This document shows positions 1-29,244 of a DNA stretch of 29,244 nt, in pieces (within the stretch, counting starts at the first letter, position 1; each line of letters starts with the position of its first letter). The position numbers were made by a program, and so were the translations under genes. A model generated the notes under the pieces. The model had not been told where the DNA came from. It made no database searches and saw nothing but the letters and a program-made list of their open reading frames with translations. Source of the DNA: a virus; IMG/VR virus record IMGVR_UViG_3300010151_000098, positions 1 to 29,244 of that record; one strand, written 5' to 3'.

Positions 1-18
1 CTACCACACACTTCGACA

Positions 19-1653
19 TTAGAAAGGCACCTCCTCATCTGTTGTATTCTCTGCGTCAAAAGGATTATCTATCTGACTCATCCTTCCTGTCTCTTTGTCA
101 TAGTAAAGATATGAAGCAATACCAACATCACCTGTGTATCTGTTCTTCAAGATACGAAGGACAGTAGTGTTAGCCTCTACCTCATCAGTTGCTTGTTGAT
201 TTCTTTCCAAGCCAATACAACTGTCACTAAGATGTGCAATACTAGCACTTCCTCTAAGGTGTGACAAGGTAATTTCTTTACCATTCTCATGTCCAATATC
301 ACCTGATGGTCTACGCAAGTGAGATACCAAGAGCAATCCACATCCTGTTTCTTCCACAAGACTACGAAGCTTGGTCATTAGAATATCAATTGACTTACGT
401 TCATCACCAAATTGTTCTTGACCTGATACCAAGATAGACAAGTGATCAAGAATAATCCAACGGCACTCAAGAGCCTTTGCCATGAACCTGACTCGATTAA
501 GTATCTCATCGTTACCTATCGAACCAAAGTGATCAAAGGCAAAGAACCTTCCTGTACCTAGTGTATCTTTCTGAAACTTGAGTAGGTCTTTCTTATCAAA
601 CTGATCTCGTACTTCCTTGATGTACAGCCTAGCATTAGCCTCCACTGCCATGATGTTAAAGGCTGTAGACCTGATACTTTCTTCCATAGCCAAAACACCA
701 ATGTTATCCTTGGTACTTTTCAAGAGATGATGCATCAACTCTCTGATGATACTAGACTTACCCATGCCAGCACCACTGGTAAAGGTTACAAGCTCTCCTG
801 TCCTCATGCCATAGGTCTTATCATTCAGACCAGACCAAGGATACAGGCACGTTTCAAAATGTGCTTCATCATACAAAGAATCTTGTAAAGAATCCAGATT
901 GATAATACCTGCTGGTGTAAATGGTTTAGCATTCCACCATTCTTCTGTAAACTTCTGACGCTTATTCATCTTGAGATATTCATTTGCATCTTTGTATTCA
1001 AGATGAATGATGCGACACTTATTAGGCTCAAAGAGTTGAGCTACTTTCTCTGCTGCTTCCCTTCCAGGCTTATCAGAGTCGAAGCATAGAACAACATTCT
1101 CAAAGCTGTTGAGATATTCAAAGGCACTCTTGCAATCACGCAGAGCAGCTTGCGCTCCTGACTTGATAGATACTGTGGGCCACTTCGATCCAAGTAATTC
1201 ATAAGCAGACATAGCATCTAGCTCACCTTCACACACAGTTACATACTTTCCTCTGGGTGTGAAGATATCTTGACCAAACAACCCTGCATTCTGAATGTTA
1301 CCTTCAGACCAATACTTTTTACCTTCTACTTGCTTGACCTTATTACCTACATATTCTCCCTTTGAATCATAGTACTGATATATGTGATGAGTAATTGTAT
1401 TACCACTAGTCTTTACAAAGGTATTAAACTTCTTACACGTAGCCTTACTAATCTTACGATCATCAATTCCTTTTAGTTCTCCTACTGTAAAGCCTTCTTT
1501 CTTATTCTGCATAGGTACAACCACTTGTTCAGTTCCTTCTTTAAAGTGTGTATCACAAGAAAAGCAATGAGAGTATCCTTCTGAGTGGCTAACATTAGCA
1601 TCGCTAGACCCACACTCAGGACACTCTCCTCGTTCTAACCATTTACCAGACAT
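19..1653 (-). CDS. T7 gp4-like DNA primase-helicase
   Basis: Bifunctional replication protein, 544 residues (T7 gp4A has 566), that would prime lagging-strand synthesis and unwind DNA as a hexameric ring. Visible parts: an N-terminal zinc ribbon with C11, C14, C30 and C33; a TOPRIM primase core with the acidic EGELDA motif (E142) and the DSD pair (D192, D194); a linker; then a RecA-like DnaB-type helicase with Walker A GAGMGKS (294-300), Walker B WIILDHL (about 400) and LLLVSHLRRP further on. The ATG at 1653 has an AGGA ribosome site 8-9 nt upstream (TTAGGAATTAAAT-ATG). It is the last leftward gene in the window, separated by 2 nt from the gene before it. No DNA polymerase is seen here and would be expected further left. 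Domain order and motifs make the call secure. Confidence 0.95.
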   Translation of the reverse strand: MSGKWLERGECPECGSSDANVSHSEGYSHCFSCDTHFKEGTEQVVVPMQNKKEGFTVGELKGIDDRKISKATCKKFNTFVKTSGNTITHHIYQYYDSKGEYVGNKVKQVEGKKYWSEGNIQNAGLFGQDIFTPRGKYVTVCEGELDAMSAYELLGSKWPTVSIKSGAQAALRDCKSAFEYLNSFENVVLCFDSDKPGREAAEKVAQLFEPNKCRIIHLEYKDANEYLKMNKRQKFTEEWWNAKPFTPAGIINLDSLQDSLYDEAHFETCLYPWSGLNDKTYGMRTGELVTFTSGAGMGKSSIIRELMHHLLKSTKDNIGVLAMEESIRSTAFNIMAVEANARLYIKEVRDQFDKKDLLKFQKDTLGTGRFFAFDHFGSIGNDEILNRVRFMAKALECRWIILDHLSILVSGQEQFGDERKSIDILMTKLRSLVEETGCGLLLVSHLRRPSGDIGHENGKEITLSHLRGSASIAHLSDSCIGLERNQQATDEVEANTTVLRILKNRYTGDVGIASYLYYDKETGRMSQIDNPFDAENTTDEEVPF

Positions 1654-1655
1654 AT

Positions 1656-1886
1656 TTAATTCCTAATAATAGACTTACCAAAATAATTTGTAAGTACTGT
1701 TCTAGTATGAGACTTTTGAGGTGCAGTAACATATGGATATATCCACACAACTTTACCATCTTCTTTGACACAAAGCATTCCTCCTTTCTTTTTATTAAAT
1801 TTAAAATAAGCATCATAGTTTAATGCTTGTAATAAAATAACTTTATTTATTATATCTTCAATCAAAGTCTTGCAAAGCCTGTTCAT
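1656..1886 (-). CDS. small hypothetical protein
   Basis: 76 residues from the ATG at 1886. A TTG at 1907 would add seven residues, but neither start has a good ribosome site. Its first 29 nt overlap the end of the preceding gene, so translational coupling is likely. The product is basic and has a short beta-like core (MLCVKEDGKVVWIYPY). No family recognised. It lies directly upstream of the primase-helicase gene, which has its own ribosome site. Confidence 0.6.
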   Translation of the reverse strand: MNRLCKTLIEDIINKVILLQALNYDAYFKFNKKKGGMLCVKEDGKVVWIYPYVTAPQKSHTRTVLTNYFGKSIIRN

Positions 1887-2046
1887 ATAAGGTTTCAGCG
1901 AACTCAATCTTGTCGCTCATGATTTCTTTTGTTTCTTGTCTGGCTAATTTCTTAGCTTCTTTACTATCATATCCTTCTTGTTTGTATTGTCTCGTCAGAG
2001 ATCGAAAGACCTGTCGCTCTTCCTTATCCCATAGATTTTTAGTCAT
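1858..2046 (-). CDS. small charged hypothetical protein
   Basis: 62 residues, highly charged and predicted helical (MTKNLWDKEERQ start). I chose the ATG at 2046 over an upstream in-frame ATG at 2100 because GAGG lies about 9 nt before it and because the longer version would run far into the preceding gene. It overlaps that gene by 8 nt and the next gene by 29 nt. No family recognised. Confidence 0.65.
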   Translation of the reverse strand: MTKNLWDKEERQVFRSLTRQYKQEGYDSKEAKKLARQETKEIMSDKIEFAETLYEQALQDFD

Positions 2047-2284
2047 CTTCTTGATCCTCATTGTCATTGTTAGGTAAGTTAGGAAAGTAATCTTTAACAA
2101 ACTGAATTATCTCTGCTTGTTTGTGAGGATCATATCCATTCTCAGCCATGAATGAGAACAAAATATAGACACAATCCTGCCACTCTTCTTCAGAAACCTC
2201 ACAATAGATTACCTGATCTCTTTCTTCTATCGTCGCCTTGATAGAAACAAAGTCAAATACTTTACAAAAACTATCTTCAGTCAT
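2039..2284 (-). CDS. small acidic hypothetical protein
   Basis: 81 residues, acidic, with a C-terminal run of Asp, Glu and Asn that resembles DNA-mimic or disordered tails. Its ATG overlaps the TGA of the upstream gene as ATGA, so the two are translationally coupled. No conserved motif recognised; function unknown. Confidence 0.7.
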   Translation of the reverse strand: MTEDSFCKVFDFVSIKATIEERDQVIYCEVSEEEWQDCVYILFSFMAENGYDPHKQAEIIQFVKDYFPNLPNNDNEDQEDD

Positions 2285-2496
2285 TTCAAATCTAACTCTG
2301 CTTGATTTTTATCTGGTTCTTTTTTAGTATCACTCCATCGATTATCAGTAAGATGTTTTATTCTTTGATGAGCTTTCTGTAATTGTTCTTGTAACTCTCT
2401 TACATTTCTTTGTAATATATTATTTTCTCTTAATAGATCATCTTCATAACCCATATCATATACTCCAGTATATAGTAAGTCTTTAACTCTACCCAT
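2281..2496 (-). CDS. small coiled-coil protein
   Basis: 71 residues. Residues about 18-50 form a Leu-rich heptad pattern (ENNILQRNVRELQEQLQKAH) typical of a short parallel coiled coil, so it is probably oligomeric. The ATG at 2496 follows an AGAGAGG ribosome site. A sigma-70-like promoter (2517-2545) sits just upstream, in the gap after the lysin gene, making this the first gene of a sub-operon with the acidic gene 2039-2284. Function unknown. Confidence 0.75.
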   Translation of the reverse strand: MGRVKDLLYTGVYDMGYEDDLLRENNILQRNVRELQEQLQKAHQRIKHLTDNRWSDTKKEPDKNQAELDLK

Positions 2497-2516
2497 AATA
2501 ACCTCTCTTTAAACGA

Positions 2517-2545
2517 ATAGTAGCATAGATTTTCAGGTTAGTCAA
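2517..2545 (-). promoter_or_regulatory. sigma-70-like promoter, leftward
   Basis: On the minus strand TTGACT (2540-2545), a 17-nt spacer and TACTAT (2517-2522). TGC precedes the -10, which fits the extended -10 pattern. The -35 overlaps the end of the lysin gene, and predicted transcripts start near 2510, just before the ribosome site of the coiled-coil gene. Confidence 0.5.
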
Positions 2546-3005
2546 CATAGAAAATGTGTGTTCCTATTTGTTCTAGTCTTTCCATGCTGTTAGTCCAGGA
2601 GGGAGACACATAACTGGCATGATAATGTGTGGCTCCCAAGGTTGAAAGTAAGGTAACACCTTCTAAGGCTAGAGAAGATACATGATAAGCTGTATCTAAA
2701 GCTTTCTTCTCAATAGAGGACCATTCTTTTTTACCATCGCAGTAGTAACTGAACGCACATTTATTTCTTACTATGTTTCCCTTCCAATACTTACCAGCAT
2801 GTACAACTTTACATATTGTATTAGGAAATTTTGAAAGATTAGCACGTTCAATTATTACATTGGCTACTGCCAACTGTCCTGTAAAAGATTCAGATCGAGC
2901 CTCATGATAGACTGCCTCTACTAAACAGTTCAGTTGTTTATCTTCTTCAGCATAAGCCAGAGAAGAAAAGAAAAGCATACCTAATATTATATAAATTTTA
3001 TACAC
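2538..3005 (-). CDS. SleB/CwlJ-type cell wall hydrolase (endolysin)
   Basis: Peptidoglycan hydrolase for host lysis, 155 residues. The N-terminus is a Sec signal (hydrophobic residues 4-17, then SLAYA before the charged EEDK), so export does not need a holin pore. The catalytic-domain signature begins EAVYHEARSES (about 30-40), followed by G-QLAVANVIIERA, typical of the SleB/CwlJ hydrolase family; E35 is the likely catalytic Glu. The start is GTG at 3005, preceded by GGGAG at good spacing. The next ATG would cut the signal in half. It overlaps the upstream gene by 8 nt. Whether the signal is cleaved or acts as a signal-anchor cannot be told from sequence. Confidence 0.88.
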   Translation of the reverse strand: MYKIYIILGMLFFSSLAYAEEDKQLNCLVEAVYHEARSESFTGQLAVANVIIERANLSKFPNTICKVVHAGKYWKGNIVRNKCAFSYYCDGKKEWSSIEKKALDTAYHVSSLALEGVTLLSTLGATHYHASYVSPSWTNSMERLEQIGTHIFYVD

Positions 3006-3204
3006 GCCATGCTCCCATCTCCAGCCCTACTCTTTCTCTTTGTAAGGCTTGCAAGTCATTGATTATGTTGTTTAAATCAGAAACGCTTTTCTTTTTCATG
3101 TCTTCAATAATTTTTCTCTTTCCTTTCACATCACAGTTTTCGTTTACTATACTTAATGTATTAGATACATCTTGTAATGATCGTATTAAATTAGTAAGGT
3201 TCAT
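2998..3204 (-). CDS. small helical protein upstream of lysin
   Basis: 68 residues, mostly helical, amphipathic and without a membrane segment (MNLTNLIRSLQDVSN start). It has an excellent GGAGG ribosome site, which overlaps the stop codon of the 16-codon ORF before it. It overlaps the lysin start by 8 nt. Position suggests a lysis-cassette accessory, but nothing in the sequence proves it. Confidence 0.7.
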   Translation of the reverse strand: MNLTNLIRSLQDVSNTLSIVNENCDVKGKRKIIEDMKKKSVSDLNNIINDLQALQRERVGLEMGAWRV

Positions 3205-3213
3205 ATTAACCTC

Positions 3214-3264
3214 CTATATAAGGTCAATCAAGTATTGAATTAACATAGCCAATAAGTCTGCCAT
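3214..3264 (-). CDS. putative 16-residue hydrophobic peptide
   Basis: A 17-codon ORF, MADLLAMLIQYLIDLI, behind a strong GAGGAG ribosome site 6 nt from the ATG. Its TAG is fused to the GGAGG of the next gene (TAGGAGG), a typical coupling arrangement. The peptide is an amphipathic or membrane-active helix. Being two genes upstream of the lysin, it could be a pore or antiholin-like element, or merely a translational leader. This is inference. Confidence 0.4.
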   Translation of the reverse strand: MADLLAMLIQYLIDLI

Positions 3265-3274
3265 AAGAATCTCC

Positions 3275-3463
3275 TCAATGTAGTCTCCACACATGGATAT
3301 CATTTTCTTCCTGGTCTTCAGGATCAAGATTCCATAGTAACTCTAGCAACTCACATGCATCTTCCCTTGAAGAGAATACTTCTAGTTTATTTCCCCTTGC
3401 GTTGGGAAGAGCATGTAAGTTTTCCAGTGTAGGTTCACCTTCAATCTGTACTATGATAAACAT
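3275..3463 (-). CDS. small hypothetical protein
   Basis: 62 residues, acidic in its C-terminal half (LDPEDQEEND), with MFIIVQIEGEPTLENLHAL as N-terminal beta strand and helix. The ATG at 3463 has only a weak AGGT site and lies inside the preceding gene, so it is probably coupled. Function unknown. Confidence 0.6.
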   Translation of the reverse strand: MFIIVQIEGEPTLENLHALPNARGNKLEVFSSREDACELLELLWNLDPEDQEENDIHVWRLH

Positions 3464-3626
3464 CTTTAGACCTACACTTTCTTTTATTATTTTCTTTCTT
3501 TTTATCAGGTACTACTTGATGCTTCCTCCTTTGTTCCCAGTAAGGATCACGAAAACTAATACGCTCTACCTTCCTACGCCTATTAGTTAAATACTTTAAG
3601 GGAATCGATGTACTGATTGTATTCAT
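3441..3626 (-). CDS. small basic phage protein
   Basis: 61 residues, very basic (RRRKVER, KKKENNKRKCRSK). The central DPYWEQRRKHQVVPDKKK resembles a class of short basic phage proteins carrying a VVP-x-KK block. I recall this pattern but cannot name a family. The ATG at 3626 has GAGGAG upstream, inside the preceding gene (44-nt overlap). It may bind nucleic acid. Confidence 0.6.
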   Translation of the reverse strand: MNTISTSIPLKYLTNRRRKVERISFRDPYWEQRRKHQVVPDKKKENNKRKCRSKDVYHSTD

Positions 3627-3792
3627 GTTCCCACTCCTCTAGTTCATTGTTTAATATTCTATTACAATCTCTTACTGATACGTCTGTAATAGATGTTGCG
3701 TCACTATGTCGCAGGATAATACTATCCAAAGGTTCTCCACATACAGTATCCTGCGATAAGTTTATCTGTATATGATCATGAAACTTAAACAT
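3583..3792 (-). CDS. small hypothetical protein
   Basis: 69 residues, acidic towards its end (LEEWEHEYNQYIDSL). The ATG at 3792 follows AGGAG at good spacing. A promoter with a perfect TATAAT lies immediately upstream, making this the first gene of a short transcription unit leading to the lysin. No family recognised. Confidence 0.7.
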   Translation of the reverse strand: MFKFHDHIQINLSQDTVCGEPLDSIILRHSDATSITDVSVRDCNRILNNELEEWEHEYNQYIDSLKVFN

Positions 3793-3814
3793 ATTACTCT
3801 CCTATGGTTTATAT

Positions 3815-3843
3815 ATTATATCATACTTACTAAAGAAGTGCAA
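3815..3843 (-). promoter_or_regulatory. extended -10 promoter, leftward
   Basis: On the minus strand TGATATAAT gives a perfect -10 (3815-3820) with the extended TGn element. TTGCAC (3838-3843) stands 17 nt upstream as a weak -35. It lies in one of the few gaps of the left arm, directly before the gene 3583-3792 and upstream of the lysin cluster. Confidence 0.6.
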
Positions 3844-3847
3844 TCAC

Positions 3848-4030
3848 CTACCTTGAAAAGCAGATAGATGCTTCTTGAACATCTTGATCTTCATAATTAG
3901 TAATGAAAGAAATCATGATAGAGCTTACAACTTCTCTGTATTCTACTTGAGAATACTTGCTGATGTCAATCTCTTTAACAAGGTCAATCATTCTAAGCGT
4001 GTCTGATAAAGGTACTTCTGATTTCCACAT
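3848..4030 (-). CDS. small hypothetical protein
   Basis: 60 residues (MWKSEVPLSDTLRMIDLVKE start), helical. The ATG at 4030 has GGAGG about 9 nt upstream, in the 4-nt gap and last codons of the preceding gene. Last gene before the promoter at 3815. Function unknown. Confidence 0.65.
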   Translation of the reverse strand: MWKSEVPLSDTLRMIDLVKEIDISKYSQVEYREVVSSIMISFITNYEDQDVQEASICFSR

Positions 4031-4034
4031 ACGA

Positions 4035-4232
4035 TTATTCCTCCATTCTCTTTTCTGCTTTCCCTAAAACAGATTGATGCTCAGCAATGGTCCTAAAATC
4101 ATCCATTGCTTTAGAAAGTTGTACTATTAACTGTGGGATTTCCTCTTCACTTACAATAATTTGGTCGCCCCATAATTCATCTGTCAGATAGACAGTGTTG
4201 GGTTGACCATCACTTACCTTTACATTAAGCAT
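4035..4232 (-). CDS. small hypothetical protein
   Basis: 65 residues from the ATG at 4232. An ATG two codons earlier (4238) lies only 2 nt from the AGGAG site, too close, whereas 4232 is 8 nt from it. The sequence has a beta-rich first half (VKVSDGQPNTVYLTD) and a helical, charged C-terminus. Coupled to the upstream gene, whose TAA is at 4238-4240. Function unknown. Confidence 0.65.
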   Translation of the reverse strand: MLNVKVSDGQPNTVYLTDELWGDQIIVSEEEIPQLIVQLSKAMDDFRTIAEHQSVLGKAEKRMEE

Positions 4233-4237
4233 ATTCA

Positions 4238-4591
4238 TTACTCCTTTGTTTCTGAATCAATAACACGTAGACAATACAAAGCATTAGTTCTCATGGCACT
4301 TCTCAAGGTACATTGTACTTCTCCTTTCTCTATCTGTTTAGTAGAATGAATCTTGATAGCATCTTCAAAATAAGTCCAACGACCTAAGCTAATATGTTTA
4401 CCTATTAAAGTTCTGATTTCATCGTTACGATAACCACCATATCCTGGACCAATAGGTTCTAGTGGTGGTAGTTCTACATCTTCTTCATAATCATAATCGT
4501 TATAAGTTATACCACTGATCGTTACTGTGGGTAACAAGGTGGGACTAAAGTCTTTGCTTTCTGTATTCCAATCCTTAAAAAAACTAAACAT
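4238..4591 (-). CDS. hypothetical protein
   Basis: 117 residues. The start at 4591 (MFSFFKDWN) is supported by an AGGAG site; an in-frame ATG at 4624 lies inside the preceding gene and lacks one. It contains an acidic Tyr/Pro/Gly-rich stretch (DYEEDVELPPLEPIGPGYGG, about 35-54), probably disordered, then a compact alpha/beta C-terminal part. No family recognised. Confidence 0.7.
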   Translation of the reverse strand: MFSFFKDWNTESKDFSPTLLPTVTISGITYNDYDYEEDVELPPLEPIGPGYGGYRNDEIRTLIGKHISLGRWTYFEDAIKIHSTKQIEKGEVQCTLRSAMRTNALYCLRVIDSETKE

Positions 4592-4601
4592 ATTCTTTCT
4601 C

Positions 4602-5291
4602 CTAATGTTGGGATAAGTGTACAATTTGTTGACGTTGAATAGTATGCTGACTGAAGCAACCAGCTTTGCAAGTATCGCAATGTCCTTTCAGTTTCTTATG
4701 AGTCTTGGGACATAGAAATACTTTCTTCTCAGTGGCTGGACTATGTGTCAAGGTATCATCTCCATAGAACATAATATTCCAGCCAGTATCTTCCAGCATC
4801 TTCCATTCTTCTGTAGTATTAGATGGATCAACACTGGCATTGATAGCAATGTTCTTGATAGGGAATAGAACATCTTCTATCAAAGTCTTGAGATGAGGAT
4901 CACGCCATGCTCTGGTAGGCACCCACCATGCTGTATCAGGATTATCCTCTACCATTTCCTTGACCTTGAATACATCTGCTATGTTAGCAAAGGCTTCACC
5001 TCTAGTCTTGAGACGTACTCGCTTGGTTTGCTTATGCTTACGTTTCAGAAATGGTTTGACAGAAAGAGGATCAAGGTTCTGCCAGATACTCTCTACCCTG
5101 TCATCCCTGTCATGCATCTTGGGATAGAGTTTATATAACTTATTATTGAAACAAGTATTAGAACAGAACTCTGTCTTGTGTATGCATGATCCTTGATGGT
5201 TCAAGGTATCATTGATGGGTCGATCAGTGGCGAACTGTCCTATGTCCTCACACCAACGAAATAGATCAGCAAGTTCTTTGTTCGTAGTCAT
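4602..5291 (-). CDS. Gp88-like Cys-rich phage protein
   Basis: 229 residues. Cysteine clusters sit at both ends: CIHKTEFCSNTCF near residue 36 and CPKTHKKLKGHCDTCKAGC near residue 196, with WWVPTRAWRD and IAINASVDPSNTTEEW between. This resembles the mycobacteriophage Gp88-type proteins, which carry an N-terminal CxxxC block, a T-R patch and an AS-x-D strand. That resemblance is from memory and not exact. The cysteines could bind zinc or an iron-sulfur cluster. Function unknown in all members I know. It has a plausible start at 5291 next to the upstream gene (12-nt gap). Confidence 0.6.
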   Translation of the reverse strand: MTTNKELADLFRWCEDIGQFATDRPINDTLNHQGSCIHKTEFCSNTCFNNKLYKLYPKMHDRDDRVESIWQNLDPLSVKPFLKRKHKQTKRVRLKTRGEAFANIADVFKVKEMVEDNPDTAWWVPTRAWRDPHLKTLIEDVLFPIKNIAINASVDPSNTTEEWKMLEDTGWNIMFYGDDTLTHSPATEKKVFLCPKTHKKLKGHCDTCKAGCFSQHTIQRQQIVHLSQH

Positions 5292-5303
5292 AATATAAAT
5301 CCT

Positions 5304-5522
5304 CTAAGTAAGATAGTATTGGTTGCCATCATAGATGGTTACATCTACTTTGTCATCTACTTCTTCATTTCTCCATTCATCATCAGACAGTTCACCTGCC
5401 TCATCCTCTGCCTTTAGGCGAATGTATTCTATTTCAGAAGCGTTTAGTTCTCTGTCACTTTCAATCGTGACAGTAGCACTCTGTTGAACAGAGCGATACA
5501 CTGTCACTTGATACTCTTTCAT
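5304..5522 (-). CDS. small acidic hypothetical protein
   Basis: 72 residues from the ATG at 5522, which overlaps the preceding stop as TGATG. The in-frame ATG at 5540 is rejected because the ribosome site GGAAGGA lies within its second and third codons. Sequence: beta hairpin VTVYRSVQQSATVTIES, then an acidic helix and a C-terminal strand. Function unknown. Confidence 0.7.
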   Translation of the reverse strand: MKEYQVTVYRSVQQSATVTIESDRELNASEIEYIRLKAEDEAGELSDDEWRNEEVDDKVDVTIYDGNQYYLT

Positions 5523-5770
5523 CAAACTAGTTCCTTCCAATGTTGAACCTTACCTACAAAGGTAATGTCTGATTCTGTTTCAATCCAAACGTGAGCGCCA
5601 CAAGACAGAGGCTTTTCAGGATTGTAACGTATCCTACATGGACCCTCCACTATTATATCTTTAGCATACATAGTTTCTTTATAAGTCTTACAAGTTAAGG
5701 GCGGTTTTGCATCATTGTTTTTTCTATTAGCTTTGATGACATGCTGGTTGACATGGATTATTTTCTTCAT
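5522..5770 (-). CDS. conserved small phage protein (HVNQHVIKAN type)
   Basis: 82 residues. The N-terminal HVNQHVIKANRKN, followed by PPLT and, further on, a GP-R-Y-P-KPLSCGAHVWIET block, matches a small protein I recall from many proteobacterial phages and prophages; its function has not been assigned to my knowledge. The single Cys in PLSCGA is part of the conserved block. Start and stop both overlap neighbours (ATGA with the upstream gene, TGATG with the downstream one), so three genes are translated as a coupled set. Confidence 0.75.
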   Translation of the reverse strand: MKKIIHVNQHVIKANRKNNDAKPPLTCKTYKETMYAKDIIVEGPCRIRYNPEKPLSCGAHVWIETESDITFVGKVQHWKELV

Positions 5771-5949
5771 CTCTCTTTACTCCAGTAGTTATCTTCAAGG
5801 TAATTATTTACCTGATCTTGACCGTAAGTTTTAAACATTTTTCCTAACCATTCATGGCTTTGTCTGCCATTAATAATGTGTTGGCCCCATCCATTAGGAG
5901 CAGATCGTAAAGCGTTCACATATTTCTCAGCATCTTTTTCTATACTCAT
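5767..5949 (-). CDS. small hypothetical protein
   Basis: 60 residues from the ATG at 5949 (MSIEKDAEKYV), preceded by GGAGAGG. An ATG at 5973 adds eight residues but has no such site. Contains WGQHIINGRQSHEWLGKMF. Function unknown. First gene of the coupled set 5304-5949. Confidence 0.65.
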   Translation of the reverse strand: MSIEKDAEKYVNALRSAPNGWGQHIINGRQSHEWLGKMFKTYGQDQVNNYLEDNYWSKER

Positions 5950-6007
5950 GATACCTCTCCAAAACCGTGACAAATGGACAGTTTAAAGACATGTCCAGGT
6001 CTGTAGG

Positions 6008-6205
6008 TTAAGCCATCAAACGATAGCGTGTGTACGTCTCTCCTTCAGGGCTTGTTGCTTTGATAGGAATAATATCATGTCCCATCTTACGCAGTCGAGA
6101 GATGGTGGCAGTAAGATTCTCTGCCCATCCACGTTCGATAGCAGTCTTGCGCGTGACACGATTACGCTTACGCAAGGCTCGTAGTACTTTACTTTCTGCT
6201 GACAT
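6008..6205 (-). CDS. small helix-turn-helix protein
   Basis: 65 residues, basic. The pattern KVLRALRKRNRVTRKTAIER, then a helix ending in ISRLRKMGHDI, then a strand pair ending YTRYRLMA is a compact winged helix-turn-helix, as in the short phage HTH_39-type proteins (helix, turn, L-R-x-x-G-H, wing). Probably a DNA-binding regulator. Start ATG overlaps the preceding TAA (TAATG), with AAGGAG 9 nt upstream. The 58-nt gap after it holds a short inverted repeat TGGACA/TGTCCA (5975-5997), which could be its operator (speculative). Confidence 0.7.
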   Translation of the reverse strand: MSAESKVLRALRKRNRVTRKTAIERGWAENLTATISRLRKMGHDIIPIKATSPEGETYTRYRLMA

Positions 6206-6405
6206 TATTTAATCTCCTTAAATAAGTTGTTCCATTCTTCATTTGTAATACCTGATTTAATAAACTCTCGATCAGGTGCCGAGACTTGAGGCATGGCATC
6301 TTGAATAAGTAAACCATTCTGCCATGCATCCAGTTGTTGGACAGATACATCTATATCTTTAGTGGTGATGTTACCTGTCACTAAACTTTTCTTTGTAATT
6401 AACAT
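6205..6405 (-). CDS. conserved small phage protein (LIQDAMP type)
   Basis: 66 residues with the signature LDAWQNGLLIQDAMPQVSAP, DREFIKSGIT and EEWNNLF. I recall this ordering (T-K/R-K-S, a D-x-DV strand, W-x-G-x-L-IQ-AMP, L/S-ADEREF, SGI-EEW) from many phages, usually in small accessory or replication clusters; role unknown. Overlaps the upstream gene by 7 nt. Confidence 0.75.
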   Translation of the reverse strand: MLITKKSLVTGNITTKDIDVSVQQLDAWQNGLLIQDAMPQVSAPDREFIKSGITNEEWNNLFKEIK

Positions 6406-7280
6406 GCTTCAAGTTCCTTCCACATTTTATGGTTCAACATCTTCTTGACTTGATCTTCTCTAGTTACCTTGGTGGTGTGAGCTTTTGATCCTTCCTTTCC
6501 ACCATATTCTGGATGACTAGACCAATAGGTTGCTGCTTGATATGCAGTCCACAGTGTACCCTCATTACGTTGAGCATACTTCTCATACCTACCTTGTCCC
6601 AAGAGATATCTATTCTCTTCATCAAATATCTTCATGAGATTAGATAGTTTCTTCTTGTTGGCTACCTGCTCACGCTTAACATTATCCTGACGATGGGCAA
6701 GCGTCTCTGTGAATAGATCAATAGCAGTGTCACGTTTGATAGGTGTATTGTACCACCTCTGCATTTGTTCCATGCCATCTCCTGCTATGTACTCAGCAGC
6801 AGTCCTAATCTTAGCGGCAAACTGTGGGACAGAGAAGTTCTTTGTATGCTTTCCATACACATATCCTAATACATTTCCTGACACTAAACTATTATAACAG
6901 AATGATCTAAATGCTCCTACATATCCATTGTTAGACCATGTACTGTTATGACTTGTCCTGAATTTAAACTCAGGCACGACCACATCTCCTTCAGATATCT
7001 CCATAGGATGTGCAGGAAATTTAGTGATTAGTTCTAGCCTAGCTCCTCCATCGTAAGACTTTGTTTCAAACTCTGCATCTGTCAGGTCTAGTCCTGATTG
7101 ATTTAGGGCTTCCTCTACTGCATCTGTAATTTCCAGGTATTGAGTTGGTGTATACTGCTCACTCACAATAGCAAGAGTCTCCCCTGTATCTTTTCGACGC
7201 AATCCTACTCCAATGTCAGTAGGTACATCTGTTAGGTGAAACTTCTCTACTTGGAAATTTACTACATCATGATTAAACAT
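6399..7280 (-). CDS. DUF932-type phage/plasmid protein
   Basis: 293 residues, the second-largest leftward product. It matches the DUF932 (phage/plasmid-like TIGR03299) family pattern: an early VGLRRKDTGETLAIVSEQYTP segment, a central GGARLELITKFP, then R-T-S-H-N-ST and FRSFCYNSLVSGN, then a helical tail with Y-N-T-P and the LWTAYQAATYWSSH segment. Family function is unknown; members are common in phages and plasmids near replication genes. AAGGAG stands 9 nt upstream of the ATG at 7280, and it overlaps the upstream gene by 8 nt. Confidence 0.8.
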   Translation of the reverse strand: MFNHDVVNFQVEKFHLTDVPTDIGVGLRRKDTGETLAIVSEQYTPTQYLEITDAVEEALNQSGLDLTDAEFETKSYDGGARLELITKFPAHPMEISEGDVVVPEFKFRTSHNSTWSNNGYVGAFRSFCYNSLVSGNVLGYVYGKHTKNFSVPQFAAKIRTAAEYIAGDGMEQMQRWYNTPIKRDTAIDLFTETLAHRQDNVKREQVANKKKLSNLMKIFDEENRYLLGQGRYEKYAQRNEGTLWTAYQAATYWSSHPEYGGKEGSKAHTTKVTREDQVKKMLNHKMWKELEAC

Positions 7281-7464
7281 TATTTAATCTCCTTGTTGTT
7301 TCTACTTTATTCCAATGAGAAAGATATTCCTCATACATTTTTTCAGCTTCACGCCAGTAACGAAGAGGCATCACATCTTTACTCCTCTCCTCCATATCTC
7401 TCCATTCATGGAAAGAAAGTGGTTTCTTATCTAGAGGAATAGAAAGTTCTTGTTTAGGTATCAT
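7273..7464 (-). CDS. small hypothetical protein
   Basis: 63 residues from the ATG at 7464 (MIPKQELSIPLDKKPLSF), which has GGAGGA about 7 nt upstream. Longer starts at 7566 lie in the upstream gene with no site. Trp/Tyr/Arg-rich helical segment in the middle (RYWREAEKMYEEYLSHW). Function unknown. Confidence 0.7.
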   Translation of the reverse strand: MIPKQELSIPLDKKPLSFHEWRDMEERSKDVMPLRYWREAEKMYEEYLSHWNKVETTRRLNNV

Positions 7465-7618
7465 CTCTTTCCTCCAACATTTGCAATGACTCGCTTGCAA
7501 GCTTGATAAGTGTAAGCAAGTCTTTCTTTTGATGGATAGGTACATACCCATCCATATGTACATCACTTACATAAATGAAGTGACTCTCATCAGCAGGGGA
7601 TCGTTCTATTTTAGCCAT
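7454..7618 (-). CDS. small hypothetical protein
   Basis: 54 residues from the ATG at 7618 (MAKIERSPADESHFIYVSD); GGAGGA lies about 8 nt upstream. Much longer in-frame reading to 7726 would overlap the previous gene completely and is rejected. Contains IYVSDVHMDGYVPIHQKKD and an acidic helical tail. The overlap with the downstream gene is 11 nt. Function unknown. Confidence 0.65.
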   Translation of the reverse strand: MAKIERSPADESHFIYVSDVHMDGYVPIHQKKDLLTLIKLASESLQMLEERDDT

Positions 7619-7799
7619 CTTTTTTATCCTCCACCTTGATAGGCACCCATCGCTTGGGTTGCCAATGGATAACCTTGACAGGTTTCCCATTGACTTTCTT
7701 CTCACTTGTGTGGGGTTCCCCATCATTCACAAGCTGCCATGTTACCATTGCTCCATCTACTGGGCGAATGGTCTTCTCAGTTTTTGCAAAGTAAGTCAT
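7611..7799 (-). CDS. small hypothetical protein
   Basis: 62 residues from the ATG at 7799, which shares its A with the preceding TGA (TGATG). AAAGGA is 10 nt upstream. A GTG one codon earlier is possible but less likely. Basic and Trp-containing (VIHWQPKRWVPIKV). Function unknown. Confidence 0.65.
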   Translation of the reverse strand: MTYFAKTEKTIRPVDGAMVTWQLVNDGEPHTSEKKVNGKPVKVIHWQPKRWVPIKVEDKKDG

Positions 7800-7888
7800 C
7801 ACTTATTCCTTTCTATGTGATCTATCGTTAACATTATAACAGTAACTATAATGATGTACAAGAGTATGGCGAAGAGACTCAGAGTCAT
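7799..7888 (-). CDS. 29-residue single-span membrane peptide
   Basis: Opens with ATG overlapping the preceding TGA as ATGA and closes with TGA overlapping the next ATG as TGATG. That framing at both ends, in a coupled operon, makes it a likely gene despite its length. Residues 4-22 form one hydrophobic helix (LFAILLYIIIVTVIMLT), followed by the polar tail IDHIERNK, as in small inner-membrane phage peptides. It could modify host envelope functions or lysis timing; no family recognised. A candidate promoter lies inside it (7833-7861). Confidence 0.6.
   Translation of the reverse strand: MTLSLFAILLYIIIVTVIMLTIDHIERNK
7833..7861 (-). promoter_or_regulatory. possible extended -10 promoter, leftward
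   Basis: On the minus strand TGTTATAAT (-10 at 7833-7838, extended TGn) with TTGTAC (7856-7861) 17 nt upstream. It lies inside the 29-residue peptide gene and would serve 7611-7799 and the following genes. The -35 is weak and the site is coding, so this is tentative. Confidence 0.3.
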
Positions 7889-8040
7889 GATAGCATCTCC
7901 TGCCAATATAACTGTGCCGCTATTTGTTTTTGCTCCTCATATAGTTGAGTCCATGGGCGATGGTCAAAGTAATCTCCTGTAGAGGATGTTTGATACCACT
8001 TCACAATGGCATCATCTACATCGAGTTCCAAGTCAGTCAT
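7885..8040 (-). CDS. 51-residue hypothetical protein
   Basis: Short acidic protein (MTDLELDVDDAIVKWYQTSS start), helical and rich in Trp, Tyr and Gln in the second half. It overlaps the upstream stop (ATGA) and the downstream start (ATGA). Coupling on both sides supports it. Function unknown. Confidence 0.65.
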   Translation of the reverse strand: MTDLELDVDDAIVKWYQTSSTGDYFDHRPWTQLYEEQKQIAAQLYWQEMLS

Positions 8041-8240
8041 CTATATTTCCTCCTCGCCAATTGAAAACTAGCAAAGTGTGCTGCCTCAATAATGATATCA
8101 CTATCTTCCCATTCTAACACTTTGTGCCAGAATTTAAACTTCCATGTATGCCAGTCCATGGGGCGATACTTCCATATTCTGGCATGTTCCTCGTGCTTAT
8201 CATGTAAGCGTTTACGTTCTTTAGCTTCCTGATCGGTCAT
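8037..8240 (-). CDS. small basic Trp-rich hypothetical protein
   Basis: 67 residues with an unusually aromatic, basic middle (WKYRPMDWHTWKFKFWHK) flanked by a charged helix (AKERKRLHDKHEEH). The start lies 20 nt inside the preceding gene. No family recognised; could bind nucleic acid or membranes. Confidence 0.65.
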   Translation of the reverse strand: MTDQEAKERKRLHDKHEEHARIWKYRPMDWHTWKFKFWHKVLEWEDSDIIIEAAHFASFQLARRKYR

Positions 8241-8355
8241 TCTTCTTTTCCTTTTCCTCTTTTATCCAACATGCTGCACACCAGAACATGCCCTTGTCTT
8301 TAACAACAGCATCTTCTTTTAGGCATTCATCACACTTATACAGTGATTTTCTCAT
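8221..8355 (-). CDS. small zinc-ribbon protein
   Basis: 44 residues with CDEC (8-11) and CAAC (26-29), a four-Cys zinc ribbon, then a Lys/Glu-rich tail. It has no ribosome site of its own: its ATG overlaps the TGA of the preceding gene (ATGA), so it must be translated by coupling. The start codon lies within one of the repeated AGTTTTTC/GAAAAACT elements (8344-8366). Possibly a small transcription or nuclease modulator; unassigned. Confidence 0.6.
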   Translation of the reverse strand: MRKSLYKCDECLKEDAVVKDKGMFWCAACWIKEEKEKKNDRSGS

Positions 8356-8366
8356 TGCGAAAAACT
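8344..8366. repeat. AGTTTTTC/GAAAAACT element, copy 1 (degenerate)
   Basis: Plus-strand left arm TGATTTTC (8344-8351, three positions off the AGTTTTTC consensus), spacer TCATTGC, right arm GAAAAACT (8359-8366). It overlaps the stop and start codons of two coupled genes, so here it is coding as well as possibly regulatory. See findings. Confidence 0.55.
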
Positions 8367-8573
8367 TATCTGATCCAGACAATCTCCTTCTATAATGTTA
8401 CACCATATCTCAGACAATCCCATGTCCTCAACAATACGATCTATTGCTCGACAATGAACGCTACATTCATCTCCATGCATCCAATCAGGACGATCTTCAC
8501 TATCTGAATCTGAAAGATTTGCAGCATAATAAACCGCTGCGAGCTTCTTAACGTAATCAATCTTACTAATCAT
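8352..8573 (-). CDS. small hypothetical protein
   Basis: 73 residues from the ATG at 8573, preceded by a GA-repeat (GAGAGAGAG) acting as ribosome site. Contains DECSVHCRAIDRIVEDMGLS, with Cys and His residues that might bind a metal. Coupled to the zinc-ribbon gene downstream. Its leader is the duplicated hairpin block 8591-8662. Function unknown. Confidence 0.65.
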   Translation of the reverse strand: MISKIDYVKKLAAVYYAANLSDSDSEDRPDWMHGDECSVHCRAIDRIVEDMGLSEIWCNIIEGDCLDQISFSQ

Positions 8574-8590
8574 AGTAGTTCTCTCTCTCT

Positions 8591-8662
8591 GGTTACACAT
8601 AAAAAGAGAGAACAAGTTTTTCTCAGTGCGAAAAACTCATCCTCTCCTTTTATACTAAACCA
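8591..8662 (-). promoter_or_regulatory. duplicated leader hairpin, copy A
   Basis: A 72-nt block that is 63/72 identical to 9111-9182. On the minus strand it folds into 22 unbroken pairs around the 7-nt loop GCACTGA, including several G-U pairs, then runs into TTTTTAT. Stem contents: AAAGGAGAGG and an ATG, then the AGTTTTTC arm. It could be a processing site, an attenuator or a terminator; I cannot tell which. The core element AGTTTTTC-N7-GAAAAACT lies at 8615-8637. Confidence 0.7.
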
Positions 8663-8834
8663 GTTTTTCCAAAACTTCTTTTGCCTCTTTCATTGAGGCG
8701 AAGCCTTTACCTGTAAAAATTTTTCCAGGCCCATGAACACGACATAAATTAGTGCCTGAATGTCTTTCTACAATAATGTATCCTCCTTTTTCTTTGCCGT
8801 TATTAAAAGGATTTTCTTCAATTGCGAAACTCAT
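8655..8834 (-). CDS. small hypothetical protein
   Basis: 59 residues (MSFAIEENPFNNGKEKGGYI start). AAGGA lies in the last codons of the upstream gene, 10 nt before the ATG at 8834, so it is coupled to it. Beta-rich N-terminus, then a GKGFASMKEAKEVLEKL helix, the pattern of a small DUF-like domain with a C-terminal helix. Its last codons (L-V-stop) are part of the duplicated leader. Function unknown. Confidence 0.65.
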   Translation of the reverse strand: MSFAIEENPFNNGKEKGGYIIVERHSGTNLCRVHGPGKIFTGKGFASMKEAKEVLEKLV

Positions 8835-8840
8835 TTTATG

Positions 8841-9089
8841 TCAATCCTTGTATGCGTAGGTCTTAACAAAATCTGGGGCATACTTCAAACCTATTCCCCA
8901 CATTTTACGAGCAGCAAACTTCAGCGCCCATTGCTCATCTTTAAATGCACCTGTTGGTGAAACAAATTCTCCTTCGACAAGGCGATTGTTCCCACTCTTA
9001 TCTTTAGAGGAAACAACAATAAAATAGTTGGTTCCTTTAATGTTAACGGTGATGGTGCTGATCCATTCACCTTCAAAATCAATTCGCAT
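8841..9089 (-). CDS. small hypothetical protein
   Basis: 82 residues (MRIDFEGEWISTITVNIKG start), beta-rich with a KFAARKMWGIGLKY segment. The ATG at 9089 follows a run of GA repeats, AGAGAGAGAGAAAG, that serves as a ribosome site. In-frame starts up to 9254 lie in the upstream gene and are rejected. Its leader is copy B of the duplicated hairpin. Function unknown. Confidence 0.65.
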   Translation of the reverse strand: MRIDFEGEWISTITVNIKGTNYFIVVSSKDKSGNNRLVEGEFVSPTGAFKDEQWALKFAARKMWGIGLKYAPDFVKTYAYKD

Positions 9090-9110
9090 TTTCTTTCTCT
9101 CTCTCTCTCT

Positions 9111-9182
9111 GGTTTCACATGAAAAAAGAGGACAAGTTTTTCGCAATGAGAAAAACTCATCCTCTCCTTTTATCTTAAACCA
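9111..9182 (-). promoter_or_regulatory. duplicated leader hairpin, copy B
   Basis: Second copy of the 72-nt leader. Minus-strand RNA forms 21 consecutive pairs around the loop TCATTGC, ending in a U-run. Relative to copy A the stem changes keep pairing (a G-U in one is a G-C in the other), while the loop differs at three positions. The core element is at 9135-9157. It precedes the gene 8841-9089, as copy A precedes 8352-8573. Confidence 0.7.
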
Positions 9183-9291
9183 ATTCCAGGAATACATGCG
9201 ATATGATTGATAGCATGGCGAGTGCGCCTGTCCAATGTATAACCAGGCGACCAATGCGGTAATTGTTTGTTTCTGTCGTTCTATTTCTCAT
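9175..9291 (-). CDS. 38-residue single-span membrane protein
   Basis: From the ATG at 9291, with GGAG 10 nt upstream: a polar, basic N-terminus (MRNRTTETNNYRIGR) followed by one hydrophobic helix (LVIHWTGALAMLSIISHVFL). Single-span topology with a positively charged N-terminus suggests an inner-membrane peptide. It overlaps the upstream gene by 11 nt. The longer frame to 9381 is rejected because it reads through the neighbouring gene. Role unknown. Confidence 0.6.
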   Translation of the reverse strand: MRNRTTETNNYRIGRLVIHWTGALAMLSIISHVFLELV

Positions 9292-9424
9292 TGTTATCAC
9301 TCCATATCTGGAACGCATCCAGCGCATGTACATGTAGTTCGTTACCATACACATCTGTGATGGTAACTGTCTCGTCTTCATTCTCTTGGTATGTATTACC
9401 TGCCTTGTCAGTTACCTTAAACAT
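9281..9424 (-). CDS. 47-residue hypothetical protein
   Basis: Short acidic beta-rich protein (MFKVTDKAGNTYQENEDETV start) with YGNELHVHALDAFQIW. AAGGAAG lies 8 nt before the ATG, and the ATG follows directly on the previous TAA. Possibly a small Ig-like or phage regulatory domain; unassigned. Confidence 0.65.
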   Translation of the reverse strand: MFKVTDKAGNTYQENEDETVTITDVYGNELHVHALDAFQIWSDNNEK

Positions 9425-9850
9425 TTATTTCTTCCTTCTGATGTTACTCACTTGCTTGCGACAGAACCTAGCCTTCTGCTTGTCTGTCATTGTTGCCCAC
9501 TTCTCAGCGGTCATTTCTTTATCCATGACTACTCGTCTGGCGCTGCTTGCCACCTTCCTATTATAATCGACGCCTCTCGATTTGCCTGTGTTAGGGCGAG
9601 GGTTCTGCGTGTTCGCAGTACCTGCATATAGCTCGCCTATGTCATCCACGTCAGATGCGCCATTGCTCAATTTCAGGCACTTGCTTTCCATGACTGGATT
9701 GCCTGAAAGAATGGCAATTGCTTGATTCTTCTCATGTGCAAGCAACTCGCAATCCTTCACCTTGATAGGCTCACGCCATCCCTTGTCCTGCACAAGTGAC
9801 CTAGCCTTGCGGCTTAGATCATATGATACCTTCACATAATCATACTTCAT
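9425..9850 (-). CDS. hypothetical protein, basic C-terminus
   Basis: 141 residues from the ATG at 9850 (MKYDYVKV), with GGAG 6 nt upstream; an ATG at 9871 lies within the repeated element and is less likely. A central low-complexity N/T/G/R stretch (TANTQNPRPNTGKSRG) links two helical halves; the C-terminus is basic (KQKARFCRKQ...RRKK) and probably binds nucleic acid. Base composition is richer in G+C than most of the window. Preceded by a terminator and a 26-bp inverted repeat element, so a promoter must lie in 9851-9919. Function unknown. Confidence 0.65.
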   Translation of the reverse strand: MKYDYVKVSYDLSRKARSLVQDKGWREPIKVKDCELLAHEKNQAIAILSGNPVMESKCLKLSNGASDVDDIGELYAGTANTQNPRPNTGKSRGVDYNRKVASSARRVVMDKEMTAEKWATMTDKQKARFCRKQVSNIRRKK

Positions 9851-9859
9851 ATTGTCTCC

Positions 9860-9882
9860 ACTTTTTCTCATTGCGAAAAACT
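9860..9882. repeat. AGTTTTTC/GAAAAACT element, copy 4
   Basis: Plus strand ACTTTTTC, TCATTGC, GAAAAACT (one change in the left arm), followed by ATCG. It lies 10 nt before the ATG of the 141-residue gene on the minus strand. The 25 nt from TTTTTC to ATCG recur at 10601-10625 with one mismatch. Confidence 0.7.
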
Positions 9883-9886
9883 ATCG

Positions 9887-9912
9887 TGACATTGTGAATA
9901 GATGAATATCGC
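9887..9912 (+). repeat. 26-bp inverted repeat, left copy
   Basis: TGACATTGTGAATAGATG and eight further bases, found in reverse complement at 10673-10698 with a single mismatch. The pair brackets the 202-residue gene. This copy sits in the 36 nt between the gene terminator and the repeated element, where a promoter for the leftward genes is expected. Confidence 0.75.
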
Positions 9913-9918
9913 AATAGC

Positions 9919-9953
9919 AAAACCCCTAGCACGCTTTCACATGCTAGGGGTTT
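9919..9953 (-). terminator. rho-independent terminator after 202-residue gene
   Basis: Perfect 12-bp hairpin AAACCCCTAGCA / TGCTAGGGGTTT (arms 9920-9931 and 9942-9953) with a 10-nt loop. On the minus strand the second arm ends GGGGTTTT, a short U-run. It begins 4 nt after the stop of the gene 9957-10565. Its G+C-rich stem and position make a terminator likely. Confidence 0.8.
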
Positions 9954-9956
9954 GAA

Positions 9957-10565
9957 TTATGCCGCTATTTTAGTTTCCTCTTTGGTAGTTACTGAACGCT
10001 TGGCCAATGCAGCAATGGCAAGGCCTTGAGCCTTATGCGACGCCCACATGGCTTCCAAGAGCTTGTCGCTTGCGCTCTCGGTTTTGGTTATCGTCTCGCT
10101 CGTCTTATCAATTTTGACGTTCAAGGGATCACCTTTAGGCTTGGGAGCCATGACCAGTAGTTTCGTACTGGTCAATTCATGGGCGGCGAAGGCTTCCAAG
10201 ATGTTGGAAGCTGTACGCTCTTGTTTGGCGTTAGCGTCGAAATGTCCATTCATGAATGCCCAAAATTTCTTGGCCTTCATGACTGTTCGTACACGCTTCA
10301 CAGTGGAAGGGGAGACCTTGGCGGTTTCCATTGCCACTGCCTGAGCCTTCGCCACCTTGCTATTGTTTTTATAGAAGGCCTTGAAGAAATCAGCTTGTGA
10401 AGTGTTAAGCGTCTCAGCGTCTGCTAGTTCGCAGTACGTGTTACTGGCGATAAGAGCGATTGCATGAAGCGCCAAGTTTTCCTTTGCGCTTGTTGCTTTC
10501 GCTTCCATCCCACTAATGACTTCGCAAGATGCGTTAAGCGTGTAAATTTTGTTTTCGATGGTCAT
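9957..10565 (-). CDS. hypothetical protein, first leftward gene
   Basis: 202 residues from the ATG at 10565 (MTIENKIYTL); AGGAAAT is upstream. A GTG at 10610 lies in the repeated element and is rejected. It is Ala/Lys/Thr-rich and mostly helical; a segment VSPSTVKRVRTVMKAKKFW could hold a DNA-binding helix. No family recognised. As the promoter-proximal gene of the left arm, with its own terminator and bracketed by a 26-bp inverted repeat, it is a good candidate for an early regulator or host-takeover protein (inference). G+C content is high, about 60% in one sampled 60-nt line, unlike the structural arm. Confidence 0.65.
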   Translation of the reverse strand: MTIENKIYTLNASCEVISGMEAKATSAKENLALHAIALIASNTYCELADAETLNTSQADFFKAFYKNNSKVAKAQAVAMETAKVSPSTVKRVRTVMKAKKFWAFMNGHFDANAKQERTASNILEAFAAHELTSTKLLVMAPKPKGDPLNVKIDKTSETITKTESASDKLLEAMWASHKAQGLAIAALAKRSVTTKEETKIAA

Positions 10566-10598
10566 TGTCTTAATTTCCTGATTTTGAAATGTGCCAAA

Positions 10599-10621
10599 AG
10601 TTTTTCTCACTGCGAAAAACT
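10599..10621. repeat. AGTTTTTC/GAAAAACT element, copy 5
   Basis: Perfect 8-bp arms AGTTTTTC (10599-10606) and GAAAAACT (10614-10621) around TCACTGC, 33 nt before the ATG of the first leftward gene. A second inverted repeat, ACTGCGA/TCGCAGT (10610-10630), overlaps the right arm, so two alternative hairpins are possible here. Confidence 0.75.
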
Positions 10622-10639
10622 ATCGCAGTAAAATCGGCG

Positions 10640-10666
10640 CATGGGTCGTGGCACGTAAGACCCATG
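10640..10666. promoter_or_regulatory. 8-bp hairpin in the control region
   Basis: CATGGGTC, an 11-nt loop and GACCCATG. No U-run on either strand, so it is more likely an operator or leader hairpin than a terminator. Confidence 0.45.
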
Positions 10667-10672
10667 GCCTTC

Positions 10673-10698
10673 GCGGTATTCATCTATTCACAATGTCA
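10673..10698 (-). repeat. 26-bp inverted repeat, right copy
   Basis: Reverse complement of 9887-9912 except for one base. It contains TTGACA on the minus strand (10693-10698), but no -10 box stands at the proper distance. Its orientation means that, if it is a promoter, this copy fires rightward and the left copy fires leftward. Confidence 0.7.
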
Positions 10699-11265
10699 AA
10701 AAACGTAGTACTTGAGGCCTCTTATAGACTATAAAGAAGAAGCACGTCACTGCGACATAATGACGCAGGTCTAAGTCATTGATATCATTGGATAATGTCT
10801 TGCACATTGGAATCATTCTAAATTCAAAAAAGAGCTAAAATGGGCTATTTTAACACTTTTGACGATTGTCTGAGCTGGTCTAAGAAAATTAAAGTGTAAC
10901 AATATCAATAACTTATGGGATAGATTAGAACTATTGATGATTAAGCTGTAACATATTGATTTTATTGTGATAAATAATCATCATTAGCGCCTGGAAGTAA
11001 TGGGAAGAATGGCAGAAAACAAGGGTAAAGTAATGCTAAGTAGGTAAAGGGGATGATTTACTTAGCGAATACTTCCACAAGCCTATTGAATACTTGGAAA
11101 ATTAGGGCTGGACAAGTAAATCGATAGTATTCGTTCGATAAGGTATCTGTTAATCTGGAATGATTCTAGTAATCGTTATTAATTTATGGTGCGCCCAAAA
11201 ATTCGCACTCGCCCTCGCATATATATATGAAAGGCACTAGAATAAAATTATTTAAAAAACAGGGG

Positions 11266-11294
11266 TTGACATAGACACTCAATCCCTGTATAAT
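11266..11294 (+). promoter_or_regulatory. consensus sigma-70 promoter for the late arm
   Basis: TTGACA (11266-11271), exactly 17 nt, TATAAT (11289-11294): a perfect consensus. It would start transcription near 11301 and give an 80-nt leader that contains a pyrimidine-rich stretch before the terminase ATG. Confidence 0.9.
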
Positions 11295-11382
11295 AGTCTA
11301 TAGAGAAAGACATTAACTAAAATGTTCCTCCTTAATACTAATAATACTTTTTATTTTTTTCTTTTTATCTCATAGGGTACTA

Positions 11383-12927
11383 ATGGAACTAGAATCAAAT
11401 ACTGATAATACTATAGATAACTATATTAACCTATCAAACTTATTAAAAGCAAGAACATACACAGAAGCACAAGATGATTTTCTTACTTTTGTTAGACTTG
11501 TTGCTCCTTCACTTGTTTCTGATTGGAAAATGGGTAAACATATAGAAGTAATATCAAATAAATTAGATGATCTTGAGAATGGTCATATAAAAAGACTAAT
11601 GGTTTTCCTACCACCTCGTTCTTCCAAGTCTGTTTTATGTTCAAAGTTGTTTCCTGCATGGTATATTGGTAGGAATCCTGAACATGAGATCATGACTGTC
11701 TCTCACTCTGATCAGTTAGCCAGTGATTTTGGTAGATCAGTCAGGGATATTGTCACCACAGAGCAATTTCAGGACATATTCAGGGGTGTTACACTAAGAA
11801 GTGATGTCAGGGCAGCAGGTAAATGGAAAACAAATCAGAATGGAACCTATTATGCTGCTGGTGTTAGGTCACAGATTGCAGGTCGTGGCGCTCACATAGC
11901 TATCTTAGATGATGTTATGTCTGAAGAGGATTCATATTCAGAAGCAGGAAGGAGATATGTTAAAGAATGGTATCCTGCTGGTCTTAGAACTCGTATTATG
12001 CCTAATGGTGCTATTCTAATTATTAATACAAGGTATCATTTTGATGATCTTTGTGGATGGCTCTTGAAACAACAAGAAGAAATGTCAGAATATAATACTC
12101 TTCCTTGGGATGTTGTGCGTATTCCTGCATGGTTAGACGAGGAAGCAGCAGAACTTCTTGATTTACCAGAAGGAGGCTCATATTTCCCAGAATGGAAACC
12201 AGATGAAGTCTTAGAGATAGATGAAGCAGAGATCAAAGCATCTAATGGTTCTCGTTATTGGAATTCTCTGTATATGCAAGACCCAACACCAGAAGAAGGT
12301 GGTCTGATAAAAAAGAAATGGATACAAGAGTGGGAATATGAAGAACCTCCTACATGTGAGTTCATAATACAGACTTATGATACAGCCTTCTCTACCAGAA
12401 CTACTGCTGACTATAGTGTTATCCAGACATGGGGTATCTTTTCTCTGTATGAACAGAATGAAATGGGCATAGAAGACTTTGCACCTAACTTGATTCTCTT
12501 GGGAAATGTTAGAGGTAGGTTTGAATACCCAGAGCTTAGACGAACAGCACAGATGCTCTATAGTAAACACAAACCAGATGTGTGTATAATAGAAAAGAAA
12601 GCCAGTGGTCAATCCTTGATACAAGATATGAGACGTAGTGGATTACCAGTAAAGGATTATTTACCTGACAGAGATAAAGTAGCCAGAGCCTATGCAGCAT
12701 CTCCTATCATGGAAGCAGGTAGAGTATGGATACCCAAGAATAAAAAGTGGGCAGATGAATTAATAGAGGAACTCACCAGATTTCCACATGCTGCTCATGA
12801 TGATCAGGTAGATGCCTTGGTAATGGCAATTCATTATTTAAAGGAATCCTGGCATGTCACACATCCTGACGATCCAGAGTGGGAAGATGAAAAAAGACAC
12901 AAGAGGGTTGCATATTGGAAAGTTTAA
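11383..12927 (+). CDS. terminase large subunit
   Basis: Packaging motor ATPase and nuclease, 514 residues. The N-terminal ATPase has a modified Walker A, LPPRSSKS (76-83; the usual GK is SK after a PPR start, as in many phage TerL), an SDQLASDFGRSVRD segment, and Walker B HIAILDDV (171-178). The C-terminal RNase H-like nuclease shows YDTAFS (D333), IIEKKASG (E404) and HAAHDDQVDALVMAI (D473, D474, D477). It belongs to the TerL type with a C-terminal TIGR01630-like domain. No small terminase subunit is recognisable in the window; it may be among the unknown genes or outside. AGGG stands 6-7 nt before the ATG. Transcribed from the promoter at 11266. Confidence 0.95.
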   Translation: MELESNTDNTIDNYINLSNLLKARTYTEAQDDFLTFVRLVAPSLVSDWKMGKHIEVISNKLDDLENGHIKRLMVFLPPRSSKSVLCSKLFPAWYIGRNPEHEIMTVSHSDQLASDFGRSVRDIVTTEQFQDIFRGVTLRSDVRAAGKWKTNQNGTYYAAGVRSQIAGRGAHIAILDDVMSEEDSYSEAGRRYVKEWYPAGLRTRIMPNGAILIINTRYHFDDLCGWLLKQQEEMSEYNTLPWDVVRIPAWLDEEAAELLDLPEGGSYFPEWKPDEVLEIDEAEIKASNGSRYWNSLYMQDPTPEEGGLIKKKWIQEWEYEEPPTCEFIIQTYDTAFSTRTTADYSVIQTWGIFSLYEQNEMGIEDFAPNLILLGNVRGRFEYPELRRTAQMLYSKHKPDVCIIEKKASGQSLIQDMRRSGLPVKDYLPDRDKVARAYAASPIMEAGRVWIPKNKKWADELIEELTRFPHAAHDDQVDALVMAIHYLKESWHVTHPDDPEWEDEKRHKRVAYWKV

Positions 12928-12936
12928 TGGTATAAT
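12908..12936 (+). promoter_or_regulatory. extended -10 promoter before zincin gene
   Basis: TTGCAT (12908-12913), 17 nt, then TGGTATAAT: a perfect -10 (12931-12936) with the extended TGn element. It lies at the end of the terminase gene and 32 nt before the ATG of the next gene. Confidence 0.65.
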
Positions 12937-12967
12937 AAAGTATGTTAAAATTTAATGAGTATAACTT

Positions 12968-13750
12968 ATGGCAAAGAAAAAGAAAAAATTAGCACCAAGA
13001 CCAAAACCTAATCCAAGAGCTAAACCTGTTGATACCAGCATGGGGGATAATGAATTTATTGCAGATTTATTAAAATCTCCCTTCATGAAAAATAATCCTT
13101 TAGCTAAAGTAGGTTTATATGGTTTGTTACCAGAAGAGCGTACTCCTCTACCAGTTGAGGCATATGATGATCAAACAAATCGAGCAGGATTTTATGTAAC
13201 AAAATCTAGCGGTAAACCACATAAATTTAACTATGGATCAGATGTTAAGAAAAAAGGTATGGTAGCAATAAGAAGTAGAGATGGAGATATTGAATACAGA
13301 TATCCGCAAGATATAGAACGAATGCTTATAAAAGATAAAACTTATGTAAATGTAAATCCTATAACAAACAAGGCTTTTGCTAGAACATTGGATAAAATGA
13401 AAGAAGTTCCAGAAGGAACAACATCTAAACTTGACGCTCAAATAAATACTATAATACATGAATTAATGCATAGAGGATTTAAAAAAGTTTCTGCATTAAA
13501 AAATCTTAGTGCAGGACAAGAACATGCATATATAGAAGAAAAAGAAAAAGCAGCTTATTCTCCACGTTCTCAAGACAATATATTACGACAAGTATATGAA
13601 GAAGAATTAAAAAAAGACCCTAATATTTCTAAATATATTAAAACACATATGCCTGAATTATATTTTAAAAAATCTCAGGGCTATCTTGATAAAAAAGCTA
13701 CAAAACCCATATCAACTATGACAAGATTATTTAGATATTTAATGAAGTAG
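12968..13750 (+). CDS. zincin-like protein with HELMH motif
   Basis: 260 residues. An N-terminal Lys/Pro/Arg-rich tail (residues 2-19, KKKKKLAPRPKPNPRAK) precedes a probable metallopeptidase fold: TIIHELMHRGF (161-171) is an HExxH zinc-binding helix with catalytic E165 and ligands H164 and H168; H186 or E190, in QEHAYIEE, could be the third ligand. The family is unknown to me. The gene is strikingly A+T-rich (one 60-nt line sampled in it has 12 G/C) and has its own promoter. It sits between terminase and portal, where head maturation proteases and morons are found, so it may be a maturation protease or a virion-borne peptidase; neither is proven. Confidence 0.7.
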   Translation: MAKKKKKLAPRPKPNPRAKPVDTSMGDNEFIADLLKSPFMKNNPLAKVGLYGLLPEERTPLPVEAYDDQTNRAGFYVTKSSGKPHKFNYGSDVKKKGMVAIRSRDGDIEYRYPQDIERMLIKDKTYVNVNPITNKAFARTLDKMKEVPEGTTSKLDAQINTIIHELMHRGFKKVSALKNLSAGQEHAYIEEKEKAAYSPRSQDNILRQVYEEELKKDPNISKYIKTHMPELYFKKSQGYLDKKATKPISTMTRLFRYLMK

Positions 13751-13759
13751 GAGAATATA

Positions 13760-13825
13760 ATGTGTAAAAACTGTAAATGTAATCCATGTAAATGCCATGA
13801 TAGCATTAACAATGTGGTCCTTTGA
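13760..13825 (+). CDS. 21-residue Cys-rich peptide
   Basis: MCKNCKCNPCKCHDS start: five Cys and one His in the first 13 residues, a metallothionein-like spacing. AGGAGA lies 7 nt before the ATG, and the frame closes at 13825. Its codons overlap the start of a second Cys-rich ORF in another frame. Probably a metal-binding peptide or a translational leader. Confidence 0.45.
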   Translation: MCKNCKCNPCKCHDSINNVVL

Positions 13826-14000
13826 AGATGGTATTAATCATTCTTTAATACGACCTAATTATAAAGATTATTGTTGTAAGAAAAAAGAATGTAACTGTAA
13901 TATCCCTAAGATGTGTAAAGGTAAATGGCGCAGATATCAAAAAAATGTAATGGAATATCTACACTTAAAATTTAAGGATACCTATAAAAATGGCAATTGA
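13812..14000 (+). CDS. Cys-rich basic small protein
   Basis: 62 residues from the ATG at 13812 (MWSFEDGINHSLIRPNYKDY); an ATG at 13797 is the alternative. Neither has a ribosome site, but both lie within the 21-residue Cys-rich ORF, whose stop (13825) is close enough for re-initiation. Contains YCCKKKECNCNIPKMC, probably a zinc site, and a basic C-terminal helix. It overlaps the portal start by 11 nt. A single +1 frameshift would join the two Cys-rich segments. Confidence 0.5.
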   Translation: MWSFEDGINHSLIRPNYKDYCCKKKECNCNIPKMCKGKWRRYQKNVMEYLHLKFKDTYKNGN

Positions 14001-16524
14001 ACAGAACCCTTTTGAACAAATTACTCCTACACAGGATAATGTTGTTCCCCTGCCTATGGTAGACGAGTCTAAAGCTACCTTTGAATTAGACGATGATGGT
14101 GGTGTCCTTGTAGATTTTACTGAAGAAGAAACTATTGAGATGGGTGCAGAGGAATCTGTGGGAGAATGGTTTCGCAATCTAAGAGATGACATAGAGGAAG
14201 ATGAGTTAAGTGACATAGGTAGAACCCTCTATGATAATTATGAGTCTGACAAAGACTCTCGTAGTGAATGGGAGTCAATGTTTGAAAGAGGCTTTGATCT
14301 TCTGGGACTCAAGATCGAAGAAGCATCTGAACCTTTTGAAGGAGCCTGTACAGCAGTACACCCTCTCTTAATTGAATCAGCAGTTAAGTTTCAGTCTAAA
14401 GCATCACAAGAGTTGTTTCCCCCTAATGGTCCTGTCAAGGCACAGGTACTGGGTAAGCATACCTTGGAAAAAGAAAACCAAGCAATGAGAGTTCAGAACT
14501 TCATGAACTATCAGCTTACAGAACAGATGCCAGAATACTTTGATGAATTTGAAAGAATGCTTTTTCATCTCCCCCTGATAGGTTCCTCGTTTAAAAAGAT
14601 TTATTATGATGCTTCTTTTAAACGTCCTGTCTCAGAGTTTATTCCTATTGATCAGTTTTATGTTTCCTATAACGCATCGAATCTTAGGAATGCTGATCGC
14701 TACACACATGTCATTTACAAAAGTCCTGTTGATCTACACAGAGAGATTAAAGCAGAGATGTATGCAGACATTGATCTTCCTGAAGCAGGGATGGTTAATC
14801 CTACATCTTTCTCAGAAAAGATGGATACAATTATAGGACTGTCTCCCTCTAGTTCTTCTGATCCTCAATATGTTTTACTAGAGCAACATTGTTATCTAGA
14901 CATTGATGAACCTAATTCAGAAGAAGGTGAGTCTCTTCCTTACATTGTTACAATTGAAGAACAATCAAAAGAAGTTTTAAGTATTCGTAGAAACTATGCC
15001 AAGGATGATCCTACAAAACAAAAGAAGGTACACTTTGTACATTATCGTTTTGTCCCAGGATTTGGTTTCTACGGTTTGGGACTCATGCATTTCCTTGGTA
15101 ATCTGACTATGAGTGCTACTGCTGCAATGCGAGCATTGATAGATGCAGGTCAATTTGCGAATCTTCCAGGTGGCTTTAAGGCTAAAGGTGTGCGTATGGT
15201 AGGCAACAATGAGCCTATAGCCCCAGGAGAGTTCAAGGAGGTTGAAGCAACTGGTATTGATTTGAACAAGGCAATTATATCTCTCCCTTACAAAGAGCCT
15301 TCCTCGACGCTCTACCAAATGCTTCAGTTTGTAACTGCTGCTGGTCAGAAGTTTGCAGACAGCACTGAACAGATTGTTTCAGATGCTGCCTCCTATGGAC
15401 CTGTAGGAACTACAATGGCATTGTTAGAAGCATCCAGTAAGTTCTTTACAGCTATTCATAAAAGATTACATAAGTCTCAAAGAGATGAATTTAAAATCTT
15501 AGCAAGTATTGATAAAGATTATCTACCACAGGAATATCCTTATGAGGTTCCTCTGGCAGAGAGAAACATATATCAAAAAGACTTTGATGGTAAGGTTGAT
15601 GTTATTCCTGTAAGTGATCCTAACATTCCTTCTAATGCTCACAGAATGATGTTGGCTAATATGGCGTTGCAGATGGCACAGCAGTCTCCTCCAGGTATGT
15701 TCAACACAGAAGCCTTGAATAGAACTATTCTTAGTGCTGCAAATATGCCTAACCTAGACGAGATACTTCCTCCCAAACCAGAACCTAAAGCACTTGATCC
15801 TGTTTCAGATATCATGGCGTCTGTTAAAGGTATCCCTATTGCTGCATTCCCAGGACAGAATCATGATGCTCACATTCAAGTAAAGATGGCTTATCTGCAA
15901 GACCCCATGAATGGAGCCAATCCTATCATGCAAAGAGTACAACCTGTTCTGCAAGCCAATATACAAGAACATTCTGTTTTGAAATATCAAGAACAAGTCA
16001 ATGGCATGGCTAAACAAGAACTTAGTACTGTTGCTCCAGAGTCTGCACAGAAACCAGAAGTTATTGAACTGGCCTTGATGGAAGCTGCCAAGCAAGTACA
16101 GAATGCTAATCAAGCAATGGGTATGGTACAATCTCCAGAACAACAAATGGTTGCTCTTGAACAAGCCAAGGTTGAACTAGAGAAGCAGAAGATGCAGATG
16201 GACCTTGCTGTTAATAATGCTGAAGCTGCTCTAGAGAATAAGAAACTAGACCTTGAAGAAAATAAACAAATGCTTGAAGCTACTAAAGCTGGCGTTACCA
16301 CAGCAATGAAAGATGAGAAAGCTGAAGCTGACAGAGCCAGTAAAGAATCTATCAAAGCTATTGAAATGATGACCAAACTTTTAACAGCACAGATGAACCA
16401 AGAAGGTCTGGAAAAAAGGAGCATGACTGAGTTATTAAAAGATCAAGCCAATAGACAAGATAAGAATGAAATGCAAGCAGTTGATATGATTTTAAAACTA
16501 ATAAAGGAGACAACTAATGCCTAA
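13990..16524 (+). CDS. portal protein (P22-like)
   Basis: Head-tail portal, 844 residues, of the long podovirus/P22-like type. Landmarks: acidic N-terminal tail; portal core with AVHPLLIESAVKFQSKASQELFPPNG (about 117-142) and PLIGSSFKKIYYD; HFVHYRFVPGFGFYGLGLMHFLGNL (about 347-371) and DAASYGPVGTTMALLEASSKFF, both typical of this portal family. From about residue 690 the chain is an extended coiled coil of Gln, Glu, Lys and Ala, matching the long barrel helix or tail of P22 portals. Forms the dodecameric DNA channel. AAGGA lies 11 nt before the ATG. Confidence 0.9.
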   Translation: MAIEQNPFEQITPTQDNVVPLPMVDESKATFELDDDGGVLVDFTEEETIEMGAEESVGEWFRNLRDDIEEDELSDIGRTLYDNYESDKDSRSEWESMFERGFDLLGLKIEEASEPFEGACTAVHPLLIESAVKFQSKASQELFPPNGPVKAQVLGKHTLEKENQAMRVQNFMNYQLTEQMPEYFDEFERMLFHLPLIGSSFKKIYYDASFKRPVSEFIPIDQFYVSYNASNLRNADRYTHVIYKSPVDLHREIKAEMYADIDLPEAGMVNPTSFSEKMDTIIGLSPSSSSDPQYVLLEQHCYLDIDEPNSEEGESLPYIVTIEEQSKEVLSIRRNYAKDDPTKQKKVHFVHYRFVPGFGFYGLGLMHFLGNLTMSATAAMRALIDAGQFANLPGGFKAKGVRMVGNNEPIAPGEFKEVEATGIDLNKAIISLPYKEPSSTLYQMLQFVTAAGQKFADSTEQIVSDAASYGPVGTTMALLEASSKFFTAIHKRLHKSQRDEFKILASIDKDYLPQEYPYEVPLAERNIYQKDFDGKVDVIPVSDPNIPSNAHRMMLANMALQMAQQSPPGMFNTEALNRTILSAANMPNLDEILPPKPEPKALDPVSDIMASVKGIPIAAFPGQNHDAHIQVKMAYLQDPMNGANPIMQRVQPVLQANIQEHSVLKYQEQVNGMAKQELSTVAPESAQKPEVIELALMEAAKQVQNANQAMGMVQSPEQQMVALEQAKVELEKQKMQMDLAVNNAEAALENKKLDLEENKQMLEATKAGVTTAMKDEKAEADRASKESIKAIEMMTKLLTAQMNQEGLEKRSMTELLKDQANRQDKNEMQAVDMILKLIKETTNA

Positions 16525-16723
16525 CTATGGAAAGATACATTATCCAAATGATGTAAAAGGAATCACAGATGGGAAACCTACGCACGTAGTAGATCGTGCT
16601 TCCTCCTTTGGTGATTGGACAAAAGAAGATATTCAGGGTAGCAGAGCAACGCGCTCTAGCTTGGCTGAGTATGATGATAAGTACTGGAAAATGCCTGGGC
16701 CAAGTAAGATCAAATATTCTTAA
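16517..16723 (+). CDS. small hypothetical virion-region protein
   Basis: 68 residues (MPNYGKIHYPNDVKGITDGK start), polar, with an aromatic C-terminus. It begins inside the portal end (8-nt overlap) with AAAGGAG 7 nt upstream. Unrecognised family. Possibly a scaffold or connector accessory. Confidence 0.65.
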   Translation: MPNYGKIHYPNDVKGITDGKPTHVVDRASSFGDWTKEDIQGSRATRSSLAEYDDKYWKMPGPSKIKYS

Positions 16724-16914
16724 TGGATTTATTTGAAACTATAGCTCAAGTATATACAGATGAAATTGAGAACCAGAAGATTAGTTTAGCTCAAGGTAAT
16801 CCTTCTGATTATCCTGCCTATAAACAAGTAGTAGGATATATAGCAGGATTAGAATGGGCTAAACAAAACTTGAGAGACATTGTACATAAACAACTTTATA
16901 TTGAAGAGGAGTAA
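16723..16914 (+). CDS. small helical hypothetical protein
   Basis: 63 residues, alpha-helical (MDLFETIAQVYTDEIENQKI start, VGYIAGLEWAKQNLRDIVHK in the middle). Starts at TAATG on the previous stop. Its pattern (D-Y-Y/W and AGLEWAK) resembles a small protein often found next to phage structural genes. Function unknown. Confidence 0.7.
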   Translation: MDLFETIAQVYTDEIENQKISLAQGNPSDYPAYKQVVGYIAGLEWAKQNLRDIVHKQLYIEEE

Positions 16915-16915
16915 A

Positions 16916-17344
16916 ATGCAACAGGCACATTTAGGTAATGCAGTAAAAAATAATCAATGGACTACTGATGAAGAAGAACAACCTGATCCAGATGTATTGC
17001 CAGTACTTCCAGGCTTTCATGTCTTGGTCAGACCTATATCTATTAAAACAAAAACCAAGGGAGGTATTATTCTACCTGATTCAACAAAGGATGATATGGC
17101 TTATCTCACCACAGTGGGGCGTGTAATTGCTCTGGGAGACATGGCATATAAAGACCAAGATAAATTTCCATCTGGTCCTTGGTGTGAAGTAGGTGATTAT
17201 ATCTGTTATGGTAAGCATATAGGTACAAAGTTATTTTATAAAAGTGTTAGGCTCATTCTTATGTTTGATGATCAAGTCATGATGAAGGTAGAAAATCCTA
17301 CATATCTTGACCCTACATTTAATTTAACTAGTTTTTCTGGATGA
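16916..17344 (+). CDS. GroES-like co-chaperonin
   Basis: 142 residues from the ATG at 16916, after GAGGAG 5 nt upstream; an in-frame ATG at 16880 is inside the preceding gene. Residues about 28-130 match the chaperonin-10 fold: VLPGFHVLVRP, KTKGGIILPDST, then VGRVIALGDMAY, PWCEVGDYICYGKHIG and a final strand. KTKTKGGIILPDST includes the mobile loop with the hydrophobic II-L triad that docks to GroEL. A phage GroES would help fold the capsid, like T4 gp31 does. Its place between portal and scaffold supports a capsid-folding role. Confidence 0.9.
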   Translation: MQQAHLGNAVKNNQWTTDEEEQPDPDVLPVLPGFHVLVRPISIKTKTKGGIILPDSTKDDMAYLTTVGRVIALGDMAYKDQDKFPSGPWCEVGDYICYGKHIGTKLFYKSVRLILMFDDQVMMKVENPTYLDPTFNLTSFSG

Positions 17345-17345
17345 C

Positions 17346-17374
17346 TTGTAATTCCATACAAAATATGGTATAAT
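17346..17374 (+). promoter_or_regulatory. extended -10 promoter before scaffold
   Basis: TTGTAA (17346-17351), 17 nt, then TGGTATAAT with -10 at 17369-17374. The spacer contains a small palindrome, CCATA-CAAAA-TATGG, that could be an operator. It lies in the 75-nt gap before the scaffold gene. Confidence 0.7.
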
Positions 17375-17419
17375 AGTATATAACGTAAAACGATTGTTTC
17401 GTAAACAGCGGAGTAAAAA

Positions 17420-18355
17420 ATGAACAACGATGATAACTGGGAAGAAGTTGATGTCCCTGAAAACCAAGAAGTAGATTATGAAATCGAGGAAGAAGTTCCT
17501 CAAGAAGCTGCTCCTCAAGAAAAAGAGGAAGACCCTAAAGAACTAGAGGGTATTCAAACTAAAGGAGCAGAAAAAAGAATTAGACAATTGGTTCGTCAAA
17601 GAAAAGAACGTGACGAACAGATTTCTCAATTGATGGCACAGAATGAGTCGTTAGTACAAAATCTGAACTCAAGAGAAAAATCTTTTAATGAAGTAAGCAA
17701 ACTAAATATTGATGCTTCTGAAAAACAATTGACTGATAAAGTTACTCTGGCTCGTAGTGCCTATATGGAAGCATTCGACAGTGGAGAAAAAGAAAAGCTT
17801 CTTCAAGCTCAAGAGATGCTTAACGAAGCACAGGTAGATTTAAAACATTTAAATCTTACTAAAGCACAAATGGAAGATGTTGCCGAAGAGATTGAACAAG
17901 AACCAGTACCAGCACAACAAGCTGCATCTAAATCTACTCCTGATCCAAGGGCAGAAGATTGGGTATCAAAAAATGAATGGTTTGGCAAAGATAAAATTTT
18001 AACTGTTTCAGCATTGGCTTTAGATCAAGAACTTAAAGAAGAAGGGTTTGATACAGATAATGAAGAATTTTATAATGAAATTGATCGGCGGCTTGCAGAA
18101 GCTTTTCCACATAAGTTTACAGCCAATACAGTGGATGTGGAAGAAAATCAAAATCGTGTGCAGGAACCTACGTCAACTCCTGCTCAAGTGGTGGGAAGCA
18201 GTTCGCGCTCTGCTCCCAATTCCTCCAAAAGCAAAGTAAAACTAACAAAAGAAGATGTTAGGCTTGCCAATAAGTGGAACATACCTCTTGAAACCTATGC
18301 TGCACAGAAGCTAAAAGTTTCTAATGCAGATGGCGAATACACTGAAATTAACTAG
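17420..18355 (+). CDS. scaffolding protein
   Basis: 311 residues. Acidic N-terminus, a long Gln/Glu/Lys-rich coiled coil (about 50-160), a Pro/Ser-rich linker and a basic C-terminal segment (KSKVKLTKEDVRLANKWNIP) that fits a capsid-binding helix. Position just before the head-region and capsid genes and this architecture identify a scaffold. CGGAG stands before the ATG; transcribed from 17346. The expected loss from the mature virion cannot be seen in sequence. Confidence 0.8.
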   Translation: MNNDDNWEEVDVPENQEVDYEIEEEVPQEAAPQEKEEDPKELEGIQTKGAEKRIRQLVRQRKERDEQISQLMAQNESLVQNLNSREKSFNEVSKLNIDASEKQLTDKVTLARSAYMEAFDSGEKEKLLQAQEMLNEAQVDLKHLNLTKAQMEDVAEEIEQEPVPAQQAASKSTPDPRAEDWVSKNEWFGKDKILTVSALALDQELKEEGFDTDNEEFYNEIDRRLAEAFPHKFTANTVDVEENQNRVQEPTSTPAQVVGSSSRSAPNSSKSKVKLTKEDVRLANKWNIPLETYAAQKLKVSNADGEYTEIN

Positions 18356-18370
18356 CGCGGAGGACATGAA

Positions 18371-18868
18371 ATGACACGCGAAAAATCACGTACTGATACT
18401 CTAAGAGAAGCAAACACCAGACAAGAAAATTTTGTCTTTGAAGAGCCTGATGCTTTGTCTGTACCACAATCGGTAGAGCAAAGATTTCAAAACGAAGGAC
18501 TATCCCTTCGATGGATCAGAATCTCACTTAAAGGCAAAGAAGACATCATGAATGTTGGAAAGCGAGAGCAAGAAGGATGGACGTTTGTTGAACCTGGAGA
18601 AGTTCCTGAAATGGCATCAACATCCTACGTGAGGGATGAGGGCAGATACTTGGGTGCAGTCTGTCGTGGAGACGTAGCCTTGGCTAAGAAGCCTACTAAC
18701 CAAGTAGAAGCGAGACAAGCTTTTTATGAAAAGAAAGCAAACGATATGATGGATGCTGTTAATGCACAGCTTTATAATAGTTCAGATGCTAGACTTAGAA
18801 ATCTGCCTGTCTCCAATAGTAGTAAATCAACCACTATGAGAGGACGTACTCCTAATTTTCAAGAGTAG
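18371..18868 (+). CDS. conserved head-region protein
   Basis: 165 residues (MTREKSRTDTLREANTRQEN start). Core: RFQNEGLSLRWIRISLKGKEDIMNVGKREQEGWTFV, then ARQAFYEKKANDMMDAVNAQL. I recall this pattern from other phages, between scaffold and capsid, with no assigned function. Likely structural. A GGAGGACATGAA context gives a good ribosome site. Confidence 0.7.
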   Translation: MTREKSRTDTLREANTRQENFVFEEPDALSVPQSVEQRFQNEGLSLRWIRISLKGKEDIMNVGKREQEGWTFVEPGEVPEMASTSYVRDEGRYLGAVCRGDVALAKKPTNQVEARQAFYEKKANDMMDAVNAQLYNSSDARLRNLPVSNSSKSTTMRGRTPNFQE

Positions 18869-18895
18869 TCTCTCATTAACTAGGAGGAACTAGAA

Positions 18896-19498
18896 ATGAG
18901 TACAACTAAAGCATTTCGTGGGTTCATTCCTGTCCGCAAAAAAGGTAGTAACTATAACACTGAAGGTGTAGATGTACTGCCAATTACTTCTGGTGGACTC
19001 TGTAGCAATAACCTTTTTACTGGTGATCTGGTTGTTATGCCAGGTGCCAACCTTGCTACGATTCAACCTTTTATTGCTGCCACTCTCAAGCCTTCTGGCG
19101 TGTTTGCTGGTTGCCAGTATGTTGAAGATGGCGAACAAAAGTTTCGTCGGCATTGGACAGGTGGAACGTGCGTAACCGATTTGAAATTCCATGTTATCAC
19201 TGATCCTGATCAGGTTTATTACATCCAAGCTTCTCTCTCGCTTTCTGTTGGAGAACTGAATGTAGTGAAAAATTATAATGTTACTGTTAGCTCGACAGCA
19301 AGTTCTGGAGATACGACTACTGGTCAGTCCAGTTATTATCTCTTGGCAGCTACTGGCGCAGAAACAGAACTAGCTGCGCGAGTTGTAAAGCGAGCAGAAC
19401 TTCCTAATGAGAAAGACAGTGATGCCTTTCCTATTGTTGAAGTTTGGCTAAACACTCACAGAGATCGGTACGTTACTGCTACCGCATCTTCAGCTTAA
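18896..19498 (+). CDS. probable head decoration/accessory protein
   Basis: 200 residues, beta-rich, with small, Gly- and Thr-rich strands (VDVLPITSGGLCSNNLFTGD, then LATIQPFIAATL). Directly before the capsid gene with a strong AGGAGG site. The order decoration/accessory then capsid is common. No family I can name for certain; the virion role is an inference. Confidence 0.65.
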   Translation: MSTTKAFRGFIPVRKKGSNYNTEGVDVLPITSGGLCSNNLFTGDLVVMPGANLATIQPFIAATLKPSGVFAGCQYVEDGEQKFRRHWTGGTCVTDLKFHVITDPDQVYYIQASLSLSVGELNVVKNYNVTVSSTASSGDTTTGQSSYYLLAATGAETELAARVVKRAELPNEKDSDAFPIVEVWLNTHRDRYVTATASSA

Positions 19499-19513
19499 TA
19501 AGGAAGGTGTATC

Positions 19514-20434
19514 ATGGCTATTAATCGTTCAAGTATTGCTAAAGAACTCCTTCCAGGTCTTAATGCTGTTTTCGGTATTGAGTATGGCGATGTTAATAAC
19601 GAGCATGAAGCTCTTTATGATATTGAAAACTCTGATCGAGCATTTGAGGAAGAAGTTCTATTTACTGGTTTTGGTACTGCTCCCACCAAGGGTGAGGGTG
19701 CTGCTGTAACCTATGATGACGCGCAGGAAAGTTATACTGCACGTTATACGAATGAAACTGTCGCTCTTGCCTTTGCAGTTACCGAAGAGGCTATGGAAGA
19801 CAATCTCTATGACACGTTTGCAAAGCTACGTGCCAGAGGTCTTGCCAGAGCAATGGCTAACACGAAGCAGGTCAAAGCTGCTAACCTGTTCAACAATGGT
19901 TTCTCTGATACCATTGGTGATGGTGCTGCTTTCTTCTCAGCTTCGCATCCAACCATTAGTGCAGGTTCACAGTCTAACTTGATTGCTGCCTCTGATCTTT
20001 CAGAAGCGACTCTCGAAACTGCCCTGACGAATGTTCAGAAAATTGAAGATGATCGTGGTATCCTGATTGGTGCCAGTTCAGTATCGCTTCATATCCCTGT
20101 AGATTCGTGGGCTATTGCAGATCGTGTCTTGGCAAGTCCAGGTTCGACGCAAGTTAGTGCTGCTGCTGCAAACCCAAATACGAATGCTATTAATGCAACT
20201 CGTCATATGGGTATGTTGCCTGATGGTTTCTATGTTAATCGGCGCTTTACCGATACGACTTCATGGTGGATCAAAACTGATGTTCCTAATGGATCAAAGA
20301 TGTTTGTTCGCACCCCTCTTCAAACGAAGATGGAACCTGATTTCGACACAGGTAATCTTCGCTTCAAGGCGCGTGAGCGTTATGCTTTCGGTGTCTCTGA
20401 TTGGCGTGGATGGTTCGGTTCGCAAGGATCGTAA
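19514..20434 (+). CDS. major capsid protein (Mu gpT-like)
   Basis: 306 residues, as in phage Mu gpT (305). Family marks: NAVFGIEYGDVNNEHEALYD at the N-terminus, the FTGFGTAPTKGEGAAVTYDDA segment, RYTNETVALAFAVTEEAMEDN, ARAMANTKQVKAANLFNNGFS, and the C-terminal RFKARERYAFGVSDWRGWFGSQG, all as in the HK97-fold gpT-type capsid. It needs no N-terminal protease cleavage domain. A strong GGAAGG ribosome site and a terminator behind it fit a high-yield gene. Confidence 0.92.
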   Translation: MAINRSSIAKELLPGLNAVFGIEYGDVNNEHEALYDIENSDRAFEEEVLFTGFGTAPTKGEGAAVTYDDAQESYTARYTNETVALAFAVTEEAMEDNLYDTFAKLRARGLARAMANTKQVKAANLFNNGFSDTIGDGAAFFSASHPTISAGSQSNLIAASDLSEATLETALTNVQKIEDDRGILIGASSVSLHIPVDSWAIADRVLASPGSTQVSAAAANPNTNAINATRHMGMLPDGFYVNRRFTDTTSWWIKTDVPNGSKMFVRTPLQTKMEPDFDTGNLRFKARERYAFGVSDWRGWFGSQGS

Positions 20435-20442
20435 GTATAAAG

Positions 20443-20479
20443 GTCAGGGAGGATTAAGGTTCTCCCTGACTTTACTTTA
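20443..20479 (+). terminator. rho-independent terminator after capsid
   Basis: GTCAGGGAG / CTCCCTGAC, a perfect 9-bp hairpin with a 10-nt loop (20443-20470), then TTTACTTTA. Located 8 nt after the capsid stop. It would limit, not block, transcription of the following genes. Confidence 0.75.
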
Positions 20480-20489
20480 GGAGAGAAAT

Positions 20490-20756
20490 ATGGCAAACAA
20501 TTATAATTCGCTTTTTCAGGCAGGTGCTGGAGTTATCTCCACAGCAGAAAAAACTCGAATCATTGCAGTACATGCTCATAGTACAGTTGCAGGTTCTTTT
20601 GATATCAAGGGAGCTACGTCAGGAGTTTTGAAATTCTTTGTAGCTGCTAATGAAAGCGCAGATATTTATATTGGAGACATGGGAGTTCCCATGGTGGGAA
20701 GTGTAAGTGTATCAGTTCCTGCTGATGGTGCTGCATTGACATTGATTGTAGGCTAA
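20490..20756 (+). CDS. small beta-rich virion-region protein
   Basis: 88 residues (MANNYNSLFQAGAGVISTAE start), Gly/Val/Ala-rich and all-beta in appearance, with IIAVHAHSTVAG and GSVSVSVPADGAALTLIV. Behaves like a head-decoration or stopper-type protein; no firm family. GGAGAG precedes the ATG. Confidence 0.65.
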   Translation: MANNYNSLFQAGAGVISTAEKTRIIAVHAHSTVAGSFDIKGATSGVLKFFVAANESADIYIGDMGVPMVGSVSVSVPADGAALTLIVG

Positions 20757-20760
20757 GACT

Positions 20761-21441
20761 ATGCCTAATTTTTCATTTTTAAAAAATGATTTAGTAAATA
20801 CAACAGAGAATGATTCCACTGAGTTTGAGAATCAAATATCTTTCTTTGTGGAAAAGACAGAGAATAGATTGACAAATGATCTAGACGATTTTGGTCTAGA
20901 TTTTTTTACGACTGTCTCTTGTTGTATTGGCAATCCTATTGTATCTCTTCCTGTTGATACAAAGATTGTTAGAAATGTAAATGTAATATCCAGTGCATCT
21001 TCAAATAGAACAAGTTTATTACAAAGAACTTATGAGTATGCCATAGACTACTGGCCTCATGCCAGTTCTTCTGTGGGTGATCCTCGTTATTACTCACGTA
21101 AAACAAATACAGCAATTTATATTGTACCTACTCCTGCATCAGCAGTTGACATAGAAGTACAATATGTTCGTAGACCACTAGGACTAGCCTCTGCCACAGG
21201 AACAAGTGTAACAACTTCTAATTACTTCAGTGAAGATTGTTATAATGCATTGTTCTATGGGTGTATGATTGAGGCTACCATGTATATGAAAAGTTGGGGT
21301 GATCTTCCAGTATGGGAAGCTCAATATCAAAACGCTATTAATCAGCTTAGAAATCAGGCTCGTCGTACCAGACAAGATGACATGGCACAAGCTGCAAGTC
21401 CTGCTGGTAGTCCTGATACTGTTATCATGGGTTCAACTTAA
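20761..21441 (+). CDS. head-tail adaptor protein
   Basis: 226 residues. A pattern of helix, beta domain and helix: ENQISFFVEKTENRLTNDLD, then VSLPVDTKIVRNV and IYIVPTPASAVDIEVQYVRRP, then FSEDCYNALFYGCMIEATMYMKSW and a helical tail. It fits the phage connector adaptor class that joins the portal to the tail (the ordering D-x-P and V-E-Y-x-RRP is typical). Its ATG is 4 nt after the previous stop. Confidence 0.7.
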   Translation: MPNFSFLKNDLVNTTENDSTEFENQISFFVEKTENRLTNDLDDFGLDFFTTVSCCIGNPIVSLPVDTKIVRNVNVISSASSNRTSLLQRTYEYAIDYWPHASSSVGDPRYYSRKTNTAIYIVPTPASAVDIEVQYVRRPLGLASATGTSVTTSNYFSEDCYNALFYGCMIEATMYMKSWGDLPVWEAQYQNAINQLRNQARRTRQDDMAQAASPAGSPDTVIMGST

Positions 21442-21641
21442 TGACTATCAGTAGAGGTAAGATTTCTAAACAGTTAAAACCTAAACTAGGCACAGGCAAG
21501 AGATTTAAAAACTTAACCAAAAAACTAAAAAAGAAGGGTGCTAAAGACCCCAAAGCTCTTGCAGCTTATATAGGTAGAAAAAAATATGGAAAGAAAAAAT
21601 TTCAAAAGTTATCATCTAAAGGAAGAAGGAGAGTATCATGA
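21441..21641 (+). CDS. small basic protein
   Basis: 66 residues, about 40% Lys/Arg. Contains the recurring phage pattern DPKALAAYIGRKKYGKKKFQ. Starts on the previous stop as TAATG and ends in ATGA with the next gene. It may be an internal DNA-binding virion protein. Confidence 0.7.
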   Translation: MTISRGKISKQLKPKLGTGKRFKNLTKKLKKKGAKDPKALAAYIGRKKYGKKKFQKLSSKGRRRVS

Positions 21642-21802
21642 AAGACTTTGTATCAGGGGCAGCAGCACGTAAGCTCCCTAATCTTGATCCAGATTTGAAC
21701 GAGATCGTAGGGCGTCCCACAGGACAGGGTTTTGGTGCAGCAAGAAAAGGACCAAGTGTAGTTGCCTCTTCTGACAAAGACCTCATGAAAGAGGAGGACT
21801 AG
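21638..21802 (+). CDS. small hypothetical protein
   Basis: 54 residues (MKDFVSGAAARKLPNLDPDL start), with GRPTGQGFGAARKGP in the middle. Translationally coupled to the preceding gene (ATGA) and behind an AAGGAGAG site. No assignment. Confidence 0.65.
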   Translation: MKDFVSGAAARKLPNLDPDLNEIVGRPTGQGFGAARKGPSVVASSDKDLMKEED

Positions 21803-21804
21803 TC

Positions 21805-22941
21805 ATGGCAACAACTAGAAAAAGACCATCAACAATAGCTCAAGCTAAAAAAGCCAAAAGTAAATTTTTTTATGGCAAAGGCAATAAAAAACTTGCTGCT
21901 GTGACTAAAGAAGATATGGAAAAAGCAGGATTTAAAAGTTTTGGCAGACAGTCTTTAAGAAAATATTTAGAGCAACAAAAAAACAAACCAAAACAAACTG
22001 CTGCAAAAGTTGCGCCTAGACCTAGACCTAGACCTGCACCTAAAGCTAGAGTACCTGCACCTGTTCTTAAAGCTAAAGAATCTGCACCTGCTCCTAAAAC
22101 TAAACCAGTAGGGAGAAAAACTACAGATGCTGGTACTTCAGATTGGCTCAAGAAAAAAGATCAGGAAATAGTGGGTCCAGCAGCTAAGACTCCTAAACCT
22201 AAACCTACTTCTAAACGTAAAACACCTACAGGTGCTGATCTTAATGCGCCTCAAATTCCTAAATCTAAATCTAAATCTAGACCTAGAAGAGGATCATCTG
22301 CTCCACTCTCCATGAGATCAGAAGGTGATAAGGGTTTTGAATCCTCATCACCATTTAAAAAATACGCTGATCCTTATAAGGATGTAGGTAGAGGTAAAAG
22401 AGGACAAAAAGGACAAGCTCCTGTTCCAACAACTGAAGAAAAAGTAGCAATGGCTGGACTTGCTCTTTCAGCTTTAGGAGGTCCAGGTACAATAGCTGGA
22501 AAAGCTGCTATTAAAGGAGCTACAAAATTTGGAAAACCTTTTATAACTAACTTGATAAAAAAAATAAAAGATTTAGCGCCAAAGCAACAAAAAGAAGTTT
22601 TAAAAGCAGTTAATAAAGGTAAAACTAAAACAGAAGCTGCAAAATTAGGACAGGATTCCATGAGAGTATTTACAGGTAGACAACCTTTAGCAAAAGATCG
22701 CGTTGAACCTTATATTACAAAAGTAAGTAAACCCTTGACTAAAGGAGAAAGCGAAGCTTCTCGTACAATGGACGCAGCTAGACAAACTCAACGTACAGAA
22801 ATTGATCCTGGTTATACAGGAGGAGCTTTAAAACGAGGTGGTCAAATTAAAAAATATAATAAAGGTGGTAAAGTTATAAAACGTAAAGAAGGTGGACAGG
22901 TTATGTCAGGTTCTGATCTTGTTTCATCTTTGTATGATTAA
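21805..22941 (+). CDS. Lys/Pro-rich protein with C-terminal GGQV tag
   Basis: 378 residues, about a third low complexity: a Lys/Ala/Pro-rich stretch (RPRPRPAPKARVPAPVLKAK and more, about 70-170), then a short Gly/Ala helix with a small hydrophobic core (AMAGLALSALGGPGTIAGKAA, about 214-235), then basic sequence. It ends GGQVMSGSDLVSSLYD, identical to the next gene product's end. The helix could cross a membrane, so it may act in DNA ejection (speculative). GAGGAGG site upstream. The last 66 bp are almost identical in the next gene. Confidence 0.7.
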   Translation: MATTRKRPSTIAQAKKAKSKFFYGKGNKKLAAVTKEDMEKAGFKSFGRQSLRKYLEQQKNKPKQTAAKVAPRPRPRPAPKARVPAPVLKAKESAPAPKTKPVGRKTTDAGTSDWLKKKDQEIVGPAAKTPKPKPTSKRKTPTGADLNAPQIPKSKSKSRPRRGSSAPLSMRSEGDKGFESSSPFKKYADPYKDVGRGKRGQKGQAPVPTTEEKVAMAGLALSALGGPGTIAGKAAIKGATKFGKPFITNLIKKIKDLAPKQQKEVLKAVNKGKTKTEAAKLGQDSMRVFTGRQPLAKDRVEPYITKVSKPLTKGESEASRTMDAARQTQRTEIDPGYTGGALKRGGQIKKYNKGGKVIKRKEGGQVMSGSDLVSSLYD

Positions 22942-22952
22942 GGATTTTAATT

Positions 22953-23495
22953 ATGGCTAATTCAAAAGATGATGAAGAATTTAATAAAATGATGTCACGA
23001 ATTATGGGACAACCTTGGCCTCCTTCTTCTAAAAAATCAAAGTCAAATGGATTAGGAATAACTCCTGGCTATTCACAAGAACAGGTTAATAAAATAATAC
23101 GTTCTCCTTCTAGTTCTAGAAATAGACCTAGTTCTAGAACTAGACGCATAAAAAAAGAACCCACTGTTGAACGTACTGTAGAAAATTATGGTCTTCCTAG
23201 AAAAGAACCTTTGATAAAAAAAGGACATGTTCGAGAAGAACCTACAGCTATGAAAAAAAGAATAAATAGAGATTTACGAGGTTTACCTAATAAAGAATTA
23301 AATAAGTTAATAAAAGATCATGAAACCAAGAAGTTTCGTTGGAGAGGTTATGATCCTTATTTAGATTTACCTTATACAGAACGAAAAATGAGAAAAGGAG
23401 CTACTGATTATAAAAAAGGTGGACAAATATCTAAACGTAAAAAAGGTGGACAGGTCATGTCAGGTTCTGATCTTGTTTCATCTTTGTACGATTAA
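22953..23495 (+). CDS. basic protein with the same C-terminal tag
   Basis: 180 residues, basic, mostly disordered in its first 90 residues (SSSRNRPSSRTRRIKKEP), with a helical part RDLRGLPNKELNKLIKDHE. Ends KRKKGGQVMSGSDLVSSLYD. The gene is notably A+T-rich. Its ATG is 11 nt after the previous stop. Function unknown; the tag is discussed in findings. Confidence 0.65.
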   Translation: MANSKDDEEFNKMMSRIMGQPWPPSSKKSKSNGLGITPGYSQEQVNKIIRSPSSSRNRPSSRTRRIKKEPTVERTVENYGLPRKEPLIKKGHVREEPTAMKKRINRDLRGLPNKELNKLIKDHETKKFRWRGYDPYLDLPYTERKMRKGATDYKKGGQISKRKKGGQVMSGSDLVSSLYD

Positions 23496-23506
23496 GGAGA
23501 AGTTAT

Positions 23507-23734
23507 ATGGCTAATGATAAATCTTTCAGTGATTTTTTTAGACAAACTGTAAATAAAAAACGTAAAATAAAAAATAAAAGGGATAACGCTAAAGAAAATG
23601 AATATGGTCCTGGTAATCAATTACCTAAGAAAAAACGTGCTGGTGGTGGAGACTTTAATATTGAAATGAAGATTCCTAAAGACATGGTTAATCAAGGTGT
23701 AATGTATGGTTACAAAAAAGGTGGTCAAGTTTAA
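23507..23734 (+). CDS. small basic protein ending KKGGQV
   Basis: 75 residues (MANDKSFSDFFRQTVNKKRK start), very basic, A+T-rich. Ends YKKGGQV, i.e. it stops where the tags of its two neighbours continue with MSGSDLV. It could be a shortened version of the same tag. GGAG before the ATG. Confidence 0.65.
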   Translation: MANDKSFSDFFRQTVNKKRKIKNKRDNAKENEYGPGNQLPKKKRAGGGDFNIEMKIPKDMVNQGVMYGYKKGGQV

Positions 23735-23758
23735 TATAATTAGTATTAGGAAAATATA

Positions 23759-24433
23759 ATGGCAACCAGTGGTACATTTAATTTTAACCTTGATATAGAT
23801 GAGGTTATACAAGAGGCAACAGAAATGATTGGGGGAGAAAATACCCTTGGTCATGAACCTGCCTCTGCTCGTCGTTCTATTAATCTGATGCTGACTGATT
23901 GGCAGAACAGAGGTGTTCTTCTATGGTCTACTGAAGTAACAGCAGTTACAGTAGCTGCCAGCGTTACTTCATATGCTTTAAGTAATTCTACTATTGATGC
24001 TCTGGAAGTAGTTGTCAATAGAGATGATACTGATATTCAATTAACAAGAATTTCTTTTGAAGAATATCTATTAATACCTAATAAAAAACAAACAGGCAGA
24101 GCCACTCAATATACTGTTAAAAGAGATAGAGATAATCCAACATTAAGCATCTGGCCTTTACCTGATAACAGTACAGATATATTAAAGATAGAACGTATAA
24201 GTGAATTAGAAGATGTTAATAAGTCAGCAGGACAAAATGCTGACATGCCTAAAAGATTCTTGCCTTGTCTTACATGTGGTCTAGCTTATTATATGTCAAT
24301 GAAAAGACCTAACATTGATCCAGCAAAAATTGCAATGCTTAAAGGAAACTATGAAGAACTATTGCTTAGAGCAATGGAAGAAGATAAAGAACGTGCAAGT
24401 ATTTTCTTTAGACCAAAAATCAGGACAGTCTGA
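23759..24433 (+). CDS. P22 gp4-like head-completion protein
   Basis: 224 residues. The N-terminal DEVIQEATEMIGG, a RSINLMLTDWQNRGVLLW helix, a beta domain (TSYALSNSTIDALEVVV) and GRATQYTVKRDRDNPTLSIWPLP are features of the P22 gp4 family that closes the portal after packaging. Starts after TAGGAAA; overlaps the next gene by 1 nt (TGATG). Confidence 0.75.
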   Translation: MATSGTFNFNLDIDEVIQEATEMIGGENTLGHEPASARRSINLMLTDWQNRGVLLWSTEVTAVTVAASVTSYALSNSTIDALEVVVNRDDTDIQLTRISFEEYLLIPNKKQTGRATQYTVKRDRDNPTLSIWPLPDNSTDILKIERISELEDVNKSAGQNADMPKRFLPCLTCGLAYYMSMKRPNIDPAKIAMLKGNYEELLLRAMEEDKERASIFFRPKIRTV

Positions 24434-24735
24434 TGGCAACAGATAGTAAAGCATTAGCTATATGTGATACTTGTGGTTTTAGATATCCTCATAGGGTAAT
24501 GAAACTAAATAGTTTTGGTTTATTAGTTTGTCCAGAAGATTATGAAGGTGCTTTCGATTTAAAGAATCATCCCCAAAATAAAATTCCTGATGTAAGGGAT
24601 GATGTTAAAATAAAAAATCCTAGACCTGATTCAGGAGGTCGTAACCTAGTGTGGAATACAGCTAACTTACTTTGGGATGGTACTCCTAATAATATGAGTG
24701 ATCAAGTAGTTTCACCAGTATGGAATAGCGCATGA
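24433..24735 (+). CDS. zinc-ribbon virion-region protein
   Basis: 100 residues. CDTCGFRYPHRVMKLNSFGLLVC is a CxxC plus single-Cys metal site (the fourth ligand may be the His or Asp nearby). C-terminus WNTANLLWDGTPNN resembles short phage proteins next to tail genes. Function unknown. TGATG start on the previous stop. Confidence 0.7.
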   Translation: MATDSKALAICDTCGFRYPHRVMKLNSFGLLVCPEDYEGAFDLKNHPQNKIPDVRDDVKIKNPRPDSGGRNLVWNTANLLWDGTPNNMSDQVVSPVWNSA

Positions 24736-26660
24736 GTGATTTTGATTTAACAGGTAAAAGAATAGCTGATACTTATAAAGGTCTGCTTAAACTTGCTGTA
24801 AGTGGTAATGGTGCTGTATCTTCTTCTCTTACACAAGTTGAGGGAGGAGATGGTACTAACACTGCTTTACTTGTAGCTACTGATTCTATTAGAATAGGAG
24901 GTGCTTTTGCAGTATCTTCTAATGCTTCTGTAGGAGGCTCTTTAAAAGTTAATGGAGATGTATGTGCAAGTTCTTACTTTGGAAGTGGTAGACATCTTAC
25001 CAGTATTGTAGCATCAGGAGATACTTCTGTAAGTTCTCTTATAGTTGCAAACACTGCTACAATTGGAGGAACTCTTTCTGTAGGTGGTGCAGTTAATCTT
25101 TTAAGTACTGCCACTGTCAGTGGAGCAGCAGGATTTCTTGGTACAGTCAGAGTAAGTGGTAATACTACACTGGGAGGTACTCTTGATATTGCAGGTAATA
25201 CCTCTGTAGGAGGAACTCTTATAACAACTGGAGCAGCTACGTTTGATGATGACGTATCTGTAAGCGGTAATGTAAATATAGGAGGTACAGCAACTGTTGC
25301 AGGAGCAGCTTCAATAGGAGGGGCTGTATCTATTGGAGGTGCAGTTAATCTTTTAAGTACTGCAACTGTTTCAGGTGCAGCAGGATTCTTAGGGTCTGTT
25401 AGAGTTAGTGGTGCTACCTCGCTTGAAGGGGCTACAGTCTTAGGATCAACTGTTACTGTAGCAGGAGCAGGACATTTTAAAGATGATGTATCTGTAAGTG
25501 GTAATGTTAATATTGGAGGTACAGTTACAATAGCAGGTGGTAATCTTCAAGCCACTAATGCTAAAGTTTGTGCAAGTGCTTTCTTTGGAGATGGCTCTAA
25601 CTTAACAGGAATTACAGCTTCAGTTGAAGGAAATGTTTCAGTTACTAATCTTCTTGTAGGAGGTACAGCCACAGTATCAGGTGATGCTACATTTAAAACT
25701 AATGTATCTGTAAGTGGTAATTTAGTAGTAGGAGGTACTACAACAATAGTAGGTGCAGCATCTATAGGAGGTGCAGTATCAATTGGTGGTGCAGTTAATC
25801 TTCTCAGTACAGCCACAGTATCAGGTGCAGCAGGATTCTTAGGAACTGTGCGAGTCAGTGGTAACACAACAGTTGGTGGTACGCTAGATGTTGCAGGTAA
25901 CACTTCAGTTGGTGGTACGTTTATGTCTACAGGTGCTGCTACCTTTGATGACGATGTATCTGTATCAGGTAATATTGTTATTGGTGGAACAGCAACAGTA
26001 GTTGGTGCAGCTTCAATAGGAGGTGCAGTATCTATAGGAGGTGCTGTAAATCTTTTAAGCACTGCTACAGTTAGTGGTGCAGCAGGATTCTTGGGAACAG
26101 TACGTGTAAGTGGTAATACAACTGTTGGAGGCACGTTAGATGTAGCTGGTAATACTTCGATAGGAGGTACATTTTTAGCTACAGGTGCTGCAACATTTGA
26201 TGATGATGCTTCAGTATCAGGTAATTTACATGTGGGAGGTACAGCCACGATTGGTGGGGCAGCACAGATTACAGGTAATGTAAGTCTGGGTGGTCAATTG
26301 TTCTTGGCTAAGTCAGGAGCAGCAGCTATATCAGCAACAGCTATTAATGGTATAACTTCTGTATCCTTAAACTTCTCTAATGCTCAAAACTTTCTTACCA
26401 CAGTTACAGCAGCACATACCCTGGCTAGACCTACTAATGCTACCAAAGGACAAACAGGAAGTATTTTCTTAGTTCAGTCAGGAGGTAGTGGTACATTGGC
26501 TTATAACACTTGTTGGAAATTTATAGGAGCAAGCGTACCAACTCTGGATGTAAGTAATGGTGCAGTGGGAAGACTAGATTATATTGTAGTATCTATCTCT
26601 AGTGATAGCACTGGAGAAAACATTCATGCAATTTTAACCAACGCATATGGAAATAGTTAG
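24732..26660 (+). CDS. repetitive tail fibre protein
   Basis: 642 residues. Four repeat units start at residues 118, 202, 352 and 436; the regular unit is 84 residues with the core GGAVNLLSTATVSGAAGFLG, then beta-rich Gly/Thr/Val runs of a left-handed-helix or beta-prism kind. The second unit carries an extra 66 residues including VCASAFFGDGSNLTGI, a motif also seen near residue 80 as VCASSYFGSGRHLTSI and common in phage fibre shafts. The last 110 residues are not repeated and may form the tip. It probably forms a trimeric side-fibre shaft. The ATG overlaps the previous stop. Confidence 0.85.
   Translation: MSDFDLTGKRIADTYKGLLKLAVSGNGAVSSSLTQVEGGDGTNTALLVATDSIRIGGAFAVSSNASVGGSLKVNGDVCASSYFGSGRHLTSIVASGDTSVSSLIVANTATIGGTLSVGGAVNLLSTATVSGAAGFLGTVRVSGNTTLGGTLDIAGNTSVGGTLITTGAATFDDDVSVSGNVNIGGTATVAGAASIGGAVSIGGAVNLLSTATVSGAAGFLGSVRVSGATSLEGATVLGSTVTVAGAGHFKDDVSVSGNVNIGGTVTIAGGNLQATNAKVCASAFFGDGSNLTGITASVEGNVSVTNLLVGGTATVSGDATFKTNVSVSGNLVVGGTTTIVGAASIGGAVSIGGAVNLLSTATVSGAAGFLGTVRVSGNTTVGGTLDVAGNTSVGGTFMSTGAATFDDDVSVSGNIVIGGTATVVGAASIGGAVSIGGAVNLLSTATVSGAAGFLGTVRVSGNTTVGGTLDVAGNTSIGGTFLATGAATFDDDASVSGNLHVGGTATIGGAAQITGNVSLGGQLFLAKSGAAAISATAINGITSVSLNFSNAQNFLTTVTAAHTLARPTNATKGQTGSIFLVQSGGSGTLAYNTCWKFIGASVPTLDVSNGAVGRLDYIVVSISSDSTGENIHAILTNAYGNS
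25083..26288 (+). repeat. tail fibre 84-codon repeats
   Basis: Repeat starts at nt 25083, 25335, 25785 and 26037: spacing 252, 450, 252. Protein sequence is conserved with many synonymous changes between units, so the repeats are old and kept by selection on protein. Confidence 0.85.
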
Positions 26661-26662
26661 AC

Positions 26663-29244
26663 ATGGTATTTTCTAATAATTTATTATTTGGTGCAGCAGC
26701 AGCAGCTAGTAGTGGTGCTGCATCATTTGACACCACCCTTATTGGTAATTCTGTCTGGTTAGATGGATCAGCAGATGGATTGACGAAACCAGCAAGCGAG
26801 TTTGATAATGAGGATGGCAAAGAATTTACGCTAGGCACTTGGTTTCAGCTTACAGAATTTGGGGTTGCTGGCGCATTATTTTGTGCTGGAAATGGAAGTG
26901 GCACTTACACATCACTACGTCATGCCGCAAATAATAAAATTTACCTACAGACTGAAGCTGGCTCTCATATTCTAAGCACAACAGCACTATTTAGGGATAT
27001 TGGTTGGTATCACGTATTAGTCAGCGTTGATACAACTCAAGCCACAGACACAAACAGAGTAAGAATGTTTATCAATGGAGTAGAGGCAGCACTTACAGGA
27101 ACATACCCTGCTCTAAATCACGCCTACGATTTTAATTTAGCCAGTGTCCATGAAGTTGGGGACAGCTACGAGAATGGTGCTTTTGAAGGCTATTTGGCGC
27201 AGTCGTTTATGATTGGCACCAAGTCGATTCAGCAAGGTGACTTTGCCATAACAGATTTTTTAGATTCATTTACATTTGGAACTAATGGTTCGCAGTATGT
27301 TCCTAAAAAAAATTCAGATATTGTAACTTTAACAGCAGCAGGAAGTGATAATTCTTTTTTACTAGACTATGCTAATAGCTCTGATCTGGGAAATGATACT
27401 AGTGGATATAATAATGATTTTACACCTACCGATATGGACGCTGATAATCAGACAGGGAGCAGTCCTTCAAGTGCATTTGCTACTTGGAATCCACTAAGAG
27501 TTAATACGCAAACTCAAACTTTTGCAGAAGGTAATCTTAGATTCTCCTCTAGTCAAACAAGCACTAATCCAGCAGCAACAGGAAACTATGGAGTTTCTTC
27601 TGGTAAATGGTATTGGGAAGTCTATGTAGTCGCACAGGGTAATACTTCTAACATGCTAGGAATCTGTGATGTAGAGGCAGGTCTAGAAGATGATACCAAT
27701 GCTCTTTATGCCAGTTCTTTAATGTATTCTTATGAATTTGCAGGGACAAAAAGAAATAACAATAGCAGTGCTTCATATGGAGACGCTATTGCCACTAACG
27801 ATATTGTTGGTATCGCTTTGGATATGGATAATGGAGGTGTTTACTTTTCAAAGAACGGTACTTTCCAAGCGAGCGGTGATCCTACCAGCGGTAGTTCACT
27901 GACCAATGCAGCATTTACAGGGTTAAACAGTGCTGGTTCTGGAACATTCCAACCTTATTACCTAGCTTATGCTAACGGTGATGGGGTAGCTAACTTTGGG
28001 CAAAGTCCTACGTTTAATGGTCAGACAACAGCAGGTGGTAATACTGATGCAAATGGGAGAGGTAATTTTAAATATTCTGTTCCCAGTGGGTATAAAGCTT
28101 TAACAAGTGCTAACCTATCTGCACCAGACTATCAAGGAATAGACTACTTTGCACCTACTCTCTACGAAGGTAATGGACGAAGTCAAAGAGTAGGAGACTT
28201 TGTACCGTTTACAGATGCCTTTGATGTGTCCTTCTCTGCTATGTTTGATGATGACGATGAAAGATTTCTATCAAGAACGTATTCAGCCAGCGACACAGCA
28301 AGATCAAGTAACTCTCAAGCTACAATTAGTTTTTGGATTAAAGTTTGTTTTAATGGTGGAGATCAAGAAATTTTATCTTGTTCTAATTCTTCTCAATCTG
28401 AAAGATTTAGACTTTATATAAATGATCAATCTGGTCAACAAGATATTTATATGACTCTTGATCATCCATCTAATCCTAATAGAGACTTCAGAATACCTAT
28501 AAGTTATTTGTCAGAATCAGAATGGGTAAATATTGTTTATAATATTGATGTTGATAATGGTACAGCAGCAGATAAAATAAAGGCATGGGTTAATGGTGTA
28601 CAGGTAACTAGTACAGTTACAACTTATCAAAGTGCAAGCAACGCAGATTATTTTCTCTTTGCGAATGAAGAGCATATGATAGGTAATTTAGCACCTTTAT
28701 CAGCAGGATACGCTGACAGTTTCCCATTAAATTCTTACCTCTCAGAATTTCAGATACTAGATGGGCAGTTGAAAGCACCTACTGATTTTGGTCAAGTAGA
28801 CACAGCTACTAATAGATGGGTGCCAAAAGATTATAAAACAAATGTAGGTGCATATGGAAACAGAGGTTTCTATATGGCATTTGCAAGTCCTACTGGTACT
28901 GGTAATGGTGTAGGAACAGATACTTCTGGCAATGGATTTAATTTTGCAGAAAAATATGGTGAGGATGGTTCTGGTTCTAGTTCAGGGTCAGCAGCGTGGT
29001 CAACGTCAGATCAGTTTAGCGACACACCTTCTAAAAACTTCCCAACATTTGATCCAACAAACAATGGTGCTGGAACATTAAGTGAAGGTAATACAAAAAT
29101 TGTTAGTGCCACAAATCAGCGTACAACGTATACAACTATGCCCATTCCAGCAACTGGACAATGGTACTGGGAAGTTGATGCCGCAAGCTATGCAACTGGA
29201 GGTGGGAGTTATTTTGGAGTAGTTCCAGCAAGTACTCCACTTCC
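26663..29244 (+). CDS. LamG/SPRY-domain lectin-like protein (partial)
   Basis: Reading frame open for 860 codons to the window end, so the C-terminus is missing. Order: LamG/concanavalin-like domain (about 30-200; FTLGTWFQL, WYHVLVSVD, VRMFINGV), a linker, SPRY-like domain (about 312-450; GKWYWEV and IALDMDNGGVYFSKNGTF), a second LamG-like domain (about 550-700; ISFWIKV, WVNIVYNID, IKAWVNGV), then a second SPRY beginning GQWYWEVDA (832-840). Both halves share linker signatures, such as YVPK and WVPK followed by TSG-N-F. This architecture occurs in phage appendage proteins that bind host sugars. A weak GGAAA lies 12 nt before the ATG. Confidence 0.8.
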   Translation, partial: MVFSNNLLFGAAAAASSGAASFDTTLIGNSVWLDGSADGLTKPASEFDNEDGKEFTLGTWFQLTEFGVAGALFCAGNGSGTYTSLRHAANNKIYLQTEAGSHILSTTALFRDIGWYHVLVSVDTTQATDTNRVRMFINGVEAALTGTYPALNHAYDFNLASVHEVGDSYENGAFEGYLAQSFMIGTKSIQQGDFAITDFLDSFTFGTNGSQYVPKKNSDIVTLTAAGSDNSFLLDYANSSDLGNDTSGYNNDFTPTDMDADNQTGSSPSSAFATWNPLRVNTQTQTFAEGNLRFSSSQTSTNPAATGNYGVSSGKWYWEVYVVAQGNTSNMLGICDVEAGLEDDTNALYASSLMYSYEFAGTKRNNNSSASYGDAIATNDIVGIALDMDNGGVYFSKNGTFQASGDPTSGSSLTNAAFTGLNSAGSGTFQPYYLAYANGDGVANFGQSPTFNGQTTAGGNTDANGRGNFKYSVPSGYKALTSANLSAPDYQGIDYFAPTLYEGNGRSQRVGDFVPFTDAFDVSFSAMFDDDDERFLSRTYSASDTARSSNSQATISFWIKVCFNGGDQEILSCSNSSQSERFRLYINDQSGQQDIYMTLDHPSNPNRDFRIPISYLSESEWVNIVYNIDVDNGTAADKIKAWVNGVQVTSTVTTYQSASNADYFLFANEEHMIGNLAPLSAGYADSFPLNSYLSEFQILDGQLKAPTDFGQVDTATNRWVPKDYKTNVGAYGNRGFYMAFASPTGTGNGVGTDTSGNGFNFAEKYGEDGSGSSSGSAAWSTSDQFSDTPSKNFPTFDPTNNGAGTLSEGNTKIVSATNQRTTYTTMPIPATGQWYWEVDAASYATGGGSYFGVVPASTPL

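Follow-up and report, generated by a model that had tools for sequence, protein, structure and literature searches.

Two adjoining late genes of a marine podovirus-like phage encode basic proteins with unrelated bodies and an identical C-terminal peptide, and the reading that we favor, at a probability of roughly one half, is that this common end serves as a modular cargo or docking signal by which swappable virion proteins would be loaded into, or onto, the particle. The tag is anchored at the C-terminus of unrelated bodies, the tagged genes cluster in the morphogenesis module, the bodies are swapped between phages with the tag kept, and the tag DNAs are alike within a genome. The putative virion location of the tagged proteins is read from the position of their genes.

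The tagged genes lie within a morphogenesis module

The 29-kb virus record (IMG/VR record IMGVR_UViG_3300010151_000098), analyzed over its whole stretch of 29,244 nucleotides and referred to here as the window, is a fragment of a marine podovirus-like phage. It encodes large terminase, portal, GroES-like, scaffold-like and capsid proteins and an SU10-type adaptor, the names terminase, portal, GroES and scaffold being based on sequence reading and on synteny with annotated relatives. Downstream of the adaptor gene are two small genes, followed by three basic proteins of small to medium size (pI 10.0-10.5, about 24% K+R) and then by a conserved structural gene at 23759 (Table 1). Protein 1 is composed of an N-terminal folded domain, a low-complexity middle, a hydrophobic or helical region at approximately residues 210-290, and a KGG-repeat tail that ends in the tag.

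Table 1. Positions in the window of the tagged genes, their terminal motifs and the conserved genes around them.
Feature	Position	Strand	Remarks
Major capsid protein	19514..20434	+	Pfam Phage_capsid_4, E = 1.8e-13
Adaptor	20761..21441	+	Pfam SU10_adaptor, E = 7e-17; PHROG 2941, head and packaging; bounds the swap region on the left and is conserved
Tagged protein 1	21805..22941	+	378 aa, pI 10.5, 23.5% K+R
Basic KGGxV/I repeat linker of protein 1 (KRGGQIKKYNKGGKVIKRKE)	22831..22890	+	Conserved in relatives
DNA direct repeat, copy 1	22879..22944	+	3 mismatches in 66 against copy 2; spans the stop codon and a Shine-Dalgarno-like AAGGA
Tag copy 1, class A (GGQVMSGSDLVSSLYD)	22891..22938	+	
Tagged protein 2	22953..23495	+	180 aa, pI 10.3
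Basic KGG repeat linker of protein 2 (KKGGQISKRKK)	23412..23444	+	
DNA direct repeat, copy 2	23433..23498	+	With copy 1 delimits a 554-bp insertion/deletion unit that contains gene 22953-23495
Tag copy 2, class A (GGQVMSGSDLVSSLYD)	23445..23492	+	
Small basic protein 3, with class-C tag	23507..23734	+	75 aa, pI 10.0
Class-C tag (GVMYGYKKGGQV)	23696..23731	+	
PHROG 12985 protein	23759..24433	+	Adaptor/tail-like by synteny; bounds the swap region on the right and is conserved

The GroES-like co-chaperonin of the morphogenesis module (16880-17344) is likewise annotated in HTVC027P, HTVC023P, 023Pt_psg01 and CRP-902. Between the large terminase and portal genes, positions 12968-13750 encode a 260-aa basic protein that matches no Pfam family; its HELMH motif (NTIIHELMHRGFKK) is zincin-like, and it is a candidate morphogenesis protease. 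A fibre-like protein consisting of many near-identical repeats (ATVSGAAGFLGTVRVSGNTTLGGTLDVAGNTSVGGT) is encoded at 24732-26660; the antisense 233-aa open frame inside its gene (25547-26248) probably reflects composition. The minus strand encodes a 229-aa protein containing cysteines at 4602-5291.

Two unrelated proteins end in the same peptide

An initial annotation, made from the sequence, had proposed that neighboring proteins of the virion region share a 16-residue C-terminus on unrelated bodies, and that the DNA of these ends is itself repeated. Open reading frames 21805-22941 and 22953-23495 do both end in the same 16 residues, and the bodies are indeed unrelated: unmasked BLASTP gives E = 2e-13 over the last 46 residues and a best E of 0.46 when the last 40 are left out. 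The 66-bp DNA repeat is present as described, its three differences being one nonsynonymous (E/K) and two synonymous (Val and Tyr) changes, and weaker similarity reaches to 22855-22961 and 23409-23515 (84% over 109 columns, measured against L008, a near-identical copy of the window). The AAGGA common to the two copies overlaps the stop codon and looks like the Shine-Dalgarno sequence of the next gene. The third gene had been described as carrying the same tag one step short; it does end KKGGQV, but this end belongs to a separate recurrent C-terminal motif, MYGYKKGGQV.

Proteins 1 and 2 have no whole-protein homologues in 50,697 phage records and no significant PHROG or Pfam match, and the tagged proteins gave no PHROG or Pfam match to the P22/T7-type ejection protein families. 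An ORF-level BLAST match between the 378-aa body and a LysM body (E = 9e-5, filter off) was judged to be a composition effect. The AlphaFold model of protein 1 is confident only in an N-terminal domain of about 60 residues and a helical stretch; the tail (residues 330-378) has a pLDDT below 50, and the tag is drawn, at low confidence, as a short helix. Foldseek found no significant match to this model in the PDB or among viral models, the viral model of note being A0A8E5BES3 (probability 0.89, E = 0.69, not significant), which at 231 aa has the length of Roseobacter phage CRP-9 gp65. The capsid model, built with 29 relatives, reached a pLDDT of 36, and a search of solved structures with the capsid and portal produced no match. 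No relative was detected among the genome contigs searched for a hint of the host.

The tag is constrained and recurs in marine viral contigs

The tag is not confined to this phage, so that the first condition set for refuting the initial suggestion, its absence from every other phage, does not hold. Degenerate-pattern scans of 2.9 million viral contigs recovered it from more than 20 other marine viral contigs, the close form being SG[SN]DLV[SA]S[LIM]Y[DN] and that of more distant relatives (L/F/Y)-(V/I)-(A/S)-S-(L/I/M)-Y-(D/E)-stop, with ends that include SGSKFVASLYE, GGTFFVASLYD, GGTLLVASCYD and SGNDIIKMIYD. The loose class-A pattern was matched by 55 distinct C-termini among 5,458, where shuffling of the last 20 residues leads to an expectation of 0.05, and chance is thereby excluded. 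When 1,829 distinct ORFs (333,086 residues) were scanned, the core motif was found at the exact C-terminus in 51, no more than six residues from the end in nine, and internally in one, so that 60 of 61 occurrences lie at or close to the C-terminus. The 33 distinct tag DNAs differ in their codons and have a pooled pN/pS of 0.55, with the tyrosine invariant and valine or isoleucine retained in 33/33. Because the patterns were written after the sequences had been seen and the contigs are related rather than independent, these statistics indicate constraint and not the number of independent origins.

In eight contigs of 28-60 kb, 24 of the 517 predicted genes match a tag class, and all of them are located within about 5.5 kb downstream of the capsid gene. 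At least two genes of one tag class are present in 35 of 44 contigs, as counted with loose patterns in a redundant set. The class-A tag was not found in the regions read of the cultured relatives HTVC027P, 023Pt_psg01 and CRP-902, and consequently it is not essential to the capsid lineage. A search of the literature with the letters of the tag brought up nothing of relevance.

Bodies are swapped while the tag is kept

Gene neighborhoods were compared in about 60 loci, found through relatives of the adaptor gene. Four contigs (L003, L015, L032 and L033) encode an adaptor at least 99% identical to that of the window, and their alignment to the window holds up to the start codon of gene 21805, is replaced there by a different body, and resumes at the tag. 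The substitute, with the same flanks and the same tag, is a LysM domain protein (Pfam E = 1.8e-15); class-A-tagged LysM bodies are also encoded by L021, L064 and L069. A homologue of gene 22953-23495 that is 75% identical is found in L010/L018, and the gene is missing from L015, L020, L032 and L033. The one tag of L020 aligns to both copies in the window, as would be expected for insertion or deletion between direct repeats. The same kind of body can occur with or without the tag: a DUF5872-like body, MAKLCxKGKAAAKRKF...KPTxVKTF, has no tag in the cultured pelagiphages HTVC027P and HTVC106P, among others (there divided between two genes), but ends GGxxLVASxYD in relatives of the window, and DESIAMRIKKKR bodies are without the tag in HTVC027P and with it in relatives.

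The tags of the window are alike at 35/36 nucleotides (last 11 codons plus stop) and those of L018 at 36/36, but between the window and L018 the match is 30-31/36, including the pair on orthologous second bodies. Greater likeness within a genome than across orthologous bodies points to gene conversion or cassette exchange, and it is likely that one or the other has occurred recently, in keeping with the recent copying first suspected from the near-identity of synonymous sites. L003 is a counter-example: its two tags differ at 4/36, and the second is identical to the first tag of the window over the same stretch.

In L064, the class-A-tagged genes 7681-8133 and 9228-10043 also have a common N-terminus, MSAK[RG]KGTKKGVSAFID, and the ends may have been duplicated at both sides of these proteins.

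Further tag classes

Nearly all close relatives retain the class-C end of gene 23507-23734, VMYGYKKGGQV, and in contig G005 two genes carry a variant of it. Contigs G003 and G005 each have two copies of a third class, GVGAALRGYGKGYK. The ends of the tag classes are mostly preceded by basic KGGx[VI]-type repeats. The class-B regular expression also picked up GAARKG at a non-terminal site of the 54-aa gene that is the equivalent of 21638-21802; these matches are not tags, and they do not affect the count of contigs with a repeated class, there being one per contig and no other class-B gene in those contigs.

The cultured phages L106-L108, L130 and L134 encode KGG-repeat tails or short basic ends with other terminal motifs (GVGAAIRGHKFIGVK, RDGCAKRGRTKGRFI, KGGMVDMRTTGLFR and STGKLNTGIKGCE), which may represent further tag classes. 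In the cultured phage HTVC023P, gp32, gp51 and gp53 contain class-B-like motifs, GAA(I/V)RG or GFGAAR, close to the C-terminus. CRP-9 gp65 resembles the N-terminal domain of protein 1 in sequence, yet it ends KGGMVDMRTTGLFR. In Roseobacter phage CRP-902 (L109, 5098-10349), four proteins encoded between portal and GroES begin MANPVKDLFSTLG, MANPIKGALGEIG, MANPVKGAISQLG or MANPVKGAIGQLG, and this N-terminal motif on otherwise different proteins is possibly a counterpart of the tag at the other end of the chain.

Discussion

A sorting signal for the virion gene cluster, as initially suggested, is consistent with the genomic evidence: the tag lies at the C-terminus, is conserved as protein sequence, is found on bodies without relationship and more than once in a genome, and is confined to genes of the morphogenesis module. 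Of the interpretation offered at that time, recent copying also stands, and the third gene as a truncated copy is the part that has to be abandoned. We propose a model in which a flexible, strongly basic linker of KGGxV repeats would present the short terminal motif [LFY]-[VI]-[AS]-S-[LIM]-Y-[DE]-COOH, possibly as a short amphipathic helix, to a constant component of the assembling virion, which would recognize the motif and load whatever body is attached. The partner would most plausibly be the prohead shell, on its inside, or else the scaffold or portal core of the prohead. As late-gene cargo, the bodies, of which some have a hydrophobic segment or a LysM domain that binds peptidoglycan, would exit together with the genome or act on the envelope during entry. 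Phages would exchange them as cassettes, by recombination within the conserved tag and the 5' flank. Against this docking model, three coexisting tag classes are not explained by a single shell-docking site, and for none of the tagged bodies is an enzymatic or anti-defence function proven.

One of the closest functional parallels is probably the capsid-targeting sequence (CTS) of phage T4. The internal proteins of T4 have only a capsid-targeting sequence in common (PMC3012670), and the CTS of IPI-III and Alt is reported to direct proteins to the core of the prohead and to serve as a carrier for foreign proteins (PMC3012670, PMC9391042, PMC5694885). Like the tag, it is short and constant, and the late proteins that bear it are otherwise highly diverse and change fast; unlike the tag, it is N-terminal, and its sequence is unrelated. 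The T4 signal is removed by the gp21 prohead protease; in the window no gene was identified as one. An N-terminal peptide of 30 residues from P1 DarB is sufficient to bring a reporter into the capsid (PMC9024508), and the tag, as a putative packaging peptide, would differ from it in being C-terminal. The tagged genes also resemble those of the P22 gp7/16/20, T7 gp14-16 and SU10 ejection proteins, which are mosaic, diverge fast, lie near connector genes and have membrane-active or wall-acting domains. Mosaicism of internal virion proteins has been noted (PMC10386132), and a shared terminal tag is not described for podovirus ejection proteins in the literature covered.

Family 1 encapsulins load unrelated cargos through short C-terminal targeting peptides (PMC7925596), which, like the tag, are placed behind a flexible linker. 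The Myxococcus xanthus peptide PLTVGSLRRGG, with its core V-G-S-L, resembles V-[AS]-S-L of the tag (PMC7925596). The resemblance to the known peptides, with their GSL / LGI core, is statistically weak (random-peptide P = 0.016 for M. xanthus and 0.57 for T. maritima), and the analogy is therefore only a lead. The terminal Tyr-Asp is absent from the encapsulin peptides compared, and the tagged genes, instead of accompanying a stand-alone encapsulin shell gene, lie in a module for phage morphogenesis that includes large terminase, portal-type and adaptor genes. The best reading at present appears to be that the tag works like a capsid-targeting sequence while being homologous neither to the T4 CTS nor to the encapsulin peptides. 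A bolder version, which we consider quite doubtful, has the class-A tag dock, as a cargo-loading peptide of the phage, into the major capsid protein at its inner face. The tag would then be mechanistically, perhaps even ancestrally, equivalent to the encapsulin peptides, and marine phages would use a small C-terminal tag code (LVASLYD, GAALRGYGKG and GYKxGGxV) for sorting swappable cargo to different sites in one virion.

Other explanations place the tagged proteins elsewhere. The tag could dock them to the tail or connector (adaptor, portal or nozzle) or to the outside of the virion, the LysM bodies being tail-associated wall-binding factors. The tagged genes directly adjoin the SU10-type adaptor gene, and LysM domains often occur in endolysins and tail hubs, as in the baseplate hub and endolysin families of PHROG; however, strongly basic, low-complexity and highly variable bodies are more like internal or ejected proteins, and many tagged bodies have no LysM domain, so that we hold attachment to the tail to be unlikely. 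An address within the host cell, through membrane or periplasm targeting, a degron, or binding of a host or phage enzyme, would make the tagged genes late accessory or lysis genes that are merely sited in a virion operon. LysM domains and hydrophobic segments do suggest action at the envelope, and the putative place of these proteins in the virion is read from gene position, but among the 517 predicted genes no tagged gene lies outside the capsid-proximal cluster, and the small basic DUF5872-type bodies do not look envelope-directed. We regard such an address as unlikely.

Two further explanations concern the origin of the repeated end. That the repeat is a recombination joint or hitchhiking DNA, whose stop codon and Shine-Dalgarno segment aid cassette insertion while the peptide has little function, seems improbable to us: divergent contigs encode the motif with differing codons yet keep it in frame and at the C-terminus throughout, its Tyr and V/I invariant, and the same position is taken by several unrelated terminal motifs. 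These features outweigh, in our judgment, the inclusion of the stop and AAGGA in the DNA repeat, the presence or absence of gene 22953-23495 between the repeats in near-identical phages, and the likeness of tag copies within genomes. Simple tandem paralogy of proteins 1 and 2 is rejected because the bodies have no similarity. A version in which the bodies of ordinary tandem paralogues diverged beyond recognition, with only the ends conserved, would suit adjacent genes of similar composition that both start MA and have basic tails in common. It is nevertheless very improbable, since no similarity remains outside the tail, among the tagged bodies are LysM and DUF5872 proteins that have independent relatives, and the tag DNA (35/36) is too alike for an ancient duplication without body identity, unless it was homogenized later.

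In the literature covered, loading of arbitrary proteins into phage heads by a short terminal peptide is described for T4 and P1, and in both the peptide is N-terminal. If the docking model is correct, a C-terminal, swappable tag system in a group of marine podoviruses would give a function to a class of orphan late genes and would show how phages exchange ejected proteins as cassettes. It would also offer a signal of natural origin with which proteins could be loaded into phage capsids, and a phage counterpart of encapsulin cargo loading would become testable.
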